Shown here: in pieces, positions 1-64,000 of the stretch | Layout: every line of letters starts with the position of its first letter | Numbering within the stretch: the stretch's first letter is position 1 | Assembly: GCF_901827185.1 (NCBI RefSeq) | Contig: NZ_LR594673.1 | Location: forward strand, 372,001 to 436,000 | Reading direction: 5' to 3' | Length of the DNA stretch: 64,000 bases | From: Variovorax sp. PBL-E5 | GTDB lineage: Bacteria > Pseudomonadota > Gammaproteobacteria > Burkholderiales > Burkholderiaceae_C | Made by a program: the position numbers and the translations under genes | The notes under the pieces: model-generated | Seen by the model: only the letters and a program-made list of their open reading frames with translations | What the model was told of the DNA's origin: nothing | The model's database searches: none

Positions 1-353
1 ACGACTACGAAGGCGCGGCGCTGGACGAAGACGAGCGCGACCGGCTCGTCAGGGATCTGGGACCCGAGGGCCGGGTGCTGATCCTGCGCAATCACGGCGC
101 GCTGACCGTGGGCCGCAGCGTGGGCGAGGCCTTCTGCTGGATGCACCGGCTGGAGACGGCCTGCAAGTACCAGATCGACGGGCTCGCCGGCGGCGTCGCG
201 CTGCATGAACTGTCGGAAGCGACCATCGCACACACGCGCGCGCAGGGCCGCAGGATGCTGGCCAGCGGCGGCTTCCTCGAATGCGGCAAGTTCGAATGGC
301 CCGGTCTGCTGCGCAAGCTCGAGCGCGAGCGCGGGAGTTCCTACCGGGGCTGA
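1..353 (+). CDS. class II aldolase/adducin family protein (5' end cut off)
   Basis: Only the last ~117 residues are present; the gene enters from outside the window, reading in frame from base 3. The motif LRNHGALTVGRSVGEA is the C-terminal metal-binding His region of the class II aldolase/adducin fold (fuculose- or ribulose-phosphate aldolase type), which binds a divalent metal and cleaves or epimerises oxo-sugars or related small acids. The missing N-terminus prevents a substrate call. It converges on the crotonase-fold gene, with 18 bp between the stops. It may belong to the same catabolic cluster, but that is inference. Confidence 0.8.
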   Translation, partial: DYEGAALDEDERDRLVRDLGPEGRVLILRNHGALTVGRSVGEAFCWMHRLETACKYQIDGLAGGVALHELSEATIAHTRAQGRRMLASGGFLECGKFEWPGLLRKLERERGSSYRG

Positions 354-371
354 AGCTCGGCGCGCCGCGCG

Positions 372-1115
372 CTAGGCCTCGCGTGCGCGGTTCAGTGCCG
401 TCAGCCGTTCGGCGGTCGCCGTCGACTGCAGCGAGGCCTCGTAGGCCGCGCGGCCCGCGGCTTCCGACCAGGTGCCGAGCGCCAGCGCGTCGATGTGCTG
501 CTTCATGGATTTCACGGCGTCGCGCTCGCACAGCAGGATCGATTCGACGTAGGCCCGAACCTTGCCGTCCAGCGCTTCGCGCTCGACCAGCTCCGTGAGG
601 TAGCCGATGCGCAGCAGCTCCTCGGCATCGATCGATTGGGCCGTCAGGAAGATCTTCTTCGTCGCCGCGGGTCCGATGCGCTCGACGAAGCGGCGCAGGC
701 CGCCGGGATAGTAGTGCAGGCCGAACTTCGCGGCCGGCATGAAGAGCCGGCTGCCGTGCACGCCGATGCGGAAATCGCAGCTCATCGCCAGGTCCGTGCC
801 GCCGCCATACGCGCTGCCGTTCATGGCACAGATGGTGGGAATGGGCAGGTGTTCGATCTGGTCCAGCATGTCTTCGAAGCGCTGGTCGAGCCGCGAGCTG
901 ATCTGCGTCAGCGTGTAGCCGGCGCAGAAGGTCTTCTCGCCGGTGCCGGTGAGGACCAGCACGGCAACGTCGGGATGCTTGACGATCTCCTGCAGATGCT
1001 GCGACACGGCTTGCGGATCGTCGGCATCGATGCGGTTGTGTTCGTCGGGACGGCGCAATGTGAGGGTCGCCACCTTGCCCTCGATGGACAGCGTCGGACT
1101 GCCGGCACCGCTCAT
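372..1115 (-). CDS. enoyl-CoA hydratase/isomerase (crotonase) family protein
   Basis: 247 residues, crotonase fold. The oxyanion-hole segments are visible: CAGYTLTQ and NGSAYGGGTDLAMSCDFRIG. The two catalytic glutamates of true enoyl-CoA hydratase are not conserved: the first sits in GGTDLAM (Asp) and the second falls in PAAKFGL (Ala). Simple hydratase activity is therefore doubtful, and isomerase, hydrolase or lyase chemistry on a CoA ester is as likely. Its ATG overlaps the stop of the upstream CoA-transferase by 4 bp (ATGA), so the two are translationally coupled and probably act on the same acyl-CoA. The substrate is unknown. Confidence 0.85.
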   Translation of the reverse strand: MSGAGSPTLSIEGKVATLTLRRPDEHNRIDADDPQAVSQHLQEIVKHPDVAVLVLTGTGEKTFCAGYTLTQISSRLDQRFEDMLDQIEHLPIPTICAMNGSAYGGGTDLAMSCDFRIGVHGSRLFMPAAKFGLHYYPGGLRRFVERIGPAATKKIFLTAQSIDAEELLRIGYLTELVEREALDGKVRAYVESILLCERDAVKSMKQHIDALALGTWSEAAGRAAYEASLQSTATAERLTALNRAREA

Positions 1116-2332
1116 GCCGCCCCCTTGCCGGCGTCTTGCGCGACGACGCCCTCGCGCGCCAGCGCGTCGATCTCGGCCTGGTCGTAGCCGTACTCGCGCA
1201 GCACCTCGAAGGTGTGCTGTCCCAGCAGCGGCGGCGCGCTGCGGATCGACCGGCCCTGCATCGCCTCCAGCCGGATCGGCGAGCCCACCTGGCGCAGCGT
1301 GCCGAGCTCGGGATGCTCGACCTCCTCGACGAAGCCGCAATGCTGCACCTGCTCGTCGGCGAACACATCGGACAGGTCGTTGATCGGACCCGCGGGAATG
1401 TCGGCATCGATGAGCATCCGGGTCCATGCCGCGCGGGTGCGGGTCTTGAGCTTGTCTTCGATCAGCCGCTTCAGTTCGTTGCGATGCCCGATCCGGGCCG
1501 CGTTGCTGGCAAAGCGCGGGTCGTCGACCAGCGCAGCCAGATCGAGCAGCGCGCAGAGTTTGCGCCACATGTCGGTCGTGGCGGGCGCGATGTTCAAGGG
1601 GCCGTCCGCCGCCTCGAACACGCCGTAGGGCGAGATCACCGGATGCGTGTTGCCGGCCAGCTTGGGCACTTCGCCGAGGCTCAGAAAGCGTTGTCCCTGC
1701 ACGCTCAAGAGGCCCACCAGCCCGGCCAGCAGCGAGGTCTCCACGCGCTGGCCGCGGCCGGTGCGTTGGCGTTCGTTGAGTGCGGCGAGCACGCCCATGG
1801 CGCACCACATGCCGGCCGTCTGGTCGCCGATGGCCACACCGACGCGCATCGGGCCGGACTCTTCGGAACCCGTGACGCTCATGAGGCCCGAGTAGCCCTG
1901 CGCGATCTGGTCGAAGCCGGGCCGCTGTCCCGCGGGGCCGGTGCGGCCGAAGCCGGTGATGCCGGCGTAGATGAGGCCGGGGTTGTCTTCGACCAGGCTG
2001 TCGTAGTCGAGCCCCATCGACTCCATCGCGCCGACGCGGAAGTTCTCGGCGATGACATCGGACCGGCTGGCCAGCCGGCGCAGCAGCTGCAGCGCGCGAG
2101 GGTCGCGGAAATTGAGCGCGATGCCGCGCTTGTTGCGATTGCCGCTCAGATAGTAGGCACTCGTGCCGCGATCGAAAGGACCCCAGTTGCGGATCATGTC
2201 GCCGGCCAGCGGCTCCACCTTGATGACGTCGGCACCGAGGTCGGCAAGGATCATCGTGCAGAAGGGCCCGGCCAGGGCGCGGGTCAGGTCGAGCACGCGG
2301 ATGCCGGCGAGCGGAAGTTGGGCTGAAGCCAT
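1112..2332 (-). CDS. CaiB/BaiF family (class III) CoA-transferase
   Basis: 406 residues, the usual length for family III CoA-transferases, which move CoA between carboxylic acids through an aspartyl-CoA anhydride. The N-terminus LPLAGIRVLDLTRALAGPF and the segment ADLGADVIKVEPLAGD are typical. Asp170 in GVAIGDQTAG is at the position of the catalytic aspartate. It is the first gene of a two-gene minus-strand operon and diverges from the sulfatase gene across an 80-bp gap holding a perfect inverted repeat. Likely role: CoA activation of the acid produced by the divergent dehydrogenases. The acid is not identifiable from sequence. Confidence 0.9.
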   Translation of the reverse strand: MASAQLPLAGIRVLDLTRALAGPFCTMILADLGADVIKVEPLAGDMIRNWGPFDRGTSAYYLSGNRNKRGIALNFRDPRALQLLRRLASRSDVIAENFRVGAMESMGLDYDSLVEDNPGLIYAGITGFGRTGPAGQRPGFDQIAQGYSGLMSVTGSEESGPMRVGVAIGDQTAGMWCAMGVLAALNERQRTGRGQRVETSLLAGLVGLLSVQGQRFLSLGEVPKLAGNTHPVISPYGVFEAADGPLNIAPATTDMWRKLCALLDLAALVDDPRFASNAARIGHRNELKRLIEDKLKTRTRAAWTRMLIDADIPAGPINDLSDVFADEQVQHCGFVEEVEHPELGTLRQVGSPIRLEAMQGRSIRSAPPLLGQHTFEVLREYGYDQAEIDALAREGVVAQDAGKGAA

Positions 2333-2376
2333 GCGGGTCTCCTGAAAAAGACTTGTATTCGAACGCGCTCGAGTCT

Positions 2377-2403
2377 ATATTGCATACAACCGTTATGCAA
2401 TAT
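2377..2403. promoter_or_regulatory. perfect 10-bp inverted repeat, probable operator
   Basis: Arms ATATTGCATA and TATGCAATAT are exact reverse complements separated by 7 bases. The repeat lies between the divergent CoA-transferase and sulfatase genes and ends 9 bases before the sulfatase ATG. The position suits a repressor controlling both directions. The GntR/FCD-type regulator at the end of the same cluster (8172-8858) is the obvious candidate, since AT-rich palindromes are typical FCD-GntR targets. The pairing is inference. Confidence 0.65.
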
Positions 2404-2412
2404 TGGAGTCCA

Positions 2413-3936
2413 ATGAAAAAGCCCAACATCCTCATGATCATGGCCGACCAGCTCTCGGCACCGGTCCTCCCCTTCCACGGCAACACGGCCGTCAAGGCAC
2501 CGCATCTGCAGGCGCTGGCCGAGCGCTCGACCGTGTTCGACAACGCCTACTGCAACTTCCCGCTGTGCGCGCCGGCGCGCTTTTCGCTGCTGGCCGGACA
2601 GTTCGCCACGCGCATCGGCGCCTTCGACAATGCGTGCGAGTTCGAGGCCTCGACGCCGACGCTGCCCTACTACCTCGGCGCCCAGGGGTACAAGACGATC
2701 CTCGCCGGCAAGATGCACTTCGTCGGGCCGGACCAGAAGCATGGCTTCCAGGAACGGCTGACCACCGACATCTACCCGGCCGACTTCGGCTGGGCGGCCG
2801 ACTGGAAGGAAGGCGAGTTCAGCTTCTATTCGCCCGGCCACAACCTGAGCACGGTCGACGAGAGCGGCGAATGCTTTCGCAGCCTGCAGCTGGACTACGA
2901 CGAGGAAGTGGAAGCGAAATCCGTCCAGCGCCTGTACGACCTGGCGCGCGACGACGAGCAGCCCTTCTTCATGTGCGTGTCGTACACGCATCCGCATCCG
3001 CCCTTTCACATCCTTCCCGAGTACCTGGCGAGGTACAAGCGCGAGGAGATCAATCTGCCGACGGTCGGCGACATCCCGATGGAAGAGCGCGACATGCTCA
3101 GCCGCTGGATCCAGTTTTCCCACGGCCTGGACAAGCAGACCGCGAGCGAGGAACAGATCCTGCGCGCGCGCCATGCCTACTACGCGATGGTCAGCTACAT
3201 CGACGACAAGGTGGGCAAGCTGCTGGAGACGCTCCAGCGCACCGGCTTCGACGACAACACGATCGTCGTCTTCACCTCCGACCACGGCGACATGCTGGGC
3301 GAGCGCGGCATGTGGTTCAAGCGCGTGTTCTTCGACTGGTCGGCCAAAGTGCCGATGATCGTGCGGCAGCCCGGCAACGCCGGCGGCCGCCGCATCGCCG
3401 AGCCGGTGTCGCACGTCGACCTGCTGCCGACGCTGATGGACTTCGCCGCGGACGGCAAGACGCCCGAGTGGGTGGAACCCGTCGACGGCAGGAGCCTGCG
3501 GCCGCTGATCGAAGGCGAGAGCGAGCGCGACGATGCGAGCGCCTTCGTCGAGTACACCGCCGAGGGCGTGACCGGTCCCTGCTGCATGCTGCGGCGCGGC
3601 CGGTACAAGTACGTCTACACGCATGGCTATCCGGACCAGCTGTACGACATGACGGCCGATCCCAAGGAGCTGCGGAACATCGCCACGACCTCGCCCGAAC
3701 TCACCGCGGGCCTGAAGGCCCAGGTCTTCGCGCGCTGGGATGCGGACGACATCAAGCGCCGCGTGCTGGCCAGCCAGGCGCGCCGCCAGTTCATCAAGGA
3801 CCTGCCCGATGCCATCCAGCCGGTCTGGGACTACCAGGCCAGCGTCGACGACACGAAGCGCTTCGTGCGCCGCGGCAGCGCACGGATCATCAAGGTGAAG
3901 AAGCGCTGGCCCGTGGTGACGGACATCGGCAGTTGA
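2413..3936 (+). CDS. sulfatase, choline-sulfatase-like
   Basis: 507 residues. The sulfatase signature CAPAR (C52-x-P-x-R) is present, so Cys52 should be converted to formylglycine. N-terminal NILMIMADQ supplies metal ligands, and TSDHGDMLGERGMWFK is the second metal and active-site block. The C-terminus (RRVLASQARRQFI, WDYQASVDDTKRFVRR) resembles the C-terminal domain of choline sulfatases (BetC). It should hydrolyse a small alkyl or aryl sulfate ester to an alcohol and sulfate in the cytoplasm, as no signal peptide is seen. The start at 2413 is chosen for the GGAG just upstream; an in-frame ATG at 2353 would run through the operator. No choline dehydrogenase gene is nearby, so the substrate may not be choline sulfate. 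Confidence 0.85.
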   Translation: MKKPNILMIMADQLSAPVLPFHGNTAVKAPHLQALAERSTVFDNAYCNFPLCAPARFSLLAGQFATRIGAFDNACEFEASTPTLPYYLGAQGYKTILAGKMHFVGPDQKHGFQERLTTDIYPADFGWAADWKEGEFSFYSPGHNLSTVDESGECFRSLQLDYDEEVEAKSVQRLYDLARDDEQPFFMCVSYTHPHPPFHILPEYLARYKREEINLPTVGDIPMEERDMLSRWIQFSHGLDKQTASEEQILRARHAYYAMVSYIDDKVGKLLETLQRTGFDDNTIVVFTSDHGDMLGERGMWFKRVFFDWSAKVPMIVRQPGNAGGRRIAEPVSHVDLLPTLMDFAADGKTPEWVEPVDGRSLRPLIEGESERDDASAFVEYTAEGVTGPCCMLRRGRYKYVYTHGYPDQLYDMTADPKELRNIATTSPELTAGLKAQVFARWDADDIKRRVLASQARRQFIKDLPDAIQPVWDYQASVDDTKRFVRRGSARIIKVKKRWPVVTDIGS

Positions 3937-3956
3937 TCGCCAGCAAGGAGCCCCTC

Positions 3957-5456
3957 ATGGACACAGAGACCCTCCATCCCGACACCGATCCCAAGCAGCT
4001 CGCTCACGCGCTCAGCGGATTCAACCTGATCGACGGCAAGCTGGTTCGCGCCTGTTCGGGCCGGACCTTCCCCGTCGTCAATCCGGCGACCGGACTGCAG
4101 ATCGGCACGGCCGCATCGAGCGATGCGAAGGACATCGCCCTCGCCGTCGAGGCGGCGCAGCGCGCGCAACCCGCATGGGCGGCCATCGCTGCGCGCAAGC
4201 GCGGCATGCTCGTCGCGGAATGCGCGCGCCTCCTGAATGCCCACGTGGAGGAACTGGGGCGCCTGGTCGCGCTGGAAACCGGCAAGGCCCTTCGCACGGA
4301 AAGCCGCGTCGAAGCCTCGGTGGTCGCCGATGCGCTCCAGTTCTATGGCGGGCTCGGCTCGGAACTCAAGGGCGAGTCGGTGCCCTTCAGTCCCGAGATG
4401 CTCACCGTGACGACGCGCGAGGCGATCGGCGTGGTCGGCGTCATCATTCCGTGGAACGCGCCGATGATGCTGATGGCGCTCAAGATCGCACCCGCGATCG
4501 TCGCCGGCAACTGCGTCGTGGTGAAGTCCGCGGAGGAAGCGCCGCTGGCCGTGCTGCGGGTCTGCCAGATCCTCAATCAGCTGCTGCCCCAGGGCGTGCT
4601 CAACATCGTTTCGGGCTTCGGCCCCGAGTGCGGCGCGCCGCTCGTGTCGCATCCCGGCGTGGGCAAGATCACCTTCACCGGCTCGGTCGAAACCGGCCGG
4701 CTGATCGCGAAGGCGGCCGGCGACAAGCTCATTCCCGTGACGCTCGAACTCGGCGGCAAGAGTCCGATGATCGTGATGGACGATGCGGACCTCGACCGCG
4801 CCGTGGCGGGTGCGGTGGCCGGCATGCGCTTCACGCGCCAGGGCCAGAGCTGCACCGCGGCCAGCCGCATCTTCGTGCACGAGCGCGTGCACGACGAATT
4901 CGTGGCCAAGGTCCGCGCGAAGGTGGATGCCATGAAGATGGGCGACCCGCTCGACGAGGCGACCGACATCGGCACCCTCATCTCCAGGGAGCAGCGCGAC
5001 AAGGTGCTGGGCTACGTCGAAGCGGGCCGCGTCAGCGCCGGCGCATCGGCCATCGAATGCTCGGCCCTGCCGGCGGACGATGCGCTGCGCGACGGGCTCT
5101 TCGTGCGGCCCGTGCTGTTCACCGGCCTGGGCAACGACAGCCGGCTGGCGCGCGAGGAGATCTTCGGGCCGGTGACCTGCTTCATCAAGTTCTCGCACTA
5201 CGAAGAGGCGCTGGCCCAGGCGAACGACAGCGACTTCGGCCTGGCCGCCACGATCTGGACGCGCGACCTGAAGACCGCGCTCGATGCGAGCCGCCGGCTG
5301 CAGGCGGGCTTCGTCCAGATCAACCAGAACATCGTCGTGCAGCCCGGCCTGTCCTACGGCGGCGTGAAGCAGTCGGGGCTCGGACGCGAGGCCTCGCTCG
5401 AAGCGATGCTGGACCACTTCACCCACAAGAAGACCGTGATCTTCAACATGCAATAG
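3957..5456 (+). CDS. NAD(P)-dependent aldehyde dehydrogenase
   Basis: 499 residues, full-length ALDH superfamily. Cofactor and active-site blocks: IIPWNAP, LELGGKSP with general base Glu264, and GQSCTAA with nucleophile Cys299. The start follows AGCAAGGAGCCCCTC, a good ribosome site, 20 bases after the sulfatase stop. Context suggests that the alcohol released by the sulfatase is oxidised to an aldehyde and then to an acid by this enzyme. It looks closest to the betaine-, vanillin- or salicylaldehyde-dehydrogenase branches, but sequence alone does not settle the substrate. Confidence 0.9.
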   Translation: MDTETLHPDTDPKQLAHALSGFNLIDGKLVRACSGRTFPVVNPATGLQIGTAASSDAKDIALAVEAAQRAQPAWAAIAARKRGMLVAECARLLNAHVEELGRLVALETGKALRTESRVEASVVADALQFYGGLGSELKGESVPFSPEMLTVTTREAIGVVGVIIPWNAPMMLMALKIAPAIVAGNCVVVKSAEEAPLAVLRVCQILNQLLPQGVLNIVSGFGPECGAPLVSHPGVGKITFTGSVETGRLIAKAAGDKLIPVTLELGGKSPMIVMDDADLDRAVAGAVAGMRFTRQGQSCTAASRIFVHERVHDEFVAKVRAKVDAMKMGDPLDEATDIGTLISREQRDKVLGYVEAGRVSAGASAIECSALPADDALRDGLFVRPVLFTGLGNDSRLAREEIFGPVTCFIKFSHYEEALAQANDSDFGLAATIWTRDLKTALDASRRLQAGFVQINQNIVVQPGLSYGGVKQSGLGREASLEAMLDHFTHKKTVIFNMQ

Positions 5457-5492
5457 CGCAGCCCTTGCGCATACAAACAAGGAGACAAGACC

Positions 5493-6392
5493 ATGACGAC
5501 CATCGGATTCATCGGACTCGGCAACATGGGCATGCCCATGGCGTCGAACTTGCACCGTGCGGGCCATGAGGTCCGCTGCTTCGACACCAGTGCCGCGGCA
5601 CTCGCCGAGGCGGCCGAACGCGGGATGTCGCCGTGCACCAGCGTCGCCGCGGCGATCGAGGGCGCGCAGTGCGTGGTGTCCATGCTGCCGAGCGGCCGGC
5701 ATGTGCTCGACGTGCTGGTGACGCCGCAGGAGCTGCCCTACGCGCCGGGCTGCGTGGTCATCGACTGCTCGACCATCGACATCGCCTCGTGCGCGGCGTT
5801 TCACCAGGCCTTGTCGCGGCGCGGCATCGCCACGCTCGATGCGCCGGTGTCCGGCGGCGTGACGGGCGCTGCCGCGGGCGCGCTCACCTTCATGGTCGGC
5901 GGCACCGAAGAAGCCTTCGCACGCGCGCTGCCCCTGCTCCAGCGCATGGGCAAGAACGTGATCCATGCCGGAGACGCCGGCGCGGGACAGGCGGCCAAGA
6001 TCTGCAACAACATGATCACCGGCATTTCGATGGTGGCGGTCGCGGAGGCGCTGAGCCTGGCGAAGCGGCTGGGACTCGACCTGCGCAAGTTCTTCGACAT
6101 CGCCTCCACCTCCTCGGGTCAATGCTGGTCCTTGACGAGCTATTCGCCCGAGCCCGGACTGGTCGCCAGCTCGCCTTCGAACCGCGGCTACGAAGGCGGC
6201 TTCGCATCGGAACTCATGCTCAAGGATCTGCGGCTGGCCGAACAGGCCGCGATCGCCAGCGGCGCACCCGCGCTGCTGGGCGGCGCCGCGGCCTCGCTGT
6301 ATGCCATGCACTGCCAGGCCGGAAAGCGGCGCCTGGATTTCTCGTCGATCATCCAGATGATGGACGACCGCCCGGCCCGGGCGGCCGTCTGA
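5493..6392 (+). CDS. NAD(P)-dependent beta-hydroxyacid dehydrogenase (3-hydroxyisobutyrate dehydrogenase family)
   Basis: 299 residues. The N-terminal Rossmann motif IGFIGLGNMGMPMASNL, the substrate motif DAPVSGGVTGAAAGALTFMV and the catalytic lysine (Lys169 in AAKICNNMITG) identify the 3-hydroxyisobutyrate/tartronate-semialdehyde reductase family. It oxidises a 3-hydroxyacid to its semialdehyde or the reverse. It follows the aldehyde dehydrogenase by 36 bp with an AAGGAGAC ribosome site. Paired with that enzyme it could interconvert a hydroxyacid, its semialdehyde and an acid for CoA activation; this route is inferred. Confidence 0.88.
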   Translation: MTTIGFIGLGNMGMPMASNLHRAGHEVRCFDTSAAALAEAAERGMSPCTSVAAAIEGAQCVVSMLPSGRHVLDVLVTPQELPYAPGCVVIDCSTIDIASCAAFHQALSRRGIATLDAPVSGGVTGAAAGALTFMVGGTEEAFARALPLLQRMGKNVIHAGDAGAGQAAKICNNMITGISMVAVAEALSLAKRLGLDLRKFFDIASTSSGQCWSLTSYSPEPGLVASSPSNRGYEGGFASELMLKDLRLAEQAAIASGAPALLGGAAASLYAMHCQAGKRRLDFSSIIQMMDDRPARAAV

Positions 6393-6414
6393 GCGCAGCG
6401 CGAGGAACCACGCC

Positions 6415-7386
6415 ATGAACCGCATCGCACGCGCCTTCTTCAGCTTCGCACTGTGCCTGGGCCTGCTGCACGCAGGCCTTGGCATCGCCCATGCCGCCGG
6501 TCCGGGCAAGCTCATCATCGGCTATCCGCCCGGCCAGTCCGTCGACATCATCGGCCGCCTGCTGGCCGACCGCTTGAGCCAGACGACGGAGCGCAAGTGG
6601 ATCGTCGAAAGCATGCCGGGCCAGTCCGGCAGCATCGCGCTGGCGGCCGTCGCGCGCATGCCCGCGGACGGCAGCGTGATGACGCTGTCGGCATCGGCGG
6701 CGCTGGCGGGCAATCCCTTCCTCTACACGAACGTGAGGTACGACCCCATCAAGGATTTCGAGCCGATCGGCCTGATGTACGACGCGCCCTTGCTGCTGCT
6801 GGTCAATGCCGCGCTGCCCGTCAAGTCGCTGCCGGAATTGCTGGCCTATCTGCGCGCCCATCCCGGCCAGCTCAGCTACTCGTCGCCGGGCAATGGCTCA
6901 GTCTCGCACCTGGCGATGAGCGAGCTGCTTCGGCGCAGCGGAACGTCGATGACGCACGTGCCCTACCAGGGCGCATCGAAGTCGCTGGCCGATCTGGCGG
7001 GCGGCCAGGTGCAGGTCTCGTTCGACGCGATCGCGGCGGCGCAGCCCTTCCTCGCCTCGGGCAAGATCCGGGCGATCGCGATCAGCTCGAAGGAACGCGT
7101 TGCGGTGCTTCCCGACATTCCGACCGTGTCCGAAAGCGGCATCGAAGGCTTCGACATGGTGCCCTGGGTCGGCCTGCTGGCGCCGGCCGGCACGCCCCGG
7201 GATGCCGTCGACAAGCTCAGCGTCGAACTTGGCAAGATCGTGCAATCGGAGGACTTCTCCCAACGCGTGGTCTCGCTCGGCGGGCGCCCGCGCACCGCAC
7301 CGGCGGCCGAGTTCCGCAGCTTCCTGCGCAGCGAAGTCACGCGCTGGTCCGGCGTGATCAAGACCTCGGGCGCGAAGCTGGAGTGA
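6415..7386 (+). CDS. Bug-family tripartite tricarboxylate transporter substrate-binding protein
   Basis: 323 residues with a signal peptide (hydrophobic FFSFALCLGLLHAGLGIAHA, cleavage probably after AHA). Typical Bug landmarks follow: KLIIGYPPGQSVDIIGRLLA, FEPIGLMYDAPLLL, LSYSSPGNGS, THVPYQGASKSLADLAGGQV and GLLAPAGTPRDAV. It should bind a small carboxylate in the periplasm for a TctAB-type carrier. No TctA or TctB gene is in the window, so it is one of three orphan receptors here. It sits inside the sulfatase/dehydrogenase operon, suggesting its ligand is the substrate of that route. Confidence 0.92.
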   Translation: MNRIARAFFSFALCLGLLHAGLGIAHAAGPGKLIIGYPPGQSVDIIGRLLADRLSQTTERKWIVESMPGQSGSIALAAVARMPADGSVMTLSASAALAGNPFLYTNVRYDPIKDFEPIGLMYDAPLLLLVNAALPVKSLPELLAYLRAHPGQLSYSSPGNGSVSHLAMSELLRRSGTSMTHVPYQGASKSLADLAGGQVQVSFDAIAAAQPFLASGKIRAIAISSKERVAVLPDIPTVSESGIEGFDMVPWVGLLAPAGTPRDAVDKLSVELGKIVQSEDFSQRVVSLGGRPRTAPAAEFRSFLRSEVTRWSGVIKTSGAKLE

Positions 7387-7390
7387 GCGA

Positions 7391-8128
7391 ATGATCCTGA
7401 TCGCTTCCTCCGAGCGGGCGCGCGCGACGCGGCACGCGAGAACGCTGGCCAACGGGTTCTCGTTCCACCGCAGCGAATGGATAGAAGGCGGCGACGATGC
7501 GTCGCTGTCGCCGACCGTCTTCCTGGTGGAACAACCCGCCGGCGCGGTGCTCGCCCCGCACTTCCACATGCAGAATCAGTTCCAGATCGTCATGGCGGGC
7601 CACGGCAGGCTGGGCGCGCACGAGGTCGCGCAGGGCTCGGTGCACTATGCGGGCGCGTTCACCGGCTACGGGCCGGTGGTGGCCGGTCCCGAAGGGCTGA
7701 GCTACTTCACGGTTCGCGCCGTGCTCGAGACCGGTGCGAACTTCATCGAGAACGCGCGCGACAAGATGGTCCGCGGTCCGAAGTGCCACGTGCAGGGGCC
7801 GCCGCTGCCGGCCGCGTCCGACGGCGAGCTGGCCGCATTGCCGGCGCCGCGCAGCATGCACCTCATTGCGCCGCAGCCCGACCGGCTCGAAGCATGCGTC
7901 TGGTATCTGCCGCCGCACACCCGCATCGATGCGCCGCCGCCCGCGCCCGGCGGCCAGTTCCACTTTGCGATGGCCGGCAGTCTGCGGCATGGCCAGGCGT
8001 GGCTCGGCGGCTGGGAGAGCCGCTACCTCAGCGCGCGCGAGCCTTCGTGCCGGCTCGAGGCCGGTCCGCGAGGCCTGCAGGTCCTCGTCCTGCAGATGCC
8101 CGCCAAGGCCGCGGAATACTGTGCTTGA
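7391..8128 (+). CDS. cupin-fold protein of unknown function
   Basis: 245 residues, no close family recognised. PHFHMQNQFQIVMAGHG near residue 57 looks like a cupin metal-binding motif 1 (HxH...Q), and a second beta-rich half (GGQFHFAMAGSLRHGQAWLGG) suggests a bicupin. No signal peptide. The start lies 4 bases after the Bug stop, so it is clearly in the same transcript. It could be a metal-dependent isomerase, a dioxygenase or a ligand-sensing protein. The function is not assignable from sequence. Confidence 0.75.
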   Translation: MILIASSERARATRHARTLANGFSFHRSEWIEGGDDASLSPTVFLVEQPAGAVLAPHFHMQNQFQIVMAGHGRLGAHEVAQGSVHYAGAFTGYGPVVAGPEGLSYFTVRAVLETGANFIENARDKMVRGPKCHVQGPPLPAASDGELAALPAPRSMHLIAPQPDRLEACVWYLPPHTRIDAPPPAPGGQFHFAMAGSLRHGQAWLGGWESRYLSAREPSCRLEAGPRGLQVLVLQMPAKAAEYCA

Positions 8129-8171
8129 AGCGGAAGGCGAGGCCGCGCAGGCCGTGCGGTATAACGATGGC

Positions 8172-8858
8172 ATGCCGACGTCGACCGCCAGAACATCCAA
8201 GAAGAGGGACGCCCCCGCACTTTCCGTCGAACAGGTGTGCGACAAGATCCGCACTGCCATTCTGAGCGGCAAGCTGCGCCCCGGCGACAAGCTGACCGAG
8301 CAGGACCTGGCGGCGGAATACCGCGTCAGCCGCACGCCGATCCGCGAGGCCATCCGGCAGCTCGAGGTGGAGCGCCTCGTCTCGCGCACACCGTTCGTGG
8401 GCGTGACCGTGACGCAGCTGCGGCCTTCCGAGATCATCGAGCTGCTCGACATCCGCGAGGTGCTCGAAGGCCTGGTCGCGCGGCTGGCCGCGAAAGAGCT
8501 TCAGCCCGAGCAGCGCACGCGGCTGCGCAAGACTTTCGACCGAATGACGGCGTCCGCCAAGAGCGGCAACGTGGTGCAGTACCTGGACGAGGCGCTGGCG
8601 TTTCGCAGGATCCTCGTCGAATGCTCGCGCAGCGAGACGCTCACCCAGTACGTCATGGGCATCGAGAACCGCCTGCGGCTGGTGGGCAACCGGACCGCAT
8701 TGATTCCGGGACGCATGCAGGCCGCGATTTCCGAGCACAAGAAACTGCTGCAGGCCATCGAGGCCGGAGAGGCGCAGGCCGCGGAGCAGTTGAACCGGGA
8801 GCGGATTCAACATATCCGCGCCGATGTCGAGAAGTCGTTTTCGTTCTCGGTTCTCTGA
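8172..8858 (+). CDS. GntR family (FCD) transcriptional regulator
   Basis: 228 residues. N-terminal winged helix: ILSGKLRPGDKLTEQDLAA and YRVSRTPIREAIRQLEVE are the GntR recognition signature. The all-helical FCD domain follows (LLDIREVLEGLVARLAA; His in SEHKKLLQAIEAGEAQAAEQ). FCD regulators sense small carboxylates and usually repress the adjacent catabolic operon. It ends the plus-strand cluster and is probably the factor that binds the 2377-2403 palindrome. The start is the ATG at 8172; a GTG upstream is possible but adds a poorly conserved stretch. It converges with icd, 18 bp apart. Confidence 0.92.
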   Translation: MPTSTARTSKKRDAPALSVEQVCDKIRTAILSGKLRPGDKLTEQDLAAEYRVSRTPIREAIRQLEVERLVSRTPFVGVTVTQLRPSEIIELLDIREVLEGLVARLAAKELQPEQRTRLRKTFDRMTASAKSGNVVQYLDEALAFRRILVECSRSETLTQYVMGIENRLRLVGNRTALIPGRMQAAISEHKKLLQAIEAGEAQAAEQLNRERIQHIRADVEKSFSFSVL

Positions 8859-8876
8859 GGCCGGCGCCTCGGTCCG

Positions 8877-11114
<2,238 letters not shown>

Positions 11115-11219
11115 GGGTGTCCCTTGCGTGTTGAGGTGACGCCGGCGAAAAAAATGCGGCACGGCGCCGGAACCGGAGTGTGCCACCACGCGACAGGATG
11201 GGATCTCGGGCGTCCCCCA

Positions 11220-11241
11220 AGTCCCTGCATGCGCAGGGACT
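11220..11241. terminator. perfect 9-bp hairpin between the monooxygenase and icd
   Basis: AGTCCCTGC / GCAGGGACT form a 9-bp perfect stem with a 4-base ATGC loop, about 40 bases past the stop of the flavin monooxygenase (minus strand). There is no T-run after it, so it may be a weak or factor-assisted terminator or an mRNA-stabilising hairpin. Confidence 0.45.
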
Positions 11242-11280
11242 CGGCGGGGCGCGGATCAGGGACGCAGGATCCCCGCGTCC

Positions 11281-13083
11281 TCAGCGCCGATGATGCGACG
11301 GCGCGAGTTCGTACACCGGCGTGTCGATGCCTTCCATGCGCGCCTTCAGCTGCAGCGCGAGGAACTGCGAGTAGTGGCGCGACTGGTGCAGGTTGCCGCC
11401 ATGGAACCAGAGCTGCGGCACCTGCGTCGGCTTCCACATGTTGCGCAGTTCGCCTTCCCATGGGCCGGGATCCTTCGGCGTGTCGGAGCCCAGGCCCCAG
11501 CACTTGCCGACCTTGTCGGCGATCTCGGGCGAGATGAGATCGGCCAGCCAGCCGTTCATCGAGCCATAGCCCGTCGCGTAGACCAGCAGGTCGGCCGGCA
11601 GCTCGGTGCCGTCGGTCAGCGTGACCGAGCGTTCGTTGACCCGCTCGATGTTGACGCCGCTCTTGAGCTTGATGCTGCCGTTGGCCACCAGCTCCGAGGC
11701 GCCGACATCGATGTAGTAGCCCGAGCCGCGCCGCAGGTACTTCATGAAGAGCCCCGAGCCGTCCACGCCGAAGTCCAGCAGGAAGCCCGCCTTCTCGAGC
11801 CGGCTGTAGAGCTCGGCATCGCGCCGCTTCATCTCCTCGTACACCGGGATGTGGAAGGTGTGCATGATCCTGTAGGGCACCGAGGCGAAGATCAGGTCGG
11901 CCCTGTGGTGGTCGATGCCGTTCTTCACCGCCTGCTCCGAATAGAGGCCGCCGAGCGCCAGTTCCATCAGGGAGTTCGATGGCGCGATGTGGGTCGACGA
12001 GCGCTGGATCATCGTCACGTCGGCGCCGTGCTCCCACAGCGCGGCGCAGATGTCGTGCGCCGAGTTGTTCGAGCCCAGCACCACGCATTTCTTGCCGGCA
12101 TAGGCTTCGGGCCCGGGATGCTGGCTCGAATGGTGCTGGTCGCCCTGGAAGTTCTCGGCACCGGCGATCTGCGGTGTGTTCGGATAGCCCGAGACGCCGA
12201 GCGCGAACACGAGCTGCTTCGGCCGCAGCACGATCTCCCTGCCCTCGCGCTCGACCGTCACCTCCCATTCCTGCTTCGCCTCGTCGAAGCGCGCCTTCTT
12301 CGCGGTGGTCGAGCTCCAGTAGTTGAGCTCCATGATCCTGGTGTACATCTCCAGCCAGTCGCCGATCTTGTCCTTGGGCGCGAACACGGGCCAGTCGTCC
12401 GGAAACGGCATGTACGGCAGGTGGTCGTACCACACCGGATCGTGCAGGCACAGCGACTTGTAGCGCTTGCGCCAGGAATCGCCGGCCTTGGCATTGCGCT
12501 CCACGATGAGGGTCGGCACGCCGAGCCGGCGCAGCCGCGCGCCGAGCGCGATACCGCCCTGCCCGCCGCCGATGATCAGCACCTCGGGCTGCTCGGAATG
12601 GCCGAGCGCCTCTTCTTCCTCGCGGCGCCGCTCGAGCCAGTTCTTGCGGCCGCGCTGCACGCCGTGCTCGGCGCCCTTGATGCGCCGGTCGCCCTTCTTT
12701 TCCTCGAAGCCCTTGAGTTCGGTCATCGTCGTGAGCAAGGTCCAGGCACGGCCGTTGCGCAGGCGCAGATGGCCGCGCCCGCGCGCGACGCGGGTCTCGA
12801 AGCTGAACCAGGCGTCGACCACGCCATCCGCCGCGCTCGGCTCGCCCTCGATGGCGAAGCCGGTCGGTGCGGTGTCGGCCAGACGCGCCGACAGCATCGC
12901 GCGGATCGCCTCGGCGCCTTCCTGCGTGCGGATGTTCCAGGTGAACGCGACCAGGTCGCGCCAGTAGCCGTCGGCTTCGAACAGCCGGACGGCGGTGTCG
13001 ATGTCCCGGGCTGCGAGCGCGCCGGCAAAGGCGTTCAGCCATTCGGTGGCGGCCCGTGTCGGGTCGATGGGGGTTTCAGTCAT
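11281..13083 (-). CDS. flavin-containing monooxygenase with N-terminal NTF2/SnoaL-like domain
   Basis: 600 residues. Residues 1 to ~125 resemble an NTF2/SnoaL-like domain (TEWLNAFAGALAARDIDTAV, FEADGYWRDLVAFTWN). The FAD Rossmann motif IIGGGQGGIALGARLRRLG begins near 170, an FMO/BVMO-like fingerprint NFQGDQHHSSQH follows, and a second dinucleotide motif is VVLGSNNSAHDICAAL. It should use NADPH and O2 for Baeyer-Villiger or heteroatom oxygenation of a small ketone or organosulfur compound. Start at ATG 13083. The AcoR-like activator lies upstream on the same strand, and the gap between them holds repeats and GG-N10-GC elements, suggesting sigma54 control. Confidence 0.88.
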   Translation of the reverse strand: MTETPIDPTRAATEWLNAFAGALAARDIDTAVRLFEADGYWRDLVAFTWNIRTQEGAEAIRAMLSARLADTAPTGFAIEGEPSAADGVVDAWFSFETRVARGRGHLRLRNGRAWTLLTTMTELKGFEEKKGDRRIKGAEHGVQRGRKNWLERRREEEEALGHSEQPEVLIIGGGQGGIALGARLRRLGVPTLIVERNAKAGDSWRKRYKSLCLHDPVWYDHLPYMPFPDDWPVFAPKDKIGDWLEMYTRIMELNYWSSTTAKKARFDEAKQEWEVTVEREGREIVLRPKQLVFALGVSGYPNTPQIAGAENFQGDQHHSSQHPGPEAYAGKKCVVLGSNNSAHDICAALWEHGADVTMIQRSSTHIAPSNSLMELALGGLYSEQAVKNGIDHHRADLIFASVPYRIMHTFHIPVYEEMKRRDAELYSRLEKAGFLLDFGVDGSGLFMKYLRRGSGYYIDVGASELVANGSIKLKSGVNIERVNERSVTLTDGTELPADLLVYATGYGSMNGWLADLISPEIADKVGKCWGLGSDTPKDPGPWEGELRNMWKPTQVPQLWFHGGNLHQSRHYSQFLALQLKARMEGIDTPVYELAPSHHRR

Positions 13084-13119
13084 TGAATGTCTCCGTGACG
13101 TTGAGGGAGCGCCGAGTGC

Positions 13120-13248
13120 GCACGCCCGGTTCCGCAGCTTCCATGCCCGCGACCCGATCACGGTGGATCAAGGACTTGGCGCTGCTTTTGTCGCAGTTGT
13201 CGCAGCCCCTGCGCCAGCTGTCTCAGCCGTGGCGATATGGCACAGCTG
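13120..13248 (-). promoter_or_regulatory. probable sigma54 promoter and upstream activator sites for the monooxygenase gene
   Basis: On the minus strand two GG-N10-GC elements fit a -24/-12 promoter: one at 13133-13120 (CGGAAC...GTGC), 37 bases before the monooxygenase ATG, and one at 13215-13202 (TGGCGC...CTGC). On the plus strand the 9-mer TTGTCGCAG is repeated in tandem at 13188-13205 and a related TGTCTCAG lies at 13219-13226. CAGCTGT (13215) and ACAGCTG (13242) form an inverted pair 20 bases apart. With the repeats as upstream activator sites, the proximal promoter gives normal spacing. Function is inferred from the adjacent sigma54 activator. Confidence 0.5.
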
Positions 13249-13256
13249 CCGCGCGC

Positions 13257-15191
<1,935 letters not shown>

Positions 15192-15322
15192 GCGAAGCCT
15201 TCGGCGCGTTCACCAGCGGAACGCCAAGGGGCATGATTCGCCGGGCTGCCCGGGGCAGGCATAGGTAGAAACCCGGGCGACACCGTCACGCAGGGAACAG
15301 GCACGCGCCGGAGGCGCCGCCG

Positions 15323-16905
<1,583 letters not shown>

Positions 16906-17352
16906 TCAATCCCGGGCTTTCTGCGGCTTGTAGGCCACGCCCTTGATCTCGATCAGCAGATGGGGATGCGGCAGCTGATGCACGGCCACCGTGGTGCGGG
17001 TCGGGCCGTCGTAGTCGAAGAACTCGGCCCACACTTCGTTGTAGCCGCCGAAGTCGTTCATGTTGACGAGGAAGGCCTGGGTCTCGACCAGATCGGACAG
17101 GTCCGCGCCGGCGCTCTGCAGGATGTCGCGGATGTTCTCGATCACGGCGCGCGCCTGCGCCCGGATGTCGAGCGCGGTCACGCCCATCGCGTCGACCGCG
17201 ACGCCGGCAAAGCTGTTGTCGGGCCGGCGCGAGCTGGTGCCGGAGACGAACAGGAAGTCGCCTGCGCGCTTGAGGTGCGGAAAGCGCCCGCGCGGGGTGG
17301 CCTTGCCGGCCACGACGCGGGCTTCGCCGGCGGGCTTGTCCTGGGATGTCAT
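16906..17352 (-). CDS. nbaF: 2-aminomuconate deaminase (RidA family)
   Basis: 148 residues, RidA/YjgF fold. Features include [38 protein letters not shown] and the C-terminal conserved [15 protein letters not shown]. The N-terminal extension and operon position match the 2-aminomuconate deaminases AmnD/NbaF rather than the generic imine deaminase RidA. It releases ammonia from 2-aminomuconate to form 4-oxalocrotonate. It is preceded by a Bug receptor gene and followed by the dioxygenase gene. Confidence 0.92.
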
Positions 17353-17374
17353 GGCGTCTCCTGGGTCAGCGGGT

Positions 17375-18361
17375 TCACTCTTCGGCCTTGAAGTGGGTCT
17401 GGGCCGCCACCGCGCGCCAGCGTGCGATCTCCGACTGCTGGAATGCAGCGAAGTCGCGCCCGCCCTGGTAGGCGGGGCTGAGGTCCTGCTCGGCCATGAA
17501 CTTGGTCAGCTCGGGCGACTTCATCGCCTGGGCAACGGCCTTCTCGAGGCGAGCGACGACATCGGCCGGCGTCCCCTTGGGAGCGAACAGGCCGTACCAG
17601 CCGCCGGCGACGACGTTCTCGTATCCCAGCTCCTTCATGGTCGGCACCGACGGCATGCTCGGGTCGCGATGCGCGCCGGTCACCGCGATGATGCGCAGCG
17701 TGCCGTTCTTCACGTGCGGCATCGCGACCTGCGGCACCACGAAGCCGAGCTGCACCTGCCCGCCGATGAGGTCGGTCACCAGCGGCGCCGATCCCTTGTA
17801 AGGCACGTGCACCATCTTCAGCCCGGCCTTGCGGTTGAACATCTCGCCGGCGAACTGCGACGGCGTGCCGGCACCGAAGGATCCGAAGGCCGACTTGTCC
17901 GCGTGGGCCTTCAGCCAGGCCAGCAGCTCGGCCATGTTCGTTGCCGGCACCGATGCCGGCACCGTCAGCGCCAGTTCGAACTCGACCAGCCGTGCGATGG
18001 GCACGAAGTCGGCCACCGGGTCGTAGGGCAGCTTCTTGAACACCACCGGATTCATCGCCATGGTCTGGGCAAAGCCCATCAGCAGCGTATAGCCGTCCGG
18101 CGCCGCCCGCGCCGCCGCGCTGACGCCGATGTTGCCGCTCGCGCCGGCGCGGTTCTCGACGATGACGCTCTGTCCCAGCGCGCTTCGAAGCTGCTGGCCG
18201 ACCTGCCGCGCGACGATGTCCGGCGTGCCGCCGGCCGGACCGGGGACGATCAGGGTGAGCGGGCGGGCGGGATAGGTTTCGGCCAGCGCGCTGGTGGCCA
18301 GCGCCGCGGCCAGCCCGGCCACCACGAGTGCGCGACGACGCGATATCGAGAACGATGTCAT
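17375..18361 (-). CDS. Bug-family solute receptor inside the nba-like operon
   Basis: 328 residues with a signal peptide ([20 protein letters not shown]). Bug landmarks: [57 protein letters not shown] and [16 protein letters not shown]. It binds a periplasmic carboxylate. Its place between the decarboxylase (nbaG-like) and deaminase (nbaF-like) genes suggests the ligand is an aromatic or amino-aromatic acid feeding this pathway, such as anthranilate, 3-hydroxyanthranilate or nitrobenzoate. No TctAB partner is nearby. Confidence 0.9.
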
Positions 18362-18397
18362 GAGAGAACCTTCAATGAATGGGGGAGAGGAGCCGGC

Positions 18398-19177
18398 TCA
18401 GCCGGCCACATGGAAAGCCACGCTTGCGAGCGCGCCGGTGCCGCTGCCGATGCGGCACTGCACATGAACGCCGGGCCGCAGCGCCTCGGCCGCGGTGGCG
18501 GCGCCGGCCATGATCAGCGAGCCTGCGGGCAGGCTCATCTGCGCGCCATGCAGCAGGCGCGAGGCCTGCACGATCGAGCGCAGCGGATGGCCGAGGATGG
18601 CCGCGGTCGAACCCACCTGCACATCGCGGCCGTCGAACTGCATGCGCACGCCCGCATTGGCCAGGGCGTCGAAGTTGCGCGACCAGGCGCCGACCACGAG
18701 GCCGGCCGACGAACAGTTGTCCGCCACCACGTCCTCGAGGCTGAACTTGAAGTTGCGATAGCGCGAGTCGATGATCTCCATCGCCGGCGCGACGGCCTCG
18801 ATGCAATCGGCCGCCTCCAGCGCGGTGAGCGGCGCGTCGATGGTCCTGCGGGTCACGAAGCACACTTCGGGTTCGACCCGCGGATGGATGTAGCGGCCGA
18901 GGTCCACGACGCCGCCGTCCTCCTCGACCATCGCGTCCGTGAGCAGACCCCAGATGAGGCTGTCGACGCCCATCTGGATCATCTTGGCGCGGCTCGTGAA
19001 GCCGAGCTTGATGCCCTTGTGGCGCTCGCCGCGCTCGATGCGCCGCTGGATCGAGGCGCGCTGGATCTCGTAGGCGCGGGCCAGCGTGAATTGCCCGGAC
19101 GGAAACTGTTCGACATCGTGCCGCGCATGCGCGGCGCCATCGAGCAACGCGGCCGCTTCCTGGACGGTGGTCATCAT
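18398..19177 (-). CDS. nbaG: 2-oxo-3-hexenedioate (4-oxalocrotonate) decarboxylase
   Basis: 259 residues, hydratase/decarboxylase (fumarylacetoacetase-like) family. [30 protein letters not shown] (metal-binding glutamates), [11 protein letters not shown] and [11 protein letters not shown] are family blocks. It converts 4-oxalocrotonate (2-oxo-3-hexenedioate) to 2-oxopent-4-enoate and CO2. The start ATG-ATG at 19177 overlaps the aldolase stop by 4 bp. It is distinguished from its hydratase paralogue at 21229-22026 by operon order and its [16 protein letters not shown]-terminus; the two often form a complex. Confidence 0.93.
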
Positions 19178-20238
19178 GCCGCCTCGCTCATTGTGGGTTC
19201 TGCATGCGTGTGCTGGTGCGCAGCCTTGTCGAGCAGGTCCAGCGCCACGTCGACGATCATGTCTTCCTGCCCGCCCACCATGCGGCGCCGACCGAGCTCC
19301 ACCAGGATGTCGAAGGCCGACAGGCCATAGCGCTGCGCCGCCGCCTCGCTGTGCAGCAGGAAGCTCGAGTACACGCCCGCGTAGCCGAGCGCCAGCGTCT
19401 CGCGGTCCACCCGCACCGGCCGCACCTGCAGCGGGCGCACGATGTCCTCGGCCGCGTCGATCAGCCGGCGCACATCGCAGCCATGGTTCAGGCCCATGCG
19501 GTCCACCGCGGCGATGAACACCTCCAGCGGCGCATTGCCCGCGCCCGCGCCCATGCCGGTGAGGCTGGCATCGACGCGGTCGCAGCCGTGTTCCAGCGCC
19601 ACCATGCTGTTGGCGACGCCCAGGCTCAGGTTGTGGTGCGCATGGATGCCGGTCTGTGTCTCGGGCTTCAGCACGTCCTTGAAGGCCTTGAAGCGCTCGG
19701 CGATGTCGTTCATGTTCATCGCACCGCCGGAGTCGACCACGTACACGCACTGCGCGCCGTAGCTCTCCATCAGCTTGGCTTGCTGCGCGAGGCCGGCCGG
19801 CGTGTTCATGTGGCTCATCATCAGGAAGCCGACCGTGTCCATGCCGAGTTCGCGGGCGTAGGCGATGTGCTGCCTCGAGATGTCGGCCTCGGTGCAGTGC
19901 GTGGCCACGCGCACGATGCGCGCACCGGCGTCGTAGGCGGCGCGCAGGTCGTGCAAGGTGCCGATGCCCGGCAGCAGCAGCGTCGCGACCTTCGCATGCC
20001 TGAGCACGCCGGCGACCGCCTCGATCCACTCGATGTCGCTGTGGGCGCCGAAGCCGTAGTTGAAGCTCGAGCCGCGCAGGCCGTCGCCGTGCGCCACCTC
20101 GATGCTGTCGACGCGGGCTTCGTCGAGCGCGCGCGCGATGCGGCGCGCCTGCTCCAGCGAGTACTGGTGGCGGATCGCGTGCATGCCGTCGCGCAGCGTG
20201 ACGTCGGACACGTAGATTTTCTTGTCGGATGTGCTCAT
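19174..20238 (-). CDS. nbaI: 4-hydroxy-2-oxovalerate aldolase
   Basis: 354 residues. N-terminal [18 protein letters not shown] is the DmpG/MhpE metal and substrate site; [20 protein letters not shown] holds the HxH metal ligands. It cleaves 4-hydroxy-2-oxovalerate to pyruvate and acetaldehyde, and forms a channelling complex with the acylating acetaldehyde dehydrogenase encoded just upstream. The start at 20238 is chosen for AAGGGGAA upstream. An ATG at 20256 would overlap the previous stop as ATGA and add six residues, so it remains possible. Confidence 0.96.
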
Positions 20239-20252
20239 GGTGTTCCCCTTCT

Positions 20253-21206
20253 TCATGCGGCGACGTGTGCGGCCAGCCGGCGGGCCGCCATGCGTTCGGC
20301 GGTGGCCAGCGCGGCGCTGGTCATGATGTCCAGGTTGCCGGAATAGGCCGGCAGGTAGTGGGCGGCGCCCTCGACTTCGAGCAGCACCGTGACCTTGAGG
20401 CCTTGCGAGAGGCCGAGGCCGGGCACGTTGATGCGGCGATCGCCGTCGATGCGTTCGAACTGCACGTGCTGCTTGAGCCGGTAGCCGGGCACGTAGGCGG
20501 CCACGTCGGCCACCATCTGCCGCACCGACGCCGCGATGGCGTCCTCGTCCGCGGCCAGATCGGTCAGGCAGTACACCGTGTCGCGCATCATCAGCGGCGG
20601 CTCGGCGGGGTTGAGCACGATGATGGCCTTGCCGTGCGCCGCGCCGCCGACTTCGACGATCGCCCTGGACGTGGTCTCGGTGAACTCGTCGATGTTGGCG
20701 CGCGTGCCGGGGCCGGCGGACTTGCTGGCGATGGAAGCGACGATCTCGGCGTAGTGCACGGGCGCGACGCGCGAGACCGCGCGCACCACCGGGATGGTCG
20801 CCTGGCCGCCGCAGGTGACCATGTTGACGTTGGGCGCGTCCAGGTGCTGCTCGAGATTGACCACCGGCACGACATAGGGGCCGATGGCGGCGGGCGTGAG
20901 GTCGATCACCTGCACGCCGTGCGACTGCAGCGCAGCATCGTGGCGCGCATGCGCGCCGGCGCTGGTGGCGTCGAAGACGATGCCGATGTCCTTGAAGCCG
21001 GGCAGCTTCAGCAGGCCGTCCAGGCCTTCGGCGGTGGTGGCCACGCCCATGCGCTGCGCGCGCGCCAGGCCGTCGGACTGCGGGTCGATGCCGACCATGG
21101 CCTGCATGGACAGATGGCGTGCGTTGCGCAGCACCTTGATCATCAGATCGGTGCCGATGTTGCCGGAGCCGATGATGGCGACCGGGATGCGGGAGTCGGG
21201 GTTCAT
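20253..21206 (-). CDS. nbaJ: acetaldehyde dehydrogenase (acylating)
   Basis: 317 residues. Rossmann motif [19 protein letters not shown]; catalytic cysteine in [26 protein letters not shown] near the C-terminus. It oxidises acetaldehyde with NAD and CoA to acetyl-CoA and partners with the aldolase (DmpFG/MhpFE type). The start at 21206 (MNPDSRIP) lies 22 bases after the hydratase stop. Confidence 0.96.
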
Positions 21207-21228
21207 GGAAGCGTCCGGAAGTTGCGAA

Positions 21229-22026
21229 TCAGTGGCCGAAGACCGCGCTGACCGCGCCGAGGCCTTCGATCTGCGCCGTGAAGACATCGCCGGGCTGCAC
21301 GGCCACCATCGGGCCCAGCGCGCCGGTCATCAGCACGTCGCCCGCACGCAGGGGCGTGCCGAGCCGCGCCAGGGTGTCCGCGAGCCAGACGGCGGCGTTC
21401 AACGGGTTGCCCAGGCAGGCCGCGCCGGCACCGACCGACACCGGTTCGCCGCGGCGCTCCATCGTCATGCCGCAGCCGGCCAGATCGAGCCGGCCGAGCG
21501 ACACCGGCCGCGTGCCGAGGACGAACAGGCCCGACGACGCGTTGTCCGCCACGGTGTCGGCCAGCCGGATGTCCCAGTTGGCGATGCGGCTGCCCACCAC
21601 CTCGATGGCCGGCAGCGCATAGGCCGTCGCGGCGATCAGGTCGGCCACCGTGTGCTTGCCGTGCGGCAGATCGCGTTCGAGCACCAGCGCGATCTCGGCC
21701 TCCGCCTTGGGCTGCATCAGCCGCGACGCCGCGATCTCCTCGCCGTCGCCCACCGCCATGTCGGCGAACAGCGCGCCGAAGTCGGGCGAATCGACGCCGA
21801 GCTGGCGCTGCACCGCGACGGAGGTCAGGCCGATCTTGCGACCCACCAGCCGCGCGCCGCCCTCGATGCGGCGCTGCGTGTTGAATTGCTGGACCTGGTA
21901 GGCAGCCGTGAGCAGGTCCGCGCCCGCCGCCAGTTCCGCGAGCCGGTCGCGCACCGGCGCGATGGGTTCGCGGGTGAGTTCCGCCTGCCAGAGCTGGTCG
22001 GCGATCGATGTCAGATGCGGGTCCAC
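21229..22026 (-). CDS. nbaH: 2-oxopent-4-enoate hydratase (2-keto-4-pentenoate hydratase)
   Basis: 265 residues, same fold family as the decarboxylase. Family blocks: [50 protein letters not shown] and [11 protein letters not shown]. It adds water to 2-oxopent-4-enoate to give 4-hydroxy-2-oxovalerate. The start is a GTG at 22026 preceded by GAGGAG at 7-base spacing; no ATG is available near the conserved N-terminus. It lies between the semialdehyde dehydrogenase and acetaldehyde dehydrogenase genes. Confidence 0.94.
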
Positions 22027-22075
22027 GGCACAACTCCTCGGGGCATGAATGAAAGAATCTCGATCCGGGCGCGGC

Positions 22076-23560
22076 TCAGACCGCCACGCAGATGTTGGTC
22101 GTCTCGGAATAGAAGTCGAGCGAGTGGCGTCCGCCTTCGCGCCCGATGCCCGACAGCTTGGAGCCGCCGAACGGCGTGCGCAGGTCGCGCGAGAACCAGG
22201 TGTTGATCCACACGATGCCGACATGGAAGCGGCGCGAGACGCGGTGCGCACGCGACAGGTCGGTGGTCCACACGCAGCCCGCGAGTCCGTACGGCGTACC
22301 GTTGACCCGGCCGATCACCTCGTCCTCGCTGTCGAAGGGCGCGATGTGGCACACCGGCCCGAACACTTCCTCGCGCACGCAGCGCGCGTCGTCGGCCAGG
22401 CCGGTCCAGATCGTCGGCTGCACGAAGGCGCCGTTGTCGCGCTCGTCGCCGAACTTCGGCACACCGCCGCCGGTCACCACCGTCGCGCCTTCCCGCACCG
22501 CCAGCGCGTAGTACGAGAGCACCTTGTCGCGGTGCTCGTGCGAGATCAGCGAACCCATGAAGACGCCGGGCTCGTCGGGCCAGCCGATCTTCAGCGCCTC
22601 GGTCCGGGCCTTCATCGCGGCGACGAACTTCTCGAAGATCGGGCGCTCGACATAGACGCGTTCCGAGCACAGGCACACCTGGCCCGAGTTGGAGAAGCTC
22701 GAGCGCACGACGCCCTCCACGGCGGCGTCGAAGTCGGCGTCGGCAAACACCACCGCGGCGTTCTTGCCGCCGAGCTCGAAGGAGATGTCCTTCACGCCAT
22801 CGGCCACCGCCTTCATGATGGCGGCACCGGTGCGCGACTCGCCGGTGAAGGTGACTGCATCGACATCGGGATGCCGGGTCATCGCCTCGCCGGCCGAACC
22901 GGGGCCGAAGCCGTGCACGAGATTGAAGACGCCGGGCGGCATGCCGGCTTCGTGGAAGGCCTCGGCCAGCAGGGTCGCCGACGAAGGCGTTTCTTCCGAC
23001 GGCTTGACGACCATGGTGTTGCCGCAGATGAGCGCCGGGCCTGCCTTCCAGGTCATCGACAGCAGCGGCAGGTTCCACGGGCAGATGCTGGCGATCACGC
23101 CGAGCGGCTTGCGCACGGTGTAGTTCATCAGGTTCTGGCCGCTGGCGAGACGGGTTTCGAAGTAGTCGCCATGCGCCACCTTGCCGAGGTCGGCGAAGGT
23201 GCGCAGGTTGGCGACGCCCCGGTAGACATCCAGCGCCCTGGCCTGCTCGACCGGCCGCCCGGTGTCGGCCACCTCGGCGGCGACGAACTCGTCGAAGCGC
23301 CGCTCGATGACATCGGCCACGCGATGCAGCATCCCGGCGCGCTCCTCGACGCTCATGCGGCCCCAGGGGCCGGCCAGCGCCTTGCGCGCGGCCCTGACCG
23401 CCCGATCGACCAGCGCCGCATCGGCCTCGTGCACCTGGGCCAGCACCTTGCCGTGCAGGGGACTGACGTTGTCGAAGCGCTTGCCGGTGGAAACGAATTC
23501 GCCATCGACGTAGTTGCGCAGGGAACTCAGCGCAGGTGGCAGGGAAAAGGGTGTGGTCAC
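22076..23560 (-). CDS. nbaE: 2-aminomuconic 6-semialdehyde dehydrogenase
   Basis: 494 residues, ALDH superfamily of the 2-hydroxy/2-aminomuconic semialdehyde branch. Blocks: [26 protein letters not shown] (general base Glu) and [15 protein letters not shown] (nucleophile Cys). It oxidises 2-aminomuconate semialdehyde to 2-aminomuconate with NAD. It is the first gene of the operon. The start is the GTG at 23560, because GGAG lies 6-7 bases before it; the longer reading would start at a TTG (23575) without a ribosome site. Confidence 0.93.
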
Positions 23561-23685
23561 GACAGACTCCGACAAGCAGGTCGCCGAAGTCTAGGCAGTC
23601 GATCTATTCTTGAATAATGATTTGTTCTTCCTCCGATATAGCCGTCCGGAATACATGGGCCCTTTGCCCGCGAAGCCAGTCCGGC

Positions 23686-24708
23686 TCAGTGCGAGCGATG
23701 GAATCGCTGGCCGGCATCGTGCAGCACGGCCAGGAGGCGCTGCGTGGCCGCGCTCGGCGCACGGTCGGAGCGGATCGTGTAGCCGACTTCGCAGAACGGA
23801 CCCGGACCCTCCAGCGGCAGGATGCCGAGCAGCCCGGCCTGCGCGAAGCGCTCGGCGGCCGATTGCGGCATCAGCGCGACCACCGAGCTGCTCGCGAGGA
23901 GCCCGAGGTTGGTCAGGATCGACACCGACTCGACCACGCGCCGCGGCATGGCCAGCCCTTCTTTCTCGAAGAAGGACCGGACGGACGCATAGGCCACCGA
24001 CTCCTGCGTCGGCACGATCCATTCGAGCGCGTGCAGGTCGGCCAGGCGCAGCTTGCGCCGGCGCATCAGCGCGTTGCCCTTTCCGACCACCACGCACATG
24101 GCTTCCTCGTAGAGCGGTACATGCGTGAGTCGCGTGCGTTCGATCTCGTCGCGCAGCAAGGTGGACGCGCCGTCGGGCAGCACGCCGACCACGACGTCCA
24201 GTTCGCCGCGCGCCAGCGCCGGAAACAGGGTCGAGTTCGGTCCGACGCGCACCGTGATCACCACGTCGGGCACCGCTTTCCGCAGCCGCGTGATCGCCTC
24301 GGGCAGCAGCGTCGCCGAAGCGACGATCAGCGTTCCGACGACGACGTGGCCCGAGCTTCCCGTCTGCCAGCCGTTCAGGTCCTGTGCCATGTAGCGCAGC
24401 TCGGCCAGCACGGTCTTCGTGTGGCGCTCGAACAGGCTGCCGAACTCCGTCAGCACCACGCCGCGCTTGCTGCGCACGAACAGAAGCCCGTTCAGTTGCT
24501 GCTCGAGCTGATGGATGGATTTGCTGACGGCCGGCTGCGTCAATGCCAGCTCGCGCGACGCCGCGAGAATGGAGCCTGTCTCCACGACCCTTTCGAACAG
24601 CACCAGCTGCTGCAGGCGAAGCCTGCGCGCCAGCGACAGGCTCGAATGCGCAGAACCCGGCGGGCTGGCCGTCGCGTCCGCAAGAGCCGGTGAAGTGGGT
24701 TTTTTCAT
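23686..24708 (-). CDS. LysR family regulator, candidate regulator of the nba-like operon
   Basis: 340 residues. N-terminal winged helix (LQQLVLFERVVETGSILAAS, LTQPAVSKSIHQLEQQL) after an unusual ~28-residue Ser/Ala/Pro-rich leader; the C-terminal effector domain is of the GbpR/PcaQ kind (GHVVVGTLIVASATLLPEA). It is transcribed toward the semialdehyde dehydrogenase gene with ~125 bp between them, rather than divergently. Known nba loci also carry a LysR-type nbaR, so regulation of this pathway is plausible but inferred. Confidence 0.85.
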   Translation of the reverse strand: MKKPTSPALADATASPPGSAHSSLSLARRLRLQQLVLFERVVETGSILAASRELALTQPAVSKSIHQLEQQLNGLLFVRSKRGVVLTEFGSLFERHTKTVLAELRYMAQDLNGWQTGSSGHVVVGTLIVASATLLPEAITRLRKAVPDVVITVRVGPNSTLFPALARGELDVVVGVLPDGASTLLRDEIERTRLTHVPLYEEAMCVVVGKGNALMRRRKLRLADLHALEWIVPTQESVAYASVRSFFEKEGLAMPRRVVESVSILTNLGLLASSSVVALMPQSAAERFAQAGLLGILPLEGPGPFCEVGYTIRSDRAPSAATQRLLAVLHDAGQRFHRSH

Positions 24709-24762
24709 GGCAGGATTCTCGGCGAACGCGGCAGCGGCGGGTTCGCCAACGAGGCCGGGCGT

Positions 24763-25674
24763 TCAGCCCAATGCCAGCTTGCCGATGCGCGCAACGATCA
24801 GGTCGTGCAGTGCCTGCGCCGCCAGCGAGAGGCTGCCATCCCGCCGCCTCACCAGGTGCACGGTGCGGGTGAGCGAGGGCAGCGGAAGCGGCCGCGTCGC
24901 CAACGTTTCGCGACGGAAGTGAAACAGCGTCAGGGCCGGCACCACGCTGATGCCGAGGCCCGCTTCGACCAGGCCCATGACCGTCGCCAGATGCTCGACT
25001 TCGAACACCGCGTTGAGCCGCAGCGGATGCAGCGCGGCATCCAGCGACTGGCGCACGCTGCTGTGGCGCGCCATCTGGATGAACGGCCAGGGCGCGATCT
25101 TCTTCATCGTGAGGCGCGTCTCTTTCGCCAGCGGATGGTCGACCCGGCAAACCAGATGAAAGCGGTCCGAGCACAGCTTGCGGCTGCGCAGATCGCTGGC
25201 CGCCGCAGTGGCGCCCGACGCGGCCAGCGCAAAGTCCACCTCGCCGTTGCGCACCATGGCGACGCAGGCGTCGGACAGCGCGTCGCGCAGGTCGAGCGTG
25301 ATGCCCGGCCACGCCGTCATGAACTCGGCGAACACCGCCGGCAGCCAGCCGGCTGCCAGCGAGGGCAAGGCCGCCACCCGCACGCGGCCCTTGCGAAGTT
25401 CGACGTGGCTCGCCAGGCTTTCGAATGCGCTGCCCATGTCCTCCAGCAGCCGGCGCGCGGAATCCTCGAACAGGGAACCCTCCGGCGTGAGGTGCACGCT
25501 GCGCGTGTCGCGGTCGAACAGGCGGGCGCCCATCGTTTCCTCGAGGGCCCGAATGAGCGCGCTGAACGCGGGCTGCGACAGGTGGCAGGTCTGTGCGGCG
25601 CGCGTGAAGCTGCGCTGATCGGCCAGTGCAACGAAGGCGCGAAGCTGCCGGGCGGAGAGGTCGGGATGCTTCAT
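24763..25674 (-). CDS. LysR family regulator, divergent from atuA-like genes
   Basis: 303 residues. HTH: LSARQLRAFVALADQRSFTR and CHLSQPAFSALIRALEETMG. The C-terminal substrate domain includes VRVAALPSLAAGWLPAVF and MGLVEAGLGISVVPALTLF. It is divergent from the AtuA-family gene across an 88-bp gap that holds a 9-bp imperfect inverted repeat, the classic LysR arrangement. It probably activates the AtuA/Bug operon in response to its substrate. Confidence 0.92.
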   Translation of the reverse strand: MKHPDLSARQLRAFVALADQRSFTRAAQTCHLSQPAFSALIRALEETMGARLFDRDTRSVHLTPEGSLFEDSARRLLEDMGSAFESLASHVELRKGRVRVAALPSLAAGWLPAVFAEFMTAWPGITLDLRDALSDACVAMVRNGEVDFALAASGATAAASDLRSRKLCSDRFHLVCRVDHPLAKETRLTMKKIAPWPFIQMARHSSVRQSLDAALHPLRLNAVFEVEHLATVMGLVEAGLGISVVPALTLFHFRRETLATRPLPLPSLTRTVHLVRRRDGSLSLAAQALHDLIVARIGKLALG

Positions 25675-25698
25675 GGCGGTCGTGGTTGCTTATCCGTG

Positions 25699-25720
25699 CT
25701 TTGGATCAGTCGATCCGAAG
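25699..25720. promoter_or_regulatory. inverted repeat in the LysR/atuA divergent gap
   Basis: CTTTGGATC and GATCCGAAG pair at 8 of 9 positions around a 4-base AGTC spacer. It lies in the middle of the divergent gap, with further half-sites TATCCG (25691) and ACGGATC (25731) on either side. This is what LysR recognition and activation sites look like; binding itself is inferred. Confidence 0.5.
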
Positions 25721-25762
25721 TTTCGATTTTACGGATCGGCCTCGGGCGCCTACAGTCCGCGC

Positions 25763-27139
25763 ATGAACACGCCCCAGCGACCCCCGTTGCTCATCGGCTG
25801 CGCGGCCGGCTTCTCCGGCGACCGGACCGACGCCGCCGGCCCGGTGGTCGACACGCTGATCGCGCGGCTGGCCCAAGGCCCCGCCGCACAACGCGCCTTT
25901 CTCATCTTCGAGACGCTGGCCGAGCGCACGCTGGCGCTGGCGCAGTTGCGCCGGCGCGCCGATCCCGAATCGGGCTACGAGCCCCTGCTCGACGACATGC
26001 TGCGGCCGGTGCTCGGGCGCTGCCTGGCGCACGGCATCCGCATCGTGAGCAACTTCGGCGCCGCCCATCCGCGCGCCGCGGCGCGCCACATCGCGCGCAT
26101 CGCTCGCGAGCTCGGGCATGCCGTGCCCCGGATCGCCGTCGTCGAAGGCGACGACCTCGCGTCGCCGGCGCAGCGCGCACTGCTGCACGATCAGCTCGGC
26201 GATCGGCTCGACGGCTTGCGCATCGTGAGCGCCAACGCGTACATCGGCGCCGAGCCGATCGCGGCCGCACTGGACGCCGGCGCGCAGATCGTGGTGTGCG
26301 GCCGCGTGGCCGACCCGTCGCTCACGGTCGGCCCGGCGATGTCGCACTTCGGCTGGCGAAGCGACGACTGGACCTCGCTCGGCCGCGCCACCATGGCGGG
26401 CCACCTGCTCGAATGCGGTGTGCAGGTGTGCGGCGGCTATTTCGCGGACCCCGGCTTCAAGGACGTGCCGGGCCTGGCGCGCGTGGGCTTCCCCATCGCC
26501 GAGATCGAGGCCGACGGCCAGTGCGTGATCGGCAAGGCCGACGGCACCGGCGGTCTGGTCAGCGCCGCGACGGTCAAGGAACAACTGCTGTACGAGGTGC
26601 ACGACCCGGCCGCCTACCTGACGCCCGACGTGGTGGCCGACATCAGCGAGGCCGAGGTGCAGACGCAAGGCGACGATCGCGTTCGCCTCGCCGGGGTGCA
26701 GGGGCATGCCAGGCCGAGCCACTACAAGGTGAACGTCTGCCACGAAGGCGGCTGGCTCGCGGAGAGCGAGATCTCCTATGCCGGCGCCCGCGCCGAAGCG
26801 CGCGCGAGGCTCGCGGCCGACATCCTGCGCAGCCGCCTGCCCGGCTTCCGCTTGCGCGTGGACCTGGTCGGCGCGCTCAGCCTCTTCGGCGACGATGCCG
26901 GGCGCGCGCTGGCGGCGATGCCGGACTCGGGCGCGCGCGACGTGCGGCTGCGCGTTGCCGCGACGCATGCCGACCGCGGCGAGGCCGAACGGCTCGGGCG
27001 CGAAGTCACGGCGCTCTACACCTGCGGGCCCGCCGGCGGCGGCGGTGTGCGCAGCATGCTCACGCCCCGGCTCAGCACGATCTCGTGCCTGCTGCCGCGC
27101 GACGCGGTGCCGGCGCGTTTCGAGATGGTGGAGGGATGA
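25763..27139 (+). CDS. acyclic terpene utilization AtuA family protein, N-terminal domain protein
   Basis: 458 residues, DUF1446/AtuA family. Blocks: LLIGCAAGFSGDRTDAAGPV, GIRIVSNFGAAHPRAAARHI, VVCGRVADPSLTVGPAMSHF and YTCGPAGGGGVRSMLTPRLS. The family is needed for catabolism of citronellol/geraniol-type or branched acyl compounds in pseudomonads, but its biochemistry is poorly defined. Full AtuA is longer; here the C-terminal domain is a separate gene overlapping by ATGA at 27136. The operon continues into a Bug receptor. Confidence 0.85.
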   Translation: MNTPQRPPLLIGCAAGFSGDRTDAAGPVVDTLIARLAQGPAAQRAFLIFETLAERTLALAQLRRRADPESGYEPLLDDMLRPVLGRCLAHGIRIVSNFGAAHPRAAARHIARIARELGHAVPRIAVVEGDDLASPAQRALLHDQLGDRLDGLRIVSANAYIGAEPIAAALDAGAQIVVCGRVADPSLTVGPAMSHFGWRSDDWTSLGRATMAGHLLECGVQVCGGYFADPGFKDVPGLARVGFPIAEIEADGQCVIGKADGTGGLVSAATVKEQLLYEVHDPAAYLTPDVVADISEAEVQTQGDDRVRLAGVQGHARPSHYKVNVCHEGGWLAESEISYAGARAEARARLAADILRSRLPGFRLRVDLVGALSLFGDDAGRALAAMPDSGARDVRLRVAATHADRGEAERLGREVTALYTCGPAGGGGVRSMLTPRLSTISCLLPRDAVPARFEMVEG

Positions 27140-27501
27140 CCATGGCCCACACCGTCCCGCTCTTTCGCGCCGCGCACGGACGCACCGGCGACAAGGGCGA
27201 TCGCTCCAACATCAGCGTGATCGCCTGGCATCCGGCGCTCTATCCGCTGCTGGTCGCGCAACTGACGCCCGACGTCGTCGCCGACCAGTTCCGCTACCGC
27301 ATGCCCAGCCGGGTGCAGCGCTTCCTGCTGCCGAAGCTGCACGCCATGAACTTCGTTCTCGATGCGGTGCTCGACGGCGGCGTCAACGACGCGCTCAACC
27401 TCGACACGCACGGCAAGGCGCTGTCCTTCCTGCTGCTCGATCTGCCGATCGATGTGCCGCGCGATCTCGAACACCTGCTCGCCGGACCCGCCGGGCGCTG
27501 A
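27136..27501 (+). CDS. AtuA C-terminal-domain-like protein
   Basis: 121 residues. FRAAHGRTGDKGDRSNISVI and NFVLDAVLDGGVNDALNLDTHG match the small domain that closes longer AtuA proteins. It starts at the ATGA overlapping the preceding stop (a second ATG lies at 27142), so the two halves should be made in equal amounts and probably assemble. The function of the pair is unknown beyond its link to terpene-like or branched-chain acid use. Confidence 0.82.
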   Translation: MTMAHTVPLFRAAHGRTGDKGDRSNISVIAWHPALYPLLVAQLTPDVVADQFRYRMPSRVQRFLLPKLHAMNFVLDAVLDGGVNDALNLDTHGKALSFLLLDLPIDVPRDLEHLLAGPAGR

Positions 27502-27537
27502 TTCTTTTCTTGCCTCATTCCATCAGGAGACACCCCC

Positions 27538-28509
27538 ATGATCCGCTACCGCTCGCTGGCAATGGCCACCGCCATCCTGGCATCCGCAGGACCCCTGCTG
27601 GTGCAGGCACAGGGCTTTCCCGACAAGGCCATCACCTTCGTGGTGCCCTTCGCAGCCGGCACCGCGACCGACCAGATCGCGCGCACCCTGGCCAACGGCG
27701 TCGGGGCCGAGACCAGGCAGCCGGTCATCGTCGACAACAAGGCCGGGGCCAGCGGCTTCATCGCCTCGCAGAACGTCGCCAAGGCCGCGCCCGACGGCTA
27801 CACGGTGCTCATCACGACCAACACCACGCACGCGGCGAACGAGCACCTGTTCAAGAAGCTGCCCTACGATCCGGTGAAGGATTTCGCACCGATCACGGCG
27901 CTCGGCAAGGGCGGGCAGATCATGGTGGTGAGCCCATCGTTTCCGGCAAAGACCGTGGCCGAGTTCGTCGCGCTCGCGAAGAAGGAGCCGGGCAAGTACA
28001 GCTTCGGCAGCGGCAGCTCATCGAGCCGGATGGCGGGCGAACTGCTGCAGCAGATGGCCGGCATCAAGCTGCTGCACGTCCCGTACAAGAGCAACACGCT
28101 GGCCGTGACCGACCTGCTGGGCGGCCAGATCAGCATGATGATCACCGACACCGCGACCGGCCTGCCGCAGGTCAAGGCCGGCAAGCTGCGCGCGCTCGGC
28201 ATGTCCAGCGCCAGGCGATCGCCGCTCGCGCCCGACGTGCCGACGATCTCGGAGGCCGGCGTCAAGGGCTACGAGATGGGCTACTGGTTCGCCGCCTACG
28301 CGCCTGCGCGGACGCCGCCCGCGATGGTGAAGCGGCTGAACGAGCTGCTGGTCAAGGCCGCAAGGAGCGACGCCGCCCGGACCGGCTTCTACGAGCCGAC
28401 CGGCACCGAGGTGTACACCACCTCGCCCGAAGAACTGGCGAAGTTCCAGACCGCCGAATCGCAGAAGTGGGGCCGCATCGTGACGGCCGCGGGCATCGAA
28501 GCCGAGTAG
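27538..28509 (+). CDS. Bug-family solute receptor
   Basis: 323 residues with signal peptide (MATAILASAGPLLVQAQ). Landmarks: AITFVVPFAAGTATDQIART, VDNKAGASGFIASQNVAKA, LLHVPYKSNTLAVTDLLGGQ and FAAYAPARTPPAMV. Strong ribosome site CAGGAGACACCCCC. It is the last gene after the AtuA pair, so it probably delivers that operon's carboxylic acid substrate. No membrane subunits are nearby. Confidence 0.92.
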   Translation: MIRYRSLAMATAILASAGPLLVQAQGFPDKAITFVVPFAAGTATDQIARTLANGVGAETRQPVIVDNKAGASGFIASQNVAKAAPDGYTVLITTNTTHAANEHLFKKLPYDPVKDFAPITALGKGGQIMVVSPSFPAKTVAEFVALAKKEPGKYSFGSGSSSSRMAGELLQQMAGIKLLHVPYKSNTLAVTDLLGGQISMMITDTATGLPQVKAGKLRALGMSSARRSPLAPDVPTISEAGVKGYEMGYWFAAYAPARTPPAMVKRLNELLVKAARSDAARTGFYEPTGTEVYTTSPEELAKFQTAESQKWGRIVTAAGIEAE

Positions 28510-28516
28510 AGGGCGC

Positions 28517-28538
28517 TAGGCGCGGGTGCGCCCGCCTA
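28517..28538. terminator. small hairpin between convergent Bug and MFS genes
   Basis: TAGGCG and CGCCTA are exact complements around a GC-rich 10-base loop, in the 26-bp gap between convergent stops; the right arm includes the MFS stop codon. It could serve both directions. There is no U-tract, so confidence is low. Confidence 0.3.
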
Positions 28539-29729
28539 CGTCGAGACCAGCTCGGACTTGCCGCCCAGGGCCACCCTGAACGCCACGAACGCCGTCAGCG
28601 CGGCCGCCAGCAGCACGGTCGTGGCCGAGCGCGCCGGATCGTCGCCCAACGCGACCAGCAAGGTGCAGACGGCGCCGGTCGCCATCTGCGCGAAGCCGTA
28701 GAGGCCGGCCGCCGATCCCGTCAGCTGCGGGTTCACGCTGATGGCCTTGGTCAATGCAGCCGGGCTGGTGATCCCGGTTCCCAACGTGAACAGGAACATC
28801 CACACCAGGGTGCCGGCCACGTCGAGCCGCCCCAGCAGGACCGTGGCCAGCAACCCGGCAGCGCTGACGATGCTCAGCACATTGCCGGCCAGCATCAGGC
28901 GCTCGACCCCGATCTTTCCGACCATGCGACCGGTGAACGCGTTGCCGAAGCTCATCCCGAAGATGAGCAGGCCGAGGTACAGGCCGACCTCGTGCACCGG
29001 CCGATGCAGGTCGGTGACGAAGATGAAAGGTGCCGCGGCGATGAAGGCATAGACGGCCGTCGTCGCGCACCCTCCTCCGAGCGCGAGGCCGACGAAGCGG
29101 CGCGAGCGCAGCAGCGCGCGGTAGTCGCTCGCCAGCGTTCCGATGCTCAGCGAGCGCCCGGGCGGCGCAGTTTCCGGCAGCAGCTTCCAGGTGATGACCA
29201 GTGTCGCTGCGCCCAGCGCCGCAGTGAGCCAGAAGATGGCGCGCCATCCCAGCGCCGTCGAGACGACGCCGCCGACCATCGGCGACAGTCCGGGACTGAC
29301 CATGATCATCAGATTCATGAGCGCCAGCTGGCGCACCATGTCCTCCGAGTGCGTCGAATCGCGCACGATCGCCCGGCCCAGCGCCAGGCCCGCGCAGCCC
29401 CCGAACGCCTGGACCAGCCGCGCGCCCACCAGCGTGTAGACGCCGGGCGCCAGCGCCGCGGCCAGGCCGCCGGCCGTGTACAGCGCGAGCCCCGCGATCA
29501 GCATCGGCCGCCTGCCGAGGCTGTCGGACATCGGGCCGTAGAAGAGCTGTCCGACGGCCAGTCCGATGATGTAGAAGCTGACCGTCATCTGCATCTGGCC
29601 GACCGGCGCGCGAAGGTCTGCCGTTGCGTAGGGCAGCGCCGGCACGAACATGTGCATGGCCATCGTCCCGCTGATGGTGATGATGACCAGAAGCCAGAGC
29701 GGCGGGCGCTTCGCCGGGGCGAAGGTCAT
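28536..29729 (-). CDS. MFS transporter, Bcr/CflA-type multidrug efflux
   Basis: 397 residues with about 12 hydrophobic segments. LGRRPMLIAGLALYTAGGLA and ARLVQAFGGCAGLALGRAIV are the Bcr/CflA signatures (a DHA1 drug:H+ antiporter branch). It exports drugs or small metabolites across the inner membrane. It is coupled to the MarR gene by a 4-bp ATGA overlap, so MarR and the transporter form one autoregulated operon, a common efflux arrangement. Confidence 0.9.
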   Translation of the reverse strand: MTFAPAKRPPLWLLVIITISGTMAMHMFVPALPYATADLRAPVGQMQMTVSFYIIGLAVGQLFYGPMSDSLGRRPMLIAGLALYTAGGLAAALAPGVYTLVGARLVQAFGGCAGLALGRAIVRDSTHSEDMVRQLALMNLMIMVSPGLSPMVGGVVSTALGWRAIFWLTAALGAATLVITWKLLPETAPPGRSLSIGTLASDYRALLRSRRFVGLALGGGCATTAVYAFIAAAPFIFVTDLHRPVHEVGLYLGLLIFGMSFGNAFTGRMVGKIGVERLMLAGNVLSIVSAAGLLATVLLGRLDVAGTLVWMFLFTLGTGITSPAALTKAISVNPQLTGSAAGLYGFAQMATGAVCTLLVALGDDPARSATTVLLAAALTAFVAFRVALGGKSELVST

Positions 29730-30181
29730 ACCGACGCCTCTATCGACTCCGAGACCGCCTCGGAAATCCGCACGATCACCGCGAGCGCCGCTTCGAGTTC
29801 CGCAGCCGGAATGACACTGAGCAGCCGCCGGCGCGCGTCAATGGCGACCTTCTCCACTTGCGCCACCACCACCTTGCCGCGCGGCGTCAGCGTGATCGTC
29901 TTGGCACGGCGATCCGCGCCCTCCTGCCGCTCGATGTAGGCGGCCGTCTGCAGGAGATCCAGCAGGCGCACGACCGAGGAACTGTCCAGCCCGAGCGACA
30001 GGGCCAGGTCCTTCTGGCGCAGCGGCTCTTTCGCCCGCGAGACATGCAGCAATGCGAGCCAGGTGGCCTCGGTCATGCCGAGCGGCTGCAGCTCGACATC
30101 CAGCGCGCGGCGCCACAGGCGTGCCAGTTGAGAGACGGCGGTGGGGAAGGAGTTTCGGACCTGGTCGGGGCGCAGCGCCAT
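29726..30181 (-). CDS. MarR family transcriptional regulator
   Basis: 151 residues. Winged-helix segments EPLRQKDLALSLGLDSSSVV, RLLDLLQTAAYIERQEGADR and RRAKTITLTPRGKVV are typical MarR, with long terminal helices for dimerisation. It probably represses its own operon with the MFS efflux gene. A perfect 12-bp palindrome lies 13 bases upstream of its ATG. Confidence 0.93.
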   Translation of the reverse strand: MALRPDQVRNSFPTAVSQLARLWRRALDVELQPLGMTEATWLALLHVSRAKEPLRQKDLALSLGLDSSSVVRLLDLLQTAAYIERQEGADRRAKTITLTPRGKVVVAQVEKVAIDARRRLLSVIPAAELEAALAVIVRISEAVSESIEASV

Positions 30182-30194
30182 GCATTGGATGGTA

Positions 30195-30206
30195 CATCAA
30201 TTGATG
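30195..30206. promoter_or_regulatory. palindromic MarR-type operator
   Basis: CATCAATTGATG is a perfect 12-bp palindrome 13 bases before the MarR start codon, in the usual place and style of an autoregulatory MarR box. Confidence 0.6.
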
Positions 30207-30262
30207 ACATGCCATCTTTTTCGGCCCACTACTCTCGGGCACGGCGGCCCGGATTCGCCGTG

Positions 30263-30811
30263 TCAGCGCAACGAGACGCGCGCCAGGGTTCGGATGAAGT
30301 GCGGTAGTTCCGGCGTCGGCCTGCGCGGCACCTTGGCCCCGTCGTCGTAGCGCCGCAGCCGCACCGCCTCGGCGGCAAAGGGCTTCTCGATGAAGCGGAC
30401 CGCTTCCTCGGCCGAATAGACGCCGCCCTGCAGTTCGAGGCTGCGCTGCGAGGCGGGCGACAGCGTGCCGTGGTAGCCGGGATCCACCGCGCAAAGGTAG
30501 CGCTTGGCGTCGACGTGCAGGCCGATCGGCTCCAGCACCGCGGCCGGCAGCAGGTGGCGAAGAAAAGGCAGCGCGATGTACTGGTGCAGGTCGTCGCGCG
30601 CCGGCGGCGCGGGCCGATCCGGCTCGGCCGCCAGCAGATGGCCGAGGTCATGCAGCAAGGCCGCGACGACGGTCTCGGGCGTTTCGCCGTTCGCCTCGGC
30701 GAGCTGCGCGCACTGCAGCGCATGGTCGAGCTGGCTGACCGCTTCGCGGCCGTACTGGCGCTGGCCGCGTGTGCCGAGCAGGCTGGCGATTTCGTCGACG
30801 GTCAAAGGCAC
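30263..30811 (-). CDS. phosphonate-operon HD-domain oxygenase (PhnZ-like)
   Basis: 182 residues. The HD motif LLHDLGHLLA (His-Asp near 54-55) with other metal-site His/Asp residues in SQLDHALQCA, HVDAKRYLCAVDPGYHGTLS marks the phosphonate HD family. PhnZ-type members are mixed-valence di-iron oxygenases that cleave C-P bonds of 1-hydroxyphosphonates with O2. A GTG start at 30811 is used, with GAGAGAG upstream. It follows phnE by 13 bp as the last gene of the transport operon, giving a possible second, oxidative C-P cleavage route beside C-P lyase. No PhnY partner is in the window. Confidence 0.82.
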   Translation of the reverse strand: MPLTVDEIASLLGTRGQRQYGREAVSQLDHALQCAQLAEANGETPETVVAALLHDLGHLLAAEPDRPAPPARDDLHQYIALPFLRHLLPAAVLEPIGLHVDAKRYLCAVDPGYHGTLSPASQRSLELQGGVYSAEEAVRFIEKPFAAEAVRLRRYDDGAKVPRRPTPELPHFIRTLARVSLR

Positions 30812-30824
30812 GGGCGGATCTCTC

Positions 30825-31631
30825 TCAGATGAAAAGCTTTCGGATGCGCGCGGACACGAGGTCGATCGCGCTCACGGTGACGACCACGATGATCATCACC
30901 GCGCAGGTTTCGGCGTACTGGAAGCCGCGGATGATTTCCCACAGCACGACACCGATGCCGCCCGCGCCGACCATGCCCACCACGGTGGCCGAGCGCACGT
31001 TCGACTCGAAGCGGTACAGCGCATACGAGATCCACAGCGGAATCACCTGCGGGATCACGCCGTAGATGATCTCGTGCAGCGCGCTGGCGCCGGTCGAGCG
31101 GATGCCCTCGACCGGCTGCGGATCGATCGCCTCCACGGCCTCGGCGAAGAGCTTGGCCAGCACGCCGGTGGTGTGCACCCACAGCGCCAGCACGCCGGCG
31201 AACGGGCCCAGGCCGACGGCGACCACGAACAGCATCGCGAACACCATCTCGTTGATGGCGCGGCAGTTGTCCATCAGGCGGCGCATCGGCTGGTAGACCC
31301 ACCACGGCACGATGTTGGCCGAGGCCAGCAGCGCCATCGGCACCGCGGTGACGACCGCGAGCGCCGTGCCCCAGAGCGCGATCTCCAGCGTGACCACCAT
31401 CTCTTCCACGTACATCCGCCACTGCGTGAAGTTGGGCGGAAAGAACTCGGCCGCGTAGGTCGCCATGTTGCCCGAGTCGCGCCAGAGGTCGAGCGGCCGC
31501 ATGTCGGCGCCCTTCCACGATGCAACCAGCAGCGCCAGCAGGATGGCCCAGCCGAACTGCGCGGCCAGGCTGCGCCGCGGCGCCGCCATGACCGCGAGCG
31601 CGGGACGCGGGGTGAGAACGGTCGGTTGCAT
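30825..31631 (-). CDS. phnE: phosphonate ABC transporter permease
   Basis: 268 residues, about six transmembrane segments. The permease EAA-type loop is seen around [20 protein letters not shown], with [20 protein letters not shown] and [17 protein letters not shown], matching PhnE. It forms the membrane channel for phosphonate import with PhnC and PhnD. Only one permease gene is present, so it probably homodimerises. Confidence 0.93.
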
Positions 31632-31668
31632 GGCGATGGCTGCGGTCGTGCGGTGCGGCGTGCGTGGC

Positions 31669-32619
31669 TCAGTTCAGGGCGGCGAGCTTCTTGTCGATCT
31701 CGGCGATGCGCGCCTTCTTGTCGTCCTCGCTCACGGCCGCGTCGACTTCGAGCTTGGTGCGCTGGCCGAACAGGTCGAGCTGGCGGATCGGCAGCAGTTG
31801 CTTGTCGCTGGAAGCCTTGAAGCCCGAGAGCTTCGACAGTTTCATCAGCACTTCCTTCTCATGCGCGTCGGTCTTGCCGTAGTTGTAGAAGAAGTTCTTG
31901 ATCTTGGTCTTGGTCGCCTCGGGCACATCCTTGCGCATGACCAGCGGGTCCAGGGGGATCAGCGGCGAGGTCCAGACGATCTTGATGTCCTTGAACTTCT
32001 CGGGGAAGTGCTCCTTGATCTTCTCCATGTTCTCGCTGTTGTTGGTCGCCACGTCGACCTGCTTGTTGGCCACGGCCAGCGCGTTGGCTTCGTGGTTGGA
32101 GCTGCGCGTGACCTTGAAGAGGGTCTTGGCGTCGAGGTGGTTCTTGGCGAACACGTAGTAGCCCGGAACGAGGTAGCCCGAGGTCGAGTTCGGATCGCCG
32201 TTGCCGAAGCTCAGGTTCTTGGCGTTCTTGAGCACGTCGTCGAGCGTGTTGAGCGGGCTGTCGCGGTTGACGATCAGGTGCGAGTAGTAGCCCTCGGTGC
32301 CGTCGGCATTGACCATCTGCGCGAACACCTCGCCATTGGCGCGGTCCACCGCTTCCATGGCCGACTTGTTGCCGAACCAGCCGAGCTGCACCTTGTTGAA
32401 ACGCATCGCCTCGATCACGCCGGCATAGTCCGATGCGAAGAAGGGCGTGACCTTCAGGCCGGTCTGCCTGCTCATGTCGTCGAGCAGCGGCTGCCAGACC
32501 TGCTTGAGGCTTTGCGAGGTCTCGGTCGAGATGATGCTGAAGTTGATGCTGTCGGCCTGCGCGAAAGCGCCTGTCATGCAAAAGCCGATGGCCACGGCCG
32601 CGCACAGTTTCTTGATCAT
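31669..32619 (-). CDS. phnD: phosphonate-binding periplasmic protein
   Basis: 316 residues with a signal peptide ([18 protein letters not shown]). Blocks: [58 protein letters not shown] and [20 protein letters not shown] are PhnD ligand-site segments. It captures alkylphosphonates, for example 2-aminoethylphosphonate, for PhnCE. It lies between phnC and phnE. Confidence 0.96.
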
Positions 32620-32648
32620 GGAAAACTCCGAAGGTTGGGTAGGAAAAA

Positions 32649-33509
32649 TCAGGCGGCCTGGGCCGCGGGCATCGGGCGCAGTGCCGACGGCAGCACGTGC
32701 ACATTGGCGCCGTCCTGCGGCCGCATCGGCGGCGCGAGCAGTTCTTCGGCCTGCACGCCGTAGAGCTTGTGCAGCAGCGCCGGCGTCAGCGCCGAGGAGG
32801 CCCCGTCGAACACCACCTGGCCCTGGTTGAGTGCGACGACGCGCGGGCAGTACTTCATCGCCATGTCGACCTGGTGCAGCGAGACGATCACGGTGCAGCG
32901 GTCTTCGCGGTTGATGCGCGCGAGGATCTCCATCACGTTGCGCGAGGACTCGGGGTCGAGCGAAGCGATCGGCTCGTCGGCCAGCACCACCCGGGCGCCC
33001 TGCACCAGCGCGCGGGCGATCGCGGCGCGCTGCTGCTGTCCGCCCGACAGCGTCGAGGCGCGCTGCGCATGGCAGTCGGCGATGCCGACACGCGTCAGCG
33101 CTTCGAGCGCGCGGACGCGCTCCTCGGCCGTGAACGCGCGCAGCCAGCCGCGCCACCACGGCGTGCGGTGCAGCGAGCCGACCAGCACGTTCACCAGCAC
33201 CGGCAGCCGCGCCACCAGGTTGAACTGCTGGAACACGAAGCCGACCTGCGCGCGCACCTTGCGGATGTCGCGGTGGATGCGCCCGCCCTGCTGCACGCGG
33301 CGGCCGTCGATCTCGACCAGCGACTCGCTCCCGCCGTCCGCGGTCACCAGGCCGGCGAGATGGCGCAGCAGCGTGGACTTGCCGGAGCCCGAGGCGCCGA
33401 TCAGCGCCACCATCTCGCCACGCTGCACATTGAGATTGACGTCGCGCAGTGCGTGCCGGCCGTTGGCGAAATGCTTGTTGAGCTGGCGGATGCGCAGGAT
33501 GGTTTCCAT
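32649..33509 (-). CDS. phnC: phosphonate ABC transporter ATP-binding protein
   Basis: 286 residues. Walker [11 protein letters not shown]-loop FVFQQFNLV, signature [15 protein letters not shown], Walker [14 protein letters not shown]. It energises phosphonate import. The start at 33509 has GGGA upstream and lies just downstream of a PhnF-type palindrome at 33521-33534, so phnCDE plus the HD gene probably have their own promoter despite following phnM on the same strand. Confidence 0.95.
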
Positions 33510-33520
33510 GGAATTCCCAA

Positions 33521-33534
33521 GTCGTCTAGACAAC
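33521..33534. promoter_or_regulatory. PhnF-type operator upstream of phnC
   Basis: On the minus strand this reads GTTGTCTAGACGAC, a near-perfect palindrome around GTCTAGAC. It matches the site in the phnG/phnF gap (GTTGTATAGACAAA) at 11 of 14 bases. GTTGTNTAGACRA is thus a probable PhnF binding consensus for this locus. Confidence 0.7.
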
Positions 33535-33603
33535 AGGAGTCTGAAGAAAAGGCATGACCGCCCGTTGACAGGACGGCGACGTGCAGATGTCAGCGCGCGG
33601 CGC

Positions 33604-34761
33604 TCAGAGCACGCGCCGCCCTTCGCGCCAGACGCTGCGCACCACGGCGTGGCGCGCGCCGCCCGGAAGCTCGGTCATGCGCACCTGCACGAGGTCGGCG
33701 CGCAGGCCGGGCGCGATCGCGCCGCGGTCGGGCAGGCCGGTGGCGCGCGCCGGCGCGCTCGTGACTGTCGCCACCGCCTGCGGCAGTGTGTAGATGCCGT
33801 CGTCCACCAGCCGCATCACCGCGCTCAGCAGGCTGCTCGGCACGTAGTCGGAGGACAGGATGTCGAGCAATCCGTGGCGTGCCAGTTCGGCGGCCGCGAC
33901 GTTGCCCGAATGCGAGCCGCCGCGCACCACGTTCGGCCCGCCCATGATGGTCGAGAGCCCGCGCTCGCGCGCCGCCCGCGCGGCCGCCATCGTGGTCGGG
34001 AATTCCGACATGCTGGCGCCTTCCGCATGCGCCTGCTCGACATGCGCGACCGTGGTGTCGTCGTGGCTCGCGAGCGCGATACCGTGCGTGCGGCAGTAAT
34101 CGACGAAGTGGCGGCGGTGCGGCTCGGCATAGCGCGCCTGCTGCTCCCCGGCCTCAGCCACGCGGCGCTCGAATTTCTCGTGGCTCCAGCCCTTCTTGCC
34201 GGTGTAGTAGATGCGCGCGATGTCGATGTTCTCCCACTGGCGCTGGCCCGGCGTATGGTCCATCAGCGAGAGCATCGACAGCCGCGGGTGCGCATGGAAG
34301 GGCTCGAACAGCGCGACCGTGTTGGGCGCCGGCAGCTCGCAGCGCACGTGCAGCCGGTGGTCGGCGCGCAGCAGGTCCTGCACGATGCAGGTGTCGAGCG
34401 TGCCGAGCACCTTGTCCCAGGTGCTGCCGCGCAGGCTTTCGGTATCGGCCTCGCCGACGCCCAGCGCGTCGAACACGGTCGTGATGCCGGCCGCGGCGAC
34501 CTCGGCATCGTGCGCGAGCAGCGCCGGCAGCTCGGCCCACTGCACCTTCGGCCGCGGCATCAGGTGGCGCTCGAAGTTGTCGGTGTGGACCTCGACCAGT
34601 CCGGGCAGCAAGTAGTCGCCCTCCATGTCGATCGCCGACGCGACGGCGGTGTGGCCGTGGTCGAGCCGCGCGATGCGGCCGTCGACCACCGACACACTGC
34701 CCCGGACCATCTCCTGCGGCAGCACGATGCAGGCGTTGCTGAAAACTGCGTTGGCGTTCAT
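33604..34761 (-). CDS. phnM: alpha-D-ribose 1-methylphosphonate 5-triphosphate diphosphatase
   Basis: 385 residues, amidohydrolase family. [20 protein letters not shown] gives metal ligands, and [20 protein letters not shown] and [20 protein letters not shown] are PhnM-specific blocks. It removes pyrophosphate from ribose methylphosphonate triphosphate to make the C-P lyase substrate. ATGA overlap with phnL. Confidence 0.96.
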
Positions 34762-35474
34762 CGGATCCTCTTGAAGTCTGCGACGTTGACGCGGCGCGTG
34801 GCGACGGCGGCGCCGACCTCCGCGTCGTGGAAGATGCCGACCATGGCCGCGCCGCGCGCAGTCGCCTCGCGGATCAGTTCGATCACGGTCTGCGTGTTGG
34901 CGGCATCGAGCGAGGCCGTGGGTTCGTCCAGCAGCAGCAGCGGCTTGGGCTTGATCATGTTGCGCGCGATGTTGATGCGTTGCTGTTCGCCGCCCGAGAA
35001 GGTGGCCGGCGGCAGCTCCCACAGGCGCTCGGGGATGCGAAGGCGCGCGAGCCAGGCGCGCGCGGTCTCGCGCGCGGCCTCGATCGCGCCGGCGTCGTCG
35101 CCCGCGTCCTCGGCCAGCGGCTCGGCCACCACGTCGAGCGCCGCCACGCGCGGGATCACGCGCAGGAACTGGCTCACGTAGCCGATGGTGTCGCGCCGCA
35201 GGCGCACCAGCTCGCGCGGCGCGACCTCGGTCACTTCGACCGCTTCGCCGCCCGCGGGCCGCACCGTGATGCGGCCCGCGCTCGCACGGTAGTTCGCATA
35301 GACGAGCTTGAGCAGCGTGCTCTTGCCGAGGCCGGAGGCGCCGTCGAGCACCACGCATTCGCCGGCCGCGACATCGAGGTCGATGCCGTCGAACACCGAG
35401 AGTTCGAGCCGGTTCTGATGATGCAGGGTGAAGCGCTTGGCGACGCCGCGCAGTTGCAGCAGGGGCGGGTTCAT
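34758..35474 (-). CDS. phnL: C-P lyase accessory ABC protein
   Basis: 238 residues, ABC ATPase. Walker A GASGLGKST, signature FSGGEQQRINIARN, Walker B LLLLDEPTASLD. PhnL acts with PhnGHI in forming ribosyl methylphosphonate triphosphate rather than in transport. ATGA overlaps with both phnK and phnM indicate tight coupling. Confidence 0.95.
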   Translation of the reverse strand: MNPPLLQLRGVAKRFTLHHQNRLELSVFDGIDLDVAAGECVVLDGASGLGKSTLLKLVYANYRASAGRITVRPAGGEAVEVTEVAPRELVRLRRDTIGYVSQFLRVIPRVAALDVVAEPLAEDAGDDAGAIEAARETARAWLARLRIPERLWELPPATFSGGEQQRINIARNMIKPKPLLLLDEPTASLDAANTQTVIELIREATARGAAMVGIFHDAEVGAAVATRRVNVADFKRIR

Positions 35475-36304
35475 GGCTGGAGCACCGAGGAAACGAGAAG
35501 CTGGGTGTAGGGATGCTGCGGATCGTCGAGCAGCTGGTCGGTGAGGCCGGCTTCGACCACGCGGCCCTTGTGCATCACCATCATGCGGTGCGCGAGCAGC
35601 CGCGCCACCGCGAGGTCGTGGGTGACGACGATGGCCGCGAGCTGCATCTGCCGCGTGAGCTGGCGCAGCAGGTCGAGCAGGCGCGCCTGCACCGACACGT
35701 CGAGGCCCGAGGTCGGTTCGTCCATGAACATCAGGCGCGGTGCGGTGACCAGGTTGCGCGCGATCTGCAGCCGCTGGCGCATGCCGCCGGAGAAGGTGCG
35801 CGGCGCATCGTCGATGCGGCGCGGGTCGATCTCCACGCGCTGCAGCCATTCGCCGGCCGTTGCGCGCAGGCGCCCGTAGTGCCGATGGCCGAGGCCCATC
35901 AGGCGCTCGCCGACGTTGGCGCCGGCCGAGACGTCCATGCGCAGGCCGTCGGCCGCGTTCTGGTGCACGAAGCCCCAGTCGGTGCGCGCGAGCAGCCGCT
36001 GCGAAGCTTCGCTCATCGCGAACACGTCCTCGAGGCGGCCGTCGCGCGTGAGGAATTCGACGCTGCCGCTGTCGGGCCGGCTGCGCGCCGCGACCGCATC
36101 GAGCAGCGTGGTCTTGCCGGAACCCGATTCGCCGACCACCGCGAGCACCTCGCCGGGCCAGAGATCGAAAGAGGCGTTCTCGACCGCGACGCGCTCGCCA
36201 TAGCGCTTGCCGATGCCGCGCACGCGCAAGAGGGGATGGCTCACTGGAGTACCTTCGCGCAGCAGCGCTGCGGTATTCGCCTTCGGAACGGCCGGGCGGC
36301 TCAT
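35471..36304 (-). CDS. phnK: C-P lyase accessory ABC protein
   Basis: 277 residues. Walker A GESGSGKTT, signature FSGGMRQRLQIARNL, Walker B LMFMDEPTSGLD. It docks on the PhnGHIJ core complex. There is an N-terminal extension of ~20 residues (MSRPAVPKANTAALL...) before the usual start; a GTG at the HPLLRVRGIGKRYG segment is an alternative, but the ATG gives an ATGA overlap with phnJ. Confidence 0.94.
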   Translation of the reverse strand: MSRPAVPKANTAALLREGTPVSHPLLRVRGIGKRYGERVAVENASFDLWPGEVLAVVGESGSGKTTLLDAVAARSRPDSGSVEFLTRDGRLEDVFAMSEASQRLLARTDWGFVHQNAADGLRMDVSAGANVGERLMGLGHRHYGRLRATAGEWLQRVEIDPRRIDDAPRTFSGGMRQRLQIARNLVTAPRLMFMDEPTSGLDVSVQARLLDLLRQLTRQMQLAAIVVTHDLAVARLLAHRMMVMHKGRVVEAGLTDQLLDDPQHPYTQLLVSSVLQP

Positions 36305-37173
36305 GACGCGACCTCCTCCAGCGGACCGACCTCGACGGCCGCCTCGGCCTGGCGCGTTCGGCAATGGTCGGAGTCGGAGCACACGTGCATGCGCGTGCCG
36401 CGGTCGTCGGTGATGATCTCGTCGAGGAAGCTGTCGGTCGCGCCGCACAGCGCGCACGGCGCATCCCAGCGCTGCACCTCGAAGGGATGGTCCTCGAAGC
36501 TCAGGCTTTCGACCGGCGTGTAGGGCGGCACGGCATAGATGCGTTTCTCGCGGCCGGCGCCGAAGAGTTGCAGTGCAGGGTTCATGTGCATCTTCGGGTT
36601 GTCGAATTTCGGGATCGGCGACGGCGACATCACGTAGCGGCCGTTGACCAGCACCGGGTAGTCGTAGGTGGTCGCGATGTGGCCGAAGCGTGCGATGTCC
36701 TCGTAGAGCTTCACGTGCATCAGCCCGTACTCGGCCAGTGCGTGCAGCGTGCGGGTGCTTCGCTCGCGCGGCTCCAGGCGCTGCATCGGCTCGGGCACCG
36801 GCACCTGGTAGACCAGCACCTGGCCCTCGGCGAGCGGCGCCTCGGGAATGCGGTGGCGGGTCTGGATCAACGTCGCCTCGGTGGTGCGCGTGGTGGTGCG
36901 CACGCCGGTGGTCCGCTCGAAGAAGCGGCGGATGTTGACCGCATTGACGGTGTCGTCCGAGCCCTGGTCGATCACCTTGAGCACCTCGCGCGGACCGATC
37001 ACCGCGGCCGTCACCTGGATCCCGCCGGTGCCCCAGCCATAGGGCAGCGGCATCTCGCGCGAGCCGAAGGGCACCTGGTAGCCGGGGATCGCGACTGCCT
37101 TGAGGATGGCGCGGCGGATCATGCGCTTGGTGCGCTCGTCAAGGTAGGCGAAGTTGAAATTCTCGTCATTCAT
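36301..37173 (-). CDS. phnJ: C-P lyase catalytic radical SAM subunit
   Basis: 290 residues. The PhnJ cysteine pattern C-x2-C-x21-C-x5-C is complete near the C-terminus (CALC ... HVCSDSDHC): the first three bind 4Fe-4S and the last is the thiyl-radical cysteine. Gly31 in AIPGYQVPFGSREMP is at the glycyl-radical position. It splits the C-P bond of ribose 1-methylphosphonate 5-phosphate, releasing methane or an alkane and a 1,2-cyclic phosphate. ATGA overlap with phnI. Confidence 0.97.
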   Translation of the reverse strand: MNDENFNFAYLDERTKRMIRRAILKAVAIPGYQVPFGSREMPLPYGWGTGGIQVTAAVIGPREVLKVIDQGSDDTVNAVNIRRFFERTTGVRTTTRTTEATLIQTRHRIPEAPLAEGQVLVYQVPVPEPMQRLEPRERSTRTLHALAEYGLMHVKLYEDIARFGHIATTYDYPVLVNGRYVMSPSPIPKFDNPKMHMNPALQLFGAGREKRIYAVPPYTPVESLSFEDHPFEVQRWDAPCALCGATDSFLDEIITDDRGTRMHVCSDSDHCRTRQAEAAVEVGPLEEVAS

Positions 37174-38270
37174 TCTTCATCTCCGACGGCAGCGGGCGTC
37201 GCGGCGCGCATGCGGCGCACCAGTTCGAGCTCGGCCTGGAAGTCCACGTAGTGCGGCAGCTTCAGGTGCTGCACGAAGCCCGAGGCCTCGAGGCTGTCGC
37301 TGTGCGAGAGCACGAACTCCTGCATCTGCGCCGGCGCCTTGACCGCCTCGCCGAGTTCGTCGGCGCGCAGTGCGCGGTCGACCAGGCTCATCGCCATCGC
37401 CTTGCGCTCGCAATGGCCGAACGTGAGCCCGTAGCCGCGCGTGAACTGCGGCGGCTCGGTCTTGCTGCCGGCGAACTGGTTGACCATCTCGCACTCGGTG
37501 ATCTCCATGTCGCCGATCGAGATCGCGAAGCCGAGCTCTTCGGGCTCGATCTCGAGCGCCGCACTGCCGAAGCGGATCTCCCCGACGAAGGGATGGCTGC
37601 CCGCGTAGCCGCGCTGCGTCGAATAGGCCATCGCGAGCAGGAAGCCCTCGTCGCCGCGCGCGAGGTTCTGCAGCCGCGTCGCGCGGTCGGCCGGAAAGCG
37701 CAGCGGTTCGCGTGTGAGGTCCACCGGCGCCGGATCGCCGGGCGGCACGGGCCGCTTCTCGATCAGGCCTTCGTGGTCGAGCAGGTCGACCACGCGCGGC
37801 ACCTCGGCAGGCGCGGCGTCGTTGGCCGCGTGCATCTGATCTTTGCGCGCGGGCTCCTGGCCGGCGGCCAGCAGCGAGAAGTCGAGCAGCCGCTGCGTGT
37901 AGTCGTAGGTCGGGCCGAGCACCTGTCCGCCCGGCAGGTCCTTGAAGGTGGCGGAGATGCGGCGGTCCAGTTCCATGCGCGCGGTGGCCAGCGGCACGCT
38001 GGTGCCCAGGCGCGGCAGCGTGGCGCGGTAGGCGCGCAGCAGGAAGATCGCCTCGACCAGATCGCCCGCGGCCTGCTTGATCGCCAGTGCCGCGAGTTCG
38101 GGGTCGTACACCGAGCCCTCGGTCATCACGCGGTCGACCGCGAGCTTGAGCTGCTCGCGGATCTGCGCGACGCCGAGCTCGGGCGTCGTGCCGGCACCGC
38201 GGCGCTGTTCGGCGAGCAGGCGGTAGCTGGCGAGGATGGCGGCTTCTCCGCCCTTGACGGCAACGTACAT
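37170..38270 (-). CDS. phnI: C-P lyase core subunit, nucleosidase
   Basis: 366 residues. MYVAVKGGEAAILASYRLLA, LPGGQVLGPTYDYTQRLLDF and LKLPHYVDFQAELELVRRM are PhnI blocks. PhnI displaces adenine from ATP with the phosphonate, aided by PhnG, H and L. One base lies between the phnH and phnI coding ends. Confidence 0.96.
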   Translation of the reverse strand: MYVAVKGGEAAILASYRLLAEQRRGAGTTPELGVAQIREQLKLAVDRVMTEGSVYDPELAALAIKQAAGDLVEAIFLLRAYRATLPRLGTSVPLATARMELDRRISATFKDLPGGQVLGPTYDYTQRLLDFSLLAAGQEPARKDQMHAANDAAPAEVPRVVDLLDHEGLIEKRPVPPGDPAPVDLTREPLRFPADRATRLQNLARGDEGFLLAMAYSTQRGYAGSHPFVGEIRFGSAALEIEPEELGFAISIGDMEITECEMVNQFAGSKTEPPQFTRGYGLTFGHCERKAMAMSLVDRALRADELGEAVKAPAQMQEFVLSHSDSLEASGFVQHLKLPHYVDFQAELELVRRMRAATPAAVGDEE

Positions 38271-38271
38271 C

Positions 38272-38901
38272 TCAGTTCTCCATCCGGATGCGCGTGGTGC
38301 GCGGGAGCCCGACGATCTGCCGCTCGGTGGCGAGGAACAGGTCGATGCCGCACGGGAAGGCCGCGTGCTCGGCGGCGCGCTGCGCCACCAGCGCGTGGGC
38401 GGCCTGCGGCGCGAGGCCGACCGTCAGCCGCACCTGGCCGCGGATGCCGGGGCCATGCAGTTGCCAGGCCGCGCCGCCGGCCGCCGCGTCGGCGAAGGCC
38501 GGCACTTCGAGCACGCAGGTCGCCGATTGGTCGGGGTAGGTGTCGCTGCCCTGGGCGAAGCCGTCGAGCGCGGGCATCTCGTCACCGGCTGCGACCCACG
38601 CGAACTGCGCCTGCGCCGGTTCGTCGACCAGCACGCAGCCGCAGTGAAAGCGCAGCCACGCCGCCGCGTCGCTGCCGGCCAGCGAAGGCGACAGCCAGAG
38701 CCTGCAATCGGGATCGAGCAGCGCCAGCAGCAGGGCCGCGGCCGCCGCATGACCGCGCGCGGGCACCTCGGCATCGTGCGGCACGTCGACCGGCCGGCCA
38801 GGATGCGACAGCGCCTGCAACGCCGCGCGGAACACGGCCTGGCTGCCGAGCGCCGGGTCGGAGAAACCGGCGCCGATGGCGGCGAGTTCGCTGGGGGTCA
38901 T
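38272..38901 (-). CDS. phnH: C-P lyase core subunit
   Basis: 209 residues. AIGAGFSDPALGSQAVFRAA, ALSHPGRPVDVP and HGPGIRG are typical of PhnH. It is a structural PLP-transferase-like subunit of the PhnGHIJ complex with no known catalysis. ATGA overlap with phnG. Confidence 0.93.
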   Translation of the reverse strand: MTPSELAAIGAGFSDPALGSQAVFRAALQALSHPGRPVDVPHDAEVPARGHAAAAALLLALLDPDCRLWLSPSLAGSDAAAWLRFHCGCVLVDEPAQAQFAWVAAGDEMPALDGFAQGSDTYPDQSATCVLEVPAFADAAAGGAAWQLHGPGIRGQVRLTVGLAPQAAHALVAQRAAEHAAFPCGIDLFLATERQIVGLPRTTRIRMEN

Positions 38902-39413
38902 GCGCCCTCCTCCTCGTCCTCGCCCGCGCTGCCGGATTCGCGCGCCACGGTGAAGAACTCGACCTTGCTGGCCTGGGCGCGCGCACGTCGCGCCATGCGT
39001 TCGCGGGCCAGGTGCGCGCGCACCGGCGCCAGCAGACTGGCGTCGAGCACGGCATGCTGTGCCGGATCCTGCAGCAGCGCATCGGCCGTCGCGGCCAGTT
39101 GGGCATGCCGGTGCGAGCGGCCGAGCACATAGGCAACGCCGACCGGCGCCTCGTGCTGCAAGGGCTCGGCCAGCCGGAGCGCGCAGCGCGTGACGGTGAC
39201 TTCGCCGAGATTGAAGCGCTCGCCGGTGCCGCCGGCGCGGCCCTGGACCATCATCAGCCCGGTCTCCGGCGCGCGCAGCCAGCGCGGCGTCTTGCGTGCG
39301 TGCGCGCAGAGCGCGGGTTCGAGCAGCGCCATCGGCGCGCGCGCCAGCAAGGCCATCCACTGCGCGCGCTGCGGCGGCCGGTCGGCCGGATGGCTGTCAA
39401 AGGCATGAAACAT
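38898..39413 (-). CDS. phnG: C-P lyase core subunit
   Basis: 171 residues. RAQWMALLARAP, GLMMVQGRAGGTGERFNLGE and TRCALRL are PhnG landmarks. The start at 39413 (MFHAF) leaves the PhnF operator in the leader; an ATG at 39455 would run through it. No clear ribosome site is visible, and the leader reads ACCACCTCC just before ATG, which is unusual. First gene of phnGHIJKLM. Confidence 0.92.
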   Translation of the reverse strand: MFHAFDSHPADRPPQRAQWMALLARAPMALLEPALCAHARKTPRWLRAPETGLMMVQGRAGGTGERFNLGEVTVTRCALRLAEPLQHEAPVGVAYVLGRSHRHAQLAATADALLQDPAQHAVLDASLLAPVRAHLARERMARRARAQASKVEFFTVARESGSAGEDEEEGA

Positions 39414-39434
39414 GGAGGTGGTACTCTGCGAAAG

Positions 39435-39446
39435 TTGTATAGACAA
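39435..39446. promoter_or_regulatory. PhnF-type operator between phnG and phnF
   Basis: TTGTATAGACAA, a near-palindrome in the 77-bp divergent gap. It resembles known PhnF sites with a TATAGAC core and matches the motif before phnC. One site here could govern both phnG-M and phnF-phnN. Confidence 0.72.
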
Positions 39447-39490
39447 ATCGAACAACAGCCGCGAGCTTAGAACCGGGCCATGTAGCTTTC

Positions 39491-40258
39491 ATGACAGCCA
39501 TCACCTCACTCTCCGCATCTTCTTCCGCCGCCCTTTCCGCGCCCGCCGTGCGCGACAGCTTCTGGATCCGCATCGCGGCCGAGCTGGCCGAATCAATCGC
39601 ACGCGGCATCTATCCGCCGGGCCAGCGGCTGCCTTCGGAACATGCGCTGGCCGAGCAGTTCGGCGTCAACCGCCACACCATTCGCCGTTCGCTCGCGAGC
39701 CTGTGCAGCCAGGGCCTGCTGCGCGCGACCCAGGGCAGCGGCACCTATGTCGAGGACTTTGCGGTCGACCTCGTGCTCACCAGGCGCACGCGCCATCACC
39801 AGAACATGGCGCAGGCAGGACTGCGCGGCGCGTTGCGCGTGCTCGACGCGCGCAACGTGCGTGCCACCGCGGCGCAGGCGCGTGCGCTGCGTGTGCCGGC
39901 GCGAAGCCCGGTGCTGTGCCTGCACGTGCTCGGCGAGGCGGAGGGCCAGCCGCTGCATGTCGGCGAGCGCTGCTTTCCGCTGCCGCGCTTCGCGGGTCTC
40001 GACGATGTGGTGCGCGAGACCGGCTCGATCACCGCGGGCTTCGAAGCGCGCGGCGTGGCGGACTACACGCGGCTGGAAAGTCGCATCACGGCGCAGATGC
40101 CCGAGGCCGCGGTGGCGGCCCATCTGCGGCAGACCGCGACGCGGCCGGTGCTCGCGGTCGAGAGCATCAATGTCGACACGGCCGGCGTGCCGATCGAATT
40201 CGCGCTGGCCTGGTTCGCGGGCGACCGCGTCACGCTCACGGTGGCGCACGATGCGTGA
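39491..40258 (+). CDS. phnF: phosphonate operon regulator PhnF (GntR/HutC family)
   Basis: 255 residues. Winged helix: IARGIYPPGQRLPSEHALAE, FGVNRHTIRRSLASLCSQGL; the C-terminal UTRA ligand domain includes VLCLHVLGEAEGQPLHVGER and IEFALAWFAGDRVTLTV. It represses phosphonate use when phosphate is sufficient. Divergent from phnG, first in an operon with the DUF1045 gene and phnN. Confidence 0.94.
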   Translation: MTAITSLSASSSAALSAPAVRDSFWIRIAAELAESIARGIYPPGQRLPSEHALAEQFGVNRHTIRRSLASLCSQGLLRATQGSGTYVEDFAVDLVLTRRTRHHQNMAQAGLRGALRVLDARNVRATAAQARALRVPARSPVLCLHVLGEAEGQPLHVGERCFPLPRFAGLDDVVRETGSITAGFEARGVADYTRLESRITAQMPEAAVAAHLRQTATRPVLAVESINVDTAGVPIEFALAWFAGDRVTLTVAHDA

Positions 40259-40952
40259 CAACCATCGCTATGCGGCGTACTTCGCGCCGGCGGTCGACGA
40301 TGCGTGGTGGCGCGCGGGCAGCCGATGGCTGGGCCGCGATGCGGCGCAACGCCACGCGCTGCCGCAGCCTCCGGTGCCCGGCATTGCCGACGCGGTGCAG
40401 GCTCGGCTCACGCAGGCGCCGCGGCGCTATGGCTGGCATGCCACGCTGAAGGCACCGTTCAGGCTGGCGCCCGGCGTCGACGCGGGCGCGTTGCGCGAGC
40501 GCATGCGAGCGCTTGCCGCCGGCTTCGAGCCTTTCACCTTGCCGCCGCTCGAGGTCTGCCGGCTCGACGACTTTCTGGCGCTGGTGCCCAGGCCGATGAA
40601 CCCGGCGATCGATGCGATCGCCGCTGCGTGCGTGAAGGGCCTGCAGCCGCTGGCCGCGCCGCTGCCGCCGGCCGAGCTGGCGCGCCGCCGCGCCGCGGGC
40701 CTCACACCGCTCGAGGATGCGCTGCTGCTGCGCTGGGGCTACCCGTTCGTGCTCGAGCGCTTTCGCTTCCACCTGTCGCTGACCGGCGCGTTGGGCGACG
40801 CCGAGCCGTCCATCACCGAGGCGCTGGAGCGCACGGCCTCGGCATGGTTCGGCGACATGCCGGCATGCCGCTTCCAATCGATCGCGCTCTTCGCGGAGGC
40901 GCAGCCCGGCGCGGACTTCGTGCTGGTCGAGCACTTCCGGCTCGGCGCATGA
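40251..40952 (+). CDS. DUF1045 phosphonate-operon protein, 2H phosphoesterase-like
   Basis: 233 residues. Two HxTx/HxSx motifs, HATLKAPF near 64 and HLSLTG near 178, fit the two-histidine phosphodiesterase fold that opens cyclic nucleotide phosphates. It starts within the last 8 bases of phnF and overlaps phnN by ATGA. phnP, which opens the 5-phosphoribosyl 1,2-cyclic phosphate in E. coli, is not in this window. This protein could do that step, but that is inference. Confidence 0.85.
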   Translation: MRDNHRYAAYFAPAVDDAWWRAGSRWLGRDAAQRHALPQPPVPGIADAVQARLTQAPRRYGWHATLKAPFRLAPGVDAGALRERMRALAAGFEPFTLPPLEVCRLDDFLALVPRPMNPAIDAIAAACVKGLQPLAAPLPPAELARRRAAGLTPLEDALLLRWGYPFVLERFRFHLSLTGALGDAEPSITEALERTASAWFGDMPACRFQSIALFAEAQPGADFVLVEHFRLGA

Positions 40953-41506
40953 ACGGCGGCAAGGGAAAGGGTCGGCTCATCTACGTGATGGGTCCTTCGG
41001 GTGCCGGCAAGGACAGCCTGCTGGCCTGGCTGAAGGCAAAGCTGCCGCCGCAGGCCGATGTGCATTGGGCGCGCCGCACGATCACGCGACCGGTGCGGCC
41101 CGGCGACGAGCAGCATCACAGCGTGGATGCCGATGCGTTCCGGCGTTTGCGCGACGCGCAGGCCTTCGCGTTCCACTGGCAGGCCAACGGACTGCATTAC
41201 GGCGTGCAGCACGTCGAGCTCGCGCCGCTCGCGGCCGGCCACCGGGTCATCGTCAGCGGCTCGCGGGCCTACCTGCCGCAGGCGCTGGACAGGTTTCCGG
41301 AGCTGGCGGTGGTGCAGATCACGGCGAGCGTCGAGACGCTGCGCCACCGCCTGCTCACGCGCAGTCGCGAAACACCCGAGGCGGTCGAAGCACGCGTGCG
41401 GCGCGCGCTCGCCTATCAGGCGCCGGCACACGCGATCGTGATTCGCAACGACGGCACACTCGATGTCGCGGGCGCGGCACTGTTGAGCGCATTCGAACGA
41501 CTTTGA
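40949..41506 (+). CDS. phnN: ribose 1,5-bisphosphate phosphokinase
   Basis: 185 residues, guanylate-kinase-like fold. Walker A GPSGAGKDSLLAWL; HWARRTITRPVRPGDE and FHWQANGLHYGV are PhnN blocks. It phosphorylates ribose 1,5-bisphosphate to PRPP, returning the sugar to nucleotide synthesis. It completes the phnF-DUF1045-phnN unit. The 251 bp to the next gene hold no other coding signal. Confidence 0.94.
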   Translation: MNGGKGKGRLIYVMGPSGAGKDSLLAWLKAKLPPQADVHWARRTITRPVRPGDEQHHSVDADAFRRLRDAQAFAFHWQANGLHYGVQHVELAPLAAGHRVIVSGSRAYLPQALDRFPELAVVQITASVETLRHRLLTRSRETPEAVEARVRRALAYQAPAHAIVIRNDGTLDVAGAALLSAFERL

Positions 41507-41757
41507 TGCACCGCTCCGTGCGCGTGGCATGCGAAGGCTTGGCGGGGCACGTTCAGATGGCGGCCTGCTCGGCGGCGACGAAGAAACCAGAGCGAGGAAT
41601 CGGCGCGTCGACTTCGTTTATCGCGAGTCTGGCGTCGCCCTTCTCCCGCCTTGCGGCGGACGCCATGAGGCCAGCTCAAGGTCCTCAAATAGAATCGAGG
41701 GGCGCGCAATGCGCCGGGCATTCGCCCTTCCCCTTCATCCATCAACATAGAAGAATC

Positions 41758-42153
41758 ATGGCAACTGCAAAGAAGACCGCAAAGACGGCACCTCTCAAGA
41801 AGGCCGTCCCGGCCGCGAAGACCGCACCCGCCGCTGTCAAGCCGGTCAAGGAAACGTTCACGAAATCGGGACTGGCGAGCCATCTGGCCGAACAGTCCGG
41901 CGTCGAACCCAAGGCCGTGAAGGCCGTACTCGCCGCGTTGGAAACAGCCATTCTTGGCTCGATCAACAAGAAGGGCGCGGGCGAATTCACGCTGCCGGGT
42001 CTGCTCAAGATCGGTGTGCTGAAGGTGCCCGCCAAGAAGAAGCGGCGTGGCATTGACCCGTTCACGAAAGTCGAGCGCGAGTTCCCTGCCAAGCCCGCCA
42101 CGGTGCGCATCAAAGCCCGCGCGCTGAAGAAACTGAAGGACGCGGCACTCTGA
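41758..42153 (+). CDS. HU-family DNA-binding protein with basic N-terminal tail
   Basis: 131 residues. Residues 1 to ~33 are a Lys/Ala/Pro tail (KKTAKTAPLKKAVPAAKTAP) resembling eukaryotic H1-like or AlgP-type tails. The rest is an HU/IHF domain (FTKSGLASHLAEQSG, GAGEFTLPGLLKIGVLKVPA, ARALKKLKDAAL). It bends and compacts DNA. A ~45-residue insertion in the DNA-binding arm region typical of HU is not evident. It ends in a strong hairpin and is followed by transposase debris. Confidence 0.9.
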   Translation: MATAKKTAKTAPLKKAVPAAKTAPAAVKPVKETFTKSGLASHLAEQSGVEPKAVKAVLAALETAILGSINKKGAGEFTLPGLLKIGVLKVPAKKKRRGIDPFTKVEREFPAKPATVRIKARALKKLKDAAL

Positions 42154-42160
42154 TCGGCAG

Positions 42161-42187
42161 CGCTGCGTGCGTCTGACGCACGCAGCG
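42161..42187 (+). terminator. strong 12-bp hairpin terminator after the HU-like gene
   Basis: CGCTGCGTGCGT and ACGCACGCAGCG are perfect complements around a 3-base CTG loop, 8 bases after the stop. The following bases (GCCAGCCATTTCTC) have only a weak T-run, but the stem is the strongest hairpin noticed in the window. Confidence 0.7.
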
Positions 42188-42232
42188 GCCAGCCATTTCT
42201 CACGAGGGTCGCAGGAAGACGTTCGGCTGCGC

Positions 42233-42325
42233 GGAAAGTTCGCACCAGAACCGGACCGCCGAGGCGTGAAGTCGCGCATCAGGCCCATGCTCGGCTTCAA
42301 GTTCTTCGAACGTGCGGCGGTGTGA
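42233..42325 (+). pseudogene. IS6-type transposase C-terminal remnant
   Basis: In frame: DRRGVKSRIRPMLGFKFFER then AAV and a stop. The RxRPMLGFKSF segment is the characteristic C-terminal block of IS6/IS26-type DDE transposases. The rest of the gene is missing on both sides, so this is a dead fragment. It directly precedes a Tn3-type fragment. Confidence 0.5.
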
Positions 42326-42708
42326 TGACTACTTGGCGGAGCGAAAGCTGCATCTGCCGCGCGTCTTCCAAGTTCCGAAAGGCCTCGAAGCAGTCACCGC
42401 GAGAAGCGTCTCGCTGAGCGCAATCGAGTGCGGCTGGGACGAGCTCCTGCGCTTGGCGGCGTCCATTCGATCCGGGCGTGTGTCAGCCACTCCGGCCCTA
42501 CAGCGCTTCGGCTCGGCCGCGCAAGGCGACCCCTGCATCGGGCAGCTGAACCTTGGGACGGCTGCTGCGCACTGTCTTCCTGTGCGACTACATCGCCATC
42601 GAGGACTTCCGGCGCGAGATCCACACGCGACTGAACCGGGGCGAATCGGGGCATCAGCTCCAGCGCGCGGTGTACAGCGGCATCCGAACGACGCAGGTCG
42701 TGCCATGA
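42326..42708 (+). pseudogene. Tn3-family transposase (TnpA) C-terminal remnant, frameshifted
   Basis: One frame gives GWDELLRLAASIRSGRVSAT, then PALQRFGSAAQGDP. After a shift near 42540 another frame continues LGRLLRTVFLCDYIAIEDFR, REIHTRLNRGESGHQLQRAV, ending at a stop near 42708. These are the highly conserved C-terminal blocks of Tn3-family transposases. The N-terminal two thirds and both inverted repeats are absent. The remaining ~200 bp to the desaturase stop (42709-42915) show no gene I can support. Confidence 0.75.
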
Positions 42709-42915
42709 CGAGCAATCGCGTCGTTCGGCGGCTTCCAGCTGTAGGTGCCTTCCCCATGCGCGCGGACACGATTCTCGCTTTCTCGAATGGCAAACGCAGG
42801 GGCCAAAAGGAAATGCATCGCGGGCGGCTGACAGACTACCGCCCGGCGTCGTCTCGCGATGTCTGGCTGAAGCGCGCACGAGGCGCGCAGCCCCCTCCTG
42901 CGCGCGGCCGCGAAG

Positions 42916-43851
42916 TCACCAGTGGGGATGAACCGGCCGGAAGATCGGCCGCCACAGATACCGTCTGGCGATCTGGCCGTAGCCGCTGTAGTAGAAGTTG
43001 CCGTTGGCCTCGAGCACCGCGCGACGGTTGCGGTGGAAATACCCGGGCATCTCGTACCACGGCATCGTCGGGCACCGATGGTGCACATGGTGCAGGTTGT
43101 TGTTGAGGAAGAGCAGCCCGAACACGGCATTCGACTCGACGATCGCGACCCGCTCGTGGGGCGAATCGTCCCAGCGGTGTTCGGTGAAGGAACGCAGGGC
43201 GCCCAGCATCATGCCCGGGTAGACGAAGCACAGCAGGTACTCGCCCAGGCCCATGCCCGAAACCCGGGTCACGTACCAGAGGACGGGCGCGGCGCTCAAC
43301 GCGTGCACGAGCCAGATGCCAACGTGCGAGAAGTCGCCTGCGGCCAGTCGGCCCAGCTCCGCGCGCAGCATGTTGCCAAGACAAAGGCAGGGCCCCCCGA
43401 TCAGCCGGAACGCGAGCGTCTGGTTGGCAGCGATGACCGCCCGCTGCACCGGGCCGTAGCCATCCCATGCGGCGGCCGAGTGGTAGACGCTCTCCGAATC
43501 CTTCTGCGGATGGGTGAGATGGAAGTTGACGTGGTGGGCGCTGTGGCTGCGGTGATAGAGCGGATAGGGAAGCCAGAGATTGAGCGGGGGCCAGACCAGT
43601 GCCCATCGAACGAGCTTCGGAATGCGGCGCATGGCGTGGATGGCTTCGTGCTGCAGCGAAGCGTGCAGTTGCCCGATGCAACCGCCCAGCACGAACAACA
43701 GCACGCCAGGGACGGCCGCATGTGCGAGGACCAGCGCCGCCCAGGCCAGATAGACGAATATCGCGAGAACCCAGGTCGGGGCTTCGCAACGCCGCCACCA
43801 GCGCGGCGCAGCGGCGGCGTTCGACGAGAGGGTGCGAGCGAGCGTGGTCAT
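42916..43851 (-). CDS. membrane fatty acid desaturase family protein
   Basis: 311 residues with several transmembrane segments (WVLAIFVYLAWAALVLAHAA, GVLLFVLGGCIG). The histidine boxes for a di-iron centre are present: QHEAIHA, HRSHSAHH and NLHHVHH. Members desaturate or hydroxylate lipids or carotenoids in the membrane; the substrate is not clear. It is divergent from the four-domain rhodanese across a 129-bp gap. Confidence 0.86.
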   Translation of the reverse strand: MTTLARTLSSNAAAAPRWWRRCEAPTWVLAIFVYLAWAALVLAHAAVPGVLLFVLGGCIGQLHASLQHEAIHAMRRIPKLVRWALVWPPLNLWLPYPLYHRSHSAHHVNFHLTHPQKDSESVYHSAAAWDGYGPVQRAVIAANQTLAFRLIGGPCLCLGNMLRAELGRLAAGDFSHVGIWLVHALSAAPVLWYVTRVSGMGLGEYLLCFVYPGMMLGALRSFTEHRWDDSPHERVAIVESNAVFGLLFLNNNLHHVHHRCPTMPWYEMPGYFHRNRRAVLEANGNFYYSGYGQIARRYLWRPIFRPVHPHW

Positions 43852-43916
43852 GCGGGCATGTCGAGGGAACGACAAGGAATCTTGCCTGGGGCCGAGGCAT
43901 TCGCTTGCTCCCATTG

Positions 43917-43931
43917 CGCATGAGCACATGC
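43917..43931. promoter_or_regulatory. 15-mer promoter element, copy 1 (upstream of rhodanese)
   Basis: CGCATGAGCACATGC (GCATG/CATGC arms, 4-base spacer) lies 50 bases before the rhodanese start. The identical 15-mer is at 46546-46560 before the ketopantoate reductase gene, and both are followed by similarly spaced AAA, CTT, GGTCA, GCGGC and CCTAC blocks. Probably one regulator's operator plus a shared promoter. Confidence 0.55.
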
Positions 43932-43980
43932 ACAAAATCTTTCCGGTCACAGCGGCCCATGCGCCTACAGTCCTTCCTTC

Positions 43981-45588
43981 ATGGCCCGTCCGTCCTTGCC
44001 ATCGTCCATCACGCCCCAGGCGCTTCACGGCCTGCTGCTGGACGACCAGGAACTCGCCCTTCTCGACGTGCGCGAGGCACGCGCGTATGTGGGCGGCCAT
44101 CTGAACCTCGCGCGGCTCGCCCCGCTCTCCTGCCTGCCGCTCGACGTGCGCGCGCTGGTGCCGCGTCTCGGCACGCCGGTGGTGCTCGTCGATGCCGGCG
44201 ACCCGCACGGCCCGGCGCCGCGTGCGGCAAAGCTGCTGGCCCGGCTCGGCTACACCGATGTGCGCACGCTGGCCGGCGGCACGGTCGCCTGGCAGGCGGC
44301 GGGCTTTGCGCTGATCGACGGCTATGGCACGCTCGTCAAGGCATTCGGAGGCCAGGTGCTGGCCCACCATGCGACGCCCACCTGGCAGGGCGATGCATTG
44401 CGGGCGCACCGGACGGCCGGTACGCCGGTGACCCTGATCGACGCGCGGCCCGCAGACGAATATGCGTTCCTGTCGCTTCCAGGCGCCGGCAATCACCCGG
44501 GCTGCGAACTCGCGCTGCGCCAATGGCCCGTCGATGCGCAAGCCGGCCCCTGGGTCGTCCACTGCTTCAGCCGCACGCGCGGCATCATCGGCAGCACCAG
44601 CTTGCGCCTGCTCGGTCATCCCGATGTGCACTTCCTCGAGGACGGCGTCATGCAGTGGGCGCTCGAAGGCGCGCCCGTCTTGCAGGACGCTTTGCCGGCT
44701 GTCGATCTGCCTGCAGCGTCCGATGAAGCCCTTCGCCGCCGGGCCGACGACCTGATCGCGCGCCACGACCTGCCGCTGCTGCACCCGGACCTGCTCTTGC
44801 GCCGGCAGGCCGAGGCCGACAGGACGCTCTACCTTTTCGATCTGCGGCCGGGCGCCGTCGTCGACGGCACCCCGCCCGGTGTGGGCGCCGTTGCCGGTGG
44901 CCAGTTGCTCATGCACTTCGAGAACCTGATCGGCACTCGCGGCGCGCGCATCGTGCTGCTGGATGAACCGCATCGCCTTCGCGCAGCCGTCACTGCCTTC
45001 TGGCTGCTGCAATTGAACCAGGCCGAGGTGTTCATCCTGGACGGCGAATTGCCCGCTTCGTGGATCGCAGGGCGCGACAGCGGCGAAGACCTGACGGCAT
45101 CCGCCGGCGAAGGGCTCTCGCCAGCCCAACTGGCCGCGCTGTTGCGTTCCGCGCCGGCGCGCATCCGCGTGATCGACGTCGGTCCGAGCGCCGATTTCGA
45201 GCGCGCACACCTTCCAGGCGCGGACTACCTGTTGCCCTACACGCTCGAGCCGGTCGCCGCACTGCAACGGCCCGGCCTCGCCATCGTCTTCACTTCGCCC
45301 GACGGCCGGGCCGCCCGGTGGGTCACGGCCGAGGTCCGCGAACGCTGGCCCGACTGCCATGCCGAGTGGCTTCAGGGCGGCACCGATGCATGGCGGGCCG
45401 CCGGGCGGCCGACCGAGCAGGTTTGGGAACCCGCCCAACGCCTCACGCCCTTCGAGGACGACTGGGGTTCGGTGATGCGGGTGCCGGCCTCGCATCGCGA
45501 CCGCGCATGGACCGACTACCTCGTGTGGGAGCGCGGCCTGAGCGCACGCGTGGTGCGCGATCCCACGGTGCGCTTTCGGCTCTTCTGA
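43981..45588 (+). CDS. four-domain rhodanese-like sulfurtransferase
   Basis: 535 residues with four rhodanese-like modules, recognised by repeated LLDVREARAYVGGHL, LIDARPADEYAFLSLPGA, LFDLRPGAVVDGTPPGVG and VIDVGPSADFERAHLPGADY. Only module 2 keeps an active-site cysteine (VVHCFSRTRGIIGS); modules 1, 3 and 4 have VLVDAGDPHG, VLLDEPHRLR and VFTSPDGRAA instead. It should carry a persulfide on one Cys, the other modules being structural or docking. It shares a promoter element with the gene at 46625 and lies near the encapsulin locus, suggesting a role in sulfur trafficking. Confidence 0.85.
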   Translation: MARPSLPSSITPQALHGLLLDDQELALLDVREARAYVGGHLNLARLAPLSCLPLDVRALVPRLGTPVVLVDAGDPHGPAPRAAKLLARLGYTDVRTLAGGTVAWQAAGFALIDGYGTLVKAFGGQVLAHHATPTWQGDALRAHRTAGTPVTLIDARPADEYAFLSLPGAGNHPGCELALRQWPVDAQAGPWVVHCFSRTRGIIGSTSLRLLGHPDVHFLEDGVMQWALEGAPVLQDALPAVDLPAASDEALRRRADDLIARHDLPLLHPDLLLRRQAEADRTLYLFDLRPGAVVDGTPPGVGAVAGGQLLMHFENLIGTRGARIVLLDEPHRLRAAVTAFWLLQLNQAEVFILDGELPASWIAGRDSGEDLTASAGEGLSPAQLAALLRSAPARIRVIDVGPSADFERAHLPGADYLLPYTLEPVAALQRPGLAIVFTSPDGRAARWVTAEVRERWPDCHAEWLQGGTDAWRAAGRPTEQVWEPAQRLTPFEDDWGSVMRVPASHRDRAWTDYLVWERGLSARVVRDPTVRFRLF

Positions 45589-45619
45589 ACGCTGGTTTCG
45601 CTCGCGCCGACCCGGTCGC

Positions 45620-46083
45620 TCAGGCCTGCGCCGGCGCGTGCGGCTCGCCCAGTGACAGCATCAACCGGTTGGCCCAGTTGAAGAAGGCCGCGCCATGGAT
45701 CACGTCGGCGATCGCGAGATCGTCGAGGCCCACGGCGAGAAATGCGAGGCGAAGCGCGCATGCACCGACGCGCAATAGATGCAGCCGTTGTAGCGCGAGG
45801 TCGCTGCGGCCGAGAGTTCACGCTCGGCACGCGGCAGGCCGGCATCGGGGTTGTAGAAGATGTCCTTGTCGGTGCGAGTGCGCGCGCCGAGGATGTCGGG
45901 GTCACGCGCGAGAAGCATGAAGTACGGCGACTTGGCGCGCGACGCGTCGACCAGGCCCGTCCGATGGCGCTCCGTCAGCTCGGACTCGGGCAGCGGCTCG
46001 AGCCAGGGCAGCCAGTCGAGCACCGCCTGGGTGAACGCGTCGGGCGGGACGTTGTCGGGATGCGAGAGGGTTGGATGGCTCAT
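45620..46083 (-). pseudogene. AhpD/peroxidase-related protein (Avi_7169-like), internal deletion and frameshift
   Basis: The N-terminal ~116 residues are intact (FTQAVLDWLPWLEPLPESEL, LPRAERELSAAATSRYNGCI, then YCASVHARFASHF with the CxxC-type site). The frame then changes: the C-terminus VGLDDLAIADVIHGAAFFNW, ANRLMLSLGEPHAPAQA continues in another frame. About 40 codons are missing at the join near 45730. The encoded enzyme is a carboxymuconolactone decarboxylase-like peroxidase that normally accompanies flavin monooxygenases; here it is dead. Confidence 0.75.
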
Positions 46084-46095
46084 GAGGTGACCCGA

Positions 46096-46578
46096 TCAGG
46101 CAGTGACGGAAGATGCAGGGCGGGCCGCGAGCGCACGCAGGCCGGCGACCACGCGGATCTGGAAGGACAGGAAGGCCACCAGCTGCGACAGCGTGACGAT
46201 GTCGGTGGTGGACCAGCCCGCATCAAGCAGCGCCTGCAGGTCCGCGGCCTTCGCGTCGCGCGGATGCAGCACCAGCAGGTGGGCATGCACCAGCGCGGCC
46301 GACAGCCGCGCACCGAGCACGGCACGGTGCGCGTCGCCAATCGCATGAACAGGTCCGGGCGCGTCCTCGATGCTCAACGGGCCCACGGGAAAGCGGCCGT
46401 ACGGACCGTGTGCAGCGGCTTGCGCGGCTTCGGCAGCGACTGCTTCGAGCAGGCGGGTCGGGCCGTTCGCGCGCGCCAGGCCGCGGGCGTAGAAGGCAGC
46501 GAACTCGGCCTGCCCGTGCAGGCCGGCCACGAAGACTTCGGTTTTCGCATGAGCACATGCCGAAAGCTTCGTGGTCAA
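46096..46578 (-). pseudogene. CMD-domain protein (Avi_7170-like), N-terminally truncated
   Basis: Homology-like sequence starts only at VFVAGLHGQAEFAAFYARGL and runs to the end (ALLDAGWSTTDIVTLSQLVA, FLSFQIRVVAGLRAL). The first ~55-60 residues expected for the family are missing, and the reading frame upstream runs into the promoter of the divergent reductase, with only a TTG as start. It looks like an N-terminal deletion whose join lies near 46545, right beside the shared 15-mer. It pairs with the broken AhpD-like gene downstream. Confidence 0.65.
46546..46560. promoter_or_regulatory. 15-mer promoter element, copy 2 (upstream of ketopantoate reductase)
   Basis: Identical CGCATGAGCACATGC as at 43917-43931, 65 bases before the reductase ATG, followed by the same order of short blocks. 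It sits at the apparent deletion junction of the truncated CMD gene. Confidence 0.55.
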
Positions 46579-46624
46579 GCGGCGCGCGACAGCCTACGCT
46601 GCGACGAACCTGAAAGAACGATCC

Positions 46625-47584
46625 ATGAAAATTCTCGTGGCGGGCGCTGGCGCCCTGGGCGGCTACTTCGGCGGCAGGCTGCTGCAGGCCGGGCAGGACG
46701 TGACCTTCCTGGCGCGCCCCTCGCGCGCGGCCCAACTGGCGGCGAGCGGCCTGGTCATCCACAGCCCGTGGGGCGATGCGCATCTGGCGTCGGCGCCGAC
46801 CGTGCTCGCGCATCAGTTCAAAGCGCCCGCCGACCTCGTCATCGTGGCCTGCAAGGCCTACGACCTCGAAGGAACGATCGCTGCATTCGCCCCCGCGGTC
46901 GGTCCCGAGACCACGATCCTGCCGCTGCAGAACGGACTGCGCCATATCGACCGGCTGACGGAGCGCTTCGGCTTTCGCAAGGTGCTCGGCGGACTCGGCG
47001 CGATCTCCGCTGCGCTCGATGAGAGCGGCGCCGTGCTGCACCTCGGCCGCGAGCACACGCTGGCCTTCGGTGAACTCGATGGCGTGCACAGCCCGCGGGT
47101 CGATGCGATCGCCGCCGCGTTCGCATCGGCCCGCTTCGACAGCCAGCCGAGCGACCGGATCATGCAGGCCCTGTGGGAGAAGTGGGTGCACGTCGCGACG
47201 CTGGCCGGCGCCACCAGCCTGATGCGCGCGAGCGTGGGCGACATCGTCCGCGCCGGGGCGCAGGGCGTGGCCCTCGAGCTGCTCAACGAGTGCAGCCGCA
47301 TCGCCGCGCACAACGGCTTCGCGCCAAGTCCCGAAGCGCTGGGCCGAACCCGCGCGGCCGTGACAGCGCCGGGTTCGTCCCTCACCGCCTCCCTGCTGAC
47401 GGACATCGAGCGCGGCGCACCGACCGAAGGCGATCACATCCTCGGCGACTTGCTGCGCCGCGGACGCTGGTCGACCGCCGACACGGTGCTGCTGCCCCTG
47501 GCCTATGCCCAGCTGCGCAGCTACGAAGCCAGACGCACACGCGACACCGCAAACGCCGAACCGGCGCAACGGCTCGCCGCCTGA
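46625..47584 (+). CDS. ketopantoate reductase (ApbA/PanE) family oxidoreductase
   Basis: 319 residues. NADP-binding MKILVAGAGALGGYFGGRLL, the catalytic region KAYDLEGT ... LPLQNGLRH, and WEKWVHVATLAGATSLMRAS follow the PanE pattern. It reduces 2-dehydropantoate to pantoate for CoA synthesis, or acts on a related 2-ketoacid as a paralogue. It converges on the encapsulin cargo gene with only 6 bp between stops, and shares an upstream 15-mer with the rhodanese gene. Confidence 0.85.
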   Translation: MKILVAGAGALGGYFGGRLLQAGQDVTFLARPSRAAQLAASGLVIHSPWGDAHLASAPTVLAHQFKAPADLVIVACKAYDLEGTIAAFAPAVGPETTILPLQNGLRHIDRLTERFGFRKVLGGLGAISAALDESGAVLHLGREHTLAFGELDGVHSPRVDAIAAAFASARFDSQPSDRIMQALWEKWVHVATLAGATSLMRASVGDIVRAGAQGVALELLNECSRIAAHNGFAPSPEALGRTRAAVTAPGSSLTASLLTDIERGAPTEGDHILGDLLRRGRWSTADTVLLPLAYAQLRSYEARRTRDTANAEPAQRLAA

Positions 47585-47590
47585 CGACGC

Positions 47591-49432
47591 TCAACCCGCG
47601 CGGCGCTGCCCCGCGAGCCGGCGCACCACCGCCACCAGCCGGTCGATCTCGTCGAAGGTGTTGTAGAAGGCCAGCGACGGCCGCACCGTCGTCTCGACGC
47701 CGAAGCGGCGCAGGATCGGTTGCGCGCAATGGTGTCCGGTGCGCACCGCGATGCCTTCGTCGTTGAGTGCGTGGCCCACTTCCTCGGTGCTGTAGCCGTC
47801 GAGAACGAAGGACATCACGCTGGCCTTGTCGGCGGCGGTACCGATCAGCCGCACGCCTTGGACCGCGCCCAGTTGCTGCATGCCGTAGACCAGCAGCTCG
47901 TGCTCGTAGCGCGCGATGGTCTCGATGCCGATCTGGTTCACGTAGTCGATCGCGGCACCGAGGCCCACCGCGTCGGCGATGTTGCCGGTGCCGGCTTCGA
48001 ACTTGTTCGGGATCGGCTGGAACACCGTCTTCTCGAAAGTGACATCGGCGATCATGTTGCCGCCGCCCTGCCAGGGCGGCATGTCCTCCAGCACTTCGCG
48101 CTTGCCCCAGACCACGCCGATGCCGGTCGGTCCGAACACCTTGTGGCCGGAGAACACGAAAAAGTCGGCGCCGATGTCCTGCACGTCGACCCGCATGTGC
48201 GAGACCGACTGCGCGCCGTCGACCAACGCCCGAGCGCCGGCGCGGTGTGCGAGCGCGACGATCTCCTTCACCGGCACCACCGTGCCGAGGGCGTTCGAGA
48301 CCTGCGTGACGGCGACGATCTTCGTGCGGTCGTTCAGCAGCTTGCGGTACTCGTCGAGCAGCACCTGGCCCGAATCGTCGACCGGGATCACGCGCAGCGT
48401 CGCGCCCCTGGCCGAGGCGAGCTGCTGCCAGGGCACGATGTTGGCGTGATGCTCGAGATGCGAGACGATGATCTCGTCGCCCTCGCCCACGTGCTGGCCG
48501 CCCCAGCTCTTGGCGACCAGGTTGATCGCCTCGGTGGTGCCGCGCACGAAGATCACCTCGTTCACGTCGGGCGCGTTGAGAAACAAGCGCACGCGTTCGC
48601 GCGCGCCCTCGTAGGCATCGGTGGCGCGCGCGGCGAGTTCGTGCGCGGCGCGGTGGATGTTCGAGTTCTCGTGTTCGTAGAAGTACGAGACGCGGTCGAT
48701 CACCGGCTGCGGCTTGTGGGTGGTGGCGGCGTTGTCGAACCAGACCAGCGACCGACCGTTCACACGCTCCTGCAGGATCGGGAAATCGCGCCGCACGGCA
48801 TGCACGTCGAAGGGCTGCCGCTGGCCTGCGGTGGCCACCGGCACGTCGCCATGCGGTGATGGCTTGGCGGGCGTGACGTAGCCGCTGGTCAATCGCACCG
48901 AGTCGACGAAGTAGTACTGCGGCTCGGTCGAAGGCGCAAGGTCCGGGGCCTGTTCGGGCGGCTTCGTCAGCAGGCGCCGGACATCGCCGCCTTCGGGCTG
49001 CGCGAAGGGATAGCTCGCAAACCCGTCGTGCACGCCGAGCACCGCGTCACCGAGCCGCGGCTCGTGCGCAGGCAAGGCGCTCTGCAGCGAGTCAGGCACG
49101 CCATTGCCTGCCACCGCATGCGGCAGCAGGGATGGGGCCCGGTTGCCGATCGACAGCACCTGGGTCGGCGACGCGGGAATGAGATTGGCGCCCGGCACCT
49201 GTCCTTGCGGGATCGGCGTGCCCGGCACGCTGGGGCCGAAGCCGGCCGGGCTCACCAGCGGCGAGCCGGGCGGCGCCAACTGCGAAGGCGCCTGCACGCC
49301 GGGCGGCAGGGCCTGGCCCGGCAGCGCGGCGAAAAGCTGGCTCGCCATGCGCGCGAGCACGACCGGGTCGAACGGCGCCTCGGCCTGCTGCGGGATCGAC
49401 GGCAGGCCAGGTGGAGAAAGAGACGTGCTCAC
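47591..49432 (-). CDS. family 2A encapsulin cargo: cysteine desulfurase with disordered N-terminal targeting domain
   Basis: 613 residues from the GTG at 49432. Residues 1 to ~207 are low-complexity, Pro/Ala/Gly-rich, with one likely helix (FDPVVLARMASQLFAALPG at 21-39) and a closing YYFVDSVRLTSGY. A SufS-type desulfurase follows (FDVHAVRRDFPILQ, WFDNAATTHKP). PLP lysine is Lys431 (SGHKVFGPTG) and persulfide cysteine Cys569 (RTGHHCAQPIL). It converts cysteine to alanine and enzyme-bound sulfane sulfur. The long disordered domain is the known cargo-loading feature of desulfurases housed in SrpI-type shells. It lies 10 bases after the shell gene. No strong ribosome site precedes the GTG; an ATG at 49486 inside the shell gene is possible. 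Confidence 0.93.
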   Translation of the reverse strand: MSTSLSPPGLPSIPQQAEAPFDPVVLARMASQLFAALPGQALPPGVQAPSQLAPPGSPLVSPAGFGPSVPGTPIPQGQVPGANLIPASPTQVLSIGNRAPSLLPHAVAGNGVPDSLQSALPAHEPRLGDAVLGVHDGFASYPFAQPEGGDVRRLLTKPPEQAPDLAPSTEPQYYFVDSVRLTSGYVTPAKPSPHGDVPVATAGQRQPFDVHAVRRDFPILQERVNGRSLVWFDNAATTHKPQPVIDRVSYFYEHENSNIHRAAHELAARATDAYEGARERVRLFLNAPDVNEVIFVRGTTEAINLVAKSWGGQHVGEGDEIIVSHLEHHANIVPWQQLASARGATLRVIPVDDSGQVLLDEYRKLLNDRTKIVAVTQVSNALGTVVPVKEIVALAHRAGARALVDGAQSVSHMRVDVQDIGADFFVFSGHKVFGPTGIGVVWGKREVLEDMPPWQGGGNMIADVTFEKTVFQPIPNKFEAGTGNIADAVGLGAAIDYVNQIGIETIARYEHELLVYGMQQLGAVQGVRLIGTAADKASVMSFVLDGYSTEEVGHALNDEGIAVRTGHHCAQPILRRFGVETTVRPSLAFYNTFDEIDRLVAVVRRLAGQRRAG

Positions 49433-49442
49433 GCTCGGCGTC

Positions 49443-50375
49443 TTACTTGTAGGTGTCGGGGTAGTCGTGGTACTTGCCGATCTCGACATCGTCGAGCACG
49501 GCCAGCGCATCCGGCGTCAGGACCGCCAGCGAGCAATACAGCGAAATCAGGTAGGAGGCGATCGCGTGGTTGTTGATTCCCATGAAGCGCACCGACAGCC
49601 CCGGGCTCTGTTCACCGGTCAGGCCCGGCTGGAACAGGCCGACCACGCCCTGGCGCTTGTCGCCCACGCGCAGCAGCAGGATCTTGCTCTTGCCATCGGC
49701 CAGCGGCACCTTGTTGGACGGGATCAGCGGGATGCCGCGCCAGGTGATGAACTGCGAGCCGAACAGGCTCACGGTGGGCGGCGGCACACCGCGGCGGGTG
49801 GCTTCGCGGCCGAAGGCAGCGATGGCCAGCGGATGGGTGAGGAAGAACGCGGGCTCTTTCCAGACCTTGGTCAGGAGTTCGTCGAGATCGTCCGGCGTCG
49901 GCGCGCCGGTCAGCGGGAAGATGCGCTGCTCGTCCGTCACCTGCGACAGCAGGCCGTAGTCCGGATTGTTGATGAGCTCGCTTTCCTGGTTCTCCTTGAT
50001 CGTCTCGATCGTGAGGCGCAATTGCTCCTTGATCTGGTCGTGCGGACTGCTGTAGAGGTCGGAGATGCGCGTATGCACGTCCAGCACGGTGCTCACGGCG
50101 TTGAGGAAATACTCGCGCGGCTGCTCCTCGTAGTCGACCCAGGTGCGCGGCAACTGGTTCTCGCTTTCGCGCGCGGTGCACGTGACCTGGATCGACTCCG
50201 GATTCTTCACCTTGTTGAGGCGGTAGATGCCGGCCTCCACGGGCACCCACTGCAGCAGGTGCGTCAACCAGCGTGGACTGATGGTTTCGAGCTGGGGAAC
50301 CGTCTTGGTGGCATTGGCTAGCTGGCGCGCGGCGCTGTCGCCGAGGGCGTGCGTTCCGCCGACTGTGGCTGTCAT
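49443..50375 (-). CDS. srpI: family 2A encapsulin shell protein (SrpI-like)
   Basis: 310 residues, the SrpI family size. Key stretches: ARQLANATKTVPQLETISPR, WLTHLLQWVPVEAGIYRLNK, SLFGSQFITWRGIPLIPSNK, LRVGDKRQGVVGLFQPGLTG and the end DALAVLDDVEIGKYHDYPDT. The fold is HK97-like with an N-arm; many copies self-assemble into a nanocompartment. Published SrpI-type shells enclose cysteine desulfurase and respond to sulfur limitation. Here it is followed directly by that cargo and preceded by XRE and serine acetyltransferase genes. No signal peptide: cytosolic. Confidence 0.96.
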   Translation of the reverse strand: MTATVGGTHALGDSAARQLANATKTVPQLETISPRWLTHLLQWVPVEAGIYRLNKVKNPESIQVTCTARESENQLPRTWVDYEEQPREYFLNAVSTVLDVHTRISDLYSSPHDQIKEQLRLTIETIKENQESELINNPDYGLLSQVTDEQRIFPLTGAPTPDDLDELLTKVWKEPAFFLTHPLAIAAFGREATRRGVPPPTVSLFGSQFITWRGIPLIPSNKVPLADGKSKILLLRVGDKRQGVVGLFQPGLTGEQSPGLSVRFMGINNHAIASYLISLYCSLAVLTPDALAVLDDVEIGKYHDYPDTYK

Positions 50376-50439
50376 GAGGGGAGACTCCGTGGTTCGGGAA
50401 GAGGGACTGCGGGAAGTGTCGAAGGCTTCGGGTTTCCCC

Positions 50440-50709
50440 TCAACGGGCTATAGCCGCCAAGTTGATGAGCTGGCCGGCACGCCGCTCGGCAAGCTGCTCG
50501 CAGTGCGCGAGCAGCGCGGCCACGTCGAGCTGCAGCGCGAGCGCGAGCTTCTCGGCCGTGACGATCGAGGCGATGACGCGCCCGCGCTCGATCTCGCCGA
50601 CGTAGGAACGATCGAGGTCCGAGCGTTCGGCCAACTGGCCCTGCGACCAGCCGTTGCGCACGCGCAGCTGGCGCACTGCCACGCCGAAGCATTCCACCAG
50701 TCCCGTCAT
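50440..50709 (-). CDS. small XRE-family DNA-binding protein inside the encapsulin operon
   Basis: 89 residues. Helix-turn-helix VRQLRVRNGWSQGQLAERSD, LDRSYVGEIERGR and then ASIVTAEKLALALQLDVAAL are Cro/CI-type. It overlaps the serine acetyltransferase stop by one base and lies 64 bp before the shell gene. A likely local regulator of the sulfur operon, possibly autoregulatory; no obvious operator was identified. Confidence 0.88.
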   Translation of the reverse strand: MTGLVECFGVAVRQLRVRNGWSQGQLAERSDLDRSYVGEIERGRVIASIVTAEKLALALQLDVAALLAHCEQLAERRAGQLINLAAIAR

Positions 50710-51641
50710 CACTGCGCAGCCGCCGACAGCACCTCGCCGGACGCCGCCGCGTTCTGCACGCCGGCCTGCGTGACGCTGGCGCCGGGCGGCACATCGGCCG
50801 TCAGCCAGACGTTGCCGCCGATGACCGCGCCGCGGCCGATCGTGACGCGGCCCAGGATCGTGGCGCCGGCATAGATCACCACCTCGTCCTCGACGACCGG
50901 ATGGCGCGGCAGGCCTTTCTGAAGCAGGCCGTGGCCGTCGACGGGGAAGCGCTTGGCACCGAGCGTCACGGCCTGGTAGATCCGCACGCGCTGGCCGATG
51001 ACCGCGGTCTCGCCGATCACGACGCCCGTGCCATGGTCGATGAAGAAGCCACGGCCGATCTGCGCGCCGGGGTGGATGTCGATGCCGGTCTGCCCGTGGG
51101 CCAGCTCGGCCACGATGCGCGCGAGCAGCGGCAACTGCAATCGATAGAGCCGGTGCGCAAGCCGGTGGTAGATCATGGCCAGCACGCCCGGATAGCACAA
51201 CAGCACCTCGTCGACGCTGTGCGCGGCCGGGTCGCCCTGGTAGGCCGCGACGACGTCGCTGTCGAGCAGCCGGCGAATGCCCGGCAAGGCTGCGCCGAAA
51301 GCGCGCACGGCCTCGCGCGCCTCGGCATCGATCTCTGCCGCCGGGCGCGGCGCATGCCGTGCCACGTAGTGAAGTTCCAGCCGCGCCTGCGCCAGCAGCG
51401 CATGCAAGGCAGCGTCCAGCGTGTGCGCGACATAGAAGTCCTCGCTGTCCTGGCGCAGATCGAAGGGGCCGAGGCGCATCGGAAAGAGCACGCCCTTGAG
51501 TTGCTCGGCCACGCCGGCCAATGCCTCGCGTGACGGAAACTCCCGGCCCGCGGGCTCGCGCTGGCGCTTCTGCGCCTCGCGCCATTCATTGCGCACACCG
51601 CGCAGCTCGCCGACCCACTGGCCGACGTCGAATCCGCTCAT
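50709..51641 (-). CDS. epsC: serine O-acetyltransferase (EpsC-type)
   Basis: 310 residues. C-terminal left-handed beta-helix hexapeptides: TGIDIHPGAQIGRGFFIDHG, TGVVIGETAVIGQRVRIYQ, TLGAKRFPVDG and RHPVVEDEVVIYAGATILG. The N-terminal helical domain has YHRLAHRLYRL. It acetylates serine with acetyl-CoA to O-acetylserine, the precursor of cysteine. In an operon with a cysteine desulfurase cargo it would supply the cysteine consumed by the compartment. Confidence 0.94.
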   Translation of the reverse strand: MSGFDVGQWVGELRGVRNEWREAQKRQREPAGREFPSREALAGVAEQLKGVLFPMRLGPFDLRQDSEDFYVAHTLDAALHALLAQARLELHYVARHAPRPAAEIDAEAREAVRAFGAALPGIRRLLDSDVVAAYQGDPAAHSVDEVLLCYPGVLAMIYHRLAHRLYRLQLPLLARIVAELAHGQTGIDIHPGAQIGRGFFIDHGTGVVIGETAVIGQRVRIYQAVTLGAKRFPVDGHGLLQKGLPRHPVVEDEVVIYAGATILGRVTIGRGAVIGGNVWLTADVPPGASVTQAGVQNAAASGEVLSAAAQ

Positions 51642-51712
51642 GATTTTTCCTCCTTGATGCGGCGTGCCCGGGCGCGCGCTCTTCTCGTTTTTTTCGTGGT
51701 GCGCGTCCCGCG

Positions 51713-52192
51713 TCAGTCCTGAACCCAGGGCAGCTGGTGGAAGCGCCAACCGTCGGCGGCACCACGATGCTGCGCGGCATCGATCTCGCCTTCGAAACCT
51801 TCCAGCACGTTGAAGACATGGCTGAAGCCGGCCTTGGTCGCCGCTTCGGCCGCAAGCGCCGAACGCTTGCCGCTGCGGCACAGCAGCAGCACCACCGCGT
51901 CCTTGCCACCGTCCCTGGCCAGCCTGGCTTCCAGTTCGCGCACGAAGCGGGGGTTGCGCGTGAGCGCCGTGCCCGTGGCCCACGGCACGTGCAGGCTGTC
52001 GGGCACATGGCCCACGAACTTGCGCTCTTCGCCCGAGCGCACGTCGACCAGAACCGCTTCGCGCTGTTGGACGAGCTGCCACGCGACCGGAGGCGCGACA
52101 CCGCCGGCATAGGGCAGATGCTGTTGCGCCGCTGCGGCTTGTGCCTGCTCCAGCGCTCGCGGGAGTGCGAGGGTCTCGACGTCAGATGACAT
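51713..52192 (-). CDS. single-domain rhodanese sulfurtransferase
   Basis: 159 residues. The rhodanese loop LLCRSGKRSALAAEAATKAG holds the catalytic cysteine; LVDVRSGEERKFVGHVPDSL precedes it. It could accept sulfane sulfur from the desulfurase or pass it on. First gene of the rhodanese-epsC-XRE-srpI-desulfurase series, 71 bp before epsC. Rhodaneses and EpsC recur at SrpI-type loci. Confidence 0.92.
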   Translation of the reverse strand: MSSDVETLALPRALEQAQAAAAQQHLPYAGGVAPPVAWQLVQQREAVLVDVRSGEERKFVGHVPDSLHVPWATGTALTRNPRFVRELEARLARDGGKDAVVLLLCRSGKRSALAAEAATKAGFSHVFNVLEGFEGEIDAAQHRGAADGWRFHQLPWVQD

Positions 52193-52274
52193 GAAAGAAA
52201 TGCTCCGTGGTTTGAGGGATTGCCCATCTCGCCCTGATGGCGATAGCCCACTTTAGGCCGGACGACGGCCAGCA

Positions 52275-52286
52275 CCAACGACCGAT
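52275..52286 (-). promoter_or_regulatory. ATCGGTC box upstream of the encapsulin operon
   Basis: On the minus strand: TTGACTTATCGGTCGTTGG, 83 bases before the rhodanese ATG. ATCGGTC-N-TTGG-N-G also occurs at 55125-55136 before the LLM monooxygenase gene. A shared sulfur-limitation promoter or activator site is possible; CysB-type control is a guess from the gene types. Confidence 0.4.
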
Positions 52287-52328
52287 AAGTCAATTCCTAA
52301 CAACCATTTGATCTATGCGCCGGGCACG

Positions 52329-53213
52329 TCAGGAAGCCGGCCAGAACACCAGCGCACGCAGTTCGATGCTGCGCCGCGGCGGCGCCTCGGGCGAGGTGTC
52401 CGGATGAACGAAGGCGCTGTGCGCCGTCAGCCGCGCCGTGCCGTCCGCGCGCGAGTCGTAGATCTTCAGCAGCAGCGGCTCGTCGCTGCGCAGGCGCGGA
52501 AACCAGTACCAGCGGTGCTCGGGGTTGTGCAGGAACGAGCAGGTCTCGCCGACCTTGTCGGGGTAGACCAGGTCGCTGGGCACGAGATCCCCGGGCGCGA
52601 TGGAGCGCGCATCGCACATCGCCAGCGGCAGCTGCTCCACGGTCGCCAGCGGCCGCCAGAGGTTGATGATCGCGAAGCGATGCTTCAGCCGGTCGGCCGC
52701 CTCCCCGGGCGGCAGATGGTCGCGCACGCGGCGCGGGGCCGAGACGAAGGTCTGGTCGTTGTGCACGCGTCGCACCGGCTCCCGCAGCGTCTTCGTGGCG
52801 CGCGAGCCCTTCGCGCTGTCGCGCAGGGTGTGATCGAACACGACGACCTTCTCGGCCCCCGTGGCGGCACGCAGCAGCTGCGCCGATTCGGCGTAGTACA
52901 CATCGCGGATGGCCGCGTCGTCGGAGAAGTCGCTCAGGGCGCTGCGATGGGAGAGCTGCGCGAAGCCGCTGCGGTCGAGCGACAGTTCGCCCAACGCAGC
53001 CAGTGCGCGGCCATCGTGGATCATCACCCACTCGGGCGCCAGCTCGCCGGTGTTCCACGGCACGCCGGCGGGTGGCTCGAAGGTGTAGCTCACCGGGCGA
53101 CTCACGCCCGGCGCCAGGTAATTGAGCTCCGCCATCACGGCCGAGACGTTCGCGGCCCCGGGCCACGCATTCAACGTACCCGGTGCGTTCGATGAAATCG
53201 CAAGGGCGCCCAT
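52329..53213 (-). CDS. CmcJ/NvfI family oxidoreductase
   Basis: 294 residues. VSAVMAELNYLAPGVSRPVS, VFDHTLRDSAKGSR, PVRRVHNDQTFVSAPRRVRD, FAIINLWRPL and HRWYWFPRLRSDEPLLLKIY are hallmarks of the CmcJ/asaB/GA4-desaturase-like family, related to Fe(II)/2-oxoglutarate oxygenases. The substrate is unknown. It lies 10 bases after the sulfhydrylase stop with AAGGAAGAG before its ATG, so they are one operon, suggesting it acts on a sulfur-containing amino acid or analogue. Confidence 0.8.
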   Translation of the reverse strand: MGALAISSNAPGTLNAWPGAANVSAVMAELNYLAPGVSRPVSYTFEPPAGVPWNTGELAPEWVMIHDGRALAALGELSLDRSGFAQLSHRSALSDFSDDAAIRDVYYAESAQLLRAATGAEKVVVFDHTLRDSAKGSRATKTLREPVRRVHNDQTFVSAPRRVRDHLPPGEAADRLKHRFAIINLWRPLATVEQLPLAMCDARSIAPGDLVPSDLVYPDKVGETCSFLHNPEHRWYWFPRLRSDEPLLLKIYDSRADGTARLTAHSAFVHPDTSPEAPPRRSIELRALVFWPAS

Positions 53214-53223
53214 GTCTCTTCCT

Positions 53224-54507
53224 TCATGCGGCCGCAAGTGCCTGATCGAGATCGGCCAGCAGATCGTCGATGTGCTCGATGCCGACCGACAGGCGCACCG
53301 TGTCCTCGGTCACGCCCGCACGCGCGAGTTCGTCCGGCGACAGCTGCCGATGCGTGGTCGAGGCCGGGTGCGTGGCCAGCGAGCGCACGTCGCCGATGTT
53401 GACCAGGCGCGTGAACAGCTTCAGCGCATCGAGGAACTTCGCGCCGCCCTCGCGGCCGCTGCCGATGCCGAAGGTCAGCACGCCGCTGGCCTTGCCGCCG
53501 AGGTACTTCTGCGCCAGCGCATGGTCGGGGTGGTCTTCGAGCGCCGCGTAGTTGACCCACTTCACGGCCTCGCTCTTCTTCAGGTGCCGCGCCACCGCCA
53601 GCGCGTTGCTGCTGATGCGGTCCACGCGCAGCGCCAGCGTCTCGATGCCCTGCAGGATCAGGAAGGCATTGAACGGTGAAATGGCCGCACCCGTGTTGCG
53701 CAACGGCACGACACGCGCACGGCCGATGTAGGCGGCCGGGCCCAGCGCCTCGGTGTAGACCACGCCGTGGTAACTCACGTCGGGTTCATTCAGGCGCCGG
53801 AAGCGCTGCCTGTGTTCGGCCCACGGAAACTTGCCAGAGTCGACGATCGCGCCGCCGATGCTGGTGCCATGGCCGCCGAGGTACTTGGTGAGCGAATGCA
53901 CGACGATGTCCGCGCCGTGCTCGATCGGCCGGCTGAGATAGGGCGACGGCACCGTGTTGTCGACGATCAGCGGCACGCCATGGCGGTGTGCGATCTCGGC
54001 AATGGCTGCAATGTCGGTGATGTTGCCGGCCGGGTTGCCGAGCGATTCGACGAACACCGCCTTGGTCTTCGCATCGATCAGCGGCTCGAAGCTCTGCGGG
54101 GCTCGGTGGTCGGCGAAGCGCGTGGTGATGCCGAACTGCGGCAGCGTGTGCGCGAACAGGTTGTAGGTGCCGCCGTAGAGCGCGGTGCTGCTGACGATGT
54201 TGTCGCCCGCCTCGGCGATGGTCTGGATCGCATAGGTCACGGCCGCCTGGCCCGAGGCGAGCGCGAGTGCGGCGATACCGCCTTCGAGCGCCGCCACGCG
54301 CTGCTCCAGCACATCCTGCGTCGGGTTGTTGATGCGGGTGTAGATGTTGCCCGGCACCTTCAGGTCGAACAGATCCGCACCATGCTGCGCGCTGTCGAAG
54401 GCATAGGCCACCGTCTGGTAGATCGGCGGCGCGACGGCGCGCGTGGTGGGCTCGGGCGAATAGCCGGCATGGACCGACAGGGTTTCGAATTTCCAGTTGT
54501 TCGACAT
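53224..54507 (-). CDS. metY: O-acetylhomocysteine aminocarboxypropyltransferase (O-acetylhomoserine sulfhydrylase)
   Basis: 427 residues, Cys/Met metabolism PLP family. [51 protein letters not shown]; the PLP lysine is in [20 protein letters not shown]. The length matches MetY rather than MetZ/MetB (~390). It makes homocysteine from O-acetylhomoserine and sulfide, a direct sulfur-assimilation step to methionine. Confidence 0.93.
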
Positions 54508-54546
54508 CGTTGGTTACCGAAGAGAGATTGGGTTTGGAAGGCGCTG

Positions 54547-54729
54547 TCAGACAGCCCAGGCAAGTGCCGCCGTGCGGATGCGCCGCATGACCCGGGCCGG
54601 CACATAGCCATGCGGCGCACGGCGAGCCACTTCGCGCGGCGAGGCCGGTGCGATCTGCCAGACCGAGGTCGTTCGTGCGATCACGCGCCGGGCCTGTTCG
54701 GCGGGTGTCCCTTCGGCAATGCGTGCCAT
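54547..54729 (-). CDS. small hypothetical protein
   Basis: 60 residues, basic (about 11 Arg), start MARIAEGTPAEQARRVIART, end RAPHGYVPARVMRRIRTAAL then AWAV. No family recognised and no signal peptide. It sits upstream of metY on the same strand, 39 bp before it. It may be a real small protein, but it lies next to a truncated ABC-receptor fragment, so it could also be leftover sequence. Confidence 0.4.
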   Translation of the reverse strand: MARIAEGTPAEQARRVIARTTSVWQIAPASPREVARRAPHGYVPARVMRRIRTAALAWAV

Positions 54730-54743
54730 CGCGAACCTCAGCC

Positions 54744-54863
54744 TCAAGGGGCACCCGCCGCGAGAGCGTCGAGCACCTTGATCTTCTTGGGAATGAGCTT
54801 GAGTTCGAAGAAAGTGTCGGCGATCTTCTGCTGCTCGGCTGCCACGGCGGGCGTGACCGGCTT
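54744..54863 (-). pseudogene. C-terminal fragment of an SsuA-type sulfonate-binding protein
   Basis: The last ~39 codons of a periplasmic aliphatic sulfonate-binding protein: VKPVTPAVAAEQQKIADTFF, ELKLIPKKIKVLDAL. Nothing of the preceding ~280 residues is present; upstream the frame abuts a 37-codon ORF in a different frame. It is a deletion scar of a sulfonate ABC transporter operon. Confidence 0.7.
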
Positions 54864-54976
54864 CACAGCGCAACGGCACCTACGACCACCGCGCCGAGCG
54901 CGAGGTCGCGCAGGGCCTGCCAGAAGGATCGGCCCGGCGGATCGGGATCGAAGTGATCGGTGAGAAAGGGAGACAT
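54863..54976 (-). CDS. short ORF with a C-terminal hydrophobic segment, probably truncated
   Basis: 37 codons: MSPFLTDHFDPDPPGRSFWQ, ALRDLALGAVVVGAVAL, then a stop exactly at the join to the SsuA fragment. It looks like the N-terminus of a membrane protein cut at its first transmembrane segment. Divergent from the LLM gene. Not confidently functional. Confidence 0.35.
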   Translation of the reverse strand: MSPFLTDHFDPDPPGRSFWQALRDLALGAVVVGAVAL

Positions 54977-55124
54977 CGGGGATTCCGGGAGGGTCAAGGA
55001 AACGGGGCGCACTGCGCCGACCCGGCGGATTCTGCGGACACACCGCCCGGCAGCCAACGAAGGAATACGAGTTTGCTGATGCGTTTTGCGTTGGATCCGA
55101 GGCCGCTGCATAAGCATCGAAGCA

Positions 55125-55136
55125 ATCGGTCTTTGG
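55125..55136 (+). promoter_or_regulatory. ATCGGTC box upstream of the LLM monooxygenase gene
   Basis: Sequence ATAAGCATCGAAGCAATCGG followed by TCTTTGGCGG, ending ~33 bases before the ATG at 55170. It shares ATCGGTC-N-TTGG with the encapsulin operon leader. Confidence 0.4.
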
Positions 55137-55169
55137 CGGCGGTAGCGGCAATGGCGTACAAGAACGGCC

Positions 55170-56519
55170 ATGTCCTCGACCCGCCAACTCAAGCTGGGCG
55201 CCTTCATGCGCCCCGTCAGCATCCACACCGGCGCCTGGCGCTATCCCGGTGCCTTCGCCGACGCCAACTTCAACTTCGCGCACCTCAAGCGCTTCGCGCA
55301 GACGCTGGAGCGCGCGCGCTTCGACGCCTTCTTCATGGCCGATCACCTCGCGGTGCTCAACATGCCGATCGAGGCATTGAAGCGCAGCCACACCGTCAGT
55401 TCCTTCGAGCCCTTCACGCTGCTGTCGGCCCTGAGCCAGGCCACCGAACACATCGGGCTGGTCGCGACGGCATCGACCACCTTCGACGAACCCTTCCACA
55501 TCGCACGGCGCTTCGCCTCGCTCGACCACCTCAGCCATGGCCGCGCGGGCTGGAACATCGTGACCACCTCCAACCCCGACGCGGCGCTCAACTTCGGCCG
55601 CGAGGACCACATGCCGCACGACGAGCGCTACGCCCGCGCACGCGAGTTCTACGATGTGGTCACCGGACTGTGGGACAGCTGGGCCGACGATGCCTTCGTT
55701 CGCGATGCCGGCAGCGGCCTCTATTTCGATCCGACGAAACTGCATGTGCTCGACCACAAGGGCAGCTACCTCTCGGTGCGCGGCCCGCTGCACATCGCAC
55801 GGCCGGTGCAGGGCTGGCCCGTGATCGTGCAGGCCGGCGCATCCGAGCCGGGGCGCCAGCTGGCCGCCGAGACGGCCGAAGTGATCTTCGCCGCGCATGG
55901 AACCCTGGCCGAAGGCCAGCGCTTCTATGCCGACGTGAAGGGACGCCTCGCCGCACTCGGGCGTGAGCGCGACCATCTGAAGATCCTGCCGGCGGCCTTC
56001 GTCGTGGTCGGCGACACGGTGGAAGAAGCGCAGGCCATTCGCGCCCGGCTCGACAGTCTGGTGCACTACGAGAGCGCGATCGCGTCGCTGTCCATCGCAC
56101 TGGGCCATGACGCATCGCGCTTCGATCCCGACAAGCCCTTGCCCGAAGTGCCCGAAACCAACGCCAGCAAGAGCAGCCGCGAGCGCGTGATCGCGCTGGC
56201 GCGGCGCGAAGGCTTCACCGTGCGGCAGCTCGCGCAGCGCCTCGGCGGCTACGGCGGACTGGCCTTCGTCGGCACCGCACGGACCATCGCCGACGAGATG
56301 CAGGAATGGCTAGCCACCGAAGGCTCGGACGGCTTCAACATCATGTTCCCGTGGCTGCCCGGCGGGCTCGATGCCTTCGCCGACAAGGTGGTGCCCGAGC
56401 TGCAGCGGCGCGGCATCTTCCGGCGCGAGTACGAAGGCGCGACGCTGCGCGAGAACCTCGGCCTCTCGCGGCCGGCCAACCGGTTCTTCCCGCCGCGCTC
56501 AGATCATTCCCTTATTTGA
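55170..56519 (+). CDS. LLM flavin-dependent monooxygenase (NtaA/SnaA/DszA family)
   Basis: 449 residues. Blocks: LKLGAFMRPVSIHTGAWRYP, FMADHLAVLNMPIEALKRSH, TTFDEPFHIARRFASLDHLS, GRAGWNIVTTSNPDAALNFG, VIVQAGASEPGRQLAAETAE and FNIMFPWLPGG match the NtaA/DszA/SnaA class of FMNH2-using monooxygenases. They oxidise sulfones, dimethyl sulfide/sulfone-type compounds or NTA with reduced flavin from a separate reductase, which is not in the window. The sulfur-rich neighbourhood argues for an organosulfur substrate. Confidence 0.92.
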   Translation: MSSTRQLKLGAFMRPVSIHTGAWRYPGAFADANFNFAHLKRFAQTLERARFDAFFMADHLAVLNMPIEALKRSHTVSSFEPFTLLSALSQATEHIGLVATASTTFDEPFHIARRFASLDHLSHGRAGWNIVTTSNPDAALNFGREDHMPHDERYARAREFYDVVTGLWDSWADDAFVRDAGSGLYFDPTKLHVLDHKGSYLSVRGPLHIARPVQGWPVIVQAGASEPGRQLAAETAEVIFAAHGTLAEGQRFYADVKGRLAALGRERDHLKILPAAFVVVGDTVEEAQAIRARLDSLVHYESAIASLSIALGHDASRFDPDKPLPEVPETNASKSSRERVIALARREGFTVRQLAQRLGGYGGLAFVGTARTIADEMQEWLATEGSDGFNIMFPWLPGGLDAFADKVVPELQRRGIFRREYEGATLRENLGLSRPANRFFPPRSDHSLI

Positions 56520-56609
56520 AAGCAACGATTCGGTAGTTCGCAATTCAAGAGCCCGCTCGCAGAATCGGTTGCCGAGTGCCGACTGGCACTGCTTTCTCGT
56601 TTGGGCTCC

Positions 56610-57623
56610 ATGAATTTCCAACAGTTGCGCTCCGTGCGCGAAGCCGTTCGATGCGGCTTCAACCTCACCGAAGCCGCGCATGCGCTGCACACTTCGCAGC
56701 CGGGCGTCAGCCGGCAGATCCGCGAGCTCGAAGACGAACTCGGCATCGCGCTGTTCGCGCGCGCCGGCAAGCGGCTGACAGGCCTGACGGCGCCGGGCGA
56801 TCACCTGCTGCCGATCATCGAACGCGTGCTGCTCGAAAGCCGCAACCTGCGCCAGGCCGGGCAGGAGTTCCTGGCCCAGGAGAACGGGCTGCTCTCCATC
56901 GCCGCGACGCACTCGCAGGCACGCTACGCGCTGCCGATCGCCGTGCAGGAATTCCGCACCCGGTTTCCGCATGTGCAGCTGCACCTGCGCCAGGGCTCGC
57001 CCAAGCAGATCGCCCAGATGCTGCTCGACGGCGAGGCCGATGTCGGCATCGCCACCGAAGCGCTCGGCGACTATCCGCAGCTCGTGGCGCTGCCCTGCTT
57101 TCGCTGGACCCATTCGGTGATCGCGCCGCCGGGCCATCCCCTGCTCGACGGACCGCTGACGATCGAGCGGCTCGCCGGTTATCCGCTCGTCACCTACGAC
57201 AGCGGCTTCACCGGACGCACGCGCATCGACCAGGCCTTTGCCGAAGCCGGCCTCCAGCCCGACCTGGCCATCACCGCGATGGACGCCGACGTCATCAAGA
57301 CCTATGTCGAGCTCGGCATGGGCGTGGGGATCGTCGCCGGCATCGCCTTCGAAGCGGAGCGCGACACCCGGCTGCGCGCCGTCGATGCGGGGCAGCTCTT
57401 CGGCATCAACCTGACGAAGCTGGCCGTGCGGCGCGGCGCCTATCTGCGCGCGTACGTCTACGCCTTCATCGAAGCCTTCGCGCCGACCCTGACACGCCCG
57501 GCCGTGGAAGAAGCGCTCGGCGGCGGCGCTGCCGAGGCGAGCGATCCGCTCCCCGACTCGGCGCTGGCCCAGCTGCTCGCGCACGCGCCGAACGCTGGCG
57601 GCGCGTCCGCTGCCCGGCACTGA
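56610..57623 (+). CDS. CysB-like LysR family regulator
   Basis: 337 residues. N-terminus MNFQQLRSVREAVRCGFNLT, LHTSQPGVSRQIRELEDELG and KRLTGLTAPG are diagnostic of the CysB/Cbl/SsuR subgroup, which senses O-acetylserine or adenosine phosphosulfate and activates sulfur-starvation genes. Start at ATG 56610 (a TTG 9 bases earlier is less likely). It lies 90 bp after the LLM gene and 107 bp before the TauD-like gene, and is a plausible master regulator of both. Confidence 0.92.
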   Translation: MNFQQLRSVREAVRCGFNLTEAAHALHTSQPGVSRQIRELEDELGIALFARAGKRLTGLTAPGDHLLPIIERVLLESRNLRQAGQEFLAQENGLLSIAATHSQARYALPIAVQEFRTRFPHVQLHLRQGSPKQIAQMLLDGEADVGIATEALGDYPQLVALPCFRWTHSVIAPPGHPLLDGPLTIERLAGYPLVTYDSGFTGRTRIDQAFAEAGLQPDLAITAMDADVIKTYVELGMGVGIVAGIAFEAERDTRLRAVDAGQLFGINLTKLAVRRGAYLRAYVYAFIEAFAPTLTRPAVEEALGGGAAEASDPLPDSALAQLLAHAPNAGGASAARH

Positions 57624-57730
57624 GCAGCCGGGTCGCGCCGCCCACCGCGGACGGCCCGTGGCGGCCGCCTTCGCTCGACGACGGCGCCCGTTCCGATTCA
57701 CGACTTCCACACCGACAGGAGATTTTCCCG

Positions 57731-58699
57731 ATGAGCCATGACACCGTTTCATCCACCGACGTCGATATCGACGACAGCATCGGCAACCTGCGCATCCGGC
57801 GCTTGGCCGGCCACATCGGCGGCGAGGTGCTGGACTTCAGGCTGCGCAGCAGCCTGGACGAGGACGCCATCGCGCAGCTGACCCGAGCGCTGGTCAGGCA
57901 CAAGGTGCTGTTCTTCCGCCGCCAGGACCACCTCGACGACGACGAGCACCAGAAATTCGGCGCCCGGCTCGGCCGGATCGTCCCGCACCCGACCGTGCCC
58001 TCGCCGCAGGGCACGCGCCTGTTCGAACTCGACGCTTCGAAGGGCGGTGGCCGCGCGGATGCATGGCACACCGACGTCACCTTTCTCGACGCCTTTCCGA
58101 AGTTCTCGGTACTGCGCGGCGTGAAGATCCCGGCCTACGGCGGCGACACGGTGTGGGCCAACACCGCCATCGCCTACGAACGGCTGCCCGAGGATCTCAA
58201 GCGCCTGGCCGACCGGCTCTGGGCGGTCCACAGCAACGACTACGACTACGGCGCCGAGCGCGTGCAGGTCGACGCGCAGCGCCTGCGGCACCACCAGCAG
58301 GTGTTCATCTCCTCGATCTACGAGGCCGAACATCCGATCGTGCACGTGCATCCGGTGTCGGGCGAGCGCGCGCTGCTGCTGGGCCACTTCGTCAAGAAGA
58401 TCGTCGGCCTGTCGAGCAGCGAATCGGCACGCATCTTCGAGATCCTGCAGAACCGCGTGACGCGGCTCGAGAACACGGTGCGCTGGCGCTGGAAGCAGGA
58501 CGACGTGGCGATCTGGGACAACCGCGCGACGCAGCATTTCGCGATCAACGACTACGGCAACCAGCCGCGCCTGGTGCGCCGCGTGACGGTGCAGGGCGAG
58601 GCCGCCGTGTCGGTCGACGGCCGCCGCAGCATCACGCGCAGCCGCCCCGAGGCGACCAACGATGCACAGATCGATGCGGTCATCGCGGCGACCGCCTGA
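57731..58699 (+). CDS. TauD/TfdA family Fe(II)/2-oxoglutarate dioxygenase
   Basis: 322 residues. Facial triad: His113 and Asp115 in AWHTDVTF and His269 in RATQHFAINDYG, with the 2-oxoglutarate-binding Arg in QPRLVRRVTVQG. TauD/AtsK-type enzymes hydroxylate taurine, alkyl sulfonates or alkyl sulfates so that sulfite or sulfate is released. It is encoded with a CysB-like regulator and an ABC importer, so it probably desulfurates the imported compound. Confidence 0.92.
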   Translation: MSHDTVSSTDVDIDDSIGNLRIRRLAGHIGGEVLDFRLRSSLDEDAIAQLTRALVRHKVLFFRRQDHLDDDEHQKFGARLGRIVPHPTVPSPQGTRLFELDASKGGGRADAWHTDVTFLDAFPKFSVLRGVKIPAYGGDTVWANTAIAYERLPEDLKRLADRLWAVHSNDYDYGAERVQVDAQRLRHHQQVFISSIYEAEHPIVHVHPVSGERALLLGHFVKKIVGLSSSESARIFEILQNRVTRLENTVRWRWKQDDVAIWDNRATQHFAINDYGNQPRLVRRVTVQGEAAVSVDGRRSITRSRPEATNDAQIDAVIAATA

Positions 58700-58727
58700 C
58701 CGCCCTCGCAATTCATACGGACACACC

Positions 58728-60080
58728 ATGAACCCGACTCCTCCAGCCGACGGCCAGCGCCGCCGGCTGCTCAAGACGATCACCGCGCTCGGCACGGCCG
58801 CGTCCCTTCCCCCTCTCGCGAGGGCCCAGGGCGGCGCGAAGAAGTTCGCCGGCGTGACGCTGAACGTCTCGACCTTCGGCTCCACGTACTCCAAGCTGCT
58901 GCAGCAGTGGCTGCCCGAATTCGAAGCGCTGACCGGCGCCAAGGTGAACTACGACGCGCCCTCGTTCCCGGTCTACAACCAGCGCGCGGATCTGGAACTC
59001 TCGACCAAGGGCTCGGCCTACGACGTGCTCAACGTCACCTTCATCTACAGCAGCCGCTGGATCAACTCCGGCTGGTTCACGCCGCTCGATGATTTCATCA
59101 AGAACCCGCAGCTCACGCCCGCGGACTTCGACCTCGACGACTTTCTTCCCGGCGCCCGCACGGCGGAGTCCGGCCGCGACGGCAAGCTCTACGGCATTCC
59201 ATGGAACGCCGAGGCGCTGCTCACGGCCTCCTCGCGCTTCGACCTGGTGGAGAAGGCCGGCCTGCAATTCCCCGACACCACCGACGATCTCGTGAAGGTG
59301 CTGCGCGCCGTCAACAAGAAGGAGCGCGTGGCCGGCTTCGTGGCCGACAACCACTACGGCTGGACCTTCGTGCCCTACCTGCAGGCCTTCGGCGGCGACA
59401 TCTTCCGCAAGGCGCCGGACGATCTGTTCCCCACCCTCGACACGCCCGAGGTGATCGCCGCCGGCGAGTACTACGCCGGCCTGCTGCGCGAGTTCGGCCC
59501 CGATGGCGCGGTGACGTACCAGCCCGACCAGGTGATCCAGTCGCTCAAGCTCGGCCGCGTGAACTTCACCGACATCGGCCAACTGTATCTGGCGCAACTG
59601 GGCGACCCGGCCACCAGCAAGACCTTGAAGACCGTGAAGTTCGGCCTCGTGCCCAAGGGCCCCGCGGGCTGCTTCCCCGGCACCTCCGTGCACGGACTGG
59701 GCATTCCCGCCGGCTCGAAGAACAAGGAGGCGGCATGGGCCTTCATCCAATGGGCGCTGTCCAAGCCCACCACGCGGCGCGCGGTGCTCGCGGGCTACGG
59801 CTCGCCGGCCCGGCGCTCCGACATCGACTCGAAGGAGTATCGCGCTCGCCAGCTGATCAACGGCAGTGACCTGACGCAGCTGGCGCTGGCGTCGTTCGAG
59901 ATCGCGGCAAAGACAGGCCACATGAAGTACCGCACCGTGTCGGTCTACCCGCAGATCGACCAGCAGCTCAACAAGGCGATCGAATCGATCGCGACCGGTC
60001 AGCTGTCGGCGAAGCAGGCGTTCCAGCAGGCCCAGGCCGCATCGATCGCCGAGCTCAAGCGCGCGGGCACCAAACTCTGA
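58728..60080 (+). CDS. ABC transporter solute-binding protein, family 1 (CUT1-like)
   Basis: 450 residues. The N-terminus has a twin-arginine-like signal (QRRRLLKTITALGTAASLPP, cleavage around ARAQ). YDVLNVTFIYSSRWINSGWF, GIPWNAEALLTASSRF, LGIPAGSKNKEAAWAFIQWA are family 1 extracellular solute-binding features, of the sugar/polyol/glycerol-phosphate class. It is not an SsuA/TauA-type receptor, although it is encoded just after the TauD-like enzyme. Ligand unknown, perhaps a sulfated or sulfonated polyol. Confidence 0.9.
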   Translation: MNPTPPADGQRRRLLKTITALGTAASLPPLARAQGGAKKFAGVTLNVSTFGSTYSKLLQQWLPEFEALTGAKVNYDAPSFPVYNQRADLELSTKGSAYDVLNVTFIYSSRWINSGWFTPLDDFIKNPQLTPADFDLDDFLPGARTAESGRDGKLYGIPWNAEALLTASSRFDLVEKAGLQFPDTTDDLVKVLRAVNKKERVAGFVADNHYGWTFVPYLQAFGGDIFRKAPDDLFPTLDTPEVIAAGEYYAGLLREFGPDGAVTYQPDQVIQSLKLGRVNFTDIGQLYLAQLGDPATSKTLKTVKFGLVPKGPAGCFPGTSVHGLGIPAGSKNKEAAWAFIQWALSKPTTRRAVLAGYGSPARRSDIDSKEYRARQLINGSDLTQLALASFEIAAKTGHMKYRTVSVYPQIDQQLNKAIESIATGQLSAKQAFQQAQAASIAELKRAGTKL

Positions 60081-60092
60081 GACCCGGCGCAC

Positions 60093-61004
60093 ATGACGTT
60101 CGCGATTCACGCCGCCGACTGGCAGGCCGAACGCAGCCGTGCGTTCCTGTTCGGGCTCTCGCCCGCGCTCGCGGTGCTGCTCGTCATCACGCTGCTGCCG
60201 GCGCTGGCCCTGCTGGTGGCGAGCCTCACGCCGCTCAGCCTGACCGACCCGGCCGGCACTTTCCGCTTCGACGATCCGCTGGTCAACTACCGGCAGCTGC
60301 TGCACGACGGCCGCTTTCTCTCGTCGATCGACGTGCAGCTCAAGCTGTCGGTGGTGAGCGTCGTGCTCCAGCTGCTGATGGGCCTCGGCCTCGCGCTGCT
60401 GCTCAACGGCAAGTCGCTCGTGCTCGACGGCGTGCGCACCGCCTTCCTGATCCCGATGGTGCTGCCGCCGATCGTCGTCGCGCTGATCTGGAAGATCATG
60501 TACAGCCCCGACGTGAGTCCGATCCATCAGGCGCTCGAAGCCATCGGACTGCCCGTCCATTCGCTGATCTCCAATCCCCGGACGGCGCTGTGGGCCATCG
60601 CGCTGGCCGACACCTGGCAGTGGTTTCCCTTCACGATGCTGATGGTGCTGGCATCGCTGCAGATGATTCCGGACGATCCGCTCGAAGCCGCGCGCCTGGA
60701 CGGCGCGAACCGCTGGCAGGTGCTGCGCTACATCGTGTTCCCCTACATCCGGCCGGTGCTCGTGGTGTGCGGCCTGTTCCGGCTCATCGACAGCTTCAAG
60801 GCCTTTCCGCTGATCTACGTGCTGACCAACGGCGGCCCGGGCAGCGTGACCGAGGTCACCAACTACTACGGCTTCATCGAAGCCTTCAACTTCTCCTACT
60901 GGGGCTACGGCAGCGCCATCGCGACGGTGATCCTGGCCGGCGTGTTCGTGCTGAGCTGGCTGGTGGGCAAACTGGGATGGAGCAACGACCATGACGAGCG
61001 CTAG
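60093..61004 (+). CDS. ABC transporter permease (MalF/UgpA type)
   Basis: 303 residues, six predicted transmembrane segments (FLFGLSPALAVLLVITLLPA at the start). The EAA loop is LEAARLDGANRWQVLRYIVF. It forms the importer channel with the permease that overlaps its 3' end by 14 bp. It lies 12 bp after the receptor gene. Confidence 0.93.
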   Translation: MTFAIHAADWQAERSRAFLFGLSPALAVLLVITLLPALALLVASLTPLSLTDPAGTFRFDDPLVNYRQLLHDGRFLSSIDVQLKLSVVSVVLQLLMGLGLALLLNGKSLVLDGVRTAFLIPMVLPPIVVALIWKIMYSPDVSPIHQALEAIGLPVHSLISNPRTALWAIALADTWQWFPFTMLMVLASLQMIPDDPLEAARLDGANRWQVLRYIVFPYIRPVLVVCGLFRLIDSFKAFPLIYVLTNGGPGSVTEVTNYYGFIEAFNFSYWGYGSAIATVILAGVFVLSWLVGKLGWSNDHDER

Positions 61005-61908
61005 CCAGACCATCGAGAACGCCGCCGTCGGCGCCACGCATCCGCACGGTGTCCCGCTGCGCGATGCGGCGGCCGCGCGTCCCCGCGCGCGCACCAGGCC
61101 GTCATGGCTGGCCGCACATGCACGGCCGATCGCCGCCATCCTGCTGCTCGTCGTCGTGCTGTCGCCCTTCCTGTGGCTGGTGCAGCTGGCCTTCCGGCCA
61201 GCGGTCGAGATGTTCGACGACGGACTGCTGTTCAGGCCCACGCTCGAAGGCTTCGCGAGCCTGCTGCAGGGCAACTTCCTGAAGTCGTTCTGGAACAGCC
61301 TGGCGGTCAGCACGCTCTCGACCACGTTCTCGCTGCTGATCGGCGTGCCCGCGGCCTATGCGCTGACGCGCTGGAAATTCAAGGGCCGCCGGCACGTCGC
61401 GCTGTGGATCCTCGTGACGCGCATGGCGCCGCCGATCGCCTTCACCATTCCCTTCTTCCTGGCCTACCAGTGGCTCGGTCTTCAGGACACCATCCTCGGC
61501 CTGGCGATCGTCTACCTGACCTTCAACCTCGCGATCGTGATCTGGCTGATGCAGACCTTCTTCGAGGCCGTGCCCGCCTCGCTCGAAGAGGCGGCATGGA
61601 TCGACGGTTGCGGGGTCTGGCGTGCCTTCTGGCGCATCACGCTGCCGCTCAGCGCGCCGGGGCTGGCGGCCACCGCCGTGCTGTGCTTCATCTTTTCGTG
61701 GAACGACTTCTTCTACGCCCTGATCCTCACGCGCACGAACGCGATCACGGCGCCCGTCGCGATCGTCAACTTCCTGCAATACGAAGGCTGGGAGTGGGCC
61801 AAGATCGCCGCCAGCGGCACGCTGGTGATGTTCCCGGTCGTCATCTTCACCGTGCTCGTGCGCACCTACCTGGTCCGGGGCCTCAGTGCCGGCGGCATCA
61901 AGGACTGA
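60991..61908 (+). CDS. ABC transporter permease (MalG/UgpE type)
   Basis: 305 residues. It has an unusually long hydrophilic N-terminus (~45 residues) before the first membrane segment (PIAAILLLVVVLSPFLWLVQ). The EAA loop is SLEEAAWIDGCGVWRAFWRI. It partners the preceding permease. Confidence 0.93.
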   Translation: MTSASQTIENAAVGATHPHGVPLRDAAAARPRARTRPSWLAAHARPIAAILLLVVVLSPFLWLVQLAFRPAVEMFDDGLLFRPTLEGFASLLQGNFLKSFWNSLAVSTLSTTFSLLIGVPAAYALTRWKFKGRRHVALWILVTRMAPPIAFTIPFFLAYQWLGLQDTILGLAIVYLTFNLAIVIWLMQTFFEAVPASLEEAAWIDGCGVWRAFWRITLPLSAPGLAATAVLCFIFSWNDFFYALILTRTNAITAPVAIVNFLQYEGWEWAKIAASGTLVMFPVVIFTVLVRTYLVRGLSAGGIKD

Positions 61909-61945
61909 CAAGTACCTCGCCCCGCGGGGCAGAAAGTGATTTGCC

Positions 61946-63013
<1,068 letters not shown>

Positions 63014-63066
63014 CCCTGTCCGACCATCGCCAAACGTGGCGTTCATCGTCGACTAGCATGGTCGGC

Positions 63067-63810
63067 ATGAACCTGTTGCAGTTCGAACTCGATCGCCTGT
63101 ATGGCCTGGGCGCGAGCGCCGCGGATGGCGCCGCCCCGGGCGCTGGAGATGAAGGGCGCCAGCGCGGCGTCCGGGCCCTGGTGCTGGAGTTGGCGCTACC
63201 GGCGGGTGGGCGACAGATCTCCTCGGTCTGGCAGGGTGTCCAATCGGATCTCGGCCTTCCCGCCCCTGCCATCGCGGTCTCGGGCGTCGACGGACTGCAG
63301 CTGTGGTTCTCCCTGGCTTCGCCGATTTCGCCGCGCGCGGGCGAACGCTTTCTGCAGGGCCTCCGTGCACGGTACCTGTCGGACCTCGGGTCGGCGCACG
63401 TCCATTTGATGGCCGACACGGCCGAATTCCCTGCTGCGCCGCCGGTCGAGATCAGCCCGGATCGCTGGTCGGCTTTCGTCGCCCCCGATCTGGCATCGGT
63501 ATTCAGCGATACGCCGTGGCTGGACTTTCCTCCCAACGGCGAAGGCCAGGCGACGCTTCTGCGCGCGCTCGAACCCATGCAACAGGGTGCGTTCGAAGCC
63601 GCGTTGAGCCAGCTGGGTGCCATCGAAGGGGGCGAGTCCGGCGCACCCGCTGCCTCGACGGCACCCGGGCCGACCGAAGTGCGGGCGTGCGAGCAAACGG
63701 ACGCCGATCCGGTACGTTTTCTGAGAGGCGTCATGAACGACGAGACGGCGCCTCTGGCTTTGCGGATAGAAGCCGCAAAGGCCTTGCTTCCCGGTGCCAG
63801 GCGCTCATAG
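63067..63810 (+). CDS. hypothetical protein
   Basis: 247 residues from MNLLQFELDRLYGL (an ATG at 63058 adds three residues). No family recognised. The C-terminus DADPVRFLRGVMNDETAPLA, LRIEAAKALLPG resembles the short motif seen near the ends of some phage terminase-small-subunit-like or uncharacterised mobile-element proteins, but the rest does not support a specific call. Alone after the ABC operon, 53 bp downstream. Confidence 0.55.
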   Translation: MNLLQFELDRLYGLGASAADGAAPGAGDEGRQRGVRALVLELALPAGGRQISSVWQGVQSDLGLPAPAIAVSGVDGLQLWFSLASPISPRAGERFLQGLRARYLSDLGSAHVHLMADTAEFPAAPPVEISPDRWSAFVAPDLASVFSDTPWLDFPPNGEGQATLLRALEPMQQGAFEAALSQLGAIEGGESGAPAASTAPGPTEVRACEQTDADPVRFLRGVMNDETAPLALRIEAAKALLPGARRS

Positions 63811-64000
63811 ACATCGCGCAGCACTCATGCAGGCAGGATGCCCGAGGAGCTGCTGACGCGGCTGCTCGGGCGGCGCTGAGCCCCGGGGGCCTCGGCCATC
63901 TGGCACATGGACGCGCCCCGCGCGGCGGCGTAGCATTTTTCTCCTTGCCGCCTCAGCCGCGGCGACAAGTTCCGAGTCAGTGAGGCTGGCCATTCAACGC
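63811..64000. other. window end, no gene supported
   Basis: 190 bases. A minus-strand ORF of 62 codons beginning MASLTDSELVAAAEAARRK (63993 to 63805) has a plausible N-terminus but an arginine/proline-rich tail that looks like antisense sequence. Nothing firm can be said without the downstream bases. Confidence 0.3.

What the first reader, a model, noticed from the sequence alone, without database searches (positions are those of the whole stretch)
47591..52192. Complete family 2A encapsulin sulfur compartment operon
Five genes in one direction encode a rhodanese, EpsC serine acetyltransferase, a small XRE regulator, an SrpI-like shell and a cysteine desulfurase with a ~207-residue disordered N-terminal cargo domain. 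Together they can make O-acetylserine for cysteine, strip its sulfur inside a protein shell, and pass or store the sulfane sulfur. The shell/cargo pair is established knowledge; the exact operon composition and physiology in this organism are inference.
Basis: partly seen in the sequence, partly recalled or inferred. Interest (0 to 1): 0.92.

Follow-up and report, generated by a model that had tools for sequence, protein, structure and literature searches.

The report
Regulated encapsulin sulfur-compartment operon
This is a typical bacterial gene set for a protein shell that handles sulfur from cysteine; the shell itself is known, but the sequence also shows what look like its two control switches, one for sulfur shortage and one tied to a small regulator gene inside the operon.

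Summary
Five minus-strand genes (52192 to 47591) encode a rhodanese, an EpsC-type serine O-acetyltransferase (SAT), an XRE regulator, a family 2A encapsulin shell and its cargo cysteine desulfurase. Shell and cargo pass NCBIfam's family 2A cut-offs; the closest solved shell is 8t6r. The compartment is a new member of a known kind, and SAT and rhodanese are published as its commonest partners. The sequence adds a control layer that I did not find in print. (1) A motif in the rhodanese promoter also lies before sulfate-binding protein, SsuA, SsuE, TauD, MetQ and CysB genes, and before sbp in the host's chromosome, so the operon probably belongs to the sulfur-acquisition regulon. (2) XRE is a true component: 77 of 80 loci fetched by XRE carry the shell. 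A DNA element before the shell, with a palindrome, a promoter-like pair and a protected rare codon, is in 115 of 115 XRE+ and 0 of 18 XRE- loci; a variant lies in many XRE+ rhodanese promoters. (3) Shell plus cargo is detachable: 50 of 101 Variovorax genomes have the shell, and three loci show its deletion. The shell structure prediction failed; physiology and regulation remain inference.

The parts
51713..52192 (-). Rhodanese (159 aa), first gene; CRSGKR active-site loop (motif recalled)
   Evidence: Pfam PF00581 51.6 bits, cut-off 22.2; found in 51 of 55 family loci
50709..51641 (-). EpsC-type serine O-acetyltransferase (310 aa)
   Evidence: NF041874 EpsC 164.8 bits, cut-off 150; below the CysE cut-off (172.5, cut-off 210.65)
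50440..50709 (-). Small XRE-family regulator (89 aa), start overlaps the SAT stop by one base
   Evidence: PF01381 HTH_3 49.5 bits, cut-off 23; 77 of 80 loci fetched by XRE alone carry the shell in the flank
49443..50375 (-). Family 2A encapsulin shell protein, SrpI-like (310 aa)
   Evidence: NF041162 529.6 bits, cut-off 380; PF19307 339 bits, cut-off 22.8; 8t6r 562.5 bits
47591..49432 (-). Cargo cysteine desulfurase (613 aa, GTG start); residues 1-206 low-confidence/disordered, desulfurase domain after that
   Evidence: NF041166 931.6 bits, cut-off 800; SufS-type domain; model
52273..52314 (-). Sulfur-regulon-type motif in the rhodanese promoter
   Evidence: 42-column PWM score 24.5 (built from sites of this kind, so not independent); motif found by EM in 50 of 51 promoters, the window's included
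52239..52248 (-). Predicted XRE site 1: GGCTATCGCC, directly downstream of the CCTAAAGTG -10-like box
   Evidence: 1 mismatch to GGCTATAGCC
50440..50460 (-). Predicted XRE site 2: TTGGCGGCTATAGCCCGTTGA, overlapping the XRE stop codon, 64 nt before the shell start
50415..50443 (-). Predicted internal promoter for shell and cargo: TTGAGG (50443-50438), 17 bp, GACACT (50420-50415)
53224..54507 (-). MetY-type O-acetylhomoserine/O-acetylserine sulfhydrylase, recurrent neighbour, not a core part
   Evidence: TIGR01326 647.1 bits, cut-off 495.1; on the operon's strand nearby in 8 of 55 family loci at 82% identity or more; in the flank of 19 of 80 named loci at 60% or more
56610..57623 (+). CysB-family LysR regulator with the same motif in front (56501-56542, + strand); candidate activator
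   Evidence: NF009327 455.4 bits, cut-off 402; motif score 23.5

Best explanation
This is a family 2A encapsulin system. The shell protein assembles a closed shell, and the disordered N-terminus of the desulfurase, helped by a short helix (residues 23-35), pulls the enzyme inside. There it strips sulfur from cysteine; the sulfur is most likely held inside as a store. SAT makes O-acetylserine so that cysteine can be formed, and the rhodanese handles sulfane sulfur outside. The whole operon is read from a rhodanese promoter that belongs to the sulfur-acquisition (CysB-type) regulon. The XRE protein most likely binds GGCTAT(A/C)GCC-type sites at that promoter and just before an internal promoter that serves only shell and cargo, and so sets how much compartment is made relative to SAT and rhodanese. 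Shown by sequence: gene identities, conserved order, conserved catalytic residues, both DNA motifs and their distribution. Inferred: assembly, packaging, sulfur storage, CysB as activator, promoter activity, XRE binding and its sign.
For: Family identity. Conserved order. Cargo motifs and active site. Cargo model: residues 1-206 below pLDDT 50 except residue 24, with a helix at 23-35. Sulfur motif: EM log-likelihood 565 against 92-106 for five mononucleotide-shuffled sets; besides 50 own promoters, 47 further sites above 13, where 60 column-permuted matrices give a mean of 1.8 sites in all; 26 of the 47 lie before sulfur-labelled ORFs (see the limits of the label set in the Against line); 70 of 73 named rhodanese promoters against 1 of 365 control stretches (ten of those genomes were probably also in training); in front of sbp in the own chromosome. 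XRE: 77 of 80 loci. XRE-linked element: 115 of 115 XRE+ against 0 of 18 XRE- loci (105 distinct XRE+), with GACACT 17 or 18 bp after TTGANN in 73 of 105. Of Ile codons among the last five of XRE, 96 of 100 are the rare ATA, against 9 of 462 in the XRE body and 107 of 8167 in shell/CyD/SAT (ten duplicate loci included). In 18 of 105 the element ends 17 nt or more beyond the gene's stop. A longer form of the site is within 5 mismatches in 66 of 107 XRE+ rhodanese promoters, 2 of 15 XRE- and 12 of 610 controls.
Against: No expression, binding or particle data exist for this organism in what I searched. The shell model failed (pLDDT 32.1). Low pLDDT of the cargo N-terminus is weak evidence, because the alignment was shallow; two parts of the catalytic domain (243-269, 454-483) were also below 50. 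The reference proteins for the sulfur labels other than the operon genes and MetY were themselves picked from ORFs behind the motif, so 26 of 47 is not an independent rate: 6 are a serine hydrolase not known to be a sulfur gene and 3 are the operon's own shell or SAT; 7 sites precede other ORFs and 14 precede none. The own-genome consensus search gave 6 hits against 4 for the reversed control, so only one further hit (sbp) is convincing. The XRE-site patterns and the list of -10 variants were chosen after seeing the data. The pre-shell element overlaps the XRE stop, so co-loss with XRE is partly physical; the rhodanese-promoter site is the better test, and there 41 of 107 XRE+ loci have no close match. 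Loci are related, not independent. SAT is not specific to the compartment: 48 of 51 shell-less Variovorax genomes have one.
Confidence: 0.72

Rival explanations
1. Relay rather than store: the encapsulated desulfurase delivers persulfide sulfur through the shell to the operon's rhodanese for cofactor synthesis, with no elemental store.
For: Rhodanese found in 51 of 55 family loci; PMC8346489 proposes that a rhodanese may take sulfur at the shell exterior (passage read).
Against: A paper titled as showing elemental sulfur storage in a widespread bacterial compartment exists (Benisch et al. 2024; seen only as a reference entry); PMC12407261 cites sulfur storage for desulfurase cargo (passage read); L082-L084 have SAT, shell and CyD without a rhodanese hit.
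Confidence: 0.25
2. The conserved element before the shell is only a constitutive promoter, and its link to XRE is just physical adjacency; XRE acts elsewhere or not at all on the operon.
For: The element ends at the XRE stop in 85 of 105 distinct loci, so losing XRE removes it; the TTGANN-17/18-GACACT spacing is promoter-like.
Against: A variant of the palindrome also lies in the rhodanese promoter about 1.8 kb away in XRE+ but rarely in XRE- loci; XRE presence needs at least 7 changes on the operon tree, with 8 separate XRE- clades among 52 loci, some nodes weakly supported; a perfect palindrome beside a -35-like box suits a regulator.
Confidence: 0.25
3. The motif in the rhodanese promoter is read by a regulator other than a CysB/SsuR-type protein.
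For: No binding data; no published CysB site for these bacteria was found to compare with.
Against: The motif lies before CysB-family genes, including the one in the window, and before sbp, ssu, tau and metQ genes.
Confidence: 0.2

Closest known systems
Synechococcus elongatus SrpI/CyD family 2A encapsulin (6x8m, 6x8t; PMC8049743, passages read)
   Same: Shell family (480 bits to 6x8m), desulfurase cargo with disordered N-terminal domain and two motifs, link to sulfur starvation
   Different: Here SAT, rhodanese and an XRE are in the operon, with a motif shared with proteobacterial sulfur-acquisition genes and an internal promoter-like element; the cyanobacterial operon itself was not examined here
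Shell of PDB entry 8t6r, 'Major membrane protein I' (Acinetobacter, sulfur storage study; organism and link recalled)
   Same: Closest solved shell, 562.5 bits over residues 9-310
   Different: Its operon was not compared here
Family 2A desulfurase operons of the PMC8346489 survey (passages read)
   Same: 1281 operons; SAT and rhodanese named as the most enriched accessories
   Different: 'Xre' and 'helix-turn-helix' have no occurrence in its main text; its supplements were not read
Shell-less SAT-XRE loci of Variovorax (L124, L127, L158)
   Same: Same SAT and XRE in the same order; rhodanese hit in L124 and L127
   Different: Shell and cargo deleted with different endpoints; rhodanese frame broken in L124 by ORF inspection and no hit in L158

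Membership tests
Family 2A encapsulin | Shell scores above the curated family 2A model | tested here: met
   NF041162 529.6 bits, cut-off 380
Family 2A encapsulin | No cNMP-binding domain in the shell (2A rather than 2B) | tested here: met
   Only PF19307 found in 310 aa. The 2B model also passes its cut-off (414.6 bits, cut-off 400) but scores lower and best matches only residues 62-300
Family 2A encapsulin | HK97 fold | tested here: inconclusive
   Own model failed, pLDDT 32.1; fold implied by 463-562 bits to solved family 2A shells
Family 2A encapsulin | Adjacent desulfurase with long N-terminal cargo domain and counterparts of the two known motifs | tested here: met
   NF041166 931.6 bits, cut-off 800; motifs
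Family 2A encapsulin | N-terminal cargo domain disordered | tested here: met
   Residues 1-206 below pLDDT 50 except residue 24, helix at 23-35; shallow alignment, so weak by itself
Family 2A encapsulin | Shell assembly and cargo packaging | not testable with these tools
   Needs expression and electron microscopy
SufS-type cysteine desulfurase | PLP Lys and catalytic Cys | tested here: met
   SGHK and R[TS]GHHCAQP; invariant K431 and C569 in 28 sequences
EpsC-type serine O-acetyltransferase | Score over the family cut-off | tested here: met
   164.8 bits, cut-off 150
Sulfur-acquisition (CysB-type) regulon | Promoter motif shared with sulfur-acquisition genes | tested here: met
   own sbp
Sulfur-acquisition (CysB-type) regulon | CysB binding and induction by sulfur limitation | not testable with these tools
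   Needs binding and expression experiments

The most novel reading that the evidence does not exclude
Betaproteobacterial family 2A encapsulins are under two-level control. A sulfur-starvation promoter serves the whole operon, and a dedicated XRE protein, encoded between SAT and shell, acts through a palindromic operator written into its own 3' end to govern a separate promoter for shell plus cargo and, through a second site, the rhodanese promoter. The amount of compartment can thus be tuned apart from O-acetylserine supply, and shell plus cargo is gained and lost as a module while the acetyltransferase stays.
Probability: 0.55. Interest if true: 0.65.

Novelty: new member of a known kind. 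Interest (0 to 1): 0.5.

Why it matters
How the sulfur encapsulins of proteobacteria are switched on is, as far as my searches go, not in print (no paper in the held library with encapsulin plus CysB, Variovorax or 'XRE family'; that library lacks most subscription papers). The motif and the XRE element give exact DNA targets and a clear prediction about the shell-to-SAT ratio. Shell-bearing and shell-less species of one genus make a natural comparison for what the compartment is worth to its host.

Tried and rejected
Shell structure prediction (A2, 28 close sequences) failed, pLDDT 32.1, so no fold search was run. The strict IUPAC consensus of the sulfur motif was too blunt for a genome scan (6 hits, 4 in the control); of the other hits, the ORF lists around L088 and L092 showed nothing of sulfur by eye, and L090 and L091 were not inspected. 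Plasmid search: 13 records, none covering 80% of the query, so no claim of plasmid transfer. The idea that SAT is dedicated to the compartment was rejected. Of the two other own-genome matches to the XRE-site core, the one in L204 falls at the end of an ORF and the one in L205 outside the listed ORFs; both were left as probable chance. Benisch et al. 2024 could not be read and was seen only as a reference entry. Papers on CysB/SsuR binding sites were sought without a usable hit (listings only).
Full report
1. Observation. The window carries, on the minus strand, rhodanese 52192-51713, SAT 51641-50709, XRE 50709-50440, shell 50375-49443 and desulfurase 49432-47591. Pfam and NCBIfam place them as PF00581, EpsC (NF041874), HTH_3, SrpI-like/encap_f2a (NF041162) and f2_encap_cargo1 (NF041166), each over its curated cut-off; the family 2B shell model is passed too, with a lower score. 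The best solved homologue of the shell is 8t6r (562.5 bits, residues 9-310), followed by 9ksl, 8wol and SrpI 6x8m. The desulfurase domain aligns with a solved cysteine desulfurase from residue 203 on, and with SufS enzymes.

2. Host. The window lies at 372001-436000 of contig C3 (553,014 bases) of a 7.09 Mb, four-contig genome. The genus is Variovorax by inference: same-genus genome G215 has a contig of 1,385,280 bases, the length of the Variovorax sp. IB41 record (L100).

3. Distribution. In the family sample 56 of 299 genomes, the own one included, have the shell, and in the genus 50 of 101. In 55 extended loci the order RHO-SAT-(XRE)-shell-CyD is kept: SAT in 55, RHO in 51 (partial in one), XRE in 37, shell in 55 (split into two frames in one), CyD in 54; some misses are contig ends. 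MetY lies on the operon's strand nearby in 8 of 55 and in the flank of 19 of 80 named loci.

4. Cargo. GHHC and SGHK are present in all rows that cover them, 48 and 50 of 51. The N-terminal motifs are conserved with variation. In the AlphaFold2 model residues 1-206 are below pLDDT 50 except residue 24, with one helix at 23-35 that coincides with the LARMASQLFA motif; the catalytic domain is mostly above 50, many blocks at 70-94, with low stretches at 243-269 and 454-483. The alignment was shallow; the shell model from a similar alignment failed.

5. Sulfur motif. EM on 51 rhodanese upstream regions gave tGCgcATAAggAAgCGcGtTTTcATTCGTT, present in 50 of 51, log-likelihood 565 against 92-106 for five mononucleotide-shuffled sets, in XRE+ and XRE- loci alike. 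Scanning 56 loci with a 42-column matrix built from 48 sites, threshold 13, gave 50 own-promoter sites and 47 others. Of the 47, 26 lie before sulfur-labelled ORFs, 7 before other ORFs and 14 before no ORF of at least 150 aa. Sixty column-permuted matrices gave on average 1.8 sites in all (at most 6) and 0.25 before labelled genes. The 26 are sulfate-binding protein 7, serine hydrolase 6, CysB 3, MetQ 2, shell 2, and TauD, SsuE, SsuA, SfnB, a 3-MST-like rhodanese and SAT one each. The reference proteins of all non-operon labels except MetY were picked from ORFs behind the motif, so this share is not independent; leaving out the serine hydrolase, the rhodanese and the operon's own genes, 16 sites remain before genes of recognised sulfur families. 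The non-operon labels (serine hydrolase included) cover 65 of 1021 ORFs of that size. Identities were checked by family scans on one or two examples each: sulfate-binding protein, MetQ, TauD, SsuE, SsuA-type, DszC/SfnB-type (several below the cut-offs of their models), LysR. In named loci 70 of 73 rhodanese promoters score above 13, against 1 of 365 control stretches; ten of these genomes, judged by equal contig length, were probably also in training. In the own genome the motif (score 27.8) stands before an sbp gene on C1, in a cluster with an SsuE-like gene and an orphan SAT 77.5% identical to the operon's. In the window it also stands before the CysB-family gene (score 23.5) and before what reads as a remnant of a sulfonate-binding protein gene (19.9).

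6. XRE. A genome scan with an XRE alignment found 315 stretches, of which the best 80 were kept; by record title they are betaproteobacteria or unclassified MAGs, apart from one record labelled Pantoea. 77 of the 80 carry the shell in the flank, in 75 of them 20-250 bp behind the XRE stop. The three others (L124, L127, L158; Variovorax) have lost shell and cargo by deletions with different endpoints when compared with L117 and L123; the rhodanese frame is broken in L124 by ORF inspection, and no rhodanese hit was found in L158.

7. XRE-linked element. In the XRE-to-shell gaps (59 non-redundant of 75) EM found CCnGACACTGnCnG, score 320 against 36-44 shuffled. GACACT is present in 81 of 115 XRE+ loci and 0 of 18 XRE-. 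Upstream of it lies TTGGCGGCTATAGCCnGTTGA, with at most 5 mismatches in 20 positions in 115 of 115 XRE+ loci; the best match in the 18 XRE- loci has 9-12 mismatches. Of 399 random stretches 5 had 0-3 mismatches, probably by hitting the real element, and the rest 6-12. After removing identical shells: 105 XRE+ loci, element ending at the stop codon in 85, 1-16 nt past it in 2 and 17 nt or more past it in 18; GACACT 17 or 18 bp after TTGANN in 73 of 105, with look-alike hexamers (listed by me after seeing the data) at the same spacing in at least 27 more. Of Ile codons among the last five of XRE, 96 of 100 are ATA, against 9 of 462 in the rest of XRE and 107 of 8167 in shell, CyD and SAT, which points to selection on DNA. 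A related site lies behind the -10-like box of the rhodanese promoter: the 10-bp core within 2 mismatches in 55 of 107 XRE+ and 2 of 15 XRE-, a longer form within 5 mismatches in 66 of 107 XRE+, 2 of 15 XRE- and 12 of 610 controls. The window's own copy has 1 mismatch to the core. XRE presence needs at least 7 changes on the operon tree (52 loci), shuffled mean 14.5, and the XRE- loci form 8 clades. Loss of the pre-shell element with XRE is partly physical; the rhodanese-promoter site is the fairer test and is weaker.

8. Module. SAT of this type is in 98 of 101 Variovorax genomes at E <= 1e-110: 48 of 51 shell-less genomes have one copy; of the 50 with shell, 26 have only the operon copy, 23 have both, and in one the copy lies on another contig. 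On a SAT tree the own orphan SAT falls in a clade of 25 (support 0.965), whose 14 printed members are Variovorax operon or ex-operon loci, and the window's in a different clade of 6 (support 0.997).

9. Mechanism and verdict. See Best explanation. The compartment is known in kind; PMC8049743 (passages read) shows packaging by the N-terminal domain and roughly sevenfold higher activity inside the shell, and PMC8346489 (passages read) names SAT and rhodanese as the most enriched accessories. The regulatory anatomy is the addition. No literature on it was found in the held library, which lacks most subscription papers.

Noticed in passing
43981-45588 (+): A 535-aa multi-rhodanese protein lies 2 kb beyond the end of the desulfurase gene, on the opposite strand; proteins 34-37% identical occur near three of the 55 related operons.
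   Followed up: partly
54744-54976 (-): Apparent remnant of a sulfonate-binding protein gene: a promoter with the sulfur motif (55052-55093), a short start, then only a C-terminal-like tail (read by eye).
   Followed up: partly
45700-46083 (-) and 46096-46578 (-): Avi_7169/Avi_7170-type peroxidase-like gene pair; the first stops at about position 110 of a 185-position model.
   Followed up: no
52329-53237 (-): CmcJ/NvfI-family oxidoreductase between MetY and the operon; found near only 2 of 80 named operons.
   Followed up: no
55170-56519 (+): NtaA/DmoA-type FMN monooxygenase beside the CysB-family gene, suggesting organosulfur use.
   Followed up: no
L065, L067 (before the shell): Two relatives carry the sulfur motif itself directly before the shell gene (scores 16.6 and 14.2).
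   Followed up: partly
L085 (genome G003) and L022/L051 (genome G039): Shell gene split between two frames in one relative and carrying one TAG in another: apparent decay.
   Followed up: no
L173:3240-3818 and relatives: A PF06821 serine hydrolase gene often sits behind the sulfur motif (6 motif sites) and in the own genome lies beside a sulfate-binding protein gene; its link to sulfur is unexplained.
   Followed up: partly
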